Positions 1 through 64,000 of a DNA stretch of 64,000 nucleotides are shown here, piece by piece. The DNA is from Nitratidesulfovibrio sp. SRB-5 (GTDB taxonomy: Bacteria > Desulfobacterota > Desulfovibrionia > Desulfovibrionales > Desulfovibrionaceae). Where the stretch lies: contig NZ_JAIOTY010000002.1 in NCBI RefSeq assembly GCF_019931275.1, forward strand, positions 310,001-374,000, written 5' to 3'. Both the position numbers and the translations under genes were made by a program. The notes below the pieces were generated by a model. The model saw nothing but the letters and a program-made list of their open reading frames with translations. It was not told the origin of the DNA and made no database searches. Each line of letters starts with the position of its first letter. The first letter of the stretch is position 1.

Positions 1-449
1 ATGCCGGCATGGCTGGGATCGGAATTGCCCGGGCCGGCAAGGGCGTGGGCGGGGCCACGGAAGTGCATCCGGCAGCAGACATCCACCACCAGCGCCGTGC
101 CGCCCATGACCGTCAGCGTGCCCAGCAGCACCACGGCCAGCAGCTTCAGCCCCAGCAGGCTCAGGAATTCCCGGTGGTCCAGCACCGCCAGCACGGCGGG
201 CACGAAGAACAGCAGCATTTCGGCCATCAGCCAGCGGGCGCCGCGTTGCAGGTCCACCGCATTCACCGTGCCCGTGGACAGCAGCAGCAACACCAGCAGC
301 AGCCCCACCACCCCGCCAGGCACGGGCAGATGGGCGTATCTGGCCACGGCTTCGCCTGCCAGCCACAGGGCGGCGAGGAACAGGCTCTGGATCAGGCGGC
401 TGCGGCGGGCGGCCAACCGCAGGGAAAGGGAAATCTTGCGAACGGACAT
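1..449 (-). CDS. CidA/LrgA family membrane protein (3' end beyond window)
   Basis: The reading frame starts with MSVRKISLSLRL and is open to the window edge (at least 149 residues). It has hydrophobic stretches typical of the holin-like CidA/LrgA family, including the conserved PVPGGVVGLLLVLLL segment and a later EMLLFFVPAVLAVL segment. These proteins sit in the inner membrane and are linked to murein hydrolase activity or to organic-acid/overflow metabolism. The divergent LysR regulator at 555 gives the classic cidR-cidA layout, which supports the call. A LrgB/CidB partner would be expected just outside the window. The stop codon is not seen. Confidence 0.8.
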   Translation of the reverse strand, partial: MSVRKISLSLRLAARRSRLIQSLFLAALWLAGEAVARYAHLPVPGGVVGLLLVLLLLSTGTVNAVDLQRGARWLMAEMLLFFVPAVLAVLDHREFLSLLGLKLLAVVLLGTLTVMGGTALVVDVCCRMHFRGPAHALAGPGNSDPSHAG

Positions 450-534
450 GTGATGCTCCTTGGCGCTGCTTGGCGTCGGTATCTACGTATGCCCGGCACA
501 TCTGGTCGTAAAATGAATTGACAGCATGGAAGAT

Positions 535-549
535 ATTCCTGTTAGGAAT
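535..549. promoter_or_regulatory. Putative LysR-type binding site (T-N11-A dyad)
   Basis: ATTCCT-GTT-AGGAAT is a perfect 6-bp inverted repeat that fits the T-N11-A LysR box. It lies in the 105-bp gap between the divergent cidA-like gene and the LysR gene, right at the LysR ribosome binding site. Autoregulation plus control of the divergent gene is the natural reading, by inference. Confidence 0.5.
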
Positions 550-554
550 AGAAT

Positions 555-1460
555 ATGGAGTTCAGAACGTTGCAAGCTTTTGTGGAAGTGGTGCGCCACG
601 GGGGATTTTCCGCCGCGGCAAAGGCGCTGTTCACCACCCAGTCCAACGTGAGCAAGGCCGTGCGCCAGTTGGAGAGCGAACTGGGCGTGGTGCTGCTGGA
701 CCGCATGGGCAGCAGAAGCCAGCTTACGGATGCTGGCGAGGTGGTGTTTCGCCGGGCACGGGGCATCATGGCCGCCACGGAGGACATCCAGGGCGAACTG
801 GACGACCTGCGGGGGCTGCGGCGCGGAACGTTGCGGCTGGGCGTGCCGCTGTTCGGCAGCCGCGTCCTGTTTGCGCCGGTGTTTGCGCTGTTCCGCACCC
901 GCTACCCCGGCGTGGACGTGGGCATGGTGGAGGACGGCAGCAGGCGGTTGGGTGAATTGCTGCACGCGGGCGAGGTGGATCTTGCGGCGTCGCTGACGCC
1001 CATATCCGGGGAATTCGAGTGGCAGCACGTGCGCGCGGAGCCGCTGGTGGCACTGCTGCCGCCGGGGCATGCCCTGGCTGGCAAGCCCCGGCTGCGCCTG
1101 CGCGAGCTTGCGAACGAGCCGTTCATCCTGTTCGGCGAGGCGTTCCAACTGAACCAGATCATCCTCGATGGGTGCGAACGCAACGGTTTTCGCCCCAGGG
1201 TGGCGGCGCGCAGCGGCCAGATGGACTTCATCATCGGGCTGGTGGAAGCGGGGTTGGGGGTGGCGCTGCTGCCCCGGCTGATGGTGGCGGACCATACCAC
1301 CACGGCGGCGCGGGTGTTGCTGGATGAACCGGACATGTGGTGGCGCATGGCGCTCATCTGGCGACGCGGCGGTTACCTGTCGCATGCGGCGCGCGCCTGG
1401 CTGGACCTTGCGCGCGAAGTGCATGGCATCGTGCAGGATGCCCCGGCCAACAGCGGGTGA
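555..1460 (+). CDS. LysR family transcriptional regulator
   Basis: A 301-residue protein of normal LTTR length. Residues 1-60 form the winged helix-turn-helix (FVEVVRHGGFSAAAKAL, then SNVSKAVRQLESELG). Residues 90-295 form the effector-binding substrate-binding-like domain (GTLRLGVPLF at its start). The ATG follows AGGAATAGAAT, a usable Shine-Dalgarno. The divergent CidA/LrgA gene suggests it is a CidR-like regulator sensing a small metabolite such as acetate; the effector cannot be read from sequence. Confidence 0.9.
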   Translation: MEFRTLQAFVEVVRHGGFSAAAKALFTTQSNVSKAVRQLESELGVVLLDRMGSRSQLTDAGEVVFRRARGIMAATEDIQGELDDLRGLRRGTLRLGVPLFGSRVLFAPVFALFRTRYPGVDVGMVEDGSRRLGELLHAGEVDLAASLTPISGEFEWQHVRAEPLVALLPPGHALAGKPRLRLRELANEPFILFGEAFQLNQIILDGCERNGFRPRVAARSGQMDFIIGLVEAGLGVALLPRLMVADHTTTAARVLLDEPDMWWRMALIWRRGGYLSHAARAWLDLAREVHGIVQDAPANSG

Positions 1461-1487
1461 GCGGATGGCGCGTGGCCGGAAACAATG

Positions 1488-1519
1488 CGTCCCCGCTCCA
1501 TGGACATGGAGCGGGGACG
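1488..1519. terminator. Bidirectional terminator between LysR gene and glmS
   Basis: A perfect 14-bp inverted repeat (CGTCCCCGCTCCAT / ATGGAGCGGGGACG) with a 4-nt loop lies between the convergent LysR and glmS genes. On the plus strand GGGGTGTTTT follows it. Confidence 0.75.
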
Positions 1520-1547
1520 GGGTGTTTTCGTGTGGCAGGGCGCGCGG

Positions 1548-3371
<1,824 letters not shown>

Positions 3372-3743
3372 AGGTGTGTGCTCCTTGGCAGAGGCGCGGC
3401 GGACGCCGCGCGGCGACGGCCTGGGTGGCCGCCGGAAGGTGTGGGCGAGGGCCGTAGGCTTTCGGAAAAAGCGGCGGCCGGTGCGGAAATCTTCCCGGTC
3501 GGCGCATGCCGCCCGAACGATTCCTCGCGGTGTGGCATGTATCAGGTTTGCGGCACGGTTCGCAACTGGTGCGGGGGCACGCGGCGGTGCGGAAAATGCG
3601 GTGCGCGCCCGGATGCGGCCTGCGGTGCGGTCTGCTTGCGGGGTGCGCGCCCGGCTTGCATGTGCCGTGAGCGCGGCCTGCGCGCGGCTCGCGACCGGGC
3701 CCTTGCACCTCGCGGCGTTCTGCAAGGCGCGGCGCGTGCCGCG
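3372..3743. other. Intergenic region between malQ and glmS
   Basis: About 370 bp with no credible gene; the frames through it are GC-rich shadows. It should hold the glmS promoter and leader. I see no glmS ribozyme core and no clear -35/-10 pair. Confidence 0.5.
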
Positions 3744-5282
3744 CTACCTGCCGAAGAGGCGCGTCAGCCGCGCCAGTTCCGCGTACAGTCCGGGTTCCAT
3801 CTGTTCCGGCGTCATTCGCCAGGCCCAGTTGCCCGCCGCCACGGAAGGCGTGTTCATGCGCGCTTCCGCCCCCAGGCCCAGCACGTCCTGCACCGGGGCC
3901 ACGGCCAGTTCGGCCACGCTGCCCATGGCCAGGCGCAGCAGCACGCCGGGGGCCTCGTGCGGGGCAATGGCGTGCCCCACGTATTCTTCCACCCGGGCCC
4001 GTTCGTGCGCCGGGGCCGCTTCAAACCATGCCCGGGTGGGCGCGTTGTCGTGGGTGCCGGTGTAGACCACGCTGCGCAGCTCGTGCCGGAAGGGGACATC
4101 GGGGTTGTCGGCGGGGTCGCCGCCAAAGCCGAACTGCAACACCTTCATGCCCGGCAGGCCGAAGGTCGCCTTCAGTTCGCGCACGTCGGCGGTTATCACG
4201 CCCAGGTCCTCGGCAATGAGCGGCAGCGCCGTGAACCGCCGGGCCAGTGTGCCGAACAGTTCCATGCCCGGCGCATCCACCCAGCGGCCATTGATGGCCG
4301 TTTCTTCCGCCGCCGGAATTTCCCAGTACCCGGCAAACCCCCGGAAGTGGTCCAGCCGCACGATGTCGGCCATGCGCAGGTTGTGCGCCACGCGACGCAC
4401 CCACCAGGCAAAGCCGTCGCGCCGCAGGGCGTCCCAGTCGTACACCGGGTTGCCCCAGCGCTGGCCCGTGGCGCTGAAATAGTCCGGCGGCACCCCGGCC
4501 ACGTGGGTGGGGGCGAACTGCGCGTCCAGCCGGAAATAGCAGGGGTTGGCCCACACGTCGGCGCTGTCGTGGGTGACGTAGATGGGTACGTCGCCCACCA
4601 GCCGCACGCCAAGGTCGGTGCAGGCGGCCCGCAGGTCGTACCACTGGCGGAAGAACAGGTACTGGCAGAAGCGCACGTGGTCCAGCGCGGCGGCCTCCTG
4701 TGCGTCCAGCAGGGCCAGGGCGTCCGGGTGGCGGCGGGCGAAGGGCTCGTCCCAGGTGGTCCAGGCCGCCCCGCCGAAGCGTTCCTTCAGCACCGTGAAC
4801 CGGGCGTAGTCGTCCAGCCAGTGGGCGTTGCCCCGGCAGAAGCGCAGGTAGGCGGTGTCCATGGCCAACTGGTGGCGGTTGCGTTCCCATGCGGCGCGCA
4901 ACAGGACGCGGCGGTGGGCCTCCACGGCCTCGAACCGGACCGGGCGGCCAGAACCGTGTGGTCCACCCGATTCATGCGTCGCCTCGCGGAATTGTTCCGC
5001 CCCGGCGTCCACGTCTGCCCACGAGACAAAGCCTTCTTCGGCCAGCCGTTCGGGGCTGATGAGCAGGGTATTGCCCGCGAAGGCCGAGGGGCTGGAATAG
5101 GGCGAATTGCCGATGAACGTGGAGGTGGGCGCAAGGGGCAGGAACTGCCACACCGTCTGCCCGGCCCCGGCCAGCAGCCGCGCGAAGGCGTGCGCCGCCG
5201 GTCCCATGTCGCCGATGCCGAAGGCCGAGGGCAGCGAGGTGATGTGCAGCAGGATGCCGCTGGCGCGGACCGGTCGGGTCAT
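3744..5282 (-). CDS. malQ: 4-alpha-glucanotransferase (amylomaltase)
   Basis: A GH77 disproportionating enzyme that moves alpha-1,4-glucan segments in glycogen/maltodextrin metabolism; cytoplasmic. It has 512 residues, typical for the family. It starts MTRPVRASGILLHITSLPSAFGIGDMG, the conserved GH77 N-terminus. The catalytic signatures are seen: DHFRGFAGYWEIP (nucleophile Asp region), LIAEDLGVI (acid/base Glu) and YTGTHDNAPTRAWF (stabilising Asp). AAGGAGCACGCC precedes the ATG. It lies upstream of glmS in the same direction with a 370-bp gap, so it need not be in the same transcript. Confidence 0.95.
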   Translation of the reverse strand: MTRPVRASGILLHITSLPSAFGIGDMGPAAHAFARLLAGAGQTVWQFLPLAPTSTFIGNSPYSSPSAFAGNTLLISPERLAEEGFVSWADVDAGAEQFREATHESGGPHGSGRPVRFEAVEAHRRVLLRAAWERNRHQLAMDTAYLRFCRGNAHWLDDYARFTVLKERFGGAAWTTWDEPFARRHPDALALLDAQEAAALDHVRFCQYLFFRQWYDLRAACTDLGVRLVGDVPIYVTHDSADVWANPCYFRLDAQFAPTHVAGVPPDYFSATGQRWGNPVYDWDALRRDGFAWWVRRVAHNLRMADIVRLDHFRGFAGYWEIPAAEETAINGRWVDAPGMELFGTLARRFTALPLIAEDLGVITADVRELKATFGLPGMKVLQFGFGGDPADNPDVPFRHELRSVVYTGTHDNAPTRAWFEAAPAHERARVEEYVGHAIAPHEAPGVLLRLAMGSVAELAVAPVQDVLGLGAEARMNTPSVAAGNWAWRMTPEQMEPGLYAELARLTRLFGR

Positions 5283-5539
5283 GGCGTGCTCCTTGAAACA
5301 TGTGCGGCTGCGGGGGGCGCGTCCGGATCATGCATGATGGACGAACCCGACTGCAAGGCTAGCATGAACGGCAACCGGGCGCCATGCGCGTGGATGGCGC
5401 GCTGCCGGGCAAGGGGTGCAGGGGCGGTGGGAAGCGGGGGCGAGCCGGATGGGGCTGGGCCGGGCCGGTGAAGCCGAACAGGGCCGGGATACGCCAAACG
5501 ACAGCGCACGCAACCGTCCCCGCCCGCACGGCAAGGACA

Positions 5540-6520
5540 TCATTGCCGCACGCGGTACCAGTACCCGTAACTGGTGGCAAAGCCCAATCCCTCGTACAGC
5601 GCGCGGGCGGGCGCATTGCCCTGCCCCACCTGCAACCATGCGGTGCGTGCGCCGTCCCGCCGGGCGGCTGACAACATGGCCGTGACCAGTGCACGCCCGT
5701 GTCCCTGTCGCCGCAGGTCGGGGCGGGCCGCCACGGCGAAGATGCCGTACGCATCGCCCGTGCGCACCCCAAGGCCGCACACGGCGGGCTGGCCGTCCAC
5801 GTGCAGCAGCCAAGTCTGCCCGACGGAACCAAGGGTGTCCAGCAGACCGCGCAGGACGGGATTTTCCGTGGCGCTGCCGGTGCGGCCACGCACTGCGCCT
5901 TCCGCCGCCAGCCACGCCGAGTGGGGCACCATGGCGCAGCGGCGCGGCGCGGAGGAGGGGGCACCGGAGCGGGGTGGGGTGGCATGGGGGGCGGCATGCG
6001 CATTCGCGGCCCATCCTGTCAGGTCCAGCTCCTGCACCAGCGTGGGGTCGGTGGCGGTGTAGCCCAGGGCTGCCAGCACGGGGTCGAGTCCGCACCCCAC
6101 GGCGCAATGGGGAGCCTCCATCGCATTCTGCCCGGAGTTTCCGTCAGCACAATCCGTTGCCTCGTTTCCGCCTTCCAGCGGCTCCGGCAGCCGGAACTGC
6201 GGAGGCAGGCCGCGCGCGGCAAACCAGGCCTCGGCATCGCGCACGTGGCCTTCGTCCCACGTCACGCCCGCGCCCGCAGGCAGCAGCGGCACCCCGCTGT
6301 TGATGCGCATGGAATAGCCCCCAGCCGCGCGCAACAGCAGGTTGCCCCGCCGTTCCTCTTCCTGCGCGGGCCATGCGGCAAGGCAGGCAGCCTCCAGCCG
6401 CAGGCAGCGGGCCAGGCGTTGCTGGTGGATGGCACATGCCGGGGCCACCTTGAAGGTGAAGGGCGGGCGGTATGCAACGTCTTGCGCAATCACGGAAGGT
6501 CTCCCGGTTTCCGAATCCAT
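5540..6520 (-). CDS. GNAT family N-acetyltransferase
   Basis: The start at MDSETGRPSV follows GGGAGGCGGCC and gives 326 residues. The last 90 residues hold the GNAT fold, with the acetyl-CoA pyrophosphate loop RRQGHGRALV and the terminal GNAPARALYEGLGFATSYGYWYR strand. The first 230 residues are a more divergent half with LLRAAGGYSMRINSGVPL, which resembles a degenerate second GNAT module. The substrate is unknown. It is preceded by sppA in the same direction with a hairpin between them, so it is probably transcribed separately. Confidence 0.85.
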   Translation of the reverse strand: MDSETGRPSVIAQDVAYRPPFTFKVAPACAIHQQRLARCLRLEAACLAAWPAQEEERRGNLLLRAAGGYSMRINSGVPLLPAGAGVTWDEGHVRDAEAWFAARGLPPQFRLPEPLEGGNEATDCADGNSGQNAMEAPHCAVGCGLDPVLAALGYTATDPTLVQELDLTGWAANAHAAPHATPPRSGAPSSAPRRCAMVPHSAWLAAEGAVRGRTGSATENPVLRGLLDTLGSVGQTWLLHVDGQPAVCGLGVRTGDAYGIFAVAARPDLRRQGHGRALVTAMLSAARRDGARTAWLQVGQGNAPARALYEGLGFATSYGYWYRVRQ

Positions 6521-6572
6521 GGCCGCCTCCCTTGCTCCGCAAACCGTGCATGACGGGCTGCCACAAAACGGA

Positions 6573-6600
6573 AGCCCCTGCGGCGTGGGCGGCAGGGGCT
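6573..6600 (-). terminator. Terminator downstream of sppA
   Basis: AGCCCCTGC and GCAGGGGCT form a 9-bp stem around a 10-nt loop, 27 bp past the sppA stop. On the minus strand CCGTTTTG follows. It ends the rpsA-sppA transcript before the GNAT gene. Confidence 0.6.
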
Positions 6601-6627
6601 GCATGTACGGAGGATGCCGGGCATCAC

Positions 6628-7521
6628 TCAATACACGTACAGGAAACCGGGCGCAGCCACCCGCGACGCCGGTTGCAGGTCCAGCACCGTTTCCAGCGCA
6701 TCGCGCAGCCACGACGAGGGCTTGGGCTGTTCCACCAGCACGGGCCGTTCGGCAATGCCGCACAACTGCTGCAAATCGGTCAGGGCCATGTCCATGCCGC
6801 CCAGTGCGTCCACCAGGCCCAGTTCATGGGCCTGCCGCCCGGTCAGCGCGCGGCCGTCGGCCACGGCGCGCACCTTTTCCACCGGCAGGTTGCGCGAGTT
6901 GGCCACCTCGGTCACGAACTGGTCGTACATGTCCATGACCAGCGCTTGCAGGTACTCGCGTTCCTGCGGGGTCATGGCCCGGAACGGCGAGCCCGCGTCC
7001 TTCATGTCGCCGGAAACCAGCGTCTGCCGGGCCAGGCCCAGCTTGTCCATCAGGCCCTGCACGTTGGGCAGTTCCATCTTCACGCCGATGGAACCGGTGA
7101 GCGTGGCGGGGTTGGCGATGACGCGCGTGGCCCCCAGCGAGATGTAGTACCCGCCGGACGCGGCCACGGTGCCCATGGACACCACCACCGGCTTCACGCG
7201 GGCCATGCGGCGCACGGCGTCCAGCAGTTCCTGCGATGCGGCAACGCCGCCGCCGGGCGAATCCACCCGCAGCAGCACGCCGCGCACCGAAGGATCGTCG
7301 CGCAGCGTGTCCATCCACGCGGTGGTCTTGGAAATGTCGGCAATCATGCCTTCAACCCGCACCACCCCGACGCGCGGGCCCGCGAACGGGCCCGTGCCGC
7401 CGGTCAAATGGCGCAAGGCGGCCGAAGCCCCCATGAAGAGGGCAACGGCCGCCAGAATGAGCAGGAATCCGAAGATGAACGGATGCCGCTGGCTGAAGGA
7501 AGGTCTAGCTGTCGGAAGCAT
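6628..7521 (-). CDS. sppA: Signal peptide peptidase SppA, short form
   Basis: An inner-membrane serine protease that degrades released signal peptides. It has 297 residues, the short bacterial/archaeal form with one S49 domain. The N-terminal anchor is HPFIFGFLLILAAVALFMG. The catalytic Ser lies in MGTVAASGGYYISLGA and the Lys in the TLTGSIGVKMELPNVQGLMDKLG segment (SppA Ser-Lys dyad). Its ATG lies inside the 3' end of rpsA (17-bp overlap), so the two are co-transcribed and probably translationally coupled. Confidence 0.93.
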   Translation of the reverse strand: MLPTARPSFSQRHPFIFGFLLILAAVALFMGASAALRHLTGGTGPFAGPRVGVVRVEGMIADISKTTAWMDTLRDDPSVRGVLLRVDSPGGGVAASQELLDAVRRMARVKPVVVSMGTVAASGGYYISLGATRVIANPATLTGSIGVKMELPNVQGLMDKLGLARQTLVSGDMKDAGSPFRAMTPQEREYLQALVMDMYDQFVTEVANSRNLPVEKVRAVADGRALTGRQAHELGLVDALGGMDMALTDLQQLCGIAERPVLVEQPKPSSWLRDALETVLDLQPASRVAAPGFLYVY

Positions 7522-9238
7522 CCTCTTCCAGCTTCTGCTTCAGCAGGTCACCAAGGTTCTGGCCACCCGTATCGGCGGGACCGGCGCGGAATTCCTTGGG
7601 CTTGCGACGTTCTTCCTCGTCCTTGAGCTGCTTGATGGACAGCCCGAGGCGACGTTCTTCGGCGGAGACGTGGATGACCTTGGCCTGAATGACCACGCCT
7701 TCCTTGAACATCTCGGAGGGAGACTTGATCTTCTTCTGGCTGATTTCGGAGACGTGGACCAGGCCTTCGATGCCTTCTTCCACTTCAACGAACAGGCCGA
7801 AGTCGGTGATGTTGGTCACCGTGCCTTCGATCAGGCCGCCCACCGGGTAGCGCGAGGGCACGTGGGTCCACGGGTCTTCGGTCAGCTGCTTGATGCCGAG
7901 GGTGAACTTTTCGTTCTCCTGATCGACGGTCAGCACCTTGGCCTGCACCACGTCGCCGGTCTTGAACACTTCGTTGGGATGGCGGATCTTCTTGGTCCAG
8001 CTGATGTCGGACACGTGGATCAGGCCGTCGATGCCGTCCTCGATGCCGATGAACATGCCGAATTCGGTGATGTTCTTGATCACGCCTTCAAGGATGGTGC
8101 CTTCGGGGTACTTTTCGGCCACAACTTCCCACGGGTTCGGCTTGACCTGCTTCATGCCGAGGGAGATGCGCTTCTTGTCCTGATCGACGCCGAGGATGAC
8201 CACTTCCACTTCGTCGCCCACGCGCACCATCTGGGAAGGATGGCGCAGCTTGCGGGTCCACGACATTTCGGAAATGTGCACCAGACCTTCCACGCCGGGC
8301 TCCAGCTCGACGAACGCGCCGTAGTCCACCAGGTTGGTCACGCGGCCCTGAAGCTTGGCGCCTTCGGGGTACTTGGCGGTGATGTCCTGCCAGGGGTCGG
8401 CCACCAGCTGCTTCATGCCCAGCGACACCTTCTGGTTGTCGCGGTCGAAGGAGAGCACCTTCAGCTGAAGTTCCTGGCCAAGGGTGACCAGTTCCTTCGG
8501 GTGACGGATGCGCTTCCAGGACATGTCGGTGATGTGCAGCAGGCCGTCCAGCCCGCCAAGGTCCACGAACACGCCGTATTCGGTGATGTTCTTGGCCTTG
8601 CCGACGACGATCTGGTTCTCTTCGAGAGTGCGCAGCAGATCCTGACGCTTGGAATCGCGTTCCTCTTCAAGCAGGACGCGGCGGGAAACGATGACGTTGC
8701 TGCGCCGACGGTTGATCTTGAGAACACGGAATTCGTATTCCTGGTTGACCAGCGCGTCCATGTCGGGGACGGGGCGCAGGTCCACGTGCGAACCGGGCAG
8801 GAAGGCTTCGACGCCGCCGAGATCGACGGTGTAGCCGCCCTTGATGCGACGCACGATGCGGCCGGTGATGACCCCGTTGTTTTCCTGAATCTCTTCGAGC
8901 TTGTCGAAGAGCTGCATGCGCTTGGCCTTCTCGAAGGACAGGGTGATGGTGCCTTCCATCTCGTTCTTGCGAACGACGAAGACGTCCACCTTGTCGCCCA
9001 CGGCGATGTTGACCTTGCCGGTGCTGTCCCTGAACTCGGAAGCGGAAATCTGCCCTTCGGACTTGAAGTTCACGTCGACGAGGACGCTGTCCTCATCCAC
9101 GCGAACCACCTCGCCCTTGATGATCGACCCTTCTTCGAGGTCGCCGAAATCGGAGCTGAGGTAATTCTCGAGGGCGCTCTCGAAACTCAGATCCATTTCA
9201 AGAGCGGCGTTTTCCATGTTTTCGGGGGTTGCTGTCAT
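7505..9238 (-). CDS. rpsA: 30S ribosomal protein S1
   Basis: RNA-binding ribosomal protein needed for initiation on weak Shine-Dalgarno leaders. It has 577 residues with six S1/OB repeats: the first begins GSIIKGEVVRVDEDSVLVDVN, and later ones carry the repeated GVFVDLGG / GAFVELEPG / GMFIGIEDG / GLFVEVEEG cores. The start MTATPENMENAAL is preceded by GGAGGAAACGT. The frame stays open about 2.7 kb further upstream without a stop, but that is antisense to other genes and has no RBS. Confidence 0.97.
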   Translation of the reverse strand: MTATPENMENAALEMDLSFESALENYLSSDFGDLEEGSIIKGEVVRVDEDSVLVDVNFKSEGQISASEFRDSTGKVNIAVGDKVDVFVVRKNEMEGTITLSFEKAKRMQLFDKLEEIQENNGVITGRIVRRIKGGYTVDLGGVEAFLPGSHVDLRPVPDMDALVNQEYEFRVLKINRRRSNVIVSRRVLLEEERDSKRQDLLRTLEENQIVVGKAKNITEYGVFVDLGGLDGLLHITDMSWKRIRHPKELVTLGQELQLKVLSFDRDNQKVSLGMKQLVADPWQDITAKYPEGAKLQGRVTNLVDYGAFVELEPGVEGLVHISEMSWTRKLRHPSQMVRVGDEVEVVILGVDQDKKRISLGMKQVKPNPWEVVAEKYPEGTILEGVIKNITEFGMFIGIEDGIDGLIHVSDISWTKKIRHPNEVFKTGDVVQAKVLTVDQENEKFTLGIKQLTEDPWTHVPSRYPVGGLIEGTVTNITDFGLFVEVEEGIEGLVHVSEISQKKIKSPSEMFKEGVVIQAKVIHVSAEERRLGLSIKQLKDEEERRKPKEFRAGPADTGGQNLGDLLKQKLEEDASDS

Positions 9239-9370
9239 ACGTTTCCTCCAACCGACGCAAATTTTCCCGCCCTGATGCGCGGGATTGGTCTGCATAGCAG
9301 AATGCCCGGGGAATGACAACCGCGCGAGGCGCGGCGGATGGTGAAGTACGGCAAGGGCCGCCCGGAAACC

Positions 9371-9400
9371 GGTCGGGACCGGTCGGGACCGGTCGGGACC
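9371..9400. repeat. 10-bp tandem repeat upstream of rpsA
   Basis: Three exact copies of GGTCGGGACC plus flanking partial copies lie in the 314-bp gap between rpsA and rimO. The unit contains the palindrome GGTC..GACC. Nothing else recognisable lies in the gap except the rpsA leader. It belongs to a set of similar intergenic repeats in this window. Confidence 0.8.
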
Positions 9401-9552
9401 GGCAGGGAACCAGTCGGCGGACCGGGCAGAGGAGGCGGGGGCGGCGTGCGGTGCGGGGGCGGCCTTTCCGCTGCCGGTCCCGTCCTTGCCCTGTCCCGCT
9501 TTGCCCGGGTTCCGTTCGGCCTTCGGCCCGGTTCCCGCCAGCTTCCGCGCCC

Positions 9553-10938
9553 CTACTCCTCCGGCTCGGCCAGGGCCACCAGGTCGTAGGTCCGGGCCTC
9601 CACGATGTCGGCCTCCACCAGCGCGCCGGGAACCACACCGGCCCCGCTCACGTAGGTAACCCCGTCTATCTCCGGGGCCTGGAACCAGGTGCGGCCCGTG
9701 TGCAGGCCGGGCCATTCGTCGTGGGGGGCGTCCACCAGCACGGGCATGCGCTGGCCCACGTAAGATTCCATGATCTCCTCGCTGATTTCGGCCTGTACCT
9801 CCATCAGCGCATCGCGCCGCCATTCCTTCACCTTGTCGTCCACCTGCCCGGGCATGGCGGCGGCGGGGGTGCCTTCCTCCGCCCGGTAGGCGAACACGCC
9901 AAGGTGGTGAAAGCGCGTTTCCGCCACGAAGTCGGTGAGCGCGGCGTAGTGTTCCTCCGTCTCGCCGGGAAAGCCGACGATGATGGAGGTGCGCAGGGCC
10001 GCGTCCGGAAAGTGTTTGCGGATGCGGTCCACCACCACGCGGGGGTTGCGGGCGAACGGGCGCCCCATGCGGCCCAGCACGTCGGGGTGGGCGTGCTGCA
10101 GGGGCACGTCGAAATAGGGAACGAAGGGCGCGCCCGCCGCCGCAAGGTACGCCAGCAGGTCGTCGTTGAGCCCGGCGGGATACAGGTACATCAGGCGCAG
10201 CCGGTCCAGCCCCGGCAGGGGCAGCAACCGGTCCAGCAAGGGGCGCAGGTCGCCCTTGCCCGTGGAGCCGCCGGGGCCGCTTTCCAGATCCCCGCCCCAG
10301 GCGGTGACGTCCTGCGCCACCAGAATCAGTTCCCGCACGCCCATGTCCAGCAGCTGTCGCGCCTCGCGTTCCAGTTCCGCCGCCGGGGTGGAGCGGTGCG
10401 CGCCGCGAATGGAGGGGATGGTGCAGAACGAACAGTTGTGGCGGCACCCGTCGCTGATCTTCAGCCAGGCGTACGACGGCCCGGTGGACAGAAGCCGCGT
10501 GCCCCCCGCGTAGCCGGGCGCGAGGGCTCCGGATGCCAGCGTTCCGCCCCCGGCAAGCCCGTCCCCCATGGCCACCCTGGCCCCCACGGCGCGTGCCAGC
10601 AGGTCCGGCCATGTCTCGATGGACTGGTTGGGCAGCCACAGGTCCACTTCCGGCAGTTCGGCGGCGAGGTCGCGTTCGCCATAGCGGCCCACCAGGCACC
10701 CGGCCACGGCCAGCAGGGGCCGCCGGGCCAGCCCGGAAATCTCGTCCACGGCCTCCACCACGGTGCGCACCGATTCTTCCACGGCGGGCAGGATGAAGCC
10801 GCAGGTGTTCACGAGCACCACGTCGGCCTCGGCCATGCGGGCCACGGGGCGCACGGGGGCCCCCAGCGCGCCCAGCAGGCGTTCGGTGTCCACGCGGTTC
10901 TTGGGGCAACCAAGGCTGACGGAATAAACACTTATCAT
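9553..10938 (-). CDS. rimO: Ribosomal protein S12 methylthiotransferase RimO
   Basis: Radical-SAM enzyme that adds a methylthio group to an Asp of ribosomal protein S12. It has 461 residues. The N-terminal UPF0004 domain starts MISVYSVSLGCPKNRVDTERLLG, with cluster-binding Cys residues also in LVNTCGF and AVAGCLVGRY. The radical-SAM motif is SDGCRHNCSFCTIP (CxxxCxxC). A C-terminal TRAM domain covers the last 65 residues. SLGCPKNRVD distinguishes RimO from MiaB. No strong Shine-Dalgarno precedes the ATG, but upstream residues are not conserved-looking. It is upstream of rpsA, giving a ribosome-related pair. Confidence 0.93.
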   Translation of the reverse strand: MISVYSVSLGCPKNRVDTERLLGALGAPVRPVARMAEADVVLVNTCGFILPAVEESVRTVVEAVDEISGLARRPLLAVAGCLVGRYGERDLAAELPEVDLWLPNQSIETWPDLLARAVGARVAMGDGLAGGGTLASGALAPGYAGGTRLLSTGPSYAWLKISDGCRHNCSFCTIPSIRGAHRSTPAAELEREARQLLDMGVRELILVAQDVTAWGGDLESGPGGSTGKGDLRPLLDRLLPLPGLDRLRLMYLYPAGLNDDLLAYLAAAGAPFVPYFDVPLQHAHPDVLGRMGRPFARNPRVVVDRIRKHFPDAALRTSIIVGFPGETEEHYAALTDFVAETRFHHLGVFAYRAEEGTPAAAMPGQVDDKVKEWRRDALMEVQAEISEEIMESYVGQRMPVLVDAPHDEWPGLHTGRTWFQAPEIDGVTYVSGAGVVPGALVEADIVEARTYDLVALAEPEE

Positions 10939-11263
10939 TGGATGACGTTCCGGGTATGGAAAGGATGGAGGGTGCCGCACGCCCCCGTGGCGGCACATGC
11001 CCGTGCCACGGAAGCCCATGCGCCCCGAAAGCCCCGGCGCAAGCGCAGGGTGTCCGTGGGCGTGGTGCTGGGTGCCGCGTACCCGCAATGCGCGCCGGGC
11101 GCAAGCCCCCGCGTCCGGCAGCCGGGCAAGGGGCATGCCCCCCACCGGCACCCATGCCCGGCACCCGCGACCGGCAGCCATGCCAGGCCCTCGCGACCGG
11201 CATTCGCGACCAGCACTCGCGCAGGACGCCCGTCGCCATCACCCACCGGCCAAGGAGCCCCGC
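10939..11263. other. Divergent intergenic region between rimO and histidine kinase
   Basis: A 325-bp GC-rich stretch with loose repeats of CGCGACCGGC / CGCGACCAGC around 11165-11225. It must hold two divergent promoters, but I cannot pick out -35/-10 pairs. AAGGAG at its right end is the kinase RBS. Confidence 0.5.
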
Positions 11264-13039
11264 ATGACCACGCAGCCCCCTTCCGGCCCTTCCGTCCCAC
11301 CTGCCACCACGCCGGAGTCCGGCGACGCATCGCCCCGCAGGTCTGCGGGCTGTCCCGCATGCACTCCGGTGCATGCGCCGGGACGCAATCCGGCTCACGA
11401 TCCGGCTCACGATCCGGGGCACGCAGGGCAGGCCCTGACGGATGCCTCCGCCGCGCCGCGCCGCCCCTTTCCCGTGGCGTTGGCCGGAGTGGGGCGGGCC
11501 CTGCGCCCGGTGGCTGGCCTGCTGCAACGCCCCGATTTTCTGCTGGGCTTTCCGTGGGTGCATCTGACGGGCATGCTGCTGACCCCGCAGGACCATGATG
11601 ATCTGGCGCAGCACGCCTGCCAGCCGCTGAGCGCTCCAGGCGGCCCGCCGCCCCCGGACCCAGCCGCCCTGGAGGCCCGCGCGGGCCTGCCCCCGGCCCC
11701 GCCCGCGCCGGGCGGCGTGCCCCGCTTCGCCGCCGCCGCAGACCTGTTCGCGGCCCAGCCCGGCCTGCGCATGGTCATCGACCTGACCGACGATGGCCGC
11801 CACATGGCCGAGTTGCGCGTGGCGGCCCCCGCCGGGGTTTCGCTGCTGGATGCGGGCGGCGCGCTGTGGGTGTGGGAGATGCTGGCCTCGGAAAAGCTGT
11901 GCTCCACCTGCAACCTGCACCTGCGCGAGGCGCGCGACCTGTTCGCCACGCTCATCGACCAGGTGGACGAGGACATCCTGCTACTGGACACCGAAGGCCG
12001 CATCGTGGACCTGAACCGCAACATCCTGCAGCGCAAGGGCGGCACCAAGGACGACTGGATCGGCACCTGCTGCTGGCAACTGGATGGCGCCTCGTTCTGC
12101 TGCCCGCCGGAGCACGGCGGCTGCACCTTCCGCGAAACCGTCAGCACCGGCCACAAGGCGGAGCGCATCCATACCAGGGTCAACGACGATGGCCGGGTAC
12201 AGTACTTCCGGGTGTACACCTATCCGGTCACCGACGACGCGGGGCGGCTGACGCGGGTCATCGAGATGCGGCGCGACATCACCAACCGCACCAACATGGA
12301 AATCCGCCTGCAACAGGCCGAAAAGATGGCCGCCATCGGCGAGCTTTCCACCTACGTGGCGCACGAGATCCGCAACCCGCTGTTCGCCATCGGCGGCTTT
12401 GCCAATTCGCTGCTGCGCTCGCCCTCGCTGGACGAGGCCGCGCGCGGCAAGGTGCAGGTGATCCTGGAAGAATCGCGGCGGCTGGACACCATCCTCAAGT
12501 CCATCCTCAACTTTGCCCGGCCCACCTCGCCCCGCACGGGCGAAGTGGACCTGAACCTGCTGGCCCGCCAGACCATGGAGCTGATGAGCCTGGGCTTCGA
12601 CCAGCGGCGCATCACCGTGGACATGCAGCTTGCGCCGGATATCCCCAAGGCCCACGGCGACGGCGAGATGCTCAAGCAGTGCCTGATCAACCTGGTGAAG
12701 AACGCGCAGGAGGCCATGCCCGAAGGGGGCCGCCTGACCGTGCGCACCGGCATGAACCAGCAGCATGTGCACATTGCGGTGGCGGACACGGGCGTGGGCA
12801 TTCCGCCGGAACTGCACGACAAGATATTCAGCCCGTTCTTTTCCACCAAGGAAAAGGGCGCGGGCATCGGCCTGGCCATGAGCCGCAAGATCATCGAGGA
12901 AATGGGAGGCCGGGTGGACCTGCAAAGCCAGGTGGGCAAGGGCACCACCATCACCCTGCACCTGCTGCCCCTGCTGGCCGTGCCCCGGACGACGGAACCC
13001 GCACGGGACGACCCGGCAGGCGATGGCATGAAGGGATGA
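11264..13039 (+). CDS. PAS-domain sensor histidine kinase
   Basis: A 591-residue kinase started from MTTQPPSGPS after AAGGAGCCCCGC. The first 215 residues are proline-rich, with no transmembrane segment, so the kinase is probably cytoplasmic. A PAS domain follows (about 225-340, starting LFATLIDQVDEDILLLDTEG). It carries an unusual cysteine cluster (GTCCWQLDG, FCCPPEHGGC) that could bind a metal/Fe-S or act as a redox switch; that is inference. HisKA has the phospho-acceptor H in VAHEIRNPL. HATPase has the N box NLVKNAQEAMP, then ADTGVGIP and GAGIGLAMS. No response regulator is adjacent. rdgB follows 209 bp downstream. Confidence 0.92.
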   Translation: MTTQPPSGPSVPPATTPESGDASPRRSAGCPACTPVHAPGRNPAHDPAHDPGHAGQALTDASAAPRRPFPVALAGVGRALRPVAGLLQRPDFLLGFPWVHLTGMLLTPQDHDDLAQHACQPLSAPGGPPPPDPAALEARAGLPPAPPAPGGVPRFAAAADLFAAQPGLRMVIDLTDDGRHMAELRVAAPAGVSLLDAGGALWVWEMLASEKLCSTCNLHLREARDLFATLIDQVDEDILLLDTEGRIVDLNRNILQRKGGTKDDWIGTCCWQLDGASFCCPPEHGGCTFRETVSTGHKAERIHTRVNDDGRVQYFRVYTYPVTDDAGRLTRVIEMRRDITNRTNMEIRLQQAEKMAAIGELSTYVAHEIRNPLFAIGGFANSLLRSPSLDEAARGKVQVILEESRRLDTILKSILNFARPTSPRTGEVDLNLLARQTMELMSLGFDQRRITVDMQLAPDIPKAHGDGEMLKQCLINLVKNAQEAMPEGGRLTVRTGMNQQHVHIAVADTGVGIPPELHDKIFSPFFSTKEKGAGIGLAMSRKIIEEMGGRVDLQSQVGKGTTITLHLLPLLAVPRTTEPARDDPAGDGMKG

Positions 13040-13248
13040 CCATGCGCCGGGCGCGAAGGCCGTCCGGCGCGCCCTTGCCTCCGGCCCGTTTCTTCCGCAC
13101 AATGCGCGGCGCGCGGTCTCCGTGCCTCCGGCGCCTGCCGGTTGCCTTTCGCGAGGCCCGTGCCGTGGGGCGGCGCCCTCCGCCGCCATCATCGTCGGCA
13201 GCACAACCCCGAACACGACCCCAACCAGACACGACCATACGACACACC

Positions 13249-13908
13249 ATGACCACCGTTACGAACACCACCCCCGCGACCACCACCGGCACCACCGCCG
13301 TCATCGTGCTGGCCACCCGCAACGCGGGCAAGATCCGTGAACTCAACGACATGCTGCACGGCACCGGGGTCACCGTGGTCGGCCTCGACGCCTACCCCGA
13401 GATCGGCGAAATCGAGGAGACCGGCACCACCTTCGAGGAAAACGCCCTGCTGAAAGCGCGCACCGTGGCCGAACTGACGGGCCGCATCGCCGTGGCCGAC
13501 GATTCCGGGCTGGAGGTGGACGCCCTGGGCGGTGCGCCCGGCGTGTATTCCGCCCGCTATTCCGCTGAAGACGGCGTGCCCGCCACCGACGCCCGCAACA
13601 ACGAAAAGCTGCTGGCCGCCCTGGCCAACGTGCCCGATGCGCAGCGCACGGCGCGGTTCCGCTCGGTCATTGCCGCCTGCGCCCCCGATGGCCGCCACAT
13701 CACCGCCGCCGGGGCCTGGGAAGGCCGCGTGGCCACCGCCCCGCAGGGCGACAACGGCTTCGGGTACGATCCGCTGTTCTTCGACCCGGAACTGGGCCGC
13801 ACGGCGGCCACCCTTACCCGCGACGAAAAGAACGCCCGCAGCCACCGGGGCAAGGCCCTGCGCCGCCTGCTGGAAATGTGGCCCGGTTTCGCGGGCGGCA
13901 AGGGCTAG
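13249..13908 (+). CDS. rdgB: XTP/dITP diphosphatase (RdgB/HAM1 family)
   Basis: House-cleaning nucleotidase that hydrolyses non-canonical purine triphosphates (XTP, dITP). It has 219 residues. Family signatures are LATRNAGKIRELNDML, TGTTFEENALLKA, VADDSGLEVDALGGAPGVYSARY and GDNGFGYDPLF. The start MTTVTNTTPATTTGTT has a Thr-rich lead of about 16 residues and no visible Shine-Dalgarno, so a start nearer VIVLATRN is possible. Confidence 0.95.
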   Translation: MTTVTNTTPATTTGTTAVIVLATRNAGKIRELNDMLHGTGVTVVGLDAYPEIGEIEETGTTFEENALLKARTVAELTGRIAVADDSGLEVDALGGAPGVYSARYSAEDGVPATDARNNEKLLAALANVPDAQRTARFRSVIAACAPDGRHITAAGAWEGRVATAPQGDNGFGYDPLFFDPELGRTAATLTRDEKNARSHRGKALRRLLEMWPGFAGGKG

Positions 13909-13950
13909 CCCGCGCCGCGATCATCCGCCTGAACGCGCCCCGCGCCGTCC

Positions 13951-13990
13951 CGGTCCGTCTCGGTCCGTCTCGGTCCGTCCCGGTCCGTCC
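13951..13990. repeat. 10-bp tandem repeat downstream of rdgB
   Basis: Four copies of CGGTCCGTCY lie end to end in the 350-bp gap between rdgB and the chemoreceptor gene. Apart from these and the chemoreceptor leader, I see nothing in the gap. Confidence 0.8.
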
Positions 13991-14258
13991 GGCGGGCGCG
14001 GGGCGTCTGCCGTTGCGGAACCGCCCGTGACTGCCGCCGCGCATCCGTTGCGCTTGCCGCGTGGCGAGAGCCGGGCGTTGCCGCCCTTCACGTCCACTCC
14101 CCGCCGCGCGCCCTCCCATCCCGAGGCCCGCCTGCCGCAGCCCAGAATTATCACGCGCCGCCCCGGCTAATCATTGCCCGTCCGCCTCCTTTCGCCGTTA
14201 CACTGGCAGGGCGGAGGCCCCGTCTCCGCCGCCAACATCGGAACGACGAGGGGACGGC

Positions 14259-17150
14259 ATGACGCTGCGCATGAAATTGCTTGCGGGATTCATCGGCACC
14301 CAGGTGCTTACCTGTCTGCTTACCGCCGGGCTGCTGTGGCATTTCGGGGTGGACGGCATGCGCCATGTGGGCGATGCCGCCTCCATCGCCATGCAGGACA
14401 GGGCGCGGGACCAGCTGACCAGCATTCGCAGTTCCAAGGCCCTGCACGTGGAAGACATCTTCCGGCGCATGCGCAACCAACTGCTGACCCTGGCCGGTGA
14501 ACTGACCGCGCGCGAGGCGGCCCAGGCCCTGCCCGCCGCCTGGCTCGGCGTGCAGGGCGAGGTGGCCGGCCATATGGACGCCAAGGCCGTGGCCCGCCAG
14601 TTGCTGGACGTCTATGCGGGGCCCGCCTACCTGCGCTCGCCGGAGTTCACGGCCAACGCGCCCTCCGCCCCCGGCTACGTCCCCCGCGCGCCGGAAGCGT
14701 ACCTGCCCGCGGACGCCAACGGCGTGCTGTTGCAGGGCATGTACCTGTTGCCCGCGCTGGCGGCGGGGCAACGGGGGGCATCCGCCACGCCAGCCAGGCA
14801 CCCCCTGCCCACTGCCTACAACACATTGCACGCCCGCTGCCATCCGGTGCTGCTGCACTTTGCCGACACCTTCGGCTACCGGGACATCCTGCTGCTGGAC
14901 CCCAATACCGGCGCGGTGACCTACAGCGTGCGCAAGCTGCCGGATTTCGGCACGTCGCTCGTCACGGGCCCGTACAAGGATACCGGCCTGGCCACGGTGT
15001 TCCGCAAGGCCGTGGCCGCCGGAAGGGCTGGCGAGCGCAATGCCGCCGCCATGACGGACTTCGCCCCGTACGAGCCGGGCCGCAACGCCCCGGCCGCGTT
15101 CATCGCCACCCCGGTGTACGACGCATCCGGCGCATTCCTGGCCGTAATGGCCCTGCACGTCACGGAGACGGGTATCAACCGCGTCATGACGTCGGAAGGC
15201 CGCTGGAAGGACGTGGGCCTTGGCGAATCGGGCGATGCCTATCTGGTGGGCCCCGACCTGCGGGTGCGCTCGCTGCCGCGCGGCTCCACCAACCGGCACA
15301 TCCTTGCGGACATCATGGACACCGAGGCTGCCCGCAAGGCCGTGGCGGGCGAGACCGGCTGCGGCGCCGTGCGCGACCACGATGGCAGGCCCGTGCTGGC
15401 CGCATGGCAGCCCCTGCGCATAGAGGGACTGACCATGGGGCTGGTGGCCGAAATCGACATGGACGAGGCCCTGGCCGCCACGAGGGACATCGCCGCTGCC
15501 AGCGGCAAGGCCGAACGCAGCATGCTGACCGGGGCGCTGGTGGTGCTGCTGCTGGGCGCGGCGCTGGGATCGGGCGTGGCCGTGGCGCTGGTGGCGTCCA
15601 TCTCGCGGCCCTTGCGCCGGTTGCAGGCCTATGCGGGCGAGGTGGCGGAAGGGCACCTGGAAGCCCGGCCCGAGGGCGCGTACCCGCCGGAACTGGACGC
15701 CATGCGCCATTCCATAGAACGCATGGTGCAGAACCTGCGCCAGCGCATCGAAGAAGCCGACGGCCAGAGGCAGGAGGCCGCGCGCATGGCCCGCGAGGCC
15801 CAGGACGCCATGCGGAACGCCACCGCGTCGGAGTCGCGCATCAAGCGGCTGATGGACCGCATGACCGGCGCCGCGGGCAAGACGCGCAACGTGTCGGAGC
15901 ATGTCTCGCACTCCATAGCCGATCTGACCGGGCAGGTGAGCACCGTCACCGGCGGGGTGGAAACCCAGCGCCGCCGCATGGACGAAACGGCGGAGGCCGT
16001 GGCCGACATGCGCGTGACCGTGGCCAACGTCACCGACAATGCCCGCCGGGCCGCCGAGCAGGCCGACCTTTCACGCGGCAACGCCGACGAGGGCGCGCGG
16101 GGAATGCGCGAGACCGTGGCGGCCATCAACGGCATTCGCGAACGCATCCAGCGGCTGAACGAGGCCATGGGCCGCCTTGGCGTGGAGGCCGAGAACATCG
16201 GGCAGGTCATGTCGCTGATCTCGGACATCGCCGACCAGACCAACCTGCTGGCGCTGAACGCGGCCATCGAGGCGGCCCGCGCCGGGGATGCCGGGCGCGG
16301 ATTTGCCGTGGTGGCCGACGAGGTGCGCAAGCTGGCCGAAAAGACCATGGCCGCCACCCGCGACGTGGGCGAGGCCGTGGCGCGCATCCAGGGCCACACG
16401 CGTGAGAACATCGCCGCCGTGGAACAGGCCGCGCGTGATGCCACGGCGTCTGCCGCGTCGGCAGAGGCAGCCGGGCAGGCCATGACCCGCATCGTCTCGC
16501 AGGTGGACGAAACGGCGGGCATGGTCCAGTCCATCGCTGCCGCCAACGGCCAGCAGGCGGCGGCCAGCGAGGTGGTGGGGCGCAGTGTGGACGAGGTGAA
16601 CCGCATCGCCGGGCAGACTGCCGAGGCCATGGGCCGCTTTACCGGCACGCTCAACGACATCTTTGCCCAGGTGCAGGAGATGTTTTCCATGGTCGAGGTC
16701 ATCTGCGCCGGGGAAGACGGCGTGGCCCTGATGTCCGACGCCAGCGATGAAACCCTGATCCGCTGGACGGACGAGCTGTCCAACCTGCCCAGCATCGACG
16801 CGCAGCACAAGAAGCTGGTGGACTACATCAACGCCGTGCATCGCGCCGCGCGCTCCAACGACATGGCCGCCGTGCTCGAGGTGTTCGGGCAGTTGAAGAC
16901 CTACACCGTGGAGCACTTCGGGTACGAGGAACGGCTGTTCGACGTGCACGGCTACCCGGAAGGGGCGCAGCACAAGGACGTGCACCACCGCTTCGTGCAG
17001 CGGGTGCTGGAGTGGGAAAAGCAGGCGGCGGGCGGCAACCCCACGGTGGTCATGGAGATACTGCGCGGGCTGGTGGACTGGCTGGTGTCGCACATCATGA
17101 AGGTGGATAAGCGGTACGAGGCCTTCATGCGCGAGCGCGGCGTGGCGTAG
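14259..17150 (+). CDS. dcrH: Methyl-accepting chemotaxis protein with C-terminal hemerythrin domain (DcrH-like)
   Basis: A 963-residue chemoreceptor. TM1 (about 5-28) is followed by a large periplasmic sensor domain, TM2 ([21 protein letters not shown], about 425-445) and HAMP. The signalling domain has the hairpin core [19 protein letters not shown]. The last 130 residues form a bacteriohemerythrin with all seven di-iron ligands visible: H in DAQHKK, HFGYE, HKDVH and HIMKVD. Architecture and length match D. vulgaris DcrH, which binds O2 at the hemerythrin domain and is proposed to steer aerotaxis away from oxygen. GAGGGGACGGC precedes the ATG. Confidence 0.93.
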
Positions 17151-17173
17151 GCGCGCGGGCAAGAGGAAGGGAA

Positions 17174-17201
17174 AAGGCGGCCCGGCATGTCGGGCCGCCT
17201 T
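17174..17201. terminator. Bidirectional terminator after dcrH
   Basis: An 11-bp perfect stem (AAGGCGGCCCG / CGGGCCGCCTT) with a 6-nt loop, between the convergent dcrH and the small membrane-protein gene. Confidence 0.75.
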
Positions 17202-17215
17202 GCGCGTCTGGCGAA

Positions 17216-17545
17216 TTATTTGGCGGGCTGGTCGGGCTGCGCGGGGGCGGCAGGCGTCTGGGGTTCGGCCTGCGGGCTGGCCTGGGGCACCGGTTGCGCG
17301 GCGGATTGGGGTTCCACCTGCTGCGACTGGGTCACGGGCGCGGTGGCGTTCACCGGTTGCACCACCTTGTTTTCGATGGGCGACACCAGATTGCCGAACA
17401 CCAGCAGCATGGCCCCGCCCACGGCAAGGCTGCGTGCGCGGATGCCCGCCGCCCGGTTGCCCGCGCGCCAGCGCAGCCAGTTGAAGGCGGCCCCGGCCAG
17501 CATGGCCATGCCGCACAGGTTCAGCAGATAATTGATGGCATACAT
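17216..17545 (-). CDS. Small membrane protein with Pro/Gln-rich tail
   Basis: The start at MYAINYLLNLCGMAMLAG follows GGAGGCCGACC and gives 109 residues. There are two predicted membrane helices (about 3-22 and 38-56), then a 45-residue tail of repeated Gln/Pro/Ala ending in PAQPDQPAK, probably disordered. I do not recognise the family. It is a single gene flanked by convergent dcrH and a divergent PFKFB-like gene. Confidence 0.7.
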   Translation of the reverse strand: MYAINYLLNLCGMAMLAGAAFNWLRWRAGNRAAGIRARSLAVGGAMLLVFGNLVSPIENKVVQPVNATAPVTQSQQVEPQSAAQPVPQASPQAEPQTPAAPAQPDQPAK

Positions 17546-17850
17546 GGTCGGCCTCCTGCCGGATGAACGGCGGATGTCGGGGATGTCGGGGGTGGAGCGG
17601 GTGGTTGTGCCCCGTGGTGGAGAGGGGGCAGGGCGAACCCCGCCGTGAAATTCAGTTGGCATGCCGGGCGGGTGGCGTCAAGAGGGGGTAAGGGTGGCCT
17701 GCGGCGGCAACCGTTTGCGCATGCAGGGCGCAAGCCGTGCGGATGGTGGTCGTGGCTCCGTGCCTCCCTGTCAGTCAGGGGCCCGGCGCAAACGCGAAGC
17801 CTCGCGCGCCCGAAAACGCTGGTGTGTCTGCGCGGAAGCCGTTACCGATG

Positions 17851-17930
17851 GGGCAGGCCCAAACAGGCCCAAGCAGGTCCGGACAGGCCCGGACAGGCCC
17901 AGACAGGTTCGGTCAGGTTCGGACAGGACA
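17851..17930. repeat. 10-bp degenerate tandem repeat upstream of the PFKFB-like gene
   Basis: Eight consecutive 10-bp units of the form RRRCAGGYYC, such as GGACAGGCCC and AGACAGGTTC, sit 68 bp before the start codon. They fill much of the 450-bp divergent gap at 17546-17997. No other feature was found there. Confidence 0.8.
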
Positions 17931-17997
17931 GGCCCGGAGGACAGCGGGGGACGCCGCTCCGCCCCGCGAGTGCACAACGCCCTTCACAGGATTCCGC

Positions 17998-19206
17998 ATG
18001 AACAAGCTCTATGTCGTCATGGTCGGCCTGCCCGCGCGGGGCAAATCCACCATGGCCCGCCGCATCCGCGAGGGCCTCGAGGCAGAGGACTTCCGCGTCG
18101 AGGTGTTCAACAACGGCGAAATCCGCCGTTCCATGCTGGGCATGAATTCCGCGAGGCCGGAGTTCTACGACCCGGACAACGCGGAAGGCCGCGCCCAGCG
18201 CGAGGAAATCGCCCGGCTGAACATAGCCGCCGCACGCGACTATCTTGCGGGCGACGGGCACGTGGCCATCCTGGACGCCACCAACGCCAGCCGTGCCCGG
18301 CGGGCCACCATAGAGGCCATGCTCACCGACCATCCGCTGCTGTTCGTGGAATGCGTCAACGACGACCCTGTGGCGCTGGGCGCGGCCATCCGGCGCAAGA
18401 CGCAGATGCCGGAGTTCGCGCGCGATACCACGCAGGCGGCCATGGACAGCTTTACCAAGCGCATCCGGTACTACGAGCGCATGTATGCCCCGTGCGCCGA
18501 CGAGTCGTGCTGGGTGCGGGTGGACACGCTGGAAAACCGCGTGGTGGGCGAGCAGATAGGCGGGCGGGTGCCGTACTACCATCGCATCCGGGACATTCTG
18601 GTGTCCGCGTGGGTGCGCAACCTGTACCTGGTCCGGCACGGCGAGACCTACTACAACGTGGAAGGGCGCATCGGCGGCGATTCGGACCTGACCCTGCGCG
18701 GGCAGGCCCAAGCCAGGGAACTGGCCGCGCATTTCGCGGACATCGAGGTGCCGTACATCTTCACCTCCACCCGCAGGCGGTCGGCGCAGACGGCGGCCCC
18801 CATGCGCGAGGCGAGGCCGCAGGCCACGGTGATGGCCCTGCCGGAGTTCGACGAGATAGACGCGGGCGAGTGCGAGGGCCTGCGCTACGACGACATTCGC
18901 CGCAGTTTTCCGGATGCCTTTGCCGCCCGCCAGCGCGACAAGTTCCACTACGTGTATCCGGGCGGCGAGGGGTACGTGACCCTGCGCGAACGGGTGGAGC
19001 GTGGTGTGCGCCGGGCGCTGTTTCTGGCCGGGGGCGCGCCGGGGGTGATGATCATCGGGCATCAGGCCATCAACCGGATGATCCTGTCGCACTTTCTGTA
19101 CCGGCGGACGGAGGATGTACCCTACATCTTCATTCCGCAGACGCAGTACTACCACATAGTGGCCACGCAGCGGAAAAAGCTGTTCGAGCTGGTGCGCTTC
19201 ATGTGA
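17998..19206 (+). CDS. PFKFB-like bifunctional 6-phosphofructo-2-kinase / fructose-2,6-bisphosphatase
   Basis: A 402-residue fusion. Residues 1-210 are the P-loop 6-phosphofructo-2-kinase domain, with Walker A GLPARGKS and LDATNASRARR. Residues 215-402 are a histidine phosphatase domain, with catalytic LVRHGETYYNVEGRIGGDSDLT and the second His in IIGHQAINRMI. In eukaryotes this pair makes and breaks fructose-2,6-bisphosphate. Bacterial homologues are rare and their product is not established, so the activity stays an inference. ATG is preceded only by AGGATTCCGC. Confidence 0.85.
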   Translation: MNKLYVVMVGLPARGKSTMARRIREGLEAEDFRVEVFNNGEIRRSMLGMNSARPEFYDPDNAEGRAQREEIARLNIAAARDYLAGDGHVAILDATNASRARRATIEAMLTDHPLLFVECVNDDPVALGAAIRRKTQMPEFARDTTQAAMDSFTKRIRYYERMYAPCADESCWVRVDTLENRVVGEQIGGRVPYYHRIRDILVSAWVRNLYLVRHGETYYNVEGRIGGDSDLTLRGQAQARELAAHFADIEVPYIFTSTRRRSAQTAAPMREARPQATVMALPEFDEIDAGECEGLRYDDIRRSFPDAFAARQRDKFHYVYPGGEGYVTLRERVERGVRRALFLAGGAPGVMIIGHQAINRMILSHFLYRRTEDVPYIFIPQTQYYHIVATQRKKLFELVRFM

Positions 19207-19303
19207 GGCGCAGTGGTACGGGAGTGGGATGATATCTGTGTTGGGTTTGGGGGGACGCGGGCATGCTTGCGTCAAAATCCGTCTTTTACCCCCGGGCTGC
19301 GTT

Positions 19304-19417
19304 GAATCGGTGTTTTTGATGCTCACGTACAAAAGTACAGCGTTGCTTTCGCCATCCGTAAGGCTCGCGCACACGCTCGCCTAACGGCTGCCGATCTGCG
19401 CTCAAAAACGCCGATTC
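19304..19417. other. Candidate structured RNA / dispersed repeat element
   Basis: In the 470-bp gap after the PFKFB-like gene, GAATCGGTGTTTTTGA (19304-19319) pairs with TCAAAAACGCCGATTC (19402-19417), with one G-U pair. Inside are GTAC-AAAA-GTAC (19327-19338) and a CCGTAAGGC / GCCTAACGG stem (about 19355-19386). The result is a multi-branch fold. The spacing and the AT-rich loops differ from the neighbouring GC-rich DNA. Either a non-coding RNA or an intergenic repeat copy fits. An open frame on the minus strand crosses it but has no RBS. Confidence 0.45.
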
Positions 19418-19600
19418 GCCTTGTCCGGCGGCAAAACTCGTAATTTCTCGCATCCTGCCCGCCCTGCCAGCCGCGCCGTAAGGCCGGCGCGGCGTATAAG
19501 GAAGAAAGGCAGTTTCAGGACGGATAGGTAGGAGGGGGGATAGTCGTGTATTCGCATAGCGATCTATCCCCAATTGAAAAGTTTGGAAGGGTGGAGGGGG

Positions 19601-19650
19601 TGTGGGGGAGGAGGGAAACTTTTCAAAGTTTCCCTCCTCCCCCACATTTT
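19601..19650. terminator. Long bidirectional terminator
   Basis: A 21-bp perfect inverted repeat (19601-19621 with 19626-19646) with a 4-nt loop, then TTTT on the plus strand. It separates the PFKFB-like gene from the convergent octaheme cytochrome operon. Confidence 0.8.
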
Positions 19651-19678
19651 CTTCAACGGATTTCTTCCGGTCCCCCTG

Positions 19679-20308
19679 CTACGCCTCCGGCTTCACGCCA
19701 TTGCGGGGCACGTCCTCGTAGCCGGTGAACATGGCGGCGATGTGCGCGGTGAGGGTGTGGCCGGTGGTGGTCATGTAGACGTGCACGATGACGAAGGCCA
19801 GGAAGGCGAAGGCGCCCAGGGTGTGCAGGATGGCCACGGCCTTCAGGGTCAGGCTGCCCGCAAAGCCGAGCTGCGGCCACTGGTTGTAGGTGTAGTAGAG
19901 GAACCCGGTAATCATCTGGAACGGCACGAGGAACGAGACGATGCCGAGATAGGTCAGCCGTTGCAGGGGGTTGTGCTTGGCGCGTTCGTTCTTGGGCACG
20001 GGGTGGGGTTCGCCCTTGAAGATGCCGGAAAGGTAGTAGCGCACCACGTCCATCAGCTTCAGGAAGGTGGGCACGTAGTGCTTCCACTCGTCGGTGACGG
20101 CCATCCAGAACACGATGAAGGCGTACAGCACCAGCCACGACCATGCGCAGAAGTTGTGCACGGCGAAGGCGCGGGCAAAGCCCAGCAGGGTGAAGGTGCC
20201 GTGGATTTCGAAGCCGGTGACCAGCAGCGCCAGGATGAGCAGGGTCTGCGCCCAGTGCCAGAACCGTTCGAACCGGCTGTACAGGTAGAGTCGTTCGGTG
20301 GCGTGCAT
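19679..20308 (-). CDS. Cytochrome b (b-type membrane subunit)
   Basis: A 209-residue integral membrane protein, start MHATERLYLYSRFERFWHW after AAGGAGGACTAGCC. There are four to five hydrophobic helices with candidate heme-ligand histidines in HWAQTLLIL, VHNFCAW, LHTLGAF and VHVYMTTTGH. This is the formate dehydrogenase gamma / Ni-Fe hydrogenase b-type cytochrome fold. It is the last gene of the operon, 2 bp after the octaheme cytochrome. It likely passes electrons between the menaquinone pool and that periplasmic cytochrome. Confidence 0.9.
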   Translation of the reverse strand: MHATERLYLYSRFERFWHWAQTLLILALLVTGFEIHGTFTLLGFARAFAVHNFCAWSWLVLYAFIVFWMAVTDEWKHYVPTFLKLMDVVRYYLSGIFKGEPHPVPKNERAKHNPLQRLTYLGIVSFLVPFQMITGFLYYTYNQWPQLGFAGSLTLKAVAILHTLGAFAFLAFVIVHVYMTTTGHTLTAHIAAMFTGYEDVPRNGVKPEA

Positions 20309-20310
20309 GG

Positions 20311-22005
20311 CTAGTCCTCCTTGCGGTTGTTGCGGCCACGCGCGGCCAGGCGCAGGAACCCGTGCACGCCCACGGCCAGCACGGACCCGGCAACGGCGAT
20401 CCACCCGGCGGCGTCCACGCCCGCGTTGCGGTCGCGCCCCGGCATCCACACCCCGCCCACGGAGGCAAGGCGGCTGCCAGCGGGCTTGTGGCATTCGCCG
20501 CAGGCCACGGACCGTTCCTTGGGGGCCACCTGGTGGGTGATGGGGTAGTAGTAGACGGTGTCCACGAATTCCAGCTTGCCGCTGAAGGGCAGGTTCAGCG
20601 ACTTCTGCCCGGCTTCCACGGCCTTCATCCAGTCATAGGTCTTCCAGTAGGCGTCGTCGTCCTTGCCGAACAGGTGCGGGGCCACGAAGGTGCGGTTGCC
20701 CGCGTCAAAGGGCTGGCGGCCCCGGTGCGCCTTGAAGGGCATGATGCGCGACCTGGGGTCTGCCGGGTCGCCGTCGATGCGGTTGATTTCCACGGGCTTC
20801 GCGGTGTCGTCGACCTTGTCGGTCAGCAGCAGGAATTCCATGCGTCCGTTGGACCAGTGGTATTCGGGGGTGACGTCCTTTTCCCACCGGAAGTCGCCCT
20901 TCTTGCTGTCGTAGCTGGGCTTGCCGAAGGGCCCCTTTTCCGCAAAGGGCTTGCCGTCCTTCTTCTTGCCCGCGGTGGACCAGTCCCACCACATCTTGGT
21001 GGCCATCTCGCGCGCAAAGGCGGGAATGTGGCAGGTCTGGCAGGCCAGCTTGTCGGTGTGGTCGTTGGCCTTGTGCCCGGCCTTGTGCGGGGTGGCGGTA
21101 TGGCACGATTCGCAGGCGATGCGGTGCACCCGGTCGTCGTCGAGCACGCTCTTGCGTTCGGTGAAGGCGGGCTGCTTGTAGGTGCGCCCGGCGATGACGT
21201 GGGCCTCGGTGGTGTGGCAGCGCTGGCAGGTGAAGTTGGCCCCCTTCACGTCCATGTGCACGTCCAGTTCGCGGCCGGGCTTGAACATGGTGGAGTCGAG
21301 GTCGCCGTGCTTCACCGCGTCGCCCCCGCCGCCGTAGAAGTGGCAGGTGCCGCAGTTGTCGCGGGTGGGACGGCCCACAGAGGCGGCAATGGCGTTGTAG
21401 TCGGGCGGGTTGAACGTCTTGCCCTCGAACTCGGTGGGTTCGCTGACCGGCAGCCCGGCCATGGTGGGGAACTTCTTGTAGGTGCCGGTGTGGTCGTGAC
21501 AGACCATGCAGTCCACGTTTTCCTGCGACGAGAAGTCGAACTGCGCGTTCTTCCAGCCGAAGCCCGCGTGGCACGAGGTGCAGCGCGGTTCGTTGGACGG
21601 GATGGCGATGCAGAAGTTGTTGAAGGTGATGCCGCCCTTGCCCATCTTGCGTTCCGGGTCGGCGGGGTCCAGCCAGGTCCAGTGGATGGTCTTGTGCACC
21701 TGCTGCGCGGCGGCGTTGTGGCACGACAGGCAGGCCCTGGTGACTTCCTGCGGCGTGGCGAAGGGCTGTTGCAGGGCCGGGTGGCGGGAGTGGTCGGCGG
21801 TGATGGCGTGGGCCTCCGGCTTCTTCACCGCGCCGGTGGCCCCGGCGGGCACCCCGGTGGCCAGTTGGGCCGAGTGGGCCGGGGGGGCTGGCGCAAGCAG
21901 CGGGGCAAGGCCCGGCAGCAGGAGCAACAGCAGGAGCAGCAGGAACAGCAGGGCTGGGGGCGAACCGCCGTGTGCCCGACGGGCGGAAACGTGTGGCGAC
22001 GACAT
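20311..22005 (-). CDS. Octaheme c-type cytochrome, tetrathionate reductase (OTR) family, membrane anchored
   Basis: A 564-residue exported protein. The signal peptide has a long Leu run (PPALLFLLLLLLLLLPG). Eight CxxCH sites appear in order: CLSCH, CTSCH, CMVCH, CGTCH, CQRCH, CESCH, CQTCH, CGECH. A C-terminal anchor lies at WIAVAGSVLAVGVHGFL. Octaheme proteins of this family reduce tetrathionate, nitrite or hydroxylamine in vitro; the in vivo substrate here is unknown. AAGGAGGAGTCCAC precedes the ATG. It sits between the Fe-S/membrane fusion gene (44 bp upstream) and the cytochrome b gene, as a quinol-linked periplasmic redox complex. Confidence 0.92.
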   Translation of the reverse strand: MSSPHVSARRAHGGSPPALLFLLLLLLLLLPGLAPLLAPAPPAHSAQLATGVPAGATGAVKKPEAHAITADHSRHPALQQPFATPQEVTRACLSCHNAAAQQVHKTIHWTWLDPADPERKMGKGGITFNNFCIAIPSNEPRCTSCHAGFGWKNAQFDFSSQENVDCMVCHDHTGTYKKFPTMAGLPVSEPTEFEGKTFNPPDYNAIAASVGRPTRDNCGTCHFYGGGGDAVKHGDLDSTMFKPGRELDVHMDVKGANFTCQRCHTTEAHVIAGRTYKQPAFTERKSVLDDDRVHRIACESCHTATPHKAGHKANDHTDKLACQTCHIPAFAREMATKMWWDWSTAGKKKDGKPFAEKGPFGKPSYDSKKGDFRWEKDVTPEYHWSNGRMEFLLLTDKVDDTAKPVEINRIDGDPADPRSRIMPFKAHRGRQPFDAGNRTFVAPHLFGKDDDAYWKTYDWMKAVEAGQKSLNLPFSGKLEFVDTVYYYPITHQVAPKERSVACGECHKPAGSRLASVGGVWMPGRDRNAGVDAAGWIAVAGSVLAVGVHGFLRLAARGRNNRKED

Positions 22006-22049
22006 GTGGACTCCTCCTTGGGCTTCAGGCGTCAACGGTAAACCCTGCG

Positions 22050-23858
22050 CTACGCGCGGGGCGGATGTTCGGGATGGTGATGGTCCGGGGGCGCGGGCCG
22101 GGCTGCGGACCGGGACGCCGGGACGGGGGCGGTCCAGGCGGAGCGGCCCGTCAGGGCCAGCGCCAGCGAGGCCATGCCCAGCAGCCCGGCAAGACCCAGA
22201 TGCGTCCAGTCCAGGTACATGGTCAGGGTGGGGCCCCAGTCGAAGCCGGGCAGGTTCTTGGCCACCCGCATGCCCCCGGTGACGATGAGGGCCGCCACCA
22301 GCCACAGGCGCAGCGTGCCGCCGCCCGTCAGGTGATACGGGGCGGGGTGGCGATACGGGGTGGGGTGGCGGTGCGGGGCGAACAGGCGGGGGATGCGCGG
22401 CCCGGCAAGGGCCCGCACGGCCAGCCATGCGGAAAGGGCCAGCAGCACGGCGGCGGCCCCGTAGTGCAGCAGATGGGTGAAATGGAAGTCGGCGGTCCAG
22501 GCCAGACCGGGCACCGCGGCAATGCCGTAGCGCGCGGCAATGGGCATCTGGGCCATGCCGGTGACGCCGAGCACCGTGGCGCAGGCGATCCACAGCCAGC
22601 GGGCCACGGGCCGGAGATGGGCCGGGGATGCGGCGTCAGGGATACCCATGGTGCCCGGCGCGCCTGCCGTGGTGGACGCATTCGGCGCGCCCGCATCGTT
22701 GGCGTCCGCACGGGCCATGTCGCCGATGCCGCGCGCCACGCGCAGCAGGGCGGCCCCGGCACCGGCCAGCGGCGCGGTGACCAGCGCGGCGGCCAGCATG
22801 GTCTCGCCCCGCATGGCATCGCCCACGGCACGGAAGTGCGGCCTGCCGGGGCCCAGCGTGGCGGCGGGCTGTGCCGGAGCCTTTCCGGTGTCCTGCCCGC
22901 CGTCTTGCTTGCCATCCTGCATGGAAACGGGCTTCGCCGCCGTTGTGGCGGCCTCCAGCGCCGCCTGAATGTCCGTGAAGGGCACGGGTGAAAGATAGAT
23001 GGTCGATGTGCCGCCGTTCTCGTCCAGCCCGTACAGATGCCCGCCGCGTTCGGCGGCCAGGCGGCGGGCCTGTGCAATGACGGCGTCGCGCGGGCCGATG
23101 GACTGCACCGCGTTGGGGCAGGCTTCGATGCAGGCCGGGGTGCTGCCCCGCGCCACCACGTCGGCGCAGCGGTCGCACTTGTACATCACGCCGTTGCCCG
23201 CGTAGCGGGGCAGCAGGTCCAGGTACAGGCCCACGCCGGTCTGGCGCTGGGGAATCTGCCACGGGCACACCGTGCGGCACTTGGCCCCGCCCAGGCAGAT
23301 GTCCGCGTCGATGGACACGGTGCCGCTGGCCTCGCGCCGGGCCGCGCCCCACGGGCACAGGTTGGCGCAGGGCGGGTTGTCGCAGTGCAGGCAGCGGCGG
23401 GGGATGTTCAGTTCCACCTGCTGCCCGCCGTGCTGCACTGTCACGTTCTGGATGTACAGCCAGTTGTAGGGGGTCAGGCGGTCGTCCGTGTCGCGCCGGG
23501 CGGACCAGTCCTCGGCCTTTACCGAGGCCGGGAACATGGGCGGAAAGGGTTTTCGGGGTTCCGGATACCGGGCCGCGTTGCGTTCGCGGCAGGCCTGCAC
23601 GCAGGCTCCGCAGCCCACGCAGGCGGAAATGTCGATGAGCGTGGCCAGCGGGCCGTCGTTTCCGGATGCTCCCCGTCCGGAGGGCACGGATGTGTTGCCA
23701 CCCACACCCGCACCCTCCGCCGTGGAGGGGAACATGCCGGTTGCGAGGGAGGCGGACCCGGCGAGCCCGGTGCCCGCAAGGCCCTTGAGGAAACCGCGCC
23801 GCGAAAGGCGGCGGGGGGATGCTGTGTCGATGGTGCGTGCGATCATCATGTCGTCCAT
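22050..23858 (-). CDS. TAT-exported 4Fe-4S protein fused to a membrane domain
   Basis: A 602-residue protein. The twin-arginine signal is SRRGFLKGLAG (about 19-29). A ferredoxin-like DMSO reductase B-type domain has four Cys clusters (CVGCGACVQAC, CLHCDNPPCANLC, CLGGAKCRTVC, CDRCADVV...CIEAC). From about residue 360 there are several membrane helices, ending in WLWIACATVLG, LHYGAAAVLLALSAWL, LWLVAALIVTGG and LGLAGLLGMASLALA. Fe-S and NrfD/cytochrome-b-like parts are usually separate proteins, so the fusion is notable. A 17-bp coding repeat gives HRHPTPYRHPAPYH at about 519-532. The start is uncertain: no good RBS, and a second ATG lies four codons in. Confidence 0.85.
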   Translation of the reverse strand: MDDMMIARTIDTASPRRLSRRGFLKGLAGTGLAGSASLATGMFPSTAEGAGVGGNTSVPSGRGASGNDGPLATLIDISACVGCGACVQACRERNAARYPEPRKPFPPMFPASVKAEDWSARRDTDDRLTPYNWLYIQNVTVQHGGQQVELNIPRRCLHCDNPPCANLCPWGAARREASGTVSIDADICLGGAKCRTVCPWQIPQRQTGVGLYLDLLPRYAGNGVMYKCDRCADVVARGSTPACIEACPNAVQSIGPRDAVIAQARRLAAERGGHLYGLDENGGTSTIYLSPVPFTDIQAALEAATTAAKPVSMQDGKQDGGQDTGKAPAQPAATLGPGRPHFRAVGDAMRGETMLAAALVTAPLAGAGAALLRVARGIGDMARADANDAGAPNASTTAGAPGTMGIPDAASPAHLRPVARWLWIACATVLGVTGMAQMPIAARYGIAAVPGLAWTADFHFTHLLHYGAAAVLLALSAWLAVRALAGPRIPRLFAPHRHPTPYRHPAPYHLTGGGTLRLWLVAALIVTGGMRVAKNLPGFDWGPTLTMYLDWTHLGLAGLLGMASLALALTGRSAWTAPVPASRSAARPAPPDHHHPEHPPRA

Positions 23859-24394
23859 GTGCGGGTGGAGATATGGCGCGGTGCGCCAGCGTGGCGCATC
23901 GTCCGCTTGTCACTTGCTTTTGAGCAGGAAGCATGCCCGAGCGTTAGAATTTCGGCTTGTCGTTTTCTGGCAGGGCGTTGCGTGAGTGATGGCAGTGAGA
24001 AAGCCTGCTTGCGCGGTGTGGAATATTCGGCATATGATGCGACATATGGCGAAAAATTAATCACATGCCGCGCCATGCTCCATGGCTGGCATGGGGCTGT
24101 CCGGTGACGCACGCCATCCGCCCATGGGGGTGCGTGTGCGGATTGTCATGCGGGGCAGGATGTTGCGCGACGGCGTGCGCATCCGGCGCATGGCCTGCCC
24201 GGTGGCCGCAACAGGTGCGGCAACGGCCCCGAAGCTGCATGGTGATGGACGCGCCCACGGCACGGCAGCGCACCCGGTACCGCTCCGGCATCCAGCCGTC
24301 CCCCAGTTTCGCCATTTCGCCGTCCCCCCATCCCGCCGTCCCGGCAATCCGGTAATCCGGCAACCCGGCCCCCGCCACCCGAAGGAGAACGCCC
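23859..24394. other. Divergent regulatory region of the octaheme cytochrome operon
   Basis: A 536-bp gap between the divergent Fe-S gene and the sigma-54 activator gene, clearly less GC-rich near 23930-24060. It holds the dyad CATATG-ATGCGA-CATATG (24030-24047) and TATGAT that could serve as a -10. A TGGCA...TTGC match at 23968-23981 is one base too short for a sigma-54 site. No gene was found. Confidence 0.5.
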
Positions 24395-25960
24395 ATGGAC
24401 GCCCTTGAATCAGGCCGCTTCCTGCGCGAGGTCATCAACACCATCAACGACGGCTTTTTCCTGGTGGGGCCGGACGGGCGCATCCTGATGGCCAATCCGG
24501 CCCTGGAGCGGCTGACCGGCTACGAGGCGGGCGAACTGGTGGGCCAGACCTGCGCGGTGCTCAACTGCGACGCCTGCGTGCGCTCGCGCTCGCTGGGCGG
24601 CGGCCACTGGTGCCGCCTGTTCGACCGCAAGGACGAGCACCGCAAGCGCTGCACCCTGGTGCGGCGCGACGGCACCTCCATCACCGTGCTCAAGAACGCC
24701 AAGGTGCTGAAGGAGGATGGCCGGGTCATCGCGGCGGTGGAGACCATCACCGACATTTCCGCCGTGGTGGAAAAGGACCGCCGCATCGAGGAGCTTTCGC
24801 GCCTGCTGGGTTCGGACGAGGGGTTCGCGGGCATGGTGGGCACCTCGCCCGCCATGCAGCGGGTGTTCAAGATCATCGAGCGGGCGGCGGAAAGCGACGC
24901 CCCGGTGCTGGTGCTGGGGGCGTCGGGCACGGGCAAGGAACTGGCGGCGCGGGCCATCCACGAACTGGGCCGCCGCAAGAACGGGGCCTATGTGCAGCTG
25001 AACTGCGCGGCCCTGAACGAGGCGCTGCTGGAAAGCGAACTGTTCGGCCACGTGCGCGGGGCGTTCACCGGGGCCATCCGTGACCGGCAGGGCCGGTTCG
25101 AGGCGGCCCACGGCGGCGACATCTTTCTGGACGAGATCGGCGACATCCCCCTGCCCATCCAGGTAAAGCTGCTGCGCGTGCTGGAGACCAAGCGCATCGA
25201 GCGGGTGGGCGACAACGCCTCGCGCGAGGTGGACGTGCGCATCATTGCCGCCACCAACCGAGACCTGGGGCGGCTGGTGCGGGCGGGCAGGTTCCGCGAG
25301 GACCTGCTGTTCCGCATCAACGTCATCCCCATCCACCTGCCGCCGCTGGCCGACCGGCGAGAGGACATTCCCCTGCTGGCCGCCCATTTCCTGAAGGGCA
25401 TCCGCGAGCGTGACGGACGCGACGTGACCGGCCTGACACCGGAGGCCCTGCGCCTGCTCACGGCGTACGGCTGGCCCGGCAACGTGCGCGAACTGCGCAG
25501 CGCGCTGGAATATGCCTGCGTCATCGCCGAAGGCGGGCGGCTGGGCGTGGAGCACCTGCCGCAGCATATCGCCGGGGCGGGCTGGCACCCGGAATGCGCC
25601 GGGTCGGGCGGGACGGGCGGCGTTGCGGGGAACGCCAGTCACGCCGATCACGCCAATCATCCGGGAGCAGGCGACAGGCATCCGGACCTGCACCCGGCGC
25701 AAGTGGGGCACGGACCGCACGGAAGCGGAGAGGGCACCGCCCGGCGGGGTGGTGATGCTGGGGGCATGCCCGCCGGGGCGTTTGTCTACGGGGGGCGTCC
25801 CGCCCGACACGAGCGCGAACGGGCCGAACTGGTGGAGGCGTTGCGCGCCGCCGGAGGCAATGTGTCCGAGGCTGCACGGCTGCTGGGGGTGCACCGGGGC
25901 ACGGTGCGCAACCGCATGCTGCGCTTCGGGATAGATGTGCACAAGGCGGTGGCCGGGTAG
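24395..25960 (+). CDS. Sigma-54-dependent transcriptional activator with PAS domain
   Basis: A 521-residue enhancer-binding protein. The N-terminal PAS (about 8-128) has a cysteine-rich insert ([32 protein letters not shown]), suggesting redox or metal sensing. The AAA+ domain (about 143-385) carries Walker A GASGTGKE, the sigma-54 contact loop [15 protein letters not shown], Walker B IFLDEIGD and the Arg finger region. The Fis-type HTH is at the end ([20 protein letters not shown]). A 75-residue Gly/His-rich linker separates AAA+ and HTH. Divergent position makes it the probable regulator of the octaheme cytochrome operon. Confidence 0.92.
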
Positions 25961-26143
25961 CCCGCCGATCCTCATGCGGCGCTGCGGGAAAGGGGGGCGG
26001 GGCGCTTCGGCACCTTGCCCCCGGCTGTGTCCTTCTTATTGTAAAGCCGTTGCGCGCCAGCGGCCAGACGCCCCCGCGCCAGTGGACAGCCGCCCGTTGC
26101 CGGGAGTATAGAAGGCGGCATCCGCACGGACGCGCTCCGTGTC

Positions 26144-26188
26144 CGCCCGACACGCCCGACACGCAGGACACGCCGGACACGCCGGACA
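26144..26188. repeat. 9-bp tandem repeat upstream of lipoprotein gene
   Basis: Five 9-bp units of CGCCCGACA / CGCCGGACA lie in the 295-bp gap between the activator gene and the lipoprotein gene. Nothing else is recognisable in the gap. Confidence 0.75.
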
Positions 26189-26255
26189 CACCGGCCCCCC
26201 CGGCACGCCGGGCCCGCCACACCGACACATTCCCCACGCACCAGAGGTCTACTTC

Positions 26256-26657
26256 ATGTTCGCCATTCGCCGCTTCCGTCCCGCCGCCGTGCTGGCCCTG
26301 TGCGCCCTGAGCGTGCTGCCCGTCCTGCTCGCCGCCTGCGGGGGGCGTCAGCAGCCCGCGCCGCAGGTTCGGGAACAGGCCCTGCCCGCCAGGCCCATTC
26401 TGGAATTCATGACCGGCAATCCGGCAGGGGCTTCCGCCGTGCTGGACGACCCGGAATTCGGCACCGGCATCCGGGTGGTGGTGGAGGGGCTGTTCACCTC
26501 GGCCACCGGAGAGGAATGCCGCCGCGCCACCCTGCTTTCGCAGCATGGCGAGGCAGAAGTGGTCATCGCCTGCCGTCCGGCGGGCAGCGGCGACGACGTC
26601 GCGTGGCAGATGGCCCCCCGCATCTGGGGGCAGGGGATAGCCCGGCCCGCGCAATAG
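26256..26657 (+). CDS. Small lipoprotein
   Basis: A 133-residue protein with a signal peptide and lipobox LLAAC (Cys at about 28), so it is lipid-anchored in the envelope. The mature part has two Cys residues (EECRRATL, VVIACRPAG) that may form a disulfide. No family recognised. It precedes the OPX gene by 321 bp in the same direction, so a role in the same polysaccharide-export locus is possible. Confidence 0.75.
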   Translation: MFAIRRFRPAAVLALCALSVLPVLLAACGGRQQPAPQVREQALPARPILEFMTGNPAGASAVLDDPEFGTGIRVVVEGLFTSATGEECRRATLLSQHGEAEVVIACRPAGSGDDVAWQMAPRIWGQGIARPAQ

Positions 26658-26718
26658 GAATTTTTCATGCCGCCGGGGTGGCCAAACGGGGCCAACCGTT
26701 CGGAATGGCCCGACCCGC

Positions 26719-26833
26719 CGGACTGGTCAGTCGGACTGGCCGAATTGGCCGAATTGGCCGAATTGGCCGGACAGGCCTGACTGGCCTGACTGGTCGAATT
26801 GGCCTGACTGGCCTGACTGGCCGGACGGGCCTG
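26719..26833. repeat. 9-bp degenerate tandem repeat upstream of OPX gene
   Basis: About 115 bp built from 9-bp units such as TGGCCGAAT and TGGCCTGAC, filling a third of the 321-bp gap between the lipoprotein and OPX genes. No gene in the gap. Confidence 0.8.
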
Positions 26834-26978
26834 CCCCGGCATGCCCGGCGCCAGCGCCGGAGGGCCCTCCGCTTCGGGCGGTGCGCGCCGCTTGCGCCGC
26901 AACCATCACCACGAATACACACGCTTTCATCCGCCGGGTGCGCACCGCGCCCGGCGTAGCCAATTACGGATACCTGCC

Positions 26979-28655
26979 ATGGATACCGCACCGCTTTTCC
27001 GTCACGCCGCGCCCCGTCACGTCGCACCCTGCCGCGCGGGGGCTGCCGCATGGCTGCCCGCCCTTTTCCTGCTGCTTGTACTGGCCGCGCTGCTTGGCCC
27101 GGCCCGCACCATTGCGCTTGCCGCGCCGTCCGAGGCCAAGTCGCCCGCATCTTCCGGAGCCGCCCCTGTTCCCGGTGCAGATTTGCCGCCCTTTGCCGCC
27201 AACCTGTTCCAGGGCAACTTCGGGCAGGCCCGCAGCGCCGAGGCGCGCGAACTGACCCCCGGCGACCGGCTGGTGCTGCGCCTGTGGGGCGACCGCAATT
27301 TCGACGGCGTGGTCACGGTGAACGACGCGGGCGAGATAGACCTGCAAGACCTGGGAGCCCTGCCCGTGGCGGGCCTTGCCCAGGCCCAGGTGACCGAGGC
27401 CATCCGCAGCAAGCTCAGCGCGTCCGGCGTGGAGAACGTGCAGGTTTACGTCAGCCCGCTGGACGGGCGGCCCGTGTCGGTCTTCGTCACCGGGTTCGTC
27501 ATGAAGCCGGGCCGCTACAACGGCGCGCCGTCCGATTCGGTGCTGGCCTTCCTGGACCGGGCGGGCGGCATCGATCCCCGGCGCGGCAGCTACCGCACCA
27601 TCCGCCTGCTGCGCGGCGGGGCGGAACTGGGCAGCTTCGACCTGTATCCCTTCGCGCTGAAGGGCGCGCTGCCGCTGGTGCGCCTGCTGGATGGCGACAC
27701 CATCGTGGTGGGCGAAAAGGGCCCCGCCGTATCCGCCAGCGGCGAAATACGCAACGCCGCGCGTTTCGAATTCCGCAAGGGCGAGGCCACCGGGGCCAGG
27801 CTGGCCGAAATGGCCGACCCGCTGGCCACGGCCTCGCACGCCAGCATCGTGGGCACCCGCAACGGCGCGCCCTTCAACCTGTACCTGCCCCTGCGCGAAT
27901 TCCGCACCCTGCCGCTGGCCGACGGCGACCGGGTGGAGTTTCTGGCCGACACCCCCGGCGACACCATAATGGTCGAGGTGCAGGGCGCCATCCGCGGCGC
28001 GTCGCGCTTTCCGCTGAAGCGCACCGCCCGCCTGCGCGACGTGCAGCAGTACATTGCCGTGGATGCCGACCGGGCCGACCTTTCCGGCCTGTACATCAAG
28101 CGCCGCAGCGTGGCGATCCGCCAGAAGCGCGCCATCGAGGACGCCCTGCGCAGGCTGGAGGAAAGCTCGTTCACGGCCACCTCGGCCAGCCCGGAAGAGG
28201 CGCAGATCCGCAACCACGAGGCGGAGATGATCGCCAAGTTCGCCGAAAAGGCCCGCAACGTGACGCCCGAGGGCATCGTGGTGGTGGGCAGCGGCGGCAA
28301 GGTGGCCGACATCGCGCTGGAGGACGGCGACGTCATCGTCATCCCCGAAAAGAGCGACGTGGTGCTGGTGACCGGAGAGGTGGTGATGCCCCAGGCCATC
28401 GTGTGGAACGGCGACAGGCGCCTGAAGGACTATGTGCGCGGCGCGGGCGGCTACACCAACCGCGCGGACACCGGCACCATCCTGCTGGTGCGCCCCAACG
28501 GCGAGGTGTTCCGCACGTCCGACACCACCATCGCGGCGGGCGACCAGCTGCTGGTGCTGCCGCGCGTGGATTCCAAGAATCTGCAGACGGTCAAGGACAT
28601 GTCGCAGATTCTCTACCAGATCGCGGTGGCCACCAAGGTGGTCATCGGGCTGTAG
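26979..28655 (+). CDS. Polysaccharide export protein (OPX/Wza family)
   Basis: A 558-residue periplasmic/outer-membrane export component. A signal-like hydrophobic segment (WLPALFLLLVLAALLGPA, about 25-42) lacks a clear lipobox Cys. The Poly_export domain starts at LTPGDRLVLRLWGD (about 92) and is followed by SLBB-type repeats (VFVTGFVMKPGRY, MVEVQGAIRGASRFPL, VVLVTGEVVMPQAIVW). It probably forms the conduit for a capsule or exopolysaccharide. The C-terminus ends at VVIGL with no membrane helix. No polymerase or flippase is nearby in the window. Confidence 0.9.
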   Translation: MDTAPLFRHAAPRHVAPCRAGAAAWLPALFLLLVLAALLGPARTIALAAPSEAKSPASSGAAPVPGADLPPFAANLFQGNFGQARSAEARELTPGDRLVLRLWGDRNFDGVVTVNDAGEIDLQDLGALPVAGLAQAQVTEAIRSKLSASGVENVQVYVSPLDGRPVSVFVTGFVMKPGRYNGAPSDSVLAFLDRAGGIDPRRGSYRTIRLLRGGAELGSFDLYPFALKGALPLVRLLDGDTIVVGEKGPAVSASGEIRNAARFEFRKGEATGARLAEMADPLATASHASIVGTRNGAPFNLYLPLREFRTLPLADGDRVEFLADTPGDTIMVEVQGAIRGASRFPLKRTARLRDVQQYIAVDADRADLSGLYIKRRSVAIRQKRAIEDALRRLEESSFTATSASPEEAQIRNHEAEMIAKFAEKARNVTPEGIVVVGSGGKVADIALEDGDVIVIPEKSDVVLVTGEVVMPQAIVWNGDRRLKDYVRGAGGYTNRADTGTILLVRPNGEVFRTSDTTIAAGDQLLVLPRVDSKNLQTVKDMSQILYQIAVATKVVIGL

Positions 28656-28682
28656 GCCCTCGGTGGCTGCCGGGAGACGGAC

Positions 28683-28949
28683 ATGAAGGATGCCGACATG
28701 AAGGACGCTTCCAGGGGCGCTCCCGGGGACGCTTCGGAAGCGGGCCTGACCGAGGAGGAACGCCGCGCCCTGCGCGCCGCCCGGCGTGATGCCCTGCTGG
28801 ACGTGCCGCTGGACCTGCGCACCCGCGTGCAGGAGGACAAGCGCCGCAAGCGGCGCGATGCCCCCAAGCACAAGGGGCGGGCCTTAGAGGACGACGGCGG
28901 CGGGGCCGGGGGCAGGAGCGGAACGAGGGGAAAGGACGGGGACGACTAG
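28683..28949 (+). CDS. Small charged protein of unknown function
   Basis: An 88-residue, very charged protein, with GGAG before the ATG and 27 bp after the OPX stop, so probably in the same operon. The centre (LTEEERRALRAARRDALLDVPLDL) looks helical; the tail is Gly/Asp/Lys-rich and likely disordered. Not recognised. Confidence 0.55.
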   Translation: MKDADMKDASRGAPGDASEAGLTEEERRALRAARRDALLDVPLDLRTRVQEDKRRKRRDAPKHKGRALEDDGGGAGGRSGTRGKDGDD

Positions 28950-28984
28950 TCGGACAGGACTGGATCGGGCCGTGCCGTGCCGGA

Positions 28985-29048
28985 CCGGACCGGGGCAGTG
29001 CCGGACCGGGGCAGTGCCAGACCGGGGCAGTGCCAGACCGGCCCGTGC
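28985..29048. repeat. 16-bp tandem repeat
   Basis: Three near-identical copies of CCGGACCGGGGCAGTG and a partial fourth, in the 331-bp gap before the convergent GAF gene. The rest of the gap holds the terminator at 29162. Confidence 0.8.
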
Positions 29049-29161
29049 GGGGCCGGATTGAACCGGGTTGAAACGGACTGGGACGGGCGCTGCCGAGCGT
29101 GCCGGGACGAACGGTATTTTCAGGCAGGTTCCCTGCGGGGGGCCTCCGGACGGAATGACGG

Positions 29162-29199
29162 AAAGAGCGCCGATGGATTGCATCCATCGGCGCTCTTTT
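29162..29199. terminator. Bidirectional terminator after the OPX locus
   Basis: A 17-bp stem with a 3-nt loop (core GCGCCGATGGAT / ATCCATCGGCGC) flanked by AAA on one side and TTTT on the other, so it works on both strands between the convergent OPX locus and the GAF gene. Confidence 0.85.
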
Positions 29200-29280
29200 C
29201 GTTCCGGCCATGCCGGGGAATTTCCATCAAAGGGTCAAGGCTCGCGGGACAGGGGCTGGCCGCACGCCCTGCCGTGGCGG

Positions 29281-30435
29281 TTACGCCGTGCAGCAGGTCT
29301 TGCGCAGGGTTTCCATTTCCTCTTCCTCGTCGGCGGGGTTGCCCAGGTCCAGCACGTGGCGGCCCAGCACGTAGTGCATCAGGCGAGGCTTTTCGGCCGA
29401 TTCCTCCAGCGCGTCGATGATGCGGGCAATGCGCCGCGTGGAACGCAGCACGCCGTCCAGCTGTTCCGTCAACTGCGTGGTGTCCATGCCGTGCAGGGCA
29501 TTGGCCAGCCGCGCGGCGGCGGCATGGGCCTTGGAGCCTTCGGGCAAAAGTCCGCGCAATTCGTCGGCGGCGTGCACGGCGTCGTCCCAGTCGTCGGCCA
29601 TATCGTCAAGCAGTTCCGCGCAGTATTCCGCGTGGTTGCGCAAGATGGCCAAGGCGTTGTTGCCGTGGTGGGCCACGGCCCCGGCGGCCTTTTCCAGCGC
29701 ATCTCGGGCCACGGCCACGCGGCTGCCGGTGGTCAGGGCCACGATGCGCGAGCACTTGGCCAGAAAGCGGGCGTCATAGCTGTCGAAGCCGTGTTCGCGC
29801 TCGGAATACAGCAGCACCAGCCCGAAGGGCGGACGACCGCCCCGGTCGCGCAGCACGAAGGCCAGGCGCGAGCGGTAGCCTACCTTGTAGGCCATGCAGT
29901 CGTACGAATCGCCACCGCGATCCATGCCCATCAGGTTGTTGGAGAGCACGTGGCGGGTGCCGTCGCACACCGCGCGCATGACCGGGTGCCCGGCCAGGCC
30001 TTCTTCCAGCACCGGCGAAAAGAGCGGGATGGGGCCGCCGTCCTCGCGTTCCGCCGCGATGATCTGCCATTCGCCCTCGTCGTCGCGCAGGCGGCACACG
30101 AACATGTCGGCGTGAAAGGCGCGCAGGAGCACGGCCGCGCTTTCGCGCAGGACGATTTCCGGCGGGGCCATTTCGTCGGCAATGCCCAGCAGTTCGCTGG
30201 TGACGCGCAGCAGGGTTTCCGTGTCGTGGCGCTGCGCGGTGAGGCCGGACAGCAGTTGCATCAGGTCGCGCCAGTTGCGGATGGGCGCGGCGTGCATGTC
30301 GGGCCGCCAGCCCGTGTCCAGCACGGCCTTGGCGGCGGGCAGCAGGGCGAGGATGGCGGCGCGCGCCTTGGGCGGCGCGGAGCGGAGCAGCAGGGAGATG
30401 TCCTGCCGCAACGTGCGGGGAGCTGTGGGGGGCAT
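29281..30435 (-). CDS. GAF-domain protein
   Basis: From MPPTAPRTLRQDI the protein has 384 residues. Residues about 75-230 fit a GAF sensor (DTETLLRVTSELLGIADEM to FGLVLLYSEREHGFDSYD). The C-terminal half is helical (DALEKAAGAVAHHGNNALAILRNHAEY), resembling a degenerate histidine kinase dimerisation region without an ATPase domain. The frame extends to 30597, but DNA there is AT-rich and promoter-like, so I place the start downstream; neither start has a clear RBS. Ligand and partner unknown. Confidence 0.75.
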   Translation of the reverse strand: MPPTAPRTLRQDISLLLRSAPPKARAAILALLPAAKAVLDTGWRPDMHAAPIRNWRDLMQLLSGLTAQRHDTETLLRVTSELLGIADEMAPPEIVLRESAAVLLRAFHADMFVCRLRDDEGEWQIIAAEREDGGPIPLFSPVLEEGLAGHPVMRAVCDGTRHVLSNNLMGMDRGGDSYDCMAYKVGYRSRLAFVLRDRGGRPPFGLVLLYSEREHGFDSYDARFLAKCSRIVALTTGSRVAVARDALEKAAGAVAHHGNNALAILRNHAEYCAELLDDMADDWDDAVHAADELRGLLPEGSKAHAAAARLANALHGMDTTQLTEQLDGVLRSTRRIARIIDALEESAEKPRLMHYVLGRHVLDLGNPADEEEEMETLRKTCCTA

Positions 30436-30764
30436 GAGGGGCGGATTCACGGTCCGTCGGCCGGTTCGCGAGTCGGCGCGTGCATTGGTGTCCGCACGCC
30501 GCTCTGGGCGGTGGCACGGCGGACACAGGGCCGCGCGCCTGCTACATAGATATCCGACGTCACAATGTCCAGTACAAAAGCACAAGGTGTTTGACATGAC
30601 CGCCGCCCCTGCACTATGAGCAGTATCCCGTCACGGGCGGCAGCGGTCCGAGGCAGGCCGCAGGCGTCCGTTGCCACACGGGGCGGGGCGCGCCGTGGCG
30701 CTTTCGGGCGACATGACGTAGTGTCCCGCCATCATTGCCTTGCCGTGATTGCCTTGCCATACCG

Positions 30765-30840
30765 GGGCGGTTAGCTCAGCTGGTAGAGCGTCGGCCTTAC
30801 AAGCCGAATGCCGGGGGTTCGATCCCCTCACCGCCCACCA
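30765..30840 (+). tRNA. tRNA-Val (anticodon TAC)
   Basis: A full cloverleaf: acceptor GGGCGGT / ACCGCCC, D arm GCTC-AGCTGGTA-GAGC, anticodon arm TCGGC-CTTACAA-GCCGA with anticodon TAC, T arm GGGGG-TTCGATC-CCCTC (last pair mispaired), and encoded CCA. The phage integrase gene ends 10 bp from its 3' end, so this tRNA is the likely attachment site. Confidence 0.95.
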
Positions 30841-30850
30841 TTGTTTGCAG

Positions 30851-31918
30851 TTAGTTGTGAGTCACCAAGTGAGTAGCCGCCAAGCATGGCTCACTTGGTG
30901 ACTCACTTTTTGTTCTGTCGAACACCCCGTCCAGGGATGCCTGCACGCCGCGCAACGAGGTGAGGTAGCGCGATGTGGTCAGGGCGCTCCGATGGCGCAG
31001 GATGGCTTGGATCACCGAGAGCGGCACCCCGGCCCCGTCGAGCATCGACGCGCTCAGGTGCCTGATTGCGTGGAAGCCGAAGCGGCGCACTCCAGCCTTG
31101 TCGCACAGCGAGTACATGAGGTGCGTTGCGGATACCCAAGGGGTTCCCCGGCTGCTGACGAAGACATGCTCGCGGAAGCCCATTTGCAGGCGGTGGCGCA
31201 AGAGGCAGTCGTGCAGGGCCTGGGTCATGGGTATCCAGTCCTCTTCAAGCCCGCCGCCCTTGCGTTTCCGCGTCCAGAGCCGGAGACGGCGGTTGGCGAA
31301 GTCGAGGTCGTTCCGCTGCATGCGGAACAACTCTTCCTTGCGGGCCGCCGTGTGCAGCGCCGTGAACAGCATGGCGCGTTTATCCGGTGACTTCGCCGCG
31401 TCGTGGACCTTCCAGAAGTCCTCGGGTGTCGGGACGTATTTCGGGCGTTTGTCTTCCCTGTACCGCTCCACGCGCCACGGGCATGGCTCGGGCAGCTTGA
31501 AGGCGCGCACGCCCCACGAATAGGCCGCGAGGATGTTCTTGCGCCGCCGGTTGGCCTGCGCGCCGCTGATGCGCCGGGCAATGCCGTCCAGGTGCGCCTC
31601 GATCAGGGCGTAGGTCACGCGCTGGACAGGCAGGGACGGCTTTACGTCGGCCAGCAGTTCACGAAACGCCTGCCTCTTCTCCCCGTATGTCTTGTCCGCC
31701 ATGCCGCGCGCCTGCACGTGATCCAGGTACGCCGTGAAGAGCGCCGCCAAGGAGACCGTGCCGGTCACCGTATCGGGCTGTGTCACCTTCACGCTCTCTT
31801 CCCACGCCACGGCCTCCCGCCATGTGGTGCAACGATGCTCCCGGTGCTTCCCGCTCGGAAGCTTCACCCTCCCATAGATCACCGGTTTTCCGTGCCGGTC
31901 TTTCCTCGTTATTGGCAT
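30851..31918 (-). CDS. int: Tyrosine recombinase (phage integrase)
   Basis: The start MPITRKDRHGKPVIYGRVKL follows GGAGGAATG and gives 355 residues; the frame extends to 32011 without an RBS. An Arm/SAM-like N-terminal DNA-binding part (about 45-140) precedes the catalytic domain, with Arg in HTAARKEELFRMQ, H-x-x-R in FHAIRHLSASML, HRSALTTSRY and the nucleophile Tyr of SRYL. It catalyses integration/excision at tRNA-Val. The last 15 or so codons lie inside a long hairpin that also looks like a terminator for the tRNA. Confidence 0.95.
   Translation of the reverse strand: MPITRKDRHGKPVIYGRVKLPSGKHREHRCTTWREAVAWEESVKVTQPDTVTGTVSLAALFTAYLDHVQARGMADKTYGEKRQAFRELLADVKPSLPVQRVTYALIEAHLDGIARRISGAQANRRRKNILAAYSWGVRAFKLPEPCPWRVERYREDKRPKYVPTPEDFWKVHDAAKSPDKRAMLFTALHTAARKEELFRMQRNDLDFANRRLRLWTRKRKGGGLEEDWIPMTQALHDCLLRHRLQMGFREHVFVSSRGTPWVSATHLMYSLCDKAGVRRFGFHAIRHLSASMLDGAGVPLSVIQAILRHRSALTTSRYLTSLRGVQASLDGVFDRTKSESPSEPCLAATHLVTHN
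30857..30911 (+). terminator. Hairpin with T-tract at the tRNA/integrase junction
   Basis: A 17-bp perfect inverted repeat (GTGAGTCACCAAGTGAG, mirrored at 30890-30906) around a 16-nt loop, followed by TTTTT on the plus strand, 16 bp past the tRNA CCA. It can end tRNA transcription and lies wholly within the integrase 3' coding end. Confidence 0.7.
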
Positions 31919-32141
31919 CATTCCTCCATTGAAGGGCGCGTTCGACGTTGGCCGAATAGAACAGCCAGGCGCGCCCGCGTTTGATGCCGCCAAGTTCCTT
32001 GGCGTGGGCATACAGACGTTTCACCGTCCAGCCAAGAGACGCGGCGAGGTCTTCGGGGGAGATGAGGGGGCCGAGAGCCGGGAGGGGCGCGCACAGCCGA
32101 GTAGATGGCTGCGGTGTGTTGCTTCCGGTTGTGGGGTGCAT
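31659..32141 (-). CDS. Helix-turn-helix protein (excisionase-like), overlapping the integrase start
   Basis: A 160-residue frame with a strong RBS (AAGGAGGTCCAGGAC). Residues about 27-72 (ISPEDLAASLGWTVKRLYAHAKELGG, then RAWLFYSANVERAL) form an AlpA/MerR-like winged HTH, as expected for an excisionase next to an integrase. The remaining 85 residues are charged, read the integrase 5' region in another frame, and look non-conserved. The overlap with int is 260 bp, unusually long. Confidence 0.6.
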   Translation of the reverse strand: MHPTTGSNTPQPSTRLCAPLPALGPLISPEDLAASLGWTVKRLYAHAKELGGIKRGRAWLFYSANVERALQWRNDANNEERPARKTGDLWEGEASEREAPGASLHHMAGGRGVGREREGDTARYGDRHGLLGGALHGVPGSRAGARHGGQDIRGEEAGVS

Positions 32142-32258
32142 GTCCTGGACCTCCTTGCTGAGCGTGATCCCCGTCCGACCACACCGGAGCGGTGTGGCCG
32201 GAGTGCCCGCAGCGACGGAGGAGGGAGGTTTTGTCGCTGCGGGTGTTGGGGGAGGGAA

Positions 32259-32438
32259 CTATTTCTTGCGGTGGCAGAACGGGCACGTCCGGAGCTTGGA
32301 GTTGGTGCCGCAATGGGGGCATGCCTTGGGCTTGCTGCCGTCGGTCAGCCGGGCCATCTTGCAGGCCCCGTTGATGGCGGCGAAGTTCTTGGTGGGGCGG
32401 GGCTTCTTGGCCGGTGCGGCCTCGTTGTCTTCATGCAT
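32259..32438 (-). CDS. Small zinc-ribbon protein
   Basis: A 59-residue frame, MHEDNEAAPAKKPRPTKNFA at the start, with GGAGGTCACCTGA before the ATG. The C-terminal half has two knuckles, CPHCG and CPFCH, typical of a rubredoxin-like zinc ribbon. The N-terminus is Lys/Pro-rich. Likely a DNA/RNA-binding accessory protein of the early operon. Function unknown. Confidence 0.7.
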   Translation of the reverse strand: MHEDNEAAPAKKPRPTKNFAAINGACKMARLTDGSKPKACPHCGTNSKLRTCPFCHRKK

Positions 32439-32454
32439 TCAGGTGACCTCCTTT

Positions 32455-32478
32455 GCCGGGGGGCTTGCACCCCCCGGC
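32455..32478. repeat. Perfect 9-bp hairpin in the early operon
   Basis: GCCGGGGGG-CTTGCA-CCCCCCGGC sits just upstream of the zinc-ribbon RBS in the early operon. There is no T-tract, so attenuation, RNA processing or an antitermination-related site are open options. Confidence 0.5.
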
Positions 32479-32596
32479 GGGCTCCTCAAGCCCGGACAGC
32501 GAGACAGGCCCTGCTAGTTGCGTGTGATCGCTGCCCGGTTGGCCGTGACGACCTGGCACGGAAGGGGGGATGCCCGGTCGCCACGGCTGCGCCGGG

Positions 32597-32920
32597 TCAG
32601 GAGGCTTTCACCATGTCGGGGAACCACAGGGCACCCCAGGGGCATACCGATCCCGAAACTTCCTTGTCCTCGTCCAGCGTGAGAAGAAACCCCCGCTGGC
32701 CACCTTCAACGGGGTGCATGTACACGGCCGTGGTGAGGTCTTCGTCCTGGTTGCCGTACATCACGATCTCGCCGGGCTTGAGCGTGGCGATGCGCTTGGC
32801 GTAGGCAAGGGCCTCGCCTTCGTTCTCGAACTTCGGGAAGTTGGCGCGCTTTCTCTCGCAGGCGCAGTCCTCCATCCCCATCTTGGCCAGAATTCCCAGA
32901 AAACCAGTTTCACGAGTCAT
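32597..32920 (-). CDS. Phage early protein of unknown function
   Basis: A 107-residue protein starting MTRETGFLGILAKMGM after AAGGAG. It contains one clustered pair CAC at 19-21 and the segment EIVMYGNQDEDLTTAVYMHP. No family recognised. Part of the leftward early operon. Confidence 0.7.
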   Translation of the reverse strand: MTRETGFLGILAKMGMEDCACERKRANFPKFENEGEALAYAKRIATLKPGEIVMYGNQDEDLTTAVYMHPVEGGQRGFLLTLDEDKEVSGSVCPWGALWFPDMVKAS

Positions 32921-32949
32921 GTCTTGCTCCTTGGGTCAGGGGTGGTCGG

Positions 32950-33855
32950 TTACTGCACCGCTTCGGCGTCGGCGTGTGCGGCCATGGGCGGAATGTGGGG
33001 GTAGTCGGGATCAAGGTCGGCGTCGTCCGGACCGTCATCGGCTGCCGTATCTTCCCCGGTCACATCGGCGTCGTGGGCATCGAAGCCGGGGGCGTCATCG
33101 GGCTGCTCCTTGCTGCTGTCGGGCTCGTCGTCCGAAGGCTGGCCCACCGAGTCCGGTCGGGTGTTCATGGTCAGGGGAAGCTGCCGTTCCTCGGCAGTCA
33201 TCTTGCGGCGGCGCACTTCCTCGTGGGGCGGGTGGGCGTCGGTCCAGACCATTTCGCAGGTGTTGTAGTCGGCCACCAGGTCGCAGAAGATTTCGCGCGT
33301 CTCGGTGCCTTCGCGCACGACCTTGGACAGGGCGCGGCGTTCATCTTCCTTGGCGTCGATCTGCTTCTTCAACGCCTTGCTCACCCGGTCGCGCTCGGTT
33401 TCCAGTTCCTCGATCTCGTCATCGAGCCGGGCCATTTCTTCGGCGTACTCGGCCTTCTCGGCCTGCGTCAGTTCCTGCGTGACGGTGATCGTTTCCTGCC
33501 GCAGCCAGTTCTGGTCATTGGCGACCGCCGACGCGCCGGGCTCATCGGTGGCCGCGTCGTCTTCGCCGGAGGCGTCGGCCTGCTCGGCATCGGTCGGAGC
33601 CGGGGCCGCGCCCATGCCGTCGGTCAGGCCCTTCTCGTCGCCCAGCCACTCGGGCAGGTTGATGACCACGCCGGTGTCGCCCTTGGTGCCGGTGAATTCG
33701 ATCTGACTGAGGGGCAACCAGTCCTCGACCTCGCCGCAGCGGATCAGGATCGCGGCGTCGGTCTCTTGGAGGATGTCGGCGGTGATGGTGATGAAGACGG
33801 TGTTCTCGGGAAGATCGGCCTGAACCGGGGCCTTTTCCTTCTTCTTGCGGGCCAT
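32950..33855 (-). CDS. Acidic phage early protein
   Basis: The start MARKKKEKAPVQADLPEN follows AAAGGAGGCCCC and gives 301 residues. An N-terminal domain of about 65 residues (VFITITADILQETDAAILIRCG) is followed by a disordered acidic stretch, a coiled coil at about 130-190 (EKAEYAEEMARLDDEIEELETERDRVSKALKKQID) and an Asp/Glu-rich tail. Not recognised. It lies 16 bp downstream of the DUF1351 gene. Confidence 0.7.
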   Translation of the reverse strand: MARKKKEKAPVQADLPENTVFITITADILQETDAAILIRCGEVEDWLPLSQIEFTGTKGDTGVVINLPEWLGDEKGLTDGMGAAPAPTDAEQADASGEDDAATDEPGASAVANDQNWLRQETITVTQELTQAEKAEYAEEMARLDDEIEELETERDRVSKALKKQIDAKEDERRALSKVVREGTETREIFCDLVADYNTCEMVWTDAHPPHEEVRRRKMTAEERQLPLTMNTRPDSVGQPSDDEPDSSKEQPDDAPGFDAHDADVTGEDTAADDGPDDADLDPDYPHIPPMAAHADAEAVQ

Positions 33856-33871
33856 GGGGCCTCCTTTCCGG

Positions 33872-34771
33872 CTACGCGGCGCGCATGCCGGGGGTGCGGG
33901 TGAACGACGCGCAGAGGCTTTCGAGATGCCGGAGCGAGGCCAGTACAGCGGGCTCACGCATGGCGTCGTATTCGAGCGTGATGGTCAGCGTCTTGCGCAG
34001 GGGCCGTCCGGGCGCGGCGGCGGGGGCCACGGGCTGGAGCACCTGCGCGGACCGGGGCGGGGTGGCGGCGGGAGCCGCCGGGGCGATGCGCATGGCCTGT
34101 GCCCGCGCCGAGTAGGCTTGCCCGATCTGGGTCAGGGCTTCGGCCAAGGGCACCTGCAAGTCCTGCAAGCGCAGGAAGGACGAGGCCGGGAGGGAGAAGC
34201 CGTAGATTTCAGCCAGGGCTTCGACCTTCTGTTCGATGGCCACGGCCCGGTCCTGCCGCGCCTGTTCGAGGGCGGCACGTTCCCGCTCCTGCTGGATGTG
34301 GCGCAGGATGATCGCCTCGACCTCGGCCTTGATGGTCTTGAGGGGCTTGGTCTTGTTCAGCCAGGCATCCTGAATGGGGATGTCGAGGCCGGGCAGCCCG
34401 TGCTCATCAAGGGTGGCCGTGATGAGGAACTGGACCTCCCGGCGCTTGTCCGCGCGCTGGAGTTCCTCGAACGCCTTCACCTGCGCATCGAGCCCGGCAC
34501 GGGCCTCCACGATGATGGCGGTGACCGCCTTGATCCGGTCCTCGAACTCCCTGATCGGGGCGCTGACCCGGCGCACGGCTTCCTTGCGGGCCGCTTCGAG
34601 CCGGTCGCGCACCTTGTTCAGGCCAGCCATCTCGGACTTGATGGCAGGCACCATGTCCTCGGTGACCACGAGCCCCTCGTAGTTGGCCACGATGGCCCGC
34701 ACCCACGCTTCGAGTTCCTCGGCGTTGAACGAGATGGCGGGCAGGGTTTCGGTGATGTTCGGTTCGGTCAT
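33872..34771 (-). CDS. DUF1351 family phage protein
   Basis: A 299-residue, largely helical/coiled-coil protein. The pattern YEGLVVTEDMVPAIKSEMAGLNKVRDRLEAARKE is typical of DUF1351, a phage family usually encoded beside single-strand-annealing or nuclease genes. Its function is not known. The start is 2 bp after the stop of the preceding recombination-associated gene, implying coupling. Confidence 0.75.
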   Translation of the reverse strand: MTEPNITETLPAISFNAEELEAWVRAIVANYEGLVVTEDMVPAIKSEMAGLNKVRDRLEAARKEAVRRVSAPIREFEDRIKAVTAIIVEARAGLDAQVKAFEELQRADKRREVQFLITATLDEHGLPGLDIPIQDAWLNKTKPLKTIKAEVEAIILRHIQQERERAALEQARQDRAVAIEQKVEALAEIYGFSLPASSFLRLQDLQVPLAEALTQIGQAYSARAQAMRIAPAAPAATPPRSAQVLQPVAPAAAPGRPLRKTLTITLEYDAMREPAVLASLRHLESLCASFTRTPGMRAA

Positions 34772-34773
34772 GG

Positions 34774-35823
34774 CTAGAACCCCGAGGGCATGTCGCCCAT
34801 CTGCTGGTTGGCATCGGGCGGGATGTTGAGCAGCGCACCGGACTTGATGCCGTCGATCATCTGCGTGGTTTCGGGCTTGGTGAGTTGGTCGATGCTCTGG
34901 ATCGAGTCGTCGCCGGTCATGTGGCGCGCGAGGGAGACGAGTCCTGCTTCATCAAGCCCGGCTTTCTTGCCCTCGTTGCGCAGCATGGCGAGTTGCGCGG
35001 CAGAGGGGGCCGGGGGCTGGTCCGGGTTGTGGGCGGGCTGCTGGTTGCCCTGCTGCGGCGTGGTGGTCTTCTTGCCCGTGCCCTGGGGCTTCTGCTGCTG
35101 CGAGGAGGTGGCGGCACCGGCACCGGGAATGACCTCGGGCATGTCCTCGATGTCTTGCGTGAAGATGTCGGAGGCGGCAGTGGAGGTGAGAACCGCGTCC
35201 ACGAGGGCGCGCTTCTTCGCCATCTTGAGCACGGTGTTGTAGTAGTCGGCGGGGTTGTCGTGCTCGACGCGCTCGCCGTGGGTGCTGACCATCCAGCGGC
35301 CCTCAGCGTCCTTCTTGGTGCCGAACTTGGAGCCGGGCAGCCCAGCCTTGTTGGCGATCTCGCGCAGGATGCGGGCTGCGGCGGTGGGGTCGCTGCGGCG
35401 GGTGTCCCAGTAGTTCTTGGGCACGGGGACGGAGGTGATCTCGCCATCACCGGCGCGGTAGCGGTACTTGCCCTCCATGGTGGAGCACAGGCCCACGCCA
35501 GCGCCGACCATGACGCCGGTAAGGATGGACACGAGCCGGACCATGACCCGGTACTCGCGGTGCCCGCCGGGCATCTCGCGCTCCTGAATGTCGTATTCGG
35601 GCGCGAGCCGGAACGTCATGGCCAGCTTCTCGGCCCCGGCCTTGAGCAGGGTGGGCTTGTCGCCGCAGCCGGGGATTTTCCCGAAGTGTTCGCCGTCCTT
35701 CATGACGGCGTGCATCACCTGCTGGATGTGCCCCACCTGCGCCACAAGGTCGGTCACCGGCATGTAGTTGGCCGGAGCCGGGGCGTGAGGCGAGATGGGC
35801 GCAAGAGTCTGTGCCTGGTTCAT
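34774..35823 (-). CDS. Phage protein, possibly single-strand-annealing / recombination-related
   Basis: A 349-residue protein, with GGGAGGACAGC before the ATG. The conserved core (MKDGEHFGKIPGCGDKPTLL, then KLAMTFRLAPEYD) and the segment LKMAKKRALVDAVLTSTAAS recall the AKKRALVDAVLTAT motif of Rad52-like annealing proteins. The C-terminal 120 residues are Gln/Pro-rich and then helical. Position next to DUF1351 fits a phage recombination module. The Rad52-like link is an inference from a short motif; a structure comparison is needed to decide. Confidence 0.6.
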   Translation of the reverse strand: MNQAQTLAPISPHAPAPANYMPVTDLVAQVGHIQQVMHAVMKDGEHFGKIPGCGDKPTLLKAGAEKLAMTFRLAPEYDIQEREMPGGHREYRVMVRLVSILTGVMVGAGVGLCSTMEGKYRYRAGDGEITSVPVPKNYWDTRRSDPTAAARILREIANKAGLPGSKFGTKKDAEGRWMVSTHGERVEHDNPADYYNTVLKMAKKRALVDAVLTSTAASDIFTQDIEDMPEVIPGAGAATSSQQQKPQGTGKKTTTPQQGNQQPAHNPDQPPAPSAAQLAMLRNEGKKAGLDEAGLVSLARHMTGDDSIQSIDQLTKPETTQMIDGIKSGALLNIPPDANQQMGDMPSGF

Positions 35824-35879
35824 GCTGTCCTCCCGTGACAGGGATGTGGGAAAGGTGCGGCGCGGGGCCGCGCGGTGCG

Positions 35880-36170
35880 CTAGGTCGCCGTTGTCTGGGC
35901 CATCTGTTTCAGGCGCTCACGTGCTGCGAGGCCTTTGTGGTGCCAGTTGACCGCATCGGCGCGGGCGCTGGCGTCCCTGACTTCGCGCCGGAAGCTGTGG
36001 CCGTGGTACGAGGGGATGCAGAAGTAGTGGGGCATGATCTCGACCTCGCAACCGGTGTCGGCCATGTCCACGGCGTAGCCCCATGCCTCGACTTCGTTGG
36101 GGTGCTCGACCGTTTCGAGGTGGATGCGGTCCGCGCCCTCGCGGGTGTAGGCGATGGTGAACCACTGCAT
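35880..36170 (-). CDS. Phage early protein of unknown function
   Basis: The start MQWFTIAYTREGADRIHLET follows GGAGGCAGTGACC; 96 residues. Has paired acidic/aromatic segments (EVEAWGYAVDMADTGCEVEI) and an Arg-rich end. Not recognised. Its start lies 2 bp after the preceding 48-residue gene. Confidence 0.65.
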   Translation of the reverse strand: MQWFTIAYTREGADRIHLETVEHPNEVEAWGYAVDMADTGCEVEIMPHYFCIPSYHGHSFRREVRDASARADAVNWHHKGLAARERLKQMAQTTAT

Positions 36171-36172
36171 GG

Positions 36173-36319
36173 TCACTGCCTCCATCCCTGCGCGCGCTGC
36201 CACGTGCGGGCCTGCGCGGTGAGCGCCCCGATCTGCATGGCCACGATGAGCAGGGCCAGCATGTCGGCGCTGTTCGCCCAGACGGGCTTGCCGTTCACTC
36301 TGGTGATGATGGTCGCCAT
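36173..36319 (-). CDS. Very small phage protein, first gene of the leftward operon
   Basis: A 48-residue frame MATIITRVNGKPVWANSADM with GGAGGGAAC before the ATG. A hydrophobic middle (MLALLIVAMQIGALTAQ) may be a short membrane helix. It is the first credible gene after the PL-like promoter; about 370 bp of leader without a convincing gene precede it (36320-36690). Confidence 0.55.
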   Translation of the reverse strand: MATIITRVNGKPVWANSADMLALLIVAMQIGALTAQARTWQRAQGWRQ

Positions 36320-36698
36320 GTTCCCTCCGGCTACTCTCCGGATCGTTGCTCCGTGGGATGGCGGGATGCCCGGCTGCGTTGCCTTCCATCCCGCCGGTAG
36401 TCACCGGCCACCGCTGGGCTGCTGTCCGTCACCCGGCCAAGGGGTTGCGCGGCGGTGCAGCAGGTTTCCCGTGAGTGCTTGGCCCCGGCTCTATCCCAGG
36501 GAACAACGATCCATGTCCGTTGATGCCGCCCGCCTTCATGGCCTTCGGTCCCGGCTCCCTACTGATCCGCGCTACCTGCATGCCTTCGCGCGTTGTTCGG
36601 GCCTCGCTACTGACCGGCGGGACCACCGTCCTCGGCTCCTTCCGTTCGCTCTGCCGGGATGGCGCTGCTCGCGGGGTGTTCCTCGATGGTGATGAGGT

Positions 36699-36727
36699 AT
36701 TTTGTTCTCATGAAGAAACAAAGTCAA
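36699..36727 (-). promoter_or_regulatory. PL-like early promoter
   Basis: On the minus strand TTGACT (36727-36722), a 17-nt spacer and CAAAAT (36704-36699) match sigma-70 -35/-10 at 5/6 and 4/6. An operator half-site lies in the spacer/-10, so repressor binding would block it. It reads into the leftward early operon. Confidence 0.6.
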
Positions 36728-36769
36728 CGCAAACTCTTGTTTCTCGCAAAGACAGGAGAGATGAGAACA
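36703..36769. promoter_or_regulatory. Left operator region (OL)
   Basis: Contains TGTTCTC-ATGA-AGAAACA (36703-36720), TGTTTCTC (36738-36745) and GAGAACA (36763-36769). The 13-mer AAGAAACAAAGTC (36713-36725) recurs exactly at 40128-40140 beside the repressor gene. These are the expected repressor sites flanking the immunity region. Confidence 0.6.
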
Positions 36770-36849
36770 AGAAGTCGTTTCGATAACTACATGATATAAA
36801 AGCTATTTATTTGGATGAAGAATGAGGCCGAAACTTGTATACTGAAAAC

Positions 36850-37719
36850 ATGGCGAAGACAAATAGCTTGTTGAGATACCCTGGGGGGAAATCGGTTCTA
36901 ACGAACACGATTGCCAATATTTTTCAAATGAATGATATGGTTGGAGGCGTGTACGTAGAACCGTACGCAGGCGGCGCCGGTATCGCGATGAATCTTCTGC
37001 TCAGTGGGGTTGCAGGAAAAGTCATAATCAATGATGCAGATCCGGCAATATCCGCTTTCTGGCGGTTTTTAGTAGAAGACCCGTATGAGTTTGCATTGAG
37101 AATAGATTCGACTCCTATATCTGTGCAAGAATGGCATAGGCAAAAGGAGGTTTTTTCCTGTCCCGGTGGTTACAGCGATAGAGAAATAGGGTTCGCAACA
37201 TTTTATTTGAATAGATGTAATCGGTCAGGAATTCTTGGTGCGAATCCTGTAGGCGGTATTAATCAGACAGGGAAATACCTAATAGATGCTCGTTTTCCAA
37301 AAAAACGATTGATCGCGCTTCTGGAAAAAATCGCGCCGCTTGTTGATAAAATTGAAGTGCATCAAAAGGATGCATTGGATTTAATATCAGCAATAAGCAA
37401 TAGCTATGGCGATGCGCATTTACTTTTTTTGGATCCCCCTTACTTTTTAAAAGGGGCAACTCTTTATATGAATTATTACAAAGAAGATGATCATGCAGTT
37501 ATCGCAAGGAAAATGAAAAGCCTTTCAGAGAATGTTAAATGGGTTGTTACTTATGATGATGTAGGTAGGATAAGGCAACTTTATGATGGTATGATCATTC
37601 GTAGTTTTACACTTCATTATCGGTCGCATGCTTCACGGAGAGGAGAAGAGATTTTCATCTCTCCTCCGTCTCTGAAGATTCCGGAAGAAATTATAACATC
37701 GTACAAATACGAGGTTTAA
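36850..37719 (+). CDS. D12-class DNA adenine N6-methyltransferase
   Basis: A 289-residue methylase, started at MAKTNSLLRYPGGK. It has the D12/Dam signatures: YPGGK (10-14), VEPYAGGAGIA (36-46, SAM-binding) and the catalytic DPPY (195-198). It methylates adenine in a short site, possibly GATC as in Dam; specificity cannot be read here. The gene is AT-rich against its GC-rich surroundings. It is transcribed rightward from the OL side and its TAA overlaps the stop of the convergent ATPase-nuclease gene. Start has no clear RBS. Confidence 0.88.
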   Translation: MAKTNSLLRYPGGKSVLTNTIANIFQMNDMVGGVYVEPYAGGAGIAMNLLLSGVAGKVIINDADPAISAFWRFLVEDPYEFALRIDSTPISVQEWHRQKEVFSCPGGYSDREIGFATFYLNRCNRSGILGANPVGGINQTGKYLIDARFPKKRLIALLEKIAPLVDKIEVHQKDALDLISAISNSYGDAHLLFLDPPYFLKGATLYMNYYKEDDHAVIARKMKSLSENVKWVVTYDDVGRIRQLYDGMIIRSFTLHYRSHASRRGEEIFISPPSLKIPEEIITSYKYEV

Positions 37720-39383
37720 AGTATGGCTCTGGCTGCGATCGTGTGTATCTGCTTCTCAGCAGCACTGATTGCTTTGATCAAGTTCTTTTCAAAGTCTAGG
37801 CACAGAGCGGAATTGTCCTTCTTCCATATGTCGAATGCCTTGTCGGCGAGAGCCTGTATTGTTTGATCTTTGTAGAAATTTTTAAAGGTGCTGCGTATGA
37901 TGCCACCTTCCGCCTTAATGCCTGGCAGCATTTGAGAAAGGTTTATTGGGGCCTCTGAATTGATGTTGAGCAGCTGGCGAATCTCTCTCGCGATTCTATA
38001 AAAAACATCTTTGGTTATTCTGAGTTCATTTTCCCATATTGCATGGTCTCTGCTGAAATTTGAAAGCAATTCAAAGAGCAGTTGATCGGGGGGGATGGCT
38101 CCAGGGAGTTTTACGGCTGTGGGGATCTTTGGGACGGATTTAACATCTTGGTCGAAGCATATTATGCTATTTTTGGAAAACTCTTCTATTTTTTCTTTAA
38201 TGAGATTTTTGTAGTTTTCACAGCCGAGATTTGCTTTTGATATCTTGAGGCGCCGTTTGATTTTACTTCCAACGATTCTTTTAAAGAAATGTTTGGCTTC
38301 ACCATCCTCAAAGTAGATATTTATTTTGGGGATTGCGAGGCCAAGGCGCAGGGGCTCAACCTTGAGATCTGCGAGTATCTCTGCCCACGAGTAGTTTTCG
38401 TGGATCTCCATTTTTTCGCGATGGCTTGATATATATACTACGCTGTAATCGCTTTTTGATTTATCACTAAGCCACTTGACGCGTTCTATGAGTGTTGGAG
38501 AATGCGAAGTTATGATGATCTGTAGGTCGCATTCTTTTGAAAATCTTGTAAGTAAGTTGATAAGCTCTATTTGGGCGGCAGGGAAAAGCGCGGCATCCGC
38601 TTCGTCAATAAGAAGAATTCCGCCGTGGTAATTTTTATAAGTTTCTTTGAGTATTTTGAATGAATAGAGCGATTGTATTATTTGTCCAGCGTTGTCATCG
38701 CCAACCGATACGGACTCGTGATCATAGTGGCTAGCGTGTCCAACTATGGAAGGGAGTGTTCCCTCTGTTGCTGTGAGTTCGCAGCAGTTGCTTTTTAATA
38801 GAAGTCTGTTGAGGTCAGAAAGCATTTTGCCTTGAAGGGAGGAGATGGCATCACGGGTTATTGGTGTGTATTTATCTCTTTCTGATATGGGGAGCAGTCT
38901 TTTTATGCTGAGGTATATCAAAGGGTGCGTTACGTTTCTGCTGGCATTATCCGTGTATTTTGTGCTGTTGTTTCGAAGGACGGGGCGCGGAAATGTTCTG
39001 TCTTTTGAACCTACGAGAGTGAGTTTGAGGTCAGTTAACTTTGTATCTTCAGCGCCATCATATATTTTGATGGCGACGTCCATATCTTTTGCTTTATCAA
39101 AAGTCTTTGAAAATCTGAAGTGTTCACTAAACTTGGATTCGAATTGTGCGCCGGAAATGGTTCGATAGTCTTTAAGTGACGAGTCCGGGGGGTGTTGTGT
39201 GTAGTCAGTTCTAAAGCTGAAAGTTTGGGCTATTAAACCTAGAATTGTCGACTTTGAAGTTCCATTTTTTCCGCAGATCACTGTTATTCTGTCGGCAAAT
39301 TTGACGTTAACGTCGATTAGACCTCGAAACTTTTGAATGTTTATTTCGTGAATTTTTGTGATTTTGTTTTTCATGTCTGCCAT
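37716..39383 (-). CDS. OLD-family-like ATPase with TOPRIM nuclease domain
   Basis: A 555-residue protein. The SMC/ABC-like ATPase has Walker A GKNGTSKST (38-46, Ser replacing the second Gly), Walker B ILLIDE (256-261) and H-loop TSHSP (292-296). The C-terminal part has TOPRIM-type acidic residues in YFEDGEAKHFF (Glu359) and CFDQD (Asp411, Asp413), then LPG (427-429), the pattern of OLD-type nucleases. P2 Old and related two-domain proteins exclude other phages. The start is 24 bp after the repressor stop, with GGAG before it, so it is co-transcribed with the repressor in the lysogen. AT-rich. Confidence 0.82.
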   Translation of the reverse strand: MADMKNKITKIHEINIQKFRGLIDVNVKFADRITVICGKNGTSKSTILGLIAQTFSFRTDYTQHPPDSSLKDYRTISGAQFESKFSEHFRFSKTFDKAKDMDVAIKIYDGAEDTKLTDLKLTLVGSKDRTFPRPVLRNNSTKYTDNASRNVTHPLIYLSIKRLLPISERDKYTPITRDAISSLQGKMLSDLNRLLLKSNCCELTATEGTLPSIVGHASHYDHESVSVGDDNAGQIIQSLYSFKILKETYKNYHGGILLIDEADAALFPAAQIELINLLTRFSKECDLQIIITSHSPTLIERVKWLSDKSKSDYSVVYISSHREKMEIHENYSWAEILADLKVEPLRLGLAIPKINIYFEDGEAKHFFKRIVGSKIKRRLKISKANLGCENYKNLIKEKIEEFSKNSIICFDQDVKSVPKIPTAVKLPGAIPPDQLLFELLSNFSRDHAIWENELRITKDVFYRIAREIRQLLNINSEAPINLSQMLPGIKAEGGIIRSTFKNFYKDQTIQALADKAFDIWKKDNSALCLDFEKNLIKAISAAEKQIHTIAARAIL

Positions 39384-39407
39384 TATTGAGCTCCGTGTCT
39401 GTGGTTT

Positions 39408-40094
39408 TTATACCTTTTGAAGAACCCAAATGACTTTTCCTATTATTATTCCTTCAAGATCTTCGCATGATATGTACTGGTCGGGCCATCGGGGGTTGTC
39501 AGAACGCAAAATGATGCCATTGCTTTCCCCTTGAAAGACTCTTTTTACGACAAGCCCAAAAGGTGGCCTGTTTACCAGATAGATATGTCCCTCTTCAAGT
39601 TGTCCATGAGCAGGGATGACACCGACACACGAGTCTTTGTGTATAGTGGGCTCCATGCTGTCACCGTTTACTTGGACTGCGCGCATGTTAGGGTGAAAGT
39701 AACTAGGTAAAATCTGTAGCATACGCTCAGGTTCGCTAAGGAAAAAATCAATTTCATGCCCTGCCCCTGCATGCGCGACAACCGGAATAGAGGGAAGTCC
39801 TTCAGCGTGCGGTATGGTTTCTTCCGGGGCATTTGGGGCGACACGCTTTATCGTAGGCGGCGGAAGGAAATCTTGTGCGCTATAGCCGAGTGCTTCAAGG
39901 TAGCGAAGCATGTTGGGAAAAGGAGCATTTGCTGCTTCTCGATTTTTATTTAGCCACTCGCCGATAAGGGCGCGATTCTTAACGCCCAAGATGCGCGCGA
40001 TCTCGTCAAGCGTCTTCCCCTCCCTTTTCAGGGCTTGGACACCCGCGAGAACTGCTTGCCAAGCGTCTTGTGCGACTTTGTTCCACTTATCCAT
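39408..40094 (-). CDS. Phage repressor, S24/LexA-like (CI)
   Basis: A 228-residue repressor from MDKWNKVAQD. The HTH lies at about 27-50 (KTLDEIARILGVKNRALIGEWL). The self-cleaving protease has Ser146 in GDSMEPT and Lys184 in LVVKRVF, with a candidate Ala109-Gly110 cleavage bond in VAHAGAGHE. It should hold lysogeny and be inactivated via RecA/SOS. A TTG-started extension to 40136 would run through an operator repeat, so it is rejected. No strong RBS precedes the ATG. Confidence 0.92.
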   Translation of the reverse strand: MDKWNKVAQDAWQAVLAGVQALKREGKTLDEIARILGVKNRALIGEWLNKNREAANAPFPNMLRYLEALGYSAQDFLPPPTIKRVAPNAPEETIPHAEGLPSIPVVAHAGAGHEIDFFLSEPERMLQILPSYFHPNMRAVQVNGDSMEPTIHKDSCVGVIPAHGQLEEGHIYLVNRPPFGLVVKRVFQGESNGIILRSDNPRWPDQYISCEDLEGIIIGKVIWVLQKV

Positions 40095-40127
40095 TTTTTT
40101 TAGGTAGCTGGTGGGAGTGTTTTCAGC

Positions 40128-40176
40128 AAGAAACAAAGTCGTTGTTTATTGATGTATTTGTTCTCTTGTGAGAACA
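40128..40176. promoter_or_regulatory. Right operator region (OR) between repressor and cro-like gene
   Basis: The perfect dyad TGTTCTC-TTGT-GAGAACA (40159-40176) and AAGAAACAAAGTC (40128-40140), shared with OL, lie in the 88-bp divergent gap. The dyad abuts the RBS of the cro-like gene. Promoter boxes here are not clear. Confidence 0.65.
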
Positions 40177-40182
40177 TGAGGT

Positions 40183-40401
40183 ATGGAAAATGTTCTTGAG
40201 CAATTTCGAAAAAATCACGGGCTTTCATACGGGGCACTAGCCCTAGCCGCAGGCGTGTCTTCCCGTGGATCGGTGTACTGTCATTGCCAGGGGCGGCGCC
40301 GAATCTCAGCAGAGATGGCTATCCGTTACTCCGTTCGTCTTTCCATTCCGTTGTATTTAATTCGTCCAGACCTTTGGCCCCCACCCCGCGACGCGGCCTG
40401 A
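40183..40401 (+). CDS. Cro-like HTH protein
   Basis: A 72-residue protein, first of the rightward genes, with a helix-turn-helix at about 12-45 (GLSYGALALAAGVSSRGSVYCHCQG). Small size and divergence from the repressor across OR make it the Cro counterpart that commits to lytic growth. The RBS GAGG is only 1-2 nt from the ATG. Confidence 0.7.
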   Translation: MENVLEQFRKNHGLSYGALALAAGVSSRGSVYCHCQGRRRISAEMAIRYSVRLSIPLYLIRPDLWPPPRDAA

Positions 40402-40473
40402 CGGCATGGCATGCCCATGCTGCCGGGCCGCGTTGTCACTTCAACCCGCCTGCGGGCGGAACCAGGAGGCAGC

Positions 40474-40704
40474 ATGCAAATGTTCGGGCGCTTCCACTTC
40501 TTCGAGCGCAAGGAGGCCAAGGGCTCACCTGTGCCGAGCATCCACGCCTACTTCGAGTTCCTGCACGAAGACCGGCCCGAGTTCTGGTTCCACGTGAAGG
40601 GCGTGGGCTCGCTGCGCTTCAAAAGGGTAAGCCGCACGCTCTACCAATTAGCTGAAGCGCGTCCGGAAGTTGGGCCACTCCTTTGCGCAGCAGATCAAGG
40701 GTGA
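40474..40704 (+). CDS. Small phage protein
   Basis: The start MQMFGRFHFFERKEAKG follows AGGAGGCAGC; 76 residues. The first 50 residues look protein-like (FEFLHEDRPEFWFHVKGVGSLRF). The last 28 overlap the 3' end of the convergent gene by 86 bp and may be an acquired tail. Not recognised. Confidence 0.5.
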   Translation: MQMFGRFHFFERKEAKGSPVPSIHAYFEFLHEDRPEFWFHVKGVGSLRFKRVSRTLYQLAEARPEVGPLLCAADQG

Positions 40705-41101
40705 GGGCTTTCAGGGCTTCTGCGGGGAGATTGGCGATGGCCGCCTTGAGCTTGCTGCGCTGTGGTTCGGGAAGCTCGGCCATAGCCGCCTTGGCGAGGA
40801 GAAGCTCGCGGATGGTGTCCTGCTCAAGGCGGATGGTGAAGGTTTGCTTCTGGGCGGTGTAGCCCCCGTGTTCGGAGATGGCGTCTTGGCCTTCCGAGGT
40901 AATTTTTGCCGTCAAGCATGTGCGGGGGCTGTCGTTGGTCTCAACGATCAAGCCGTCAATGAGTCCGTGCCCGTCGAGGTAGATCAGCGCCTTGTTGCAG
41001 GCATCGGGCTCGCCGTACTGGTGAAAATCTTTTGCCGCTACCTCTTCGGGGCTGGCCTCGTCCAAGTGCTTGAGGATGGCAATTTGAAGTTTGCTGAGCA
41101 T
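40619..41101 (-). CDS. Winged-helix-like phage protein
   Basis: A 160-residue protein, AGGGAGGGACC before the ATG. The N-terminus (MLSKLQIAILKHLDEASPEEVAA...NKALIYLDGHGLIDGLIV) looks like a winged helix. The C-terminal half is helical. Reads against the rightward genes, so it is a separately controlled gene inside the early region. Not recognised. Confidence 0.65.
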   Translation of the reverse strand: MLSKLQIAILKHLDEASPEEVAAKDFHQYGEPDACNKALIYLDGHGLIDGLIVETNDSPRTCLTAKITSEGQDAISEHGGYTAQKQTFTIRLEQDTIRELLLAKAAMAELPEPQRSKLKAAIANLPAEALKALTLDLLRKGVAQLPDALQLIGRACGLPF

Positions 41102-41207
41102 GGTCCCTCCCTTGGTTGAAGGTTGGAGTGGCTACCGCCTCCATACCGAGGATTCGTGGCCGGGGGCAATCCGCCCCCGGCATTGCGGGCGGGAGGGTGA
41201 TCCCCCG

Positions 41208-41504
41208 CTACAGTTGGCAGATGACCTTGGCGATGCGGCCCGGTTGCGTGGCGTCATAGTCAGCACGAGGGCCGGGAAACGGGATGTCTGTGAGTTCGAT
41301 CTCCTCGATGTCCTCCAGTCGGTAGGTCCGCCAGCCAGCAACAGGGAACGGCGTGTCCGGGATGGGGGATTGATAGGACTTGAGCAAGAGCTTGCCGTTG
41401 GCGCTGAGTCCCAGAAGGTGTGGCTCGATCATGCATTCATGCTCTGCGCAGCGGACGAAAAGGCAGCAGCGGTTCCGGATGGCGGTACTGATGAGATCGT
41501 TCAT
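41208..41504 (-). CDS. WYL-like small protein
   Basis: A 98-residue protein with the pattern MIEPHLLGLSANGKLLLKSYQ and WRTYRLEDIEEIEL, which fits a free-standing WYL-type ligand-binding fold. WYL domains regulate bacterial defence genes when joined to an HTH; no HTH is present. It lies upstream of the winged-helix gene in the same direction (106-bp gap), so the two could act together. Confidence 0.5.
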   Translation of the reverse strand: MNDLISTAIRNRCCLFVRCAEHECMIEPHLLGLSANGKLLLKSYQSPIPDTPFPVAGWRTYRLEDIEEIELTDIPFPGPRADYDATQPGRIAKVICQL

Positions 41505-41665
41505 GAGGTGCCCCGCGAGAATGAGTGTGCTGATGGGTAGTTATCTCTTCTTGTGGGGTAGGGCGGGCACACGGGCAAGGTCAATTATGCAGCATGATTT
41601 TTACAGGACGCGGGGCGCTGCTGCCGGTGGAGGCTGGTCGGGTGCTGGCGATGCAGCATCCTGCA

Positions 41666-41905
41666 TCAAGGGTGCATCGGCAGCCGTAGCTGGTACTCGG
41701 CGCACAAGCGCGCCCCATGCCCTCCCGCGTGGTAACGCAGAGCCGTTGCAACCACGGCATCAAGCAACGAGCCGGACAACGCGGGGGAGGGGAGCAGGAC
41801 GGATCGCCAGTCCACGTCTCCCGGCGAGGTCAGGCGGACCAGGGCGACGTGGTTGCCGTTCAGGCACCGGCGGCTGGTGACGTGGACATGCACCTTCTTT
41901 TCCAT
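41666..41905 (-). CDS. Possible small protein, divergent from the CII-like gene
   Basis: A 79-residue frame (MEKKVHVHVTSRRCLNGNHV at the start) that reads as a plausible beta-rich protein, but without a clear RBS. Not recognised and not certain to be real. Confidence 0.35.
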   Translation of the reverse strand: MEKKVHVHVTSRRCLNGNHVALVRLTSPGDVDWRSVLLPSPALSGSLLDAVVATALRYHAGGHGARLCAEYQLRLPMHP

Positions 41906-41964
41906 GCTCACACGTTACCCCGACATGCGCCAAGAGAAAATGAAACTTGTCAGGAGGTTGTTTA

Positions 41965-42387
41965 ATGCGCGCGTTGGAAGATGTGATCGCGGACATGGTG
42001 GAGAACTCGGGGCGTACCCTGACGGCCATCGCCGCCGAGATCGGCAAGCACAAGTCCGCGCTCTCGCGCGAGCTTTCCCCCTATGACGCGGGCGCTAAGC
42101 TCGGCGTCGAGTCGTTGGTGCCGCTGATGCGCGCCTGCCGCTCCGTGGCCCCGCTGGAGGCGCTGGCCGGGTTCATGGGCTACGGGTTGCGCCCCCTTGG
42201 CGGCGAGCCGGATGGCCGGAGCATGGAGGACGAGTGCCTGCAAGGCTACGAGGCCGTGACCGACTTCATCAAGGCCGCGCGGGCCGGGCGGCACTACACC
42301 GACCTCATGCCCAGGCTGCGCGCCGCGCTCAAGGAACTGGAGGACGTGGTTGTGCGCGCCAGAGACCGGGACAGCGGCGCAGGGTAG
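41965..42387 (+). CDS. CII-like phage regulatory protein
   Basis: A 140-residue protein from MRALEDVIADMVENSGRTLT, preceded by AGGAGGTTGTTTA. HTH at about 18-50 (TLTAIAAEIGKHKSALSREL), then a helical C-terminal part (YEAVTDFIKAARAGRHYTDLMP). This fits the phage regulatory CII family. Expected to influence the lysis/lysogeny choice. It is followed by about 270 bp without a confident gene. Confidence 0.7.
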   Translation: MRALEDVIADMVENSGRTLTAIAAEIGKHKSALSRELSPYDAGAKLGVESLVPLMRACRSVAPLEALAGFMGYGLRPLGGEPDGRSMEDECLQGYEAVTDFIKAARAGRHYTDLMPRLRAALKELEDVVVRARDRDSGAG

Positions 42388-42662
42388 GTGCTCTCCGTGC
42401 CGCGTGGTGTGGTTGCGGACTGTGGAGCCAATCTGGCTGCGACGCAGTGGTGCGCGGCCCGAAAAGAGAGAAGCCCCCGTGGTGCAGACGGAGGCTCCTC
42501 AGAGAGGGAGTACATCGGAGGTGATGTGCTCTCAAGATGTGTAGTGTCCACTTCTGGTGCGGTCAACATGAATTGCTGATGTTGCGCAATAACCACAAAG
42601 GGATACGCAAGGCGGGATAGCGCGGCGGTGACGCCGTGTGCCCATGCATGAAGGGGGCGCGT

Positions 42663-43013
42663 GTGACGGGACAGTACAGGCAGCGTGAAGTCCAATTAGC
42701 GGGCGATTCCCGGCACTGCGATGCAGGAGTGGCAAGCCTGCGTGCGTCCGGGGTTGGTCGCTCCCCTGCGCGGGGCGATGCTCAGGGCGTGCCCTGTGGA
42801 TGCCCCTACCGCCCCAAGTCGCCCGAGCAGATCGGCTACACGACGCCGGAGGCTGCCCGCGCCGCGTATCTCCGCTATCCCCACCTGCGCCCGTGCCCCT
42901 TCACCAAGCCACCCTGGCAGTGGCTGCACGTCGAGTGGTGCAAGACCCGTTGCTGGGGGAGGAGGGGGCAGGAGCCGGAGGGGAGGGGGAGAGGGGGGCA
43001 CCCTGTCCGGTGA
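42663..43013 (+). CDS. Possible small cysteine-containing phage protein
   Basis: A 116-residue frame from GTG. The middle (CPYRPKSPEQIGYTTPEAARA then YPHLRPCPFTKPPWQWLHVEWC) looks protein-like with paired Cys residues. Both ends are low in information and the start is a guess. Not recognised. Confidence 0.35.
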   Translation: MTGQYRQREVQLAGDSRHCDAGVASLRASGVGRSPARGDAQGVPCGCPYRPKSPEQIGYTTPEAARAAYLRYPHLRPCPFTKPPWQWLHVEWCKTRCWGRRGQEPEGRGRGGHPVR

Positions 43014-43035
43014 GGGCGCTTGTATTCATAACCGT

Positions 43036-43159
43036 TAAAAGACGCGTCCGAGGTTCACAGGTAGTTGGGTGCGGACGGCAGGGTGCATTTTTTCGCCGAC
43101 GCTAAAAGACGCGCGGCAAGGGCACAGCTATTCGGGTGTGAAGGGCAGGGTGTGTTTTT
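43036..43159. repeat. Two imperfect 57-nt direct repeats plus stem-loop
   Basis: Copies at 43036-43092 and 43103-43159 align without gaps at 42 of 57 positions. Both begin TAAAAGACGCG, share GGCAGGGTG and end in TTTTT. A 9-bp inverted repeat GCAGGGTGT / ACACCCTGC (43145-43177) overlaps the second copy. They lie in a 300-bp gene-free stretch (43014-43310) upstream of the replication gene, so iterons or small RNAs are possible. Confidence 0.6.
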
Positions 43160-43310
43160 GGAGATTTTACACCCTGCAATACAAAGGAAAAAAGTGTGCT
43201 ATAGCCCGAGAGATTGCCCTTCGACCGGCGTCTTTTTCAGGTGAGGCGCAGATCGTTTGCATAGCGTGCGCTGGTTCCGGAAATCCGGGGCCGGACATGC
43301 GAGGGTGGTC

Positions 43311-43544
43311 ATGAAGTTGGAAACGACGCTCACGTGGACGCGGTACGACGGCACGCCGGGCACATTGCCCGAAGTGGGTCAGAGCGTGCTGCTTGAACGG
43401 GGCGGAAGGGTGCTGCCTGGCGCGGCCCGGCTGTACTCCCTCCCCTCCGCTGGGCGGTTGTGGTTGTGCCGCGACGAATGGTTGGCCCTTGCCCATGGTG
43501 ACCTGTGGGCGCCGTGGCCAGATGCGCCGACACGAAGGCGGTGA
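43311..43544 (+). CDS. Small phage protein, DUF551-like
   Basis: A 77-residue protein (MKLETTLTWTRYDGTPGTLPE at the start). The pattern W-x-Y..GTLPEVGQSVLL then WLCRDEWLALAHGDLWAPWPD resembles the DUF551 phage family. Function unknown. Confidence 0.55.
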   Translation: MKLETTLTWTRYDGTPGTLPEVGQSVLLERGGRVLPGAARLYSLPSAGRLWLCRDEWLALAHGDLWAPWPDAPTRRR

Positions 43545-43546
43545 GG

Positions 43547-43762
43547 TTACCCTTGAGCCTTGGCGTTTTCTTCCTCGGTTCGCATTTCAAGCGCTTCGCT
43601 GGCGCAAGCCTGAAGAGCCTCGATTATTGCCGGGATGTCTTCAGGAGCCAGAACAACTAGGGCCTCATCCTGCATTTCAAAGTTCTTCTGGCGAATCGTG
43701 ACCGTAAGCTGATCATTCACGAAAATTTCTGTCTCCGGTCGGTAGTGAAGCTTGAAGGACAT
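43547..43762 (-). CDS. Small phage protein
   Basis: A 71-residue protein (MSFKLHYRPETEIFVNDQLT), AAGGAGGGAAAAGC before the ATG. Beta-strand-like start, helical end. It is divergent from the replication gene with only 26 bp between start codons, so the two share a control region. Not recognised. Confidence 0.6.
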   Translation of the reverse strand: MSFKLHYRPETEIFVNDQLTVTIRQKNFEMQDEALVVLAPEDIPAIIEALQACASEALEMRTEEENAKAQG

Positions 43763-43788
43763 GCTTTTCCCTCCTTGGGGGTTTTCTG

Positions 43789-44703
43789 ATGAACAGAGGA
43801 TATATCAAGGTTTGGCGCAAGCTGGAAGACAGCGGAATCATGGCTAATGCAGAGGTGTGCCAGCTTTTCCTGTACCTGATGCTCAAAGCGTCGTCCAAGC
43901 CGCGCAAGCAGTTGGTGGGTACCACCTCCGTTGAGCTTCTTCCGGGGCAAGTCATCATCGGGCGCAAGCGATTAGCTGCGGACCTTTGCTCGACCGAAAG
44001 GAAGGTTCGGACCTGTCTGGCAACGCTTGAAAGTATGGGGATTATCGCCCAGCAGGCGACCAACAAGTTTACCGTGGTTTCCCTTGTGAACTGGGGAAGA
44101 TATCAGGCTGAAAGATCAGCAGGCGACCAGCAGATTGACCCGCAAGGTGGCCAGCTATCCGGCCAGCACACGACCAGCAGGCGGCCAGCAAGCGACCAGC
44201 AGACGACCACAAACAAGAATTTAAGAATGGGAGAAGAGAAGAATAAAGGCACCCCCCCTACCCCCCCGTTGGGGGGTGGAGACGGGTTGGGACCGGTCGA
44301 TTCTCTCCCTTCCGAAGAGCCTGATGTGCCAGAACCGCCTCGCCATGTCCCGGACATTGAGCTTGAGCAGTTCCTCGAAGCCTACCCCGAGCGCGCCCGG
44401 CAGCCGATCTACGCCGTCTTGCCGTCGTGGTTGGCCATGAAGAAGGCCAGGGCGTACCCCGGCCTCCCCCGGCTCTTCGATGCCTTGTCCGAGTGGGAGA
44501 ACAGCGAGCAATGGGCCAAGGAGGGTGGACGGTTCATCCCGTCGCCCCAGAAGTTCCTCTCCGGGCGGTTTTGGCTCAACAAGCCGCCACGGTCGCCGGA
44601 CCCGTACGCCAACCTGCGGGGCAAGTCGTTCCACGAGATCAACACCGCCGACTATGAGGCCAGGCTGGCCAGAGAAGCAGAGCAGACGGAGGTACGGGCA
44701 TGA
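43789..44703 (+). CDS. Phage replication initiation protein (O-like, winged helix)
   Basis: A 304-residue protein. The N-terminal winged helix (RGYIKVWRKLEDSGIMANAEVCQLFLYLM, then RKRLAADLCSTERKVRTCLATLESMGII) matches phage replisome-organiser proteins. A disordered Gln/Pro/Gly linker follows, with a C7/G6 run at 44262-44278. The C-terminal helical domain (ERARQPIYAVLPSWLAMKKAR) probably contacts a helicase loader. Its TGA overlaps the ATG of the next gene. Confidence 0.8.
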   Translation: MNRGYIKVWRKLEDSGIMANAEVCQLFLYLMLKASSKPRKQLVGTTSVELLPGQVIIGRKRLAADLCSTERKVRTCLATLESMGIIAQQATNKFTVVSLVNWGRYQAERSAGDQQIDPQGGQLSGQHTTSRRPASDQQTTTNKNLRMGEEKNKGTPPTPPLGGGDGLGPVDSLPSEEPDVPEPPRHVPDIELEQFLEAYPERARQPIYAVLPSWLAMKKARAYPGLPRLFDALSEWENSEQWAKEGGRFIPSPQKFLSGRFWLNKPPRSPDPYANLRGKSFHEINTADYEARLAREAEQTEVRA

Positions 44704-45332
44704 GCAAGGCAACGCCACGGAACATGGGGCGGACGGCATTCGAGGCGCTGGTGAGCGATGTCTACGCGGGGTTCGGGTGCAACCCGCCCGGCGAGCGTTC
44801 CCGCGACATCTGGTTCGAGCAGTGCGGGCATGTCCCGTCGGGGCCACCGCTGGAGTGGATTCGGCAGCGTCTGCTCGACGGCGCCACGCTGCCGCGCAAC
44901 CTCGGTCAGGCCATCCGCGTGTTGTGGGAGGAGTGGCAGGCCAACCACCCCGAGCAGGTGGTCAGCGATTCCCGCTGCTGCTCCGAGTGCGATGTGCCGG
45001 GCGTGATCTTCGCCTGGGCACCGGCCCGCGATCCGCGCACCGGAGCGGACACGTGGCAGCGCCTGGTCCGCCGGTGCCGGTGCCATCCCGGCGGCAACGG
45101 GGAGACGCGGCGCGACATCGAGGCGCTGGGACTCATGGTCATGCCGCGCGGCTACGTGGGCGGCACCGTGGCCTTCGAGCGCGAACGCCTCGGGCTCTAC
45201 CCGGACAGGGGCAACCATGGCGTGCCGGTGCCGCGCGCAGTGCGGGCCTTCGAGCGTGGCGGCATGGACTGGCAGGAGCGACCGGAGCACGAGCGGGCAC
45301 GCGCCGAAGCCCTGGCGGGGGCCGCACGATGA
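44700..45332 (+). CDS. Phage protein with cysteine-rich zinc-binding motif
   Basis: A 210-residue protein. The N-terminal half is helical (FEALVSDVYAGFGCNPPGERSRDIWFEQCG). The centre has CCSEC and CRC, a likely zinc site. ATGA overlap on both sides couples it to the replication gene and the nuclease gene, so a replication role is likely. Not recognised further. Confidence 0.65.
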   Translation: MSKATPRNMGRTAFEALVSDVYAGFGCNPPGERSRDIWFEQCGHVPSGPPLEWIRQRLLDGATLPRNLGQAIRVLWEEWQANHPEQVVSDSRCCSECDVPGVIFAWAPARDPRTGADTWQRLVRRCRCHPGGNGETRRDIEALGLMVMPRGYVGGTVAFERERLGLYPDRGNHGVPVPRAVRAFERGGMDWQERPEHERARAEALAGAAR

Positions 45333-45796
45333 GTACGGTCAGCGCAGCAGAGATCAAGGCGGCTGGGGGGCTGGAAAAGTGGATGCGCAACCGCGCGCCG
45401 GTGCAGGCAGCGCCACCCGTGCAGCGCCCGGCAGGTGTCCCGGCGCCGGTGAAGGCCAAGGGGCGGCTACCCGCGCCCGGCCGGACCTACCGCAGCGAAG
45501 GGATGAATCAGACCGAGGCCCGGTATGCCGAGCATCTGGCCGCCCTCGAACGGGCGGGCAAGATCGTGGGCTGGGACTACGAGGGGCTCAAGCTGCGGCT
45601 CGCCGACAAGACGTTCTACACGCCCGACTTTCTCGTGATTCGGGCGAGTGGCGCTGTCGAGCTTCACGAGGTGAAAGGGCACTGGGAAGATGATGCCCGC
45701 GTGAAGATCAAGGTCGCGGCCAAGCAGAAGCCTTGGTTTACGTTCGTAGCCGTGAAGCCCGGCAAGCGCGGTGAGTGGGAAGTGGAGAGGTTCTGA
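45329..45796 (+). CDS. DUF1064 phage endonuclease (Holliday-junction-resolvase-like)
   Basis: A 155-residue protein beginning MSTVSAAEIKAAGGLEKWM. From about 58 the pattern MNQTEARYAEHLAALERAGKI, then TPDFLVI, HEVKGHWEDDARVKIK, is DUF1064, with PD-(D/E)xK-type residues in the DFLVI and EVKG strands. Such enzymes process recombination/replication intermediates. ATGA overlap with the upstream gene. Confidence 0.82.
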   Translation: MSTVSAAEIKAAGGLEKWMRNRAPVQAAPPVQRPAGVPAPVKAKGRLPAPGRTYRSEGMNQTEARYAEHLAALERAGKIVGWDYEGLKLRLADKTFYTPDFLVIRASGAVELHEVKGHWEDDARVKIKVAAKQKPWFTFVAVKPGKRGEWEVERF

Positions 45797-45804
45797 TGCC
45801 CGGA

Positions 45805-46110
45805 TCAGCAGGCGCGGGCCGTACCGGCGGAAGGATGCGGACGGATATGGAGCAGATCGTCGCCCTTGTCGCGCTGCACGATGGACAGGTCGTAGGCGGA
45901 TTGCAGGTTCATCCAGAAGGCCGCGCTGGTCCCGAAGAACCGGGCAAGCCGCGCCGCCGTGTCGGCGGTGACGCCGCGCCGCTGGTGGACGATGTCCGAA
46001 ATGCGGGTGGCGGGCACCCCAAGCGCCACGGCAAGGGCATGGGCCGTGATGTTCAGGGGCTTCAGGAATTCCTCGTTCAGAATTTCGCCGGGGTGGGTGC
46101 GGATGCGCAT
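45805..46110 (-). CDS. higA: HigA-type antitoxin
   Basis: A 101-residue XRE-family HTH protein, MRIRTHPGEILNEEFLKPLN at the start with GAGGATACCGCC before it. Typical HigA pattern (ISDIVHQRRGVTADTAARLARFFGTSAAFWMNLQ). It follows higB by 10 bp in the same direction. It neutralises HigB and represses the operon. Confidence 0.9.
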   Translation of the reverse strand: MRIRTHPGEILNEEFLKPLNITAHALAVALGVPATRISDIVHQRRGVTADTAARLARFFGTSAAFWMNLQSAYDLSIVQRDKGDDLLHIRPHPSAGTARAC

Positions 46111-46120
46111 GGCGGTATCC

Positions 46121-46399
46121 TCAGTGGTAATCCACGATTTCGACATCATGGGCGGCCCCGTCGCGCCAGACGAAGCATATGCGCCATTGGTCATTGATTC
46201 GGATGCTGTGCTGCCCCTGCCGGTCGCCCTTGAGTGCTTCGAGGCGGTTGGCCGGAGGGATGCGCAGGTCGTCAAGGCATGCGGCGGCGTCGAGCATGTC
46301 GAGCTTGCGCAGGGCAACGCTGGTGAAGGCCCTGAACCTGCGGGTTGGCGCGCCCTCGAAGAGCGCCCGTGTTTCCTTGCAGCGGAACGATGCGATCAT
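46121..46399 (-). CDS. higB: HigB/RelE-type toxin
   Basis: A 92-residue RelE-superfamily mRNA interferase (MIASFRCKETRALFEGAPTR at the start, LEALKGDRQGQHSIRINDQWRICFVW core with conserved Arg/Trp). Toxin-first order with the HigA gene is standard. It reads against the phage replication/lysis genes and is a stability or defence cargo. Confidence 0.9.
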   Translation of the reverse strand: MIASFRCKETRALFEGAPTRRFRAFTSVALRKLDMLDAAACLDDLRIPPANRLEALKGDRQGQHSIRINDQWRICFVWRDGAAHDVEIVDYH

Positions 46400-46520
46400 T
46401 TTCCGTCCAGCGTTTACCGTTTGTCGTTAAATTAAGGGGGGCGGTCATGTCTGTCAACATGCGGTCCGGAGTGGTGCCGGATACCATGGAAATGCGCGCG
46501 AGCGCCGGGAGGAAGTGCTG

Positions 46521-46727
46521 ATGGCGAGGCCGAGGAACGTGGTGCCCTGTCCCCTGTGCGGGGCGGCGTTGCGCTTGCTGCGCACGTCGGTGGCCGGGCC
46601 GGATGACCGGGACTCAGACTACCTGTGCGAGGTGTGCGGGTTCACGGGGCGGCGGAGGGAGTTGATCCAGGGGGATTGGATCAGGTGTACGCCGCCGGTG
46701 GCGGCAGAGGCGTCTGCCGAGAGTTAG
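46521..46727 (+). CDS. Small zinc-ribbon phage protein
   Basis: A 68-residue protein with CPLCG and CEVCG knuckles, GGAGGAAGTGCTG before the ATG. Resembles Ogr/Delta-like or generic zinc-ribbon regulators. Function unknown. Confidence 0.6.
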   Translation: MARPRNVVPCPLCGAALRLLRTSVAGPDDRDSDYLCEVCGFTGRRRELIQGDWIRCTPPVAAEASAES

Positions 46728-46815
46728 CCAGCCAACGTCGGTTAGGACCGATGTTCTATGCGCGTTGCAACGTCTCCGGCTGACTGATAACGCTTTGGCG
46801 AAAAGGAGGCTTGCC

Positions 46816-47412
46816 GTGAAGGTAGTTGGGAGTCGCGCGTTGTTGTTGGTCGTCATGTTATGGTTCGCCGTGCCAGCTATGGCCGGTCCGTTTGGGACGA
46901 ATATGGGCGACAGGCTGGAGAAATTTCCGGGTGCTGTTGCTAGTGGGGATACTCCATTTTGGTACAGCATGACAAATGTGCCCAAGCCGCACTCATTATT
47001 TGAAAGCTACCTTGCAGGAGTGCATCCGGAAATTGGGCTTGCCGTTATTGTAGGTCTTTCGCACACTTTTCGTAATGACAGGTTTGGATCATCTGTGCGG
47101 ACTTCTTTTGATTCTCTAAAGAAACAACTTGATTCAATCTATGGAGAAGGGAAACTCTTAGATGTGCTGCGCTATGGTTCTATATGGAAAGAGCCTAATG
47201 AATGGGTTGCTTCCATAAGTCATAACGAGCGAACATATGCATGCTATTGGACAAAGTCTGGAAAAGCTAGACTAAAAGATAATATCGATGGAATTATGCT
47301 TTCCGTCAAAGCGCAATCTGGAGATTCAGCATATATTGTGTTGCGATATGAATATGAAAATATGAATAGATTTCAAACTCTTTATGAACAGTCTGAAAAG
47401 GACTCGTTGTGA
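46816..47412 (+). CDS. Secreted cargo protein of unknown function
   Basis: The GTG start follows AAGGAGGCTTGCC and gives 198 residues with a clear signal peptide (VKVVGSRALLLVVMLWFAV, cleavage after PAMA). The mature protein is exported to the periplasm. The gene becomes strongly AT-rich after the signal peptide. Not recognised. It lies 9 bp before a membrane protein gene, giving a two-gene envelope cargo unit next to the lysis genes. Confidence 0.75.
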   Translation: MKVVGSRALLLVVMLWFAVPAMAGPFGTNMGDRLEKFPGAVASGDTPFWYSMTNVPKPHSLFESYLAGVHPEIGLAVIVGLSHTFRNDRFGSSVRTSFDSLKKQLDSIYGEGKLLDVLRYGSIWKEPNEWVASISHNERTYACYWTKSGKARLKDNIDGIMLSVKAQSGDSAYIVLRYEYENMNRFQTLYEQSEKDSL

Positions 47413-47421
47413 GGTTAAGGT

Positions 47422-48024
47422 ATGAAAAAATATATTATATGCGTAATTTTGCTTCTGTTTGGCGTAGCAATATCTGCGGTGTTCTTTATATCGACAGAAA
47501 ACAAAATTTCATCACAAGAAATACAGAGCGACATCGACGCGTTGAATAAGGAAATTGCGGGTAGAAAAGCAGAGTCGAGCAGGTATGGCGGAGCATTAAA
47601 GGTAATTCTCGATGCGCAAATTCTCATTCACGAAAACACATTGGCCGCGTTGATGGCTAAGAAAGCAAGTCTCATTCACCGAGTGCAATTGGTATATCCA
47701 TCTTCAAGGCTGAAACCAACAGGTGGAGCAGCTGGTGATAAGGAGAGCTACATTGCAGTTCTGGAAAAAGAGATGGTAAAAATGCGCGGAGCCATCTCCG
47801 CTGATGAACAAGAGTTGAGTTTATATTCCGGTGGATTAATTCAGGTCGTCATCCTTATGCGTAAGGCGCAACATCAAGTGACACTGGCAGCTCTTGAACA
47901 TCGATTGATGGCAGCGAAGTACGACTTCCCCGTCTTGTTGGCTCTAGATGGCGAGGGGGAACGGATTTCTCCGGATGGTTCACAGGTGGTATCTGATCCT
48001 GAAAAGGACAAGGGCGCGTTGTAG
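47422..48024 (+). CDS. Membrane-anchored coiled-coil cargo protein
   Basis: A 200-residue protein with one N-terminal membrane helix (YIICVILLLFGVAISAVFFI). The periplasmic part is helical, with two similar halves: DIDALNKEIAGRKAESSRYGG and MVKMRGAISADEQELSLYSGG, each followed by hydrophobic helix and LAAL. This suggests an internal duplication. AT-rich. Not recognised; a superinfection-exclusion role is only a guess. Confidence 0.75.
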   Translation: MKKYIICVILLLFGVAISAVFFISTENKISSQEIQSDIDALNKEIAGRKAESSRYGGALKVILDAQILIHENTLAALMAKKASLIHRVQLVYPSSRLKPTGGAAGDKESYIAVLEKEMVKMRGAISADEQELSLYSGGLIQVVILMRKAQHQVTLAALEHRLMAAKYDFPVLLALDGEGERISPDGSQVVSDPEKDKGAL

Positions 48025-48114
48025 GCACTCTTGCATTCAGCCCAAGAGGCAACGCTAGCCAGCTAGGGGGGCGACCTCGAATCCTTCTGCTGGGGCGAAG
48101 CTCTGCAAACGACT

Positions 48115-48141
48115 AGGCCCCCGGTGAACCGGGGGCCTTTT
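48115..48141 (+). terminator. Intrinsic terminator after the cargo pair
   Basis: AGGCCCCCGG-TGAA-CCGGGGGCCT followed by TTTT. It insulates the two cargo genes from the lysis cassette. Confidence 0.85.
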
Positions 48142-48254
48142 GCGTGTGTCGAGTCCTCCGACTTCATGCGTAGAAACCCCCGGTTTCTACACCAGCCTTC
48201 CTTGATCCCCTCCCGCCCCCCCGCGCTACGCTTCTCCCAAACAGGAGCGCAGCC

Positions 48255-48662
48255 ATGGCTATCCCGCGCGGCATCCGCAACAACAATCCCGGCAACATCC
48301 GGCACGGTGACAAGTGGAAGGGCCTCGCCCCGACCCAGGGCGATCCCGACTTCTGCACGTTCGCCACGCCCGAATACGGCATCCGCGCGATGGCCGTCCT
48401 CCTGCTCAACTACCAGCGCAAGCAAGGGCTCAAGACAGTCCGGCAGATCATCTCGCGCTGGGCACCCCCGACCGAGAACAACACCGAAGCCTACATCCGC
48501 CACGTCGCGGAGCGCCTCGGCGTCGGCCCTGACGAGCCCATCGTCGTCGCCGATGTGCTGCCCACGCTCGTCGCCAGCATCATCCGGCACGAGAACGGCC
48601 AGCACCCCTATGACACGGCCACCATCGGGCGCGGGATCGACATGGCGGTGGAGAGGGCCTAG
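48255..48662 (+). CDS. Phage peptidoglycan hydrolase (endolysin/P5-like)
   Basis: A 135-residue protein starting MAIPRGIRNNNPGNIRHGDK after AGGAGCGCAGCC. RNNNPGNIR and FATPEYGIRAMAVLLLNYQ are typical of phage structural-protein-P5-like muralytic enzymes. It has no signal sequence, so release should need the holin encoded just downstream. Confidence 0.8.
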   Translation: MAIPRGIRNNNPGNIRHGDKWKGLAPTQGDPDFCTFATPEYGIRAMAVLLLNYQRKQGLKTVRQIISRWAPPTENNTEAYIRHVAERLGVGPDEPIVVADVLPTLVASIIRHENGQHPYDTATIGRGIDMAVERA

Positions 48663-48664
48663 CC

Positions 48665-49048
48665 ATGGCGTTTTTGCTTAACGGTCTGCGTCGCAAGCTC
48701 CTGGCAGCCGGTGCGGTGGCCCTCGTTGTCGCCGTTCTCGGTGGGGCTATCTACATCCGCGAAATGCAGATCAGGGCGCTCCGGGCCGAACTTTCCGAGG
48801 CGCAGAGCACTGCGGAAACCCTCCGGGCGTCCAATGCCGCCTACGCGACCTCGCTCAAGGCCATGGAATCCGAGATCGCCAAGCGGGACACGCTCCTTGC
48901 CGAGCGGGATCAGCGCATCAACGACATCAACGCCCGGCGGGCCGCTGACCGTCGGACATGGCAGGAGGCCCTGCGCAATGACCAGACCGTACGCGATTGG
49001 AACGCTGTGCCTCTGCCTGATGCTGTGCGGGGCCTGTTCCGCGAATAG
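48665..49048 (+). CDS. Rz-like inner-membrane spanin
   Basis: A 127-residue protein with an N-terminal membrane helix (LLAAGAVALVVAVLGGAIYI) and a long periplasmic coiled coil (IRALRAELSEAQSTAETLR). This is the i-spanin layout. It starts 2 bp after the endolysin stop and its 3' end contains the start of the Rz1-like gene in another frame. Confidence 0.85.
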   Translation: MAFLLNGLRRKLLAAGAVALVVAVLGGAIYIREMQIRALRAELSEAQSTAETLRASNAAYATSLKAMESEIAKRDTLLAERDQRINDINARRAADRRTWQEALRNDQTVRDWNAVPLPDAVRGLFRE

Positions 49049-49250
49049 GCGGGAGGTCGTGGCCGTGCCCGAAACCGTCAGGCTCACGCCGCCCGCCACG
49101 CTCATGCAGGAGACTCCGACACCCGACCCGCCCGTGTGGGACGGGGCAACCAATGGTGACCTCCTGGACTACGCGCAGGACAGCCGAGCGGCCCTGGGCA
49201 GGTGCAATGCCGACAAGGCAGGGATGCGGAAATGGGCGGGCACCGAATGA
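48978..49250 (+). CDS. Rz1-like outer-membrane lipoprotein spanin
   Basis: A 90-residue frame nested partly in the Rz-like gene, MTRPYAIGTLCLCLMLCGAC at the start, with AGGAGG upstream. Lipobox LCGAC at 16-20 and a Pro-rich mature part (LTPPATLMQETPTPDPPV) are typical of o-spanins. With the Rz-like protein it should fuse inner and outer membranes in lysis. Confidence 0.85.
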   Translation: MTRPYAIGTLCLCLMLCGACSANRREVVAVPETVRLTPPATLMQETPTPDPPVWDGATNGDLLDYAQDSRAALGRCNADKAGMRKWAGTE

Positions 49251-49579
49251 ACGAGATCAAGGATTGGCTCACCAGCATGTGGCTCGTGCTGGCCCTCTCC
49301 GTGGCCGGAGGCATGGCCCGCGCAGCCAAGTGTGGAGAGAAAAGCCTGTGGGGCTGGTTCTGCTCCATCGTCGTCGCCCTCTTCGCCGGGGTTGTGACCA
49401 ACCTGATGCTGGTGGACCTGACATCTCTACCGGAGACAGCCCGCGTCGCATGCGCGTCCGTCTCCGCGTACTCCGGCGGTGCCGTGCTGGATGCATTGCA
49501 GGGACGGATTGCCGAGGTGATCGGCGCACTCCTCGGAAGCCGGACGGGCACCGGCAAGACCGGGGGAAACGAGGAATAG
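49247..49579 (+). CDS. Phage holin
   Basis: A 110-residue protein (MNEIKDWLTSMWLVLALSVA at the start) whose ATGA overlaps the Rz1-like stop. Three hydrophobic segments (WLVLALSVAGGMARAA, WFCSIVVALFAGVVTNLML, ACASVSAYSGGAVLDAL) fit a class I-type holin. It ends in a charged tail (GTGKTGGNEE). Confidence 0.8.
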   Translation: MNEIKDWLTSMWLVLALSVAGGMARAAKCGEKSLWGWFCSIVVALFAGVVTNLMLVDLTSLPETARVACASVSAYSGGAVLDALQGRIAEVIGALLGSRTGTGKTGGNEE

Positions 49580-49676
49580 TTCTCGGGCCGCCGCCACGGG
49601 CTGCGTTGGTGCGCGGAGCCGTGGGGCACAGGGGCGGGGCCACGCCCGAAGGCAACAACAACCCGCCCCTGCCAAC

Positions 49677-50108
49677 ATGACGAGCGAACGCCCATGCACA
49701 GACACCTTCGCACTCCAGCGCCGCATCCTTGCGACAGCCCTGACGCCCACCGAACGGCTCGTCGGGCTCGTGCTGGCGCTCTCGCTCGATGCGCGCTCCG
49801 GGCGCGCACGCATTTCCCAAGCCAGGCTGGCGGAACTCTGCGGGGTCACCGTCAGGACCGTCCGGCGCGCTGTGGCCACACTTGTGGTCTCCGGACTCTT
49901 CGTCTCCCAGCGCACAGGGCGCTCCTCCGTGCTGAGGGCTGCAAGCCCTCCGGAGGGTGGAAAGAGAGGTGGAATAGTGGAGAGGACACCCGTGTCCGCT
50001 CTGATAGGACACCAGTGTCCTATCGGCCCCCATACATGGGGCCTCGACACCACCTACAGCACCCTCGCCGAAGAGCGATGCAAGCGGGAGGCTAGGAGGC
50101 GCACATGA
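49677..50108 (+). CDS. Winged-helix DNA-binding phage protein
   Basis: A 143-residue protein. The HTH (LTPTERLVGLVLALSLDARSG, then QARLAELCGVTVRTVRRAVATL) resembles phage replication/helix-turn-helix proteins. The C-terminal third is low complexity. It lies between the holin and HNH genes; a late-gene regulator is possible. Confidence 0.65.
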   Translation: MTSERPCTDTFALQRRILATALTPTERLVGLVLALSLDARSGRARISQARLAELCGVTVRTVRRAVATLVVSGLFVSQRTGRSSVLRAASPPEGGKRGGIVERTPVSALIGHQCPIGPHTWGLDTTYSTLAEERCKREARRRT

Positions 50109-50500
50109 GCACCCTCCGGCCCCTCAAGCACTGTCGGCATCCCGGTTGCCGGGCCCTGACCCGCGACGCCTCGGGCTACTGCCCACCGCACGCCGAAGCG
50201 GCGCGAGTCCGAGCGGCTGAACGCGAGGCCCGGCAGGACAAGGCAAGGGGAAGCGCTGCCGCACGTGGCTATGGCCGGGCATGGCGGGCCATCCGCGCCC
50301 AAGTGCTCCGCGAGGAGCCGCTCTGCCGTGCCTGTGCAGCCCAAGGCCACCCCGTACCTGCCACCGACGTTGACCACATCGTGAGCAGGGCGCGCGGCGG
50401 AACGGACGACAGGGCGAACCTCCAACCCCTTTGCCACCGGTGCCACACCGCCAAGACCAACCGCGAGGACGGCGGGCGGCCAAGGGGAGGGGGAGGGTAA
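50105..50500 (+). CDS. HNH endonuclease
   Basis: A 131-residue protein with zinc-knuckle Cys pairs (LCRAC, LCHRCH), the catalytic HNH core VDHIVSRARGGTDDRANLQPLCHRCH and basic regions. HNH proteins next to terminase genes are needed for DNA packaging cleavage in many HK97-type phages. ATGA overlap with the upstream gene. Confidence 0.9.
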   Translation: MSTLRPLKHCRHPGCRALTRDASGYCPPHAEAARVRAAEREARQDKARGSAAARGYGRAWRAIRAQVLREEPLCRACAAQGHPVPATDVDHIVSRARGGTDDRANLQPLCHRCHTAKTNREDGGRPRGGGG

Positions 50501-50572
50501 ATCTTTGAGTGGGCAACCGGTAGACCGGAGTGGTCTCCCGATTTCGCGCGATGTCAAAACTGAGGACCAAAA

Positions 50573-51046
50573 GTGGCGACAGGACGGAAGCAGAAACCAC
50601 GCACCCTGAAGGTGCTCCAGGGCACTTTCCGCAAGGACCGGGCAAACGAGGCCGCGCCTGAACCATCGGCGGTGGTGGCGAACGCCCCTGCGTTCCTTTC
50701 GGGACGGGCGCTGGTGTGGTTCGGGGTGCTCTGCGCCAAGCTCTCGCCGTTGGGCCTAGCCTCCGAGACTTTCGAGGAAACGCTGGGCCTGCTGGCCGCC
50801 CGTCTTGCCGAGATCGAGGAGCTTGAGCGGTTCATCCGCGAGAACGGTCGCTCGTATACCACGACCACCGCGCAGGGTGACGTGATGTGTCGGCCTTATC
50901 CGGAGGTGGCCATGCTGAACGAGGCGCGCAGGCATGCGCAGTCGCTGGCCGCCGAGTTCGGGCTTACCCCCGCGTCGATTGGCCGCGTGGGCCGTCCGCA
51001 GAAGGGCCAGAGCGACGAGAACCCGTGGGGGGCATTCGGTGGGTAG
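50573..51046 (+). CDS. Terminase small subunit, P27 family
   Basis: A 157-residue protein from GTG (MATGRKQKPRTLKVLQGTFR as initiated). Typical P27-family order: basic N-terminus, LGLASETFEETLGLLAARLAEIE helix, and the LTPASIGRVGRPQKG ending. It recognises the packaging site. Overlaps the large subunit gene by 8 bp. Confidence 0.9.
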   Translation: MATGRKQKPRTLKVLQGTFRKDRANEAAPEPSAVVANAPAFLSGRALVWFGVLCAKLSPLGLASETFEETLGLLAARLAEIEELERFIRENGRSYTTTTAQGDVMCRPYPEVAMLNEARRHAQSLAAEFGLTPASIGRVGRPQKGQSDENPWGAFGG

Positions 51047-52736
51047 GCAGTGCGCCAAGAGCTACGCGGAGCGGGTGCATGCATACGCGCATGCCGTGGT
51101 GGCCGGGAAGGCCGTCGCGGGCAGGCGGGTTGTGTTGGCCTGCAAGCGGCATCTGTCCGACCTCGCAGCGGTCGAGGGAGGCGGAAGCCCCTATGCGTTC
51201 TCTGCCGAGAAGGCCAACCGGGTCTGCGCCTTCGCCGAGAACATGGTCCACGTCAAAGGAAAGTGGGCTGGGCAGCGGGTGCGCCTGGAGGAGTGGCAAG
51301 TCTTCCTGCTGGGGTGCCTGTTCGGGTGGGTCCGGGAGGATGGCTTGCGCCGGTTCCGCGAACTCTACGCCGAAATCCCGCGCAAGAACGGCAAGTCGAT
51401 GCTCGGGGCCATCATCGGCAACTACCTGCTGGTAGCCGACGCAGAACCCGGTGCCGAGGTCTACTCGGGGGCCACCACGCTCGACCAGGCGCTGGAGGTC
51501 TTCCGACCCGCGTGGATGATGACCCTGCGGAACCACGCCTACCGGGAGCATTTCGGGATCGACCTTGGTGGCACGGAGAAGAACCCCGGCACCATCTACC
51601 AGTTGGCGACCGCCAGCCGTTTCGAGGCCGTGGTGGGCAAGCCCGGTGACGGGGCCAGTCCGCACGGGGCTCTCGTGGACGAGTTCCACGAGCACAAGAC
51701 GCCGGACCTCTACGACACCATGAAGACCGGCATGGGCGCGCGTACGCAGCCCCTGCTGGTGGTTATCACCACGGCGGGGGTGGATACCTCCGCGCCCTGC
51801 TACGAGCACCGGGACCGGCTGGCCAAGGAGTTGGAGGCAGGCGCACTCGATCCGACCGTGCTGGTGATCATGTTCGGCGTGGATGAGTCCGACGACTGGA
51901 AGGACTTCGGGGTGTGGCGCAAGGCCAACCCGAACTTTGGCGTGAGCCTGCATGAGGACTACCTGCGCGACCGCTACCGGGAGGCCATGACCAGCCCGGC
52001 GCGCCGCAACATCATCCTGTGCAAGCACCTGAACAAGTGGATGAACGCGGGGCAGGCGTGGACCGACATGGTGAAGTGGGCAGAGTGCGCGGCCCCCGGC
52101 ATGCGCATCGAGGACTTCGCCGGGCACCGGGCCTGGCTCGGGCTCGACCTCGCCAGCCGTACCGACGTGGCTTCCCTCCTGGCCGTGGTCGAGGATGGCG
52201 CGCTGCTGCGGGTGTTCGCCCGGCACTACCTGCCGAGCGATACCGTGGAGAAGCCGCACAACGCCCATTACCGGAGCTTCCGCGATGTGGGTGCGCTCAC
52301 CGTGTCCGACGGGGCACGTACCGACTTCGGCCAGATCGAGGATGACATGCGCGCATGGGCCGACCTGCTGGACGTGCAGGCCATCGGCTACGACCCGCGC
52401 GAAGCGACGTTCCTCATGGACCGGGTAGCCCGCTGGGCCGCGTTCGACATCGTGGAGGTCACACAGGGGCCGGGCAACCTGAGCGAACCCATGAAGGAAC
52501 TCGAAGCGCGCATCGCCTCCTGCACCATCCGGCATGCCGATGATCCGGTGCTCACGTGGATGATGGGCAACGTGGTGCTCAAGCAGGCGCGCGGCGGCGG
52601 GCCGGTGAAATACTTCTACCCGACCAAGGAGCGCGAGAGCTCCAAGATCGACGGTGCCGTTGCCCTGATCATGGCGGTTGGACGTGCCCTTGCCGCCCCC
52701 GCCGAGGAACCGGAAATCTTCGCGGAGGTCTGGTGA
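51039..52736 (+). CDS. Terminase large subunit
   Basis: A 565-residue packaging ATPase/nuclease from GTG (GRQCAKSYAERVHAYAHAVV). The ATPase has a P-loop-like PRKNGKSMLGAI and Walker B ALVDEFHEHK. The nuclease domain has WLGLDLASRTDVASLL, YDPREATFLMD and a late Asp in KIDGAVALIMAVG. TerL of HK97-type phages. Confidence 0.95.
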   Translation: MGRQCAKSYAERVHAYAHAVVAGKAVAGRRVVLACKRHLSDLAAVEGGGSPYAFSAEKANRVCAFAENMVHVKGKWAGQRVRLEEWQVFLLGCLFGWVREDGLRRFRELYAEIPRKNGKSMLGAIIGNYLLVADAEPGAEVYSGATTLDQALEVFRPAWMMTLRNHAYREHFGIDLGGTEKNPGTIYQLATASRFEAVVGKPGDGASPHGALVDEFHEHKTPDLYDTMKTGMGARTQPLLVVITTAGVDTSAPCYEHRDRLAKELEAGALDPTVLVIMFGVDESDDWKDFGVWRKANPNFGVSLHEDYLRDRYREAMTSPARRNIILCKHLNKWMNAGQAWTDMVKWAECAAPGMRIEDFAGHRAWLGLDLASRTDVASLLAVVEDGALLRVFARHYLPSDTVEKPHNAHYRSFRDVGALTVSDGARTDFGQIEDDMRAWADLLDVQAIGYDPREATFLMDRVARWAAFDIVEVTQGPGNLSEPMKELEARIASCTIRHADDPVLTWMMGNVVLKQARGGGPVKYFYPTKERESSKIDGAVALIMAVGRALAAPAEEPEIFAEVW

Positions 52737-53962
52737 TGGGCTGGTTGTCCCGCTTGTTCCGGCGCGAAGGGAAGGGCACCCGCATGACCTCCTACGACCT
52801 GTTGGCGGAGGTGCTGGGTGGGGTTTTGGCCAAGAGCGGCATCCACGTGACGGCGGCTACGGCCATCCAATGCACTGCGGTGCTCGCTTGCGCCCGCGTC
52901 ATCGCCAACGGCCTCGCACAGGTGCCGTTCAAGCTCTACCGGGCGGATGGCCGGACCCGGATGGAGGCGTCGGCCCACCCGCTGTTCTCCCTCGTAGCCC
53001 ATGGCCCCAACGAGTACCAGACCAGCTTCGAGTTCCGGCACATGCTCGGACTGCATCTTAGCCTGACCGGCAACGCCTTCGTCTGGTTGAACCGCGTGGG
53101 CGACCGCATCGTCGAGATGCTGCCGTACCAGCCGGGCTCCGTGACCGTCACGCGCAACGGATGGGAGATCACCTACGACCTCTCGACCAAGGACGGAAAG
53201 CGGGTGCGGGTGCCTGCGGAGGACATGTGGCATCTCCGCTGGTTGTCCTGGGATGGGGTGTGCGGACTTGATGGTGTGCGGCAGGCGCGCGAGGCCATCG
53301 GGCTTGCCCTGGCCACGGAAGAACACGGTGCCCGCCTTTTCAAGAACGGAGCCCGGATGTCGGGCCTACTTACGACGGAAATCAACCTGACGCAGGAGCA
53401 GCGCAAGGAACTGCGCGAGGCCTGGCAGTCGGCCCACGGTGGGAACGAGAACGCCTTCAAGACCGCGATCCTCGGCGGCGGCATGAAGTGGTTTCCCCTC
53501 GTGTCGCCCAACGATCAGGCCCAGTTCCTCGAAACCCGACGGCACCAGGTCGAGGAGGTTTGCCGGGCCTTCGGCGTGCTGCCCATCATGGTCGGTCACT
53601 ACGACAAGGCCAGCACCTACGCCAGCGCCGAACAGATGTTCCTCCAGCATGGCGTGCATACCCTTGGCCCCTGGTACGCCTGCATCGAGCAGAGCGGCAC
53701 GCAGAAGCTGCTGACGCCGGAGGAAAGGGCAAAGGGCTACTACCTGCGGTTCAACGCCAACGGTCTCATGCGCGGGGCCGCGCGGGACCGGGCGGAATTC
53801 TACACCCGGCTCTACGGTGTGGGGGCCTTGTCCCCCAACGACATCCGGGAGCTTGAAGACATGAATCCCTATGAGGGCGGCGACGAATACCGGGTGCCGC
53901 TGAACATGGTGGAACCCGGCTCCGCGCCGGAACGCACGGAGGGAAGCGATGGAAAGGCTTAG
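52736..53962 (+). CDS. Portal protein, HK97 family
   Basis: A 408-residue protein (MGWLSRLFRREGKGTRMTSY at the start). Family hallmarks: TAVLACARVIANGLAQVPFKLY, HPLFSLVAHGPN, VEEVCRAFGVLP. It forms the dodecameric DNA portal of the head. TGATG overlap with terminase. Confidence 0.95.
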   Translation: MGWLSRLFRREGKGTRMTSYDLLAEVLGGVLAKSGIHVTAATAIQCTAVLACARVIANGLAQVPFKLYRADGRTRMEASAHPLFSLVAHGPNEYQTSFEFRHMLGLHLSLTGNAFVWLNRVGDRIVEMLPYQPGSVTVTRNGWEITYDLSTKDGKRVRVPAEDMWHLRWLSWDGVCGLDGVRQAREAIGLALATEEHGARLFKNGARMSGLLTTEINLTQEQRKELREAWQSAHGGNENAFKTAILGGGMKWFPLVSPNDQAQFLETRRHQVEEVCRAFGVLPIMVGHYDKASTYASAEQMFLQHGVHTLGPWYACIEQSGTQKLLTPEERAKGYYLRFNANGLMRGAARDRAEFYTRLYGVGALSPNDIRELEDMNPYEGGDEYRVPLNMVEPGSAPERTEGSDGKA

Positions 53963-54650
53963 CTTCGGCCTGCTCGACCTGAAACTCGCCGAGGGCGCCG
54001 GCCAGGATACCGCCTCCATGACGTTCAGCGGGTATGGCGCGGTGTTCGGGAACATGGACGCCTATGGCGATGTGATCGCCAAGGGCGCGTTCACCAAGAC
54101 CATCGCGGAATTCAAGACCTCGGGCGTGTGGCCCGCCATGCTCCTCCAGCACGGCGGGTGGGGCATCGGGGCCGACGACTTCACGCCGGTCGGTGTGTGG
54201 ACCGAAATCCGCGAGGACGGGCACGGGCTCTACGTGGAGGGCACGCTGGCCGACACGCCGCGCGGCCGGGAAATCTACACACTGATGAAGATGAAGCCGC
54301 GCCCGGCCATCAACGGGATGAGCATCGGCTACATCGCCAAGGAATGGGTTGCGCGGTCGAAGCCGGAGGAGCCGCGGCGCACCCTCACCGCCATCGAACT
54401 TGTCGAGGTGTCTCTCGTGACCTTCCCGGCCAACGGAAAGGCTCGGGTCACCGGGGTCAAGAGCGACGGCGACTGCCCCACCATCCGGGAAGCGGAATTG
54501 GCCCTGCGAGAAGCCGGGTTTTCGAGGAAACAGGCGAAGCTCATCCTTGCGGATGGCTTCAAGGGCTTGCCTCTGCGGGACGCTGAGGAAGGCGACGTTG
54601 ACGAACTTGCCGCCATGGTGCGGCGGAACATCGACGCCCTCCGGGCGTAG
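53949..54650 (+). CDS. Prohead maturation protease, HK97 family (U35)
   Basis: A 233-residue serine protease (MTFSGYGAVFGNMDAYGDVI near the start, LLQHGGWGIGADDFTP with the His, GMSIGYIAKEW with the Ser). It cleaves the capsid delta domain. Overlaps the portal gene by 14 bp. Confidence 0.93.
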   Translation: MERLSFGLLDLKLAEGAGQDTASMTFSGYGAVFGNMDAYGDVIAKGAFTKTIAEFKTSGVWPAMLLQHGGWGIGADDFTPVGVWTEIREDGHGLYVEGTLADTPRGREIYTLMKMKPRPAINGMSIGYIAKEWVARSKPEEPRRTLTAIELVEVSLVTFPANGKARVTGVKSDGDCPTIREAELALREAGFSRKQAKLILADGFKGLPLRDAEEGDVDELAAMVRRNIDALRA

Positions 54651-54662
54651 CGGAGACACAGC

Positions 54663-55883
54663 ATGAGCGAGGAAATCAAGCGCCTGCTCGAACAGCAGGG
54701 GACGGCCTTCGAGGAGTTCAAGAAGGCCAACGATGAGCGGCTGAAGGCCATGGCCGAAGGCAAGGCCGTCTCGGAACTCGAAGCCAAGGTCGAGAAGGCC
54801 AACGCCGAACTTTCCCGTCTGGGGAAGGAACTGGACGACCTGGCCAAGAAGGCCAACCGCCCCGGTGCGGGCGGCGACGAGGAAGCCCAGCTTCACGCCG
54901 AGCACAAGGCGGCGTGGAACCGCTGGGCGCGCAAGGGTGACGAGACCGGCCTGGCCGAGATCGAGGCCAAGGCCATCAGCGTCGGCACCCCCGCCGATGG
55001 CGGCTACGCGCTGCCGATCGAGCAGGACAAGGAGATCACGCGCCTCCTGCGCGACGAGTCCCCCATGCGCCAGGTGTGCCGCGTCGTGACCATCGGGACC
55101 GAGGAGTACCGCAAGCTGGTGAACCTCGGCGGTACGGCTTCGGGCTGGGTGGGTGAGAAGTCCGCTCGCCCGGAAACCGGCACGCCGACTCTGGCCGAGC
55201 TCAAGCCCGTGATGGGCGAAGTCTACGCCAATCCGGCTGTTACCCAGAAGGCCCTCGACGACCTGTTCTACAACGTCGAGGCCGAATTGGGCGCGGACAT
55301 CGTGACCGAGTTCGCGGAGCAGGAAGGTGCAGCCTTCATCCACGGTGACGGTGCCAACAAGCCCAAGGGGCTTCTGGCCTACCCCCAGAGCGCGGAGCCC
55401 GACGGCGAACGCGACTTCGGCACGCTCCAGTTCCTGACCACGGGCGTTGCCGGTGGCTTCAAGGCCCGCACCGCCGACGTGAACCCTGCCGATGACCTGA
55501 TCGACCTCATCTACACCCTCAAGAAGGGGCACCGGTCCGGCGCCACGTTCATGATGAACGGGAAGACGCAGGCCACGGTGCGGAAGTGGAAGGACGCCGA
55601 GGGCAACTACATCTGGTCGCCGAGCCTCCAGGCTGGCCAGCCCGCCATGCTGCTTGGCTACGGGGTCACCGAGAACGAGGACATGCCCGACATCGGGGCC
55701 GGTGCCATCCCCATCGCCTTCGGCAACTACTGGCGCGGCTTCTGGATCATCGACCGCATCGGCATTCGCAGCCTGCGCGATCCGTTCACCAACAAGCCCT
55801 ACGTGCATTTCTACACCACGAAGCGCGTGGGGAGCATGTTGGCGGATTCCCAGGCCGTGAAGCTCCTGAAGCTGGCCGCGTAA
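54663..55883 (+). CDS. Major capsid protein, HK97 fold
   Basis: A 406-residue protein. The coiled-coil delta/scaffold domain covers about 1-105 (AELSRLGKELDDLAKKA), with cleavage expected near ISVGTPADGGYALP. Mature HK97 fold follows (SAPRPETGTPTLAELK-type region, then NVEAELGADIVTEFAEQEGAAFIHGDG). Builds the head shell. Confidence 0.95.
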   Translation: MSEEIKRLLEQQGTAFEEFKKANDERLKAMAEGKAVSELEAKVEKANAELSRLGKELDDLAKKANRPGAGGDEEAQLHAEHKAAWNRWARKGDETGLAEIEAKAISVGTPADGGYALPIEQDKEITRLLRDESPMRQVCRVVTIGTEEYRKLVNLGGTASGWVGEKSARPETGTPTLAELKPVMGEVYANPAVTQKALDDLFYNVEAELGADIVTEFAEQEGAAFIHGDGANKPKGLLAYPQSAEPDGERDFGTLQFLTTGVAGGFKARTADVNPADDLIDLIYTLKKGHRSGATFMMNGKTQATVRKWKDAEGNYIWSPSLQAGQPAMLLGYGVTENEDMPDIGAGAIPIAFGNYWRGFWIIDRIGIRSLRDPFTNKPYVHFYTTKRVGSMLADSQAVKLLKLAA

Positions 55884-55928
55884 CGGTAAAGGCCGGGGTC
55901 GAGAGGCCCCGGCCGCACAGGAGATCCC

Positions 55929-56108
55929 ATGCAGAAGATCACGCTGAAAGAATCGTTCCGCTACTGGCGCAACGGATGCTGGCCCGAGGACTACCCCGCT
56001 GGTGTCGTGAAGGTGGACGCCGAGGTTGCCGCGCAGGCCAGGGCCGCCGGTGTCGTGGCCGAAGACGCCAAGAACAGCAAGCACGCCGGGGGGCAGGAGC
56101 AGAAATGA
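55929..56108 (+). CDS. Small head-module protein
   Basis: A 59-residue frame (MQKITLKESFRYWRNGCWPE at the start) between the capsid and head-tail connector genes; its TGA overlaps the next ATG. Small proteins at this place often decorate the head or neck; not recognised. Confidence 0.65.
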   Translation: MQKITLKESFRYWRNGCWPEDYPAGVVKVDAEVAAQARAAGVVAEDAKNSKHAGGQEQK

Positions 56109-56689
56109 TCATCCGCCGTGTCGCCGCTCCCCGCATCGAGCCCGTCACCCTTGGCGAGGCCAAGGCCCATTGCCGGGTAGAGGTCTCCGAGGATGACGCG
56201 CTGTTGACCGCGCTCATCGTCGCGGTGCGGGAGCAGGGCGAGACGCTGACCGGGCAGGTCTTCGTGGACTCGCTCTGGACGATCACCATGCCCGGCCCGC
56301 TGGTGGGCCCGGTGCTCCTGCCTCTTGCTCCCGTGCGTGAGGTGGAGGCCGTGACCGTGGACGGGGCGGAGGTGGACCGGGGGCTCTATTCCCTAGTCCC
56401 CTCCGGTCTGTCCCCGCAGGAGCATCCCGTGCGGGGGACGTTCACGCCACTGCCGGGCTTTCCCGATGGGGCCGAGGTGACGGTACGCGTGAAAGCGGGC
56501 TGGCCGGTGGAAGGAGATGAGGAGAACGCTCGGGCCACGACGCCCCACGCAATCCGGCAGTGGATGCTGGTGCGCATCGGTGGGCTGTATGCCCAGCGCG
56601 AAACCTTCATTACCGGGACGCTGGTGACCCGCATGACCCGCGACTTCGTGGACTGCCTACTCGACCCCTACGTGATGGTGGGAGCCTGA
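56105..56689 (+). CDS. Head-tail connector protein (gp6-like)
   Basis: A 194-residue protein with EPVTLGEAKAHCRVEVSEDDALLTALIVAVREQGE at the N-terminus, the hallmark of the gp6-like/phage_gp6 connector family. It forms a ring under the portal. Confidence 0.9.
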   Translation: MIIRRVAAPRIEPVTLGEAKAHCRVEVSEDDALLTALIVAVREQGETLTGQVFVDSLWTITMPGPLVGPVLLPLAPVREVEAVTVDGAEVDRGLYSLVPSGLSPQEHPVRGTFTPLPGFPDGAEVTVRVKAGWPVEGDEENARATTPHAIRQWMLVRIGGLYAQRETFITGTLVTRMTRDFVDCLLDPYVMVGA

Positions 56690-56691
56690 TC

Positions 56692-57006
56692 ATGCGCGCC
56701 GGACTGCTGCGTCATCGCATCACGCTCCAGGCCCCTATGCACCAGCCGGGGGAATGGGGCGGGGCGGACGCCACGGAATGGCAGGACGTGGCCACCGTGT
56801 GGGCTGCTGTGGAGCCGATTGCCGGGCGTGAGTTCTTTGCGGCGGCGCAGGCGCAATCCGAGGTGACGCACCGGGTGCGCATCCGGTGCCGGAGCGGCGT
56901 GCGGGCCGACATGCGGGTGTCGTTCGGCGGGCGGGTGCTGACCATCGACGCGGTGCTGCCCCTTGATGGGGGTGAGATGCACCTGATGTGCAAGGAGATG
57001 AACTGA
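56692..57006 (+). CDS. Head closure / head-tail adaptor protein (SPP1 gp16-like)
   Basis: A 104-residue protein. Pattern MRAGLLRHRITLQAPMHQPG, VATVWAAVEPIAGREFFAAAQAQSEVTHRVRIR is the usual head-tail adaptor family. TGATG overlap with the next gene. Confidence 0.9.
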   Translation: MRAGLLRHRITLQAPMHQPGEWGGADATEWQDVATVWAAVEPIAGREFFAAAQAQSEVTHRVRIRCRSGVRADMRVSFGGRVLTIDAVLPLDGGEMHLMCKEMN

Positions 57007-57404
57007 TGCCGCTCATTCCCGTGAGCTCCGTGACCGTGGACATCCCGGACGAGGCCGTGGCCGAGCAGGTGCGCGCGATGCTCGATCCCGAGCTTGCGAT
57101 GCTTGCGGAACTCATCGCGTCCGACGCCCGAAACACGGCGGCATTCGCCGACAAGACCGGGAAACTGCGCAAGTCGATCAAGGCCCAGAAGTCCAAGTTC
57201 GAGGGGGGCGGCTACATCGTTGTCGCCCGCGCGCCGCATGCGCACCTCGTGGAGTTCGGACACGCCATGATCGACGCGAACGGCCGGACCGTGGGGCATG
57301 TCCCGGCGCATCCCTTCCTGCGCCCGGCGCGGGACAGGCGTGTGCGGGCCGCCCTGCATGAGATTCAGGCCCGACTCGGGGGTGCCTACGATGAGCGGGG
57401 TTGA
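57006..57404 (+). CDS. Tail-component protein, HK97 gp10 family
   Basis: A 132-residue protein with ADKTGKLRKSIKAQK and HAHLVEFGHAM...VPAHPFLRPARD, typical of the HK97 gp10 neck/tail completion family. Confidence 0.9.
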   Translation: MPLIPVSSVTVDIPDEAVAEQVRAMLDPELAMLAELIASDARNTAAFADKTGKLRKSIKAQKSKFEGGGYIVVARAPHAHLVEFGHAMIDANGRTVGHVPAHPFLRPARDRRVRAALHEIQARLGGAYDERG

Positions 57405-57759
57405 TTTCGAGCAGGTGATGCAGGCCGCCCTTGCGGCGGATGCGGGCGTGGCCGGGATCGTGTCCCGGCGCATCTTCCCGCTGTCCGCGCCCAAGGGCGC
57501 GCCGCTGCCGTTCATCACCTACCAGCGGGTGAGCGGAGCCCCGGAGGCGGTTCTGGATGGGGACGCGCCGTGCGAGCGCATCAGCATCCAGATTGACGCC
57601 TGGGCCAAGACCTATCCCGAGGCAAAGCGGCTGGCGAAGGCGGTGCGCGGCGTGATGACCGGTGCCGAGTTTGCCGCCGAACTGGACGAGGATCGCGACC
57701 TCTCGGACGAGGAGGCGCGTGTTTGCCGTGTTTCCATGGACTTCATCGTGTGGGCGTAG
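57391..57759 (+). CDS. Tail completion protein, DUF3168 family
   Basis: A 122-residue protein (FEQVMQAALAADAGVAGIVS, then LPFITYQRVSGAPE), the common DUF3168 tail terminator-like protein. Overlaps the gp10-like gene by 14 bp. Confidence 0.88.
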   Translation: MSGVDFEQVMQAALAADAGVAGIVSRRIFPLSAPKGAPLPFITYQRVSGAPEAVLDGDAPCERISIQIDAWAKTYPEAKRLAKAVRGVMTGAEFAAELDEDRDLSDEEARVCRVSMDFIVWA

Positions 57760-57774
57760 CCCGGAGGATTCACC

Positions 57775-58194
57775 ATGGCCAAGAAGTACACGCTGTCGAA
57801 GGGCTCCGTGCTCAAGCTGGGGGACGGTGCCGAACCGGAGGTGTTCACCACCCTGCCCGGCCTGACCAAGCTCTCCATCGACGGCATCTCCAAAGACGAC
57901 ATCGACGTGACCGACCTTGAGTCGGACGGCAAGGAGTATGCGCCGGGTCTGGCCGATTACGGCTCGTTCAGCGCCGAGGGTATCTGGGACGACACCAACG
58001 CCCAACATCTGGCCCTGCTCGACCTGCTGGGTAGCGGCGAAGTGCAGAACTGGCAGGTGGTCACGTCGGCCGGAACCAAGTGGGGTTTCTCTGGCTACGT
58101 GAAGTCGCTGCCCCTTAACTGGGAAACCAACAACGTGCAGCGGTTCTCCCTGACCATCAAGGTTTCCGGCAAGGTGACGCGCCTTGCCGCCTAA
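57775..58194 (+). CDS. Major tail tube protein
   Basis: A 139-residue protein (MAKKYTLSKGSVLKLGDG...). DVTDLESDGKEYAPGLADYGSFSAEG and a beta-rich remainder fit lambda gpV-like tube subunits without the extra Ig domain. Confidence 0.88.
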   Translation: MAKKYTLSKGSVLKLGDGAEPEVFTTLPGLTKLSIDGISKDDIDVTDLESDGKEYAPGLADYGSFSAEGIWDDTNAQHLALLDLLGSGEVQNWQVVTSAGTKWGFSGYVKSLPLNWETNNVQRFSLTIKVSGKVTRLAA

Positions 58195-58204
58195 GGAGCA
58201 GATC

Positions 58205-58552
58205 ATGGGCCTGACGAGAGATGACATCCTGAAAGCGCAGGACTTGCCCACGGCCGTCGTGGATGTGCCGGAGTGGGGCGGACAGGTGACGCTGCGCGGG
58301 TTCAGCGCAGCCGCCCGCGACAACCTCGCCAAGCGCGGGACCGACGACACCGGCGGCGTGGAGATCAGTAACGCCGAGTTCCTCGCGCTTTGCCTGGTGG
58401 ATGACGAGGGCGTGCCGCTGTTCGCGCCCGAGGACGCGGACACGACCCTTGGCCGCAAGAACCCCGAAGTGATCGACCGGCTGTTGCAGGAAGCCATCCG
58501 GCTCAACGGCCTGCATGCCGGAGCCGTGGAGGAGGCCGAAAAAAACTCCTAG
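58205..58552 (+). CDS. Tail assembly chaperone (G product)
   Basis: A 115-residue protein (MGLTRDDILKAQDLPTAVVD at the start) in the lambda gpG position between the tail tube and tape measure genes. Its end carries a slippery A AAA AAC just before the stop, giving a longer GT-type product through 58740. Confidence 0.88.
   Translation: MGLTRDDILKAQDLPTAVVDVPEWGGQVTLRGFSAAARDNLAKRGTDDTGGVEISNAEFLALCLVDDEGVPLFAPEDADTTLGRKNPEVIDRLLQEAIRLNGLHAGAVEEAEKNS
58540..58546 (+). promoter_or_regulatory. -1 ribosomal frameshift site (A AAA AAC)
   Basis: The heptamer A AAA AAC stands in exact X-XXY-YYZ phase with the chaperone frame, one codon (TCC) before its TAG. A downstream stem could stimulate the shift, but I do not see a convincing one in the first 30 nt. 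Confidence 0.85.
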
Positions 58553-58740
58553 CGCGCGGGGAGAGGGCATTCGCCTTCTCCCTTGCGCTCGAACTGGGGA
58601 TGACGGTCGGTGAAATGCTGCGGCGCATGAGTAGCGCCGAGTTCACCGAATGGATGGCGTTCTGCGCCATTCGGCGGCGTCGGGAAGAGACCGGCTTCGC
58701 CAACGACGACGAAGCGATCGAGAAGCTGTTCTCGGAATGA
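58546..58740 (+). CDS. Frameshift extension of tail assembly chaperone (T part)
   Basis: After a -1 shift the frame reads LLARGERAFAFSLALELGMT, then MLRRMSSAEFTEWMAFCAIRRR to a TGA, adding 64 residues for a 178-residue fusion. The T part's pattern (MLRRMSSAEFTEWMAF) is the common tail-chaperone C-terminal domain. It has no RBS of its own. Confidence 0.85.
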   Translation, partial: LLARGERAFAFSLALELGMTVGEMLRRMSSAEFTEWMAFCAIRRRREETGFANDDEAIEKLFSE

Positions 58741-58791
58741 CCCCGGCCAGTGCCGGGCCTGATCACTGACAAGCAAATAGGGTGCTGGTGG

Positions 58792-58831
58792 AAATGAAAG
58801 GGGGCCGGGATGGCCCGGCCCCCTTTCATTT
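58792..58831. terminator. Perfect 18-bp bidirectional hairpin after the tail chaperone
   Basis: Stem 58792-58809 with 58814-58831, loop ATGG, AAA and TTT at the ends. It sits between the rightward tail genes and the convergent Abi gene, and would stop read-through either way. If strong on the plus strand it should block the late transcript before the tape measure gene, unless antitermination acts. Confidence 0.75.
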
Positions 58832-58835
58832 AGGG

Positions 58836-59804
58836 CTACTGAAATTTTTCTAAAGGAAACTCTTCGTCGTTTTCAAATCCCATCACTTTTAAATTGCAAT
58901 TTGGGAGGCGTGGCATCGTTTTGAAATTATCTGCAACACAAGTTATCCATTGGGAATTTACACCTATTTTACGAACGAGAAACCAGGTTATAGCGATTAT
59001 TCCTAGTGCTCTTGTAAGAGCTTTATCTCCTAGGGATAGTGTTTTGAAATAGTCATCAGCAGGAGTAAGTAGCGGGCTGTGTGTGGATTGATTCCATATT
59101 CTGGTGTGGTGCGCGCATCTATTTCTTATGGTGTTCAGTTCTCTTAGCCAGTTATTGAGAATGTTTGGTCGTAACGAAGGGTCTATTCTTTGGCATATTC
59201 TATTTTGATACCGAGCTAGAAGCATTGAAAAATATTTAGACATTATTCCAAAATCCCAAGCCTCTATAGCTACCCATATTGGGATGGCTTTCCCAGATTC
59301 TTTATGCCAAATTATGTGGTCTTCTCTGCATCTTTCTATATTGTCTTGATGCTTGGATTTCCAATTGTTCCATGCCGTATTGCGTAGGAATTTTTGATTA
59401 ATAAAAGTGTGATCATCATATGCAGTAGGGCTATGATACCCCATTTCGTGGGCGATTACAGATCGAAGGTGTATTTCTATGCGTTCAATCGCATCAAGCA
59501 TGAGTAAGCGAAGCCGTTTGTCGAATAAATAAAGACAGAAAACCTTATTAAAGGTAGTCCCCGGCAAAAATTCTTCTGATCTCTTCATAACCTTTGAGCC
59601 GGGCATTGAAGGAATGAATTTTCCGTCAGGGCCTTTCTCGAAGGCGCGACATGGATGCCAAAAACCGCTCAAGCGATAATAACCGACTTGGGCGATCTTT
59701 CGCTCAGCGCGGGCACGGTCCTCAATGAGCATTCCACGTGACTCAATGAGGTCGACTAGTTCTGGGTACGTTTTGAACGGCTTGGGCGGGGAGAGTGGGG
59801 GCAT
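58836..59804 (-). CDS. Abi_2 family abortive-infection protein (AbiD/F-like)
   Basis: From MPPLSPPKPFKTYPELVDLI the protein has 322 residues. KTYPELVDLIESRGMLIEDRARAERKIAQVGYYRLSGFW is the Abi_2 N-terminal signature. A HEPN-like R-x4-H motif appears in NTIRNRCAHHTRIWN, suggesting RNase activity as in other Abi/HEPN toxins. AT-rich, with its own promoter, so it is probably expressed in the lysogen. It lies reversed inside the tail operon. Confidence 0.9.
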   Translation of the reverse strand: MPPLSPPKPFKTYPELVDLIESRGMLIEDRARAERKIAQVGYYRLSGFWHPCRAFEKGPDGKFIPSMPGSKVMKRSEEFLPGTTFNKVFCLYLFDKRLRLLMLDAIERIEIHLRSVIAHEMGYHSPTAYDDHTFINQKFLRNTAWNNWKSKHQDNIERCREDHIIWHKESGKAIPIWVAIEAWDFGIMSKYFSMLLARYQNRICQRIDPSLRPNILNNWLRELNTIRNRCAHHTRIWNQSTHSPLLTPADDYFKTLSLGDKALTRALGIIAITWFLVRKIGVNSQWITCVADNFKTMPRLPNCNLKVMGFENDEEFPLEKFQ

Positions 59805-59871
59805 AAAAATAAGAGGGCCCGCTCTTGAAGAAGAACAAGTCTTCCACAGAGGAACGGGCACGATTGGAGTG

Positions 59872-59900
59872 TATTTATTCTCGAAAGTATTGCCTGTCAA
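59872..59900 (-). promoter_or_regulatory. Promoter of the Abi_2 gene
   Basis: On the minus strand TTGACA (59900-59895), a 17-nt spacer and TAAATA (59877-59872). It leads to a start about 60 nt before the Abi ATG. The apparent TTG start of a longer frame is this -35 box, so the extension is not coding. Confidence 0.6.
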
Positions 59901-60030
59901 TAGGCAAGGGAGAAATACGACGGCGCATAACTCTGTCTATGGCAAAGCCTTATCGAATGCAAGGTGTTAGCAATTATAGAAATGGTGGCAAAAGTAGATT
60001 TTTTGGCGATGCCCCGAAAGGTAACCCCAA

Positions 60031-60048
60031 AGCCCCCTTGCGGGGGCT
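60031..60048 (-). terminator. Terminator downstream of the antirepressor
   Basis: AGCCCCC-TTGC-GGGGGCT, 22 bp past the antirepressor stop; on the minus strand TTTGGGG follows. Separates the antirepressor/HIRAN genes from the Abi gene. Confidence 0.6.
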
Positions 60049-60070
60049 CCGGTTAGTGATTTCTGGGGGG

Positions 60071-60955
60071 CTACCGAATCGCCGCCAACCCCTCCATGAG
60101 GCGGGCGGTGAGGTAGAGGTTGTCGGCTCCGACCTCCATGGCGTGGACGCCACGCGAGGCAAAGGTTGTGAGCGAATCGTGGACACGCTCACGGACCTGA
60201 TAGCCGGGTATGGAGGTGGCGAACCGGGGTTCAAGGACGCTGTACACCTCGCGGGCCAACAGGCTTCCTTCGGTGTTCAGCATGCGTGCCCTGGAGCAGG
60301 TTTCGCCCATGAAGTCGAGGCAGGCGTGGGTATGCGCCCTGAGCCGGGCACGCAGATCGTCGGGGACGGCGGGCAGGGCCGGGGCTGCGGCAGGCAGCAC
60401 GACGGGTGCCGCCTGTATGGCGTCGATGCGGGCCTGCACCCACCCGATGGCGCGCTGGACCGTCTCCGGGGTCATTTCCTCGACCGAGGAAACGCCCATG
60501 GCCGCGTTGACCAGCCGGAACGCAGCGCCATAGCCGAGCGGGGCCATGCTGACCCACATGCGCACAAGGTCCACGAGCGGACGGCGGTCGGCCTTGGTGG
60601 CAAGGCGTGGGGCGACGGGCTGACGGGCCTCGGCCTCGCCGAGGGTTTCGAGCACGTCGAGAACCCATGCGCGGAACGCCTTGGCCACCGGGGTGCGGGC
60701 GAACATGGCGAGGAGGTGGCAACCGCGCAGGGAGAAAATGCGGGTCTCCTGCGGACCGCCCGGCGTGGGCAGGGTGACCATCGCCGTCATGGAGTCGGTG
60801 AACTCGTCGGCGTGTTGGCGGTACAGCTTGGCCACTGATAGGTCTGGATTCTTGTAGTCCATGGCCAAACCGATTTGGTTTGACCTTAACCACGGCTGAC
60901 CGTTTAGGTCGATGACATCAAATCGGTGGGACTGGAAGACGAGGGAAGTAGACAT
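60071..60955 (-). CDS. BRO-N domain phage antirepressor
   Basis: A 294-residue protein, AGGAGGCCCAC before the ATG. The BRO-N domain (about 1-105) reads FDVIDLNGQPWLRSNQIGLAMDY and SLRGCHLLAMFARTPVAKAFRAWVLDVLE. The helical C-terminal part (RARMLNTEGSLLAREVY) is of unknown role. Such proteins counter repressors; here it could act on the prophage's own CI or on another phage's. Confidence 0.88.
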   Translation of the reverse strand: MSTSLVFQSHRFDVIDLNGQPWLRSNQIGLAMDYKNPDLSVAKLYRQHADEFTDSMTAMVTLPTPGGPQETRIFSLRGCHLLAMFARTPVAKAFRAWVLDVLETLGEAEARQPVAPRLATKADRRPLVDLVRMWVSMAPLGYGAAFRLVNAAMGVSSVEEMTPETVQRAIGWVQARIDAIQAAPVVLPAAAPALPAVPDDLRARLRAHTHACLDFMGETCSRARMLNTEGSLLAREVYSVLEPRFATSIPGYQVRERVHDSLTTFASRGVHAMEVGADNLYLTARLMEGLAAIR

Positions 60956-61206
60956 GTGGGCCTCCTGTGGAACTTTTCAGGTTCACGGAGGCAACTCCCG
61001 GCGTGGGAATTGCCGGGTGCTGAAAACAGCCACAGGAGCTGCGAGCTAGTTTCCCTTTCGGGTATTGTATTTCGCCCACACCCGGCAAATGAATGCAATT
61101 ATGCCCAGACGTTGGGCAAAAGAAAAGGCCAATCTGTCGGGTGGCGGGTCCGCCTGTGGGTGTTTTCAGCACCGTGCGGACAACACGCCATGAAATGCGG
61201 TGGATG

Positions 61207-61995
61207 TCAAGGCTGGCAGAAGACGGCTGCCACGGTGACATGGGGTGGCTTGTCCTCGTCCTCGTTGGGCTCAACGTCGGAAACAAAGGCATAGCAGGTG
61301 GCCCCATTTCCCTCGTGCTTCGCGTAAACGCGGGCATCAGCCTTGGAAAGCTTTCCGAATTCTTCCCAATCGCGGGCTACAGTATATTCTCCGTCTGCAT
61401 CGCCCGATGTGATATCAACCCTGTCGCCGGGTTCGAGGCTTTGCGCTACTTCAACGCGGTCCCGTCCCCGAATGCCGCAAATCTTGAATTGTTCTGCGGG
61501 AGTGTTCGGGGGCTGCGTCAGCAGCATATCTATCTTGGCCCCGTATGGCTTCCCTTCCCCGCCATACAGGGCAGAGAGCTTGGCCATCGCTCCCCACCCA
61601 TGGCGCATCCAGTCGGCAATCATTGCAGCTTGCCCTTTGGGAATGTAGCCGATCTGCCCCATACCGGCCATGACGCGCAGCGCGTTGGGGTCATGCGGGT
61701 TGTCCGGCTCAGGAATGATATCCACTGCTTCCCATTGCCGCATGTGGCGCAGGATGTTCTGGCGTCCCACTCCATCGTTGTTGACATGAGTCACGCCAGC
61801 AACAGGCAGGTCGGGAATGCCCAAGTGCACATCGTTCCGTTTGTTCCAGTCATTCCATTTTATTTCTGGACGGTTGAAAACTTCGGCAGGTGCAGTCCCT
61901 TCCTGCACGCTCGGTTCTTGCGCTGCTGTCGCCGTGTCTGCTGGCGGCTGTGCAGGGTCTTTCCTCTTGCCGAAAAGCCAGTCGAACAAACCCAT
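61207..61995 (-). CDS. HIRAN-domain protein
   Basis: The start MGLFDWLFGKRKDPAQP follows AAAGGAGGTCTGT; 262 residues. A short basic N-terminus and linker precede a HIRAN domain (about 65-150), with VTHVNNDGVGRQNILRHM, IPEPDNPHDPNALRV and GQIGYIPKGQAAMI. The C-terminal 100 residues are not recognised. HIRAN binds DNA 3' ends in SNF2-type repair factors; stand-alone versions occur in mobile elements. It lies 251 bp upstream of the antirepressor gene. Confidence 0.85.
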   Translation of the reverse strand: MGLFDWLFGKRKDPAQPPADTATAAQEPSVQEGTAPAEVFNRPEIKWNDWNKRNDVHLGIPDLPVAGVTHVNNDGVGRQNILRHMRQWEAVDIIPEPDNPHDPNALRVMAGMGQIGYIPKGQAAMIADWMRHGWGAMAKLSALYGGEGKPYGAKIDMLLTQPPNTPAEQFKICGIRGRDRVEVAQSLEPGDRVDITSGDADGEYTVARDWEEFGKLSKADARVYAKHEGNGATCYAFVSDVEPNEDEDKPPHVTVAAVFCQP

Positions 61996-62100
61996 ACAGA
62001 CCTCCTTTTTGTCCGCCGTTACCAAAAGATGAGCGGCGTCTCAACGACGAACGGAAGAAAAGAACCTCCACCAGCGCCCTGAATACCGAACGAGGAATTC

Positions 62101-64000
62101 ATGGCGAGGAAGATACCCGGCATCTACGTGCCGATCCGTCTGACGTACGAGCAGTTAAAGACGGACCTGGACCGTGCGAAGGCCCTTGCGCGCGAGCAGG
62201 GACAGGCCATGTCGGACGCCATCAACGGGGCACTGTCTCCGCGCACGATGTCGAGCGGCCTGACAAGGCTGACCTCCGACCTTGCCACTGCGGGGCGCGC
62301 GGCAACGGCCTCTCGTGGGGCGTTCAAGGGCTTGGTGGACGAGTTCGGGGAAATAGCCAGCGCCGCCGGGGTCAGTCGTTCGCGTATGGATGAACTGGCC
62401 GCCTCCATGGTGCGCCAGTCCGCCTCGCAGGCTGCCGAGCGTGCCTTCGTCAATATCCAGCGCAGCACGGGGGCGAGTTCGCTGCAAATGGCCCGCCTGC
62501 GCTTTGAACTGGGCGACACGAGCGGGGCGTTGCGCATGGCGGGCACTGCGGCCATGGCCTTTGCCCCGCACGTGGCGGCGGTAGGCCTGGCGGCGGGTGC
62601 CGCAGCCATGGCCACCTTCAGGGCTGCCATGGAGGTGGAGAAGCTGAACCGGGCCTACACCACCATTTACGGCTCCACGACAGCCGCCCGCCAGCAACTC
62701 CAGTTCATCTACGACACCACCCAGCGCCTCGGGCTTGAGTTCCGCTCCACTGCCGAGTCGGCCAAAACCTTCTTCGCGTCGGGCAAGGGCACCGCCCTTG
62801 AGGCCGACATGAACTCCATCTTCACGGCAGTGTCCGAGGCAGGGGCCGCGCTGTCCCTGTCGCAGGCGGACATGCAGGGCATTTACCTCGCCATCGGGCA
62901 GATGATCTCGAAGGGCAAGGTGCAGGCCGAAGAGTTGCGGGGCCAACTTGGTGAACGGCTGCCCGGCGCGTTCCGTCTCGCGGCACAGGCCATGGGCTTG
63001 ACCACCGCCGAGCTCGACAAGCTGCTGGAGCAGGGTCGGGTGACTGCCGACGATCTGCTGCCGAAGCTCGCCCGCGTGCTGCGGACCGAATATACCGGCG
63101 GGGCTTCCGAGGCGCAGAAGGCGACCAGCGGGCTCTCCACCGAGTGGGAGCGGTTCAAGGCCAGCGCCAGCCAGACCGGCGCCATGGTGGCCGGGATCAA
63201 CGCTGTGAAAGATGCCTTGAAGGGGGCGTCCGACGCGATGGAGGCTCACGCCCAACGGGCGGCCACTATCGCGGCCATGGAGAAAGCGGGCATCACCAAG
63301 CGCGTCAGCTACGACCCCATGACCGGGGATCGAACGGAGGGCTACGCGCAGGAGCAGATCGACGCCTATCTGGCTCGAATCGCCGCCGGGAACCGGCAGC
63401 GCGACGGGGCCTTTGCCGACCAGACGAACGCCGCCGAAGCGCTCGATGCCGCCTTGGGCAAGGCACGGCAGGCTGCCAACGCCTTTCTCAAGGACACGGA
63501 CGCTGCGAAAATCCAGAAGATCAATGATTCCTACAACGAGACCGAGACCGCCATCACCCGTGTCATCGAACGTCTCCGTGATGCGGGGGAAAGCACGGAC
63601 TATTGGGAGGGCAAGCTCACCGAGGCCGCCAAGGAGCGCGACCGGCAGCTTTCCTCCGTGGGCAAGAACGAGGCTGCGGCGGCGGGGCGCGCGGCTGCTG
63701 CGTTGCGCGAGGTCAACGAGGCGCTGGCAGGCATCACCGGCGATGAGGCCCAGGCCGCGCAGCTTCGGTTCAGCAAGAATTTCGAGAAGTGGAAGAAGGA
63801 CATCGGCTCGGTCACGCCGGAGATGGAACGCCTCAAGGCTGCGGCAGAGGAAGCGTTCGCCAAGGGCTTTGCCACGATTCAGGAGTACCGCAGCGCCCGC
63901 AAGGCGTTCCTTGACCAAGGGCGTGACCGGGAGACCGAGCTTTCGTTCTTGCGCAACGAGGTGGCGGTTCAGGCCGGGGGCAACCTCGACAAGTCCGAGA
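62101..64000 (+). CDS. Tail tape measure protein (5' part, continues beyond window)
   Basis: Starts MARKIPGIYVPIRLTYEQLK after GAGG, and stays open for the 633 codons in view. The tape-measure N-terminal domain is clear: FIYDTTQRLGLEFRSTAESA and KVQAEELRGQLGERLPGAFR. Helical throughout with a hydrophobic stretch at about 150-170. It sets tail length. It is cut off from the tail chaperone by the reversed 3.3-kb cargo block. Confidence 0.92.
   Translation, partial: MARKIPGIYVPIRLTYEQLKTDLDRAKALAREQGQAMSDAINGALSPRTMSSGLTRLTSDLATAGRAATASRGAFKGLVDEFGEIASAAGVSRSRMDELAASMVRQSASQAAERAFVNIQRSTGASSLQMARLRFELGDTSGALRMAGTAAMAFAPHVAAVGLAAGAAAMATFRAAMEVEKLNRAYTTIYGSTTAARQQLQFIYDTTQRLGLEFRSTAESAKTFFASGKGTALEADMNSIFTAVSEAGAALSLSQADMQGIYLAIGQMISKGKVQAEELRGQLGERLPGAFRLAAQAMGLTTAELDKLLEQGRVTADDLLPKLARVLRTEYTGGASEAQKATSGLSTEWERFKASASQTGAMVAGINAVKDALKGASDAMEAHAQRAATIAAMEKAGITKRVSYDPMTGDRTEGYAQEQIDAYLARIAAGNRQRDGAFADQTNAAEALDAALGKARQAANAFLKDTDAAKIQKINDSYNETETAITRVIERLRDAGESTDYWEGKLTEAAKERDRQLSSVGKNEAAAAGRAAAALREVNEALAGITGDEAQAAQLRFSKNFEKWKKDIGSVTPEMERLKAAAEEAFAKGFATIQEYRSARKAFLDQGRDRETELSFLRNEVAVQAGGNLDKSE

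Follow-up and report, generated by a model that had tools for sequence, protein, structure and literature searches.

PD-λ-5 was discovered through selection for anti-phage activity; it acted on nine of ten phages, and its authors termed it a compacted 'RM+Abi' system (PMC9519451). It is the closest described relative of the methylase of the cassette presented here, which was found in a 64,000-nt stretch of DNA (the window): both systems are prophage-borne, both combine a methylase with an effector, and the methylases belong to the same D12 family. Unlike the cassette, PD-λ-5 has PD-Lambda-5_A (ParB/Srx-like) as its tested effector, which is absent from the window and is replaced there by an OLD-type ATPase. 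Mrr cuts methylated DNA. The test host of PD-λ-5 carried a deletion of the mrr-containing region (PMC9519451), which hints that the PD-λ-5 methylase is active.

The OLD proteins of class 1 (P2 Old), class 2 (Gabija GajA) and class 3 (retron I-B) resemble the window ATPase in having an OLD/AAA_15 ATPase and, probably, in the TOPRIM-like part that follows it, but they have no partner, a UvrD-like helicase or a retron, respectively, whereas the partner of the window ATPase is a DNA methylase. PARIS also has an AAA_15 ATPase, and AriB aligns with the C-terminal model of the window protein (Z about 5); unlike the single 555-aa gene plus methylase of the window, AriA and AriB are separate genes, and PARIS is not known to have a methylase. 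The proteins of λ rexAB and RexABpp are not known to be related to the window pair. They are defence cargo behind a CI-type repressor (PMC12894663), the place that the window pair, too, occupies. WonAB (with PD-T4-4) is described as a prophage two-gene OLD-ABC system behind a regulator gene, like the window pair; unlike it, WonB is a PD-(D/E)xK nuclease, and the main text of that report does not contain the word methyltransferase (PMC12137116). As for type II restriction-modification, the window has the methylase, and a cognate sequence-specific endonuclease is putative.

The cassette and its place in the prophage

The host element is a prophage with an integrase (30851-32011), a large terminase, a portal and a head protease, and IMG/VR contains the same prophage too, as viral contig L007 (41.7 kb). 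The features of the cassette are listed below; all coordinates are positions in the window.

36696..40378, no strand: immunity block swapped among sibling prophages (break in the DNA similarity to two prophages of the same genus)
36702..36770, no strand: left operator-like cluster (10-nt and 8-nt inverted arms; TTGTTCTC half-sites)
36850..37719, plus strand: D12-class N6-adenine DNA methyltransferase, PD-Lambda-5_B type (Pfam MethyltransfD12, 9.3e-18; PADLOC PD-Lambda-5_B, 6.5e-100)
37716..39383, minus strand: OLD-type ABC ATPase of the phrog_3940 family, 555 aa, with a C-terminal TOPRIM-like domain (AAA_15, 3.6e-17; phrog_3940, 1.4e-137)
39408..40136, minus strand: S24-type CI-like repressor (Peptidase_S24, 1.2e-16; phrog_4 transcriptional repressor, 1.7e-29)
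40118..40176, no strand: right operator-like cluster (perfect palindrome at 40160-40175; TTGTTCTC half-site)
40183..40401, plus strand: Cro-like small HTH protein, divergent from the repressor (phrog_35 transcriptional repressor, 1.1e-4)

The methylase ORF ends at 37719 (plus strand) and has two possible starts, 36835 and 36850, the ATG at 36850 being the likelier one. Methylase and ATPase genes are convergent with a 4 bp overlap of their 3' ends, and the ATPase gene alone fills the space between the repressor and the methylase. It follows the repressor on the same strand after a gap of 24 bp, and the repressor is presumed to be the first gene of an operon with it. The GC content in 1-kb bins is 0.41-0.45 at 37-40 kb and 0.57-0.75 in the rest of the window, except for 47-48 and 59-60 kb (0.42-0.43). 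The arrangement recognized in an earlier note made from the sequence, an S24 repressor with an ATPase gene 24 bp behind it and a convergent, AT-rich D12 methylase, thus agrees with ORFs, Pfam matches and GC content alike. The Cro-like ORF matched HTH_3 (1.4e-3) and HTH_31 (9.9e-4), both below the Pfam cut-off.

The left cluster has two sets of inverted arms, perfect ones of 10 nt (36702-36711/36761-36770) and others of 8 nt (36714-36721/36737-36744). The half-site TTGTTCTC has four copies in the 64-kb window, against an expectation of 0.94 for the whole window; four copies were reached in 1 of 100 shuffles. Three of the copies lie at the edges of the cassette (36702, 36763 and 40158). The sole perfect copy of GTTCTC-N4-GAGAAC in the window is the 16-bp dyad at 40160-40175, and copies with up to three mismatches are at chance level in the window (20 vs 17.5). 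As judged from these motifs, both clusters may be operators of the repressor; operator-like sequences are indeed present at both edges of the cassette, as had been claimed, and the repressor would bind to them. No promoter-like site was found before the methylase start among the sites listed for the window, in which the counts of promoter-like (9 vs 6.1) and terminator-like (5 vs 3.7) sites were close to those in shuffles.

A search of 59 genomes, the own one included, with the left-flank gene (34774-35823) revealed copies with 97% identity in two same-genus genomes (G003 and G004) and weaker matches in two further ones. The DNA similarity of G003 and G004 to the window ends at 36695 and restarts at 40379/40381. 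To the left of the block it amounts to 95.8% over 4033 bp and 96.9% over 2320 bp, followed by a 77-bp piece (92-95%), and the longest pieces in range to the right have 93.2% over 1418 bp and 97.0% over 2431 bp. The similarity is patchy, 36330-36618 having no match in either sibling and gaps being present also to the right. Hence, the immunity block is replaced in both of the two same-genus prophages that have the left-flank gene at 97%; a more distant third region (G022) gave short DNA matches only.

Both siblings have another repressor than that of the window, and its first 90 residues differ at one position between them. In one sibling (L269), the cargo consists of IetA (9.9e-79) and IetS (4.4e-56), which lie behind the repressor in its direction; in the other (L268), it comprises two ORFs, one of 391 aa that matches no defence family and one of 111 aa that has a weak candidate match only (PDC-S14, 0.0015). 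Therefore, the cargo changes even under one, nearly identical repressor. The gene set between the repressor and the left operator-like cluster is swapped among related phages, and since the block is replaced in the siblings, once by IetAS, the proposal that the pair is cargo in the position of rex is supported. The ATPase would then be expressed with the repressor in the lysogen. The search for the ATPase in the 58 other genomes gave only three partial matches. Their identity was 24-31%, with E values from 8.7e-6 to 3.9e-4, and they were taken for generic ATPases.

The OLD-type ATPase and its C-terminal part

The ATPase is a full-length member of phrog_3940 (1.4e-137, 461 bits, residues 8-544), and its structure model reached a pLDDT of 93.6 and a pTM of 0.75. 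When 79 relatives were compared with eight OLD proteins by hhalign, residues 9-304 aligned at 98.7% (E 2.1e-16), which substantiates the OLD-type ATPase domain assigned by the earlier note. In Foldseek, GajA occupied ranks 1-2 and OLD 6p74 rank 8, with low TM-scores of about 0.3. Conservation was analyzed in 90 non-redundant relatives (<80% identity): all 90 keep the Walker A lysine, the Walker B DE, H294 and S226/G228, and 87 have T42 of Walker A. The variant GKNGTSKST, previously suggested to mark an OLD subgroup, is thus family-wide.

PADLOC-DB 2023 contained no good model for the window ATPase; AriA was among the best matches (2e-17). Gabija, PtuA and AriA proper were rejected, the best PADLOC score being 69 bits vs 461 for phrog_3940. 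The contexts of OLD classes 1-3 (alone, with a UvrD-like helicase or with a retron RT) were not encountered either: the neighbours are the repressor and the methylase, and a methylase is also the neighbour of the ATPase in the relatives, against these contexts.

The C-terminal part contains one further feature:

38049..38324, minus strand: TOPRIM-like core, ATPase residues 354-445 (conserved acids, strand/helix order, structural alignment)

In TOPRIM domains, E comes first and DxD follows. In the structure models, E359 and D360 are located after strand 1 and D411-x-D413 after strand 3, and all four acids are invariant (90/90 relatives). The C-terminal part modelled alone had a pLDDT of 93.0 and a pTM of 0.88. 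VIA-align aligned this model with OLD and AriB chains at Z 5.0-5.5 over 149-164 residues (AriB chains alone, Z 5.1-5.4 over 149-154 residues) and with receiver domains at Z up to 7.4, over about 100 residues only; the VIA list for the whole ATPase model covers residues ~1-345 only.

Other searches gave no significant TOPRIM match. Foldseek gave no match below 1e-3 and the PDB profile search nothing relevant. Among the C-terminal halves of 55 members, Pfam OLD-like_TOPRIM_1 was found in one (0.0087); of 40 Pfam families, each of the 25 listed appeared in at most four members, and the best E (6e-4, a ribosomal family) was taken as chance. PF24395 had no match in 99 genomes, the controls being also without a match. 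The OLD TOPRIM profiles did not align with the window ATPase C-terminal part; hhalign against eight OLD TOPRIMs gave 0.1%, the unrelated controls 0.5% (methylase) and 1.0% (A protein). P2 Old itself retrieved only eight close relatives in viral contigs and ten phage records, and therefore the OLD comparison proteins were taken from PF20469 hits (5/10 passing a motif filter), together with three P2-like ones; this set being small (8), the failed hhalign is a weak test. Altogether, the TOPRIM proposed for the C-terminal part is backed by topology and the invariant E...DxD, but not by a significant sequence profile or Foldseek match, and we consider the assignment quite probable.

The likeness to AriA (2e-17) and AriB (Z 5.1-5.4) speaks for abortive infection, in which the ATPase would act like AriA plus AriB in one chain. 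A phage event, e.g., an anti-restriction protein blocking the methylase, would cause the TOPRIM-like part to cut tRNA or another host target, and the methylase would be a guarded decoy or antidote and not a restriction marker. The term 'RM+Abi' used for PD-λ-5 (PMC9519451) points in the same direction, as does WonAB, since this OLD-ABC pair, also prophage-borne and preceded by a regulator, is described as acting by abortive infection (PMC12137116). PARIS consists, however, of two genes, the sequence indicates no target, and a shared self-mark explains partner exchange (see below) equally well. We rank this explanation second, as a possible one, and find it clearly less probable than restriction of DNA that lacks the methylase's mark.

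Pairing with the methylase and exchange of partners

Loci were searched with five aligned ATPases as the query, and 78 viral and 80 genome loci were fetched (best 80 of 110 and best 80 of 158). With the four other seeds and the window, this made 163 ATPase loci, each of which was tested with a methylase profile; many of them are near copies, and the window and L007 represent one prophage. A D12 methylase was present in 151 of the 163 loci found by the ATPase alone, at a distance of up to 1 kb in 137 and of 1.2-3.9 kb in 14. Nine of the 12 loci without it have fewer than 800 bases after the ATPase; the other three (L064, L138 and L153) have a full-length ATPase, ample flank and no D12 methylase, and in L153 the ATPase lies among genes resembling a type I R-M operon by sequence, which we take to be hsd-like. 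Within 1 kb, the methylase is mostly on the same strand (114 downstream and 17 upstream), and the convergent orientation is rarer (6, the window's prophage counted twice). The pairing was seen across several phyla. The earlier note had asked whether the two genes co-occur elsewhere, and these counts answer in the affirmative. Chance neighbourhood was rejected on the same figures.

In Vibrio phage ValB1MD-2, an annotated repressor, an ATPase and a convergent methylase repeat the layout of the window, and a split PD-Lambda-5_A adjoins this set. The statement that no described system has this pair in this layout holds in that no description of an OLD ATPase with a D12 methylase was found in the open-access literature searched; the layout itself is not confined to the window. 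Citrobacter phage phiNP has the methylase, though unannotated, and the pair comes after an integrase-like DUF3596 gene. As a DNA query, the phiNP pair matched 85 of 5426 complete E. coli genomes, each over at least 80% of both genes; both genes are in the annotation in the 12 matches listed. The single E. coli copy that was inspected has an integrase gene on either side of the pair and a LexA-family gene ~5 kb away. Among 61 ATPase loci without PD-Lambda-5_A, a same-strand ORF was in range upstream of the ATPase in 46; 24 of these ORFs, mostly from viral contigs chosen by eye and with the window included, were compared with PHROGs, and nine matched phrog_4 repressors and two an integrase.

These positions bear on lysogeny control, in which the cargo would tune the repressor switch, as reported for RexA, with operator methylation as the signal. 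Such a role is consistent with the location of the pair inside the immunity block beside both operator-like clusters. The places of the pair in E. coli and in phiNP, the three-gene forms in many Bacteroidota (see below) and IetAS in the slot of the sibling prophage argue against it, and we regard it as the least probable of all explanations.

The distances among ATPases and among methylases correlate, with a Mantel r of 0.75 in 60 non-redundant loci without PD-Lambda-5_A, 0.45 in 23 loci with it and 0.64 in all 83; in each of the three sets none of 2000 permutations was as high. Decay was recorded in 161 loci: an intact methylase with a broken ATPase in four, both genes broken in two, the methylase absent in three, and an intact ATPase with a broken methylase, off contig edges, in none. 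This asymmetry is in line with the methylase as a self-mark, 4 vs 0 being small numbers and frameshifts being possible sequencing errors.

The methylase is a member of the PADLOC family PD-Lambda-5_B (PDLC04018; 6.5e-100, 332 bits, residues 6-286), and RYPGGK-type and DPPY motifs are present in 107/107 non-redundant methylases. A generic Dam was rejected (TIGR00571, 52 bits vs a cut-off of 115). The earlier note made no link to PD-Lambda-5_B; its idea that the methylase may mark self DNA gains support, by analogy, from the kinship with PD-λ-5. PD-Lambda-5_A is another protein than the ATPase and is weakly ParB-like in some members, below curated cut-offs. Its own profile had no match at 30-46 kb of the window, so that this effector does not stand beside the methylase. 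Models of PD-Lambda-5_A were not among the PADLOC hits listed for the three window proteins (for the ATPase, the best 25 of 133), and one such model had no match genome-wide, as in the control genomes. Because the PD-Lambda-5_A effector is missing, we do not place the pair in PD-λ-5; it looks like a variant joining the PD-λ-5 and OLD kinds, akin to an anti-phage system that has been tested but itself undescribed in the literature searched. The first part of PDC-M38A (PDLC04607) matches the PD-Lambda-5_A proteins L167 and L171 and its positions 382-692 match the phiNP ATPase (1.3e-12); unlike the pair, it is a single model of 715 positions. For the window ATPase, only a shorter PDC-M38A model was among the listed PADLOC hits (1.1e-14).

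The PD-Lambda-5_A profile matched in 34 of the fetched ATPase loci, which have PD-Lambda-5_A, methylase and ATPase, many of them in Bacteroidota. In the survey that started from the methylase, 49 of 87 loci were above the methylase threshold (hit choice decided the fetching of seven of the 87, and contigs already sampled recur in at least three): PD-Lambda-5_A alone accompanied the methylase in 27, the ATPase alone in 15, both in one and neither in six. In L169, the methylase has still other genes next to it. The partner class required at least 28 changes on a quick tree built from 107 methylases (<80% identity); the shuffled mean was 42.9 and none of 200 shuffles was as low, so the partners cluster, yet were exchanged many times. 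If only starred branches are counted, 7 changes are forced for the ATPase, 9 for both and 8 for PD-Lambda-5_A. The label of PD-Lambda-5_A alone shows hardly any clustering (12 of 500 shuffles gave a value as low), and the methylase of the window has a long branch and an unsure place on this tree.

The methylases without an ATPase are common (27/49 with PD-Lambda-5_A only, 6/49 with neither), as they would be if the two genes were independent cargo, the methylase acting against host restriction or in gene-expression tuning and the ATPase excluding phages alone like P2 Old, a single-gene exclusion function (PMC10568477). Pairing in 151/163 loci across several phyla, co-divergence, and the presence of another effector, PD-Lambda-5_A, in 27 of 33 methylase loci without the ATPase make this improbable, if marginally less so than lysogeny control.

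Proposed mechanism and its meaning

The first-ranked reading, to which we give a probability of about 0.55 on sequence grounds, is a prophage-borne, methylation-gated anti-phage module that restricts DNA by its missing mark. The D12 methylase would mark a specific adenine site in the DNA of both host and prophage, and the lysogen would produce the OLD-type ATPase with its TOPRIM-like domain from the operon of the repressor. When the ATPase meets incoming DNA without the mark, it would cut this DNA or stop the infected cell. Separate promoters, one for the methylase and one shared by the ATPase with the repressor in front of it, would allow the DNA to be marked ahead of effector synthesis. Because the same kind of methylase serves PD-Lambda-5_A elsewhere, the self-mark made by the methylase would be what stays constant, and the effector what is exchanged. 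The pairing, co-divergence, partner exchange, cargo position and conserved active-site residues, all established by sequence comparison, underlie this reading; self methylation, nuclease activity, the trigger and lysogen expression are predicted from it. It is weakened by the failure of the sequence searches to recover a TOPRIM, by the three full-length ATPases with ample flank and no D12 methylase, and by the missing promoter-like site in front of the methylase among the sites listed.

More tentatively, and with slightly less than even confidence, the pair may belong to a modular defence class located in prophage immunity slots. A single lineage of D12 methylases would write the self-mark, and its absence would be read by interchangeable effectors: PD-Lambda-5_A, an OLD ATPase whose TOPRIM is divergent, the two together, or others as in L169.

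On the first-ranked reading, the repressor-proximal slot would be a defence hotspot in one prophage group, the siblings of which have the OLD-methylase pair or IetAS. If this reading is true, the pair would be a fairly common module, unnamed in the open-access literature searched, uniting a PD-λ-5 methylase with OLD-type effectors, and the recurrent exchange of effectors would offer a clean test of methylation as a shared self/non-self signal.

Possible additional cargo of the prophage

The prophage that carries the methylase-ATPase pair holds, in its late region, an AT-rich AbiD/Abi_2 gene, which, judging from its profile matches, is a possible second defence cargo. An Ant-like anti-repressor gene adjoins it.

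58836-59900, minus strand: AbiD/Abi_2 gene (PADLOC AbiD, 7.8e-51; Pfam Abi_2, 1.9e-47)
60071-60955, minus strand: Ant-like anti-repressor gene (phrog_5060, 3e-38)

A second variable slot differs in content between the window and L268, a sibling prophage from the same genus.

Window 46612-48210; L268 13797-14778: second variable slot

In L268, the slot encodes an NYN protein of the HEC-09 type (7.1e-44), and the AT-rich ORF of the window's slot (47422-48024, 200 aa) was without matches.

The methylase gene and its start region

Upstream of the window's D12 methylase gene, in the stretch 36838-36850, a TATACT hexamer ends six bases 5' of the ATG; no promoter-like site was found there among the sites listed. 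With this spacing, the methylase mRNA could be leaderless. The methylase genes of two phages were missing from their GenBank annotations.

L002, 7820-8703: methylase gene, Citrobacter phage phiNP
L166, 3956-4828: methylase gene, Pseudomonas phage OQ658368

Possible partners of the ATPase and methylase lineages

At locus L153 (3159-10653), an ATPase relative without the D12 methylase is flanked by type I R-M-like genes, which we take to resemble hsdM/hsdS on one side and hsdR on the other; it is possibly paired with another methylase. In L169 (4881-8443) and L140 (7593-12252), the same methylase lineage adjoins a protein of 459-491 aa without an assigned family, alike in both loci as judged by eye, which looks like a third kind of methylase partner. 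The L169 neighbours also include genes noted as P-loop and HerA-like.

The opening positions of the single 715-position candidate-defence model PDLC04607 of PADLOC (PDC-M38A) match PD-Lambda-5_A proteins, and the final portion of the model matches the phiNP ATPase. One model spanning both matches suggests a natural PD-Lambda-5_A-ATPase fusion.
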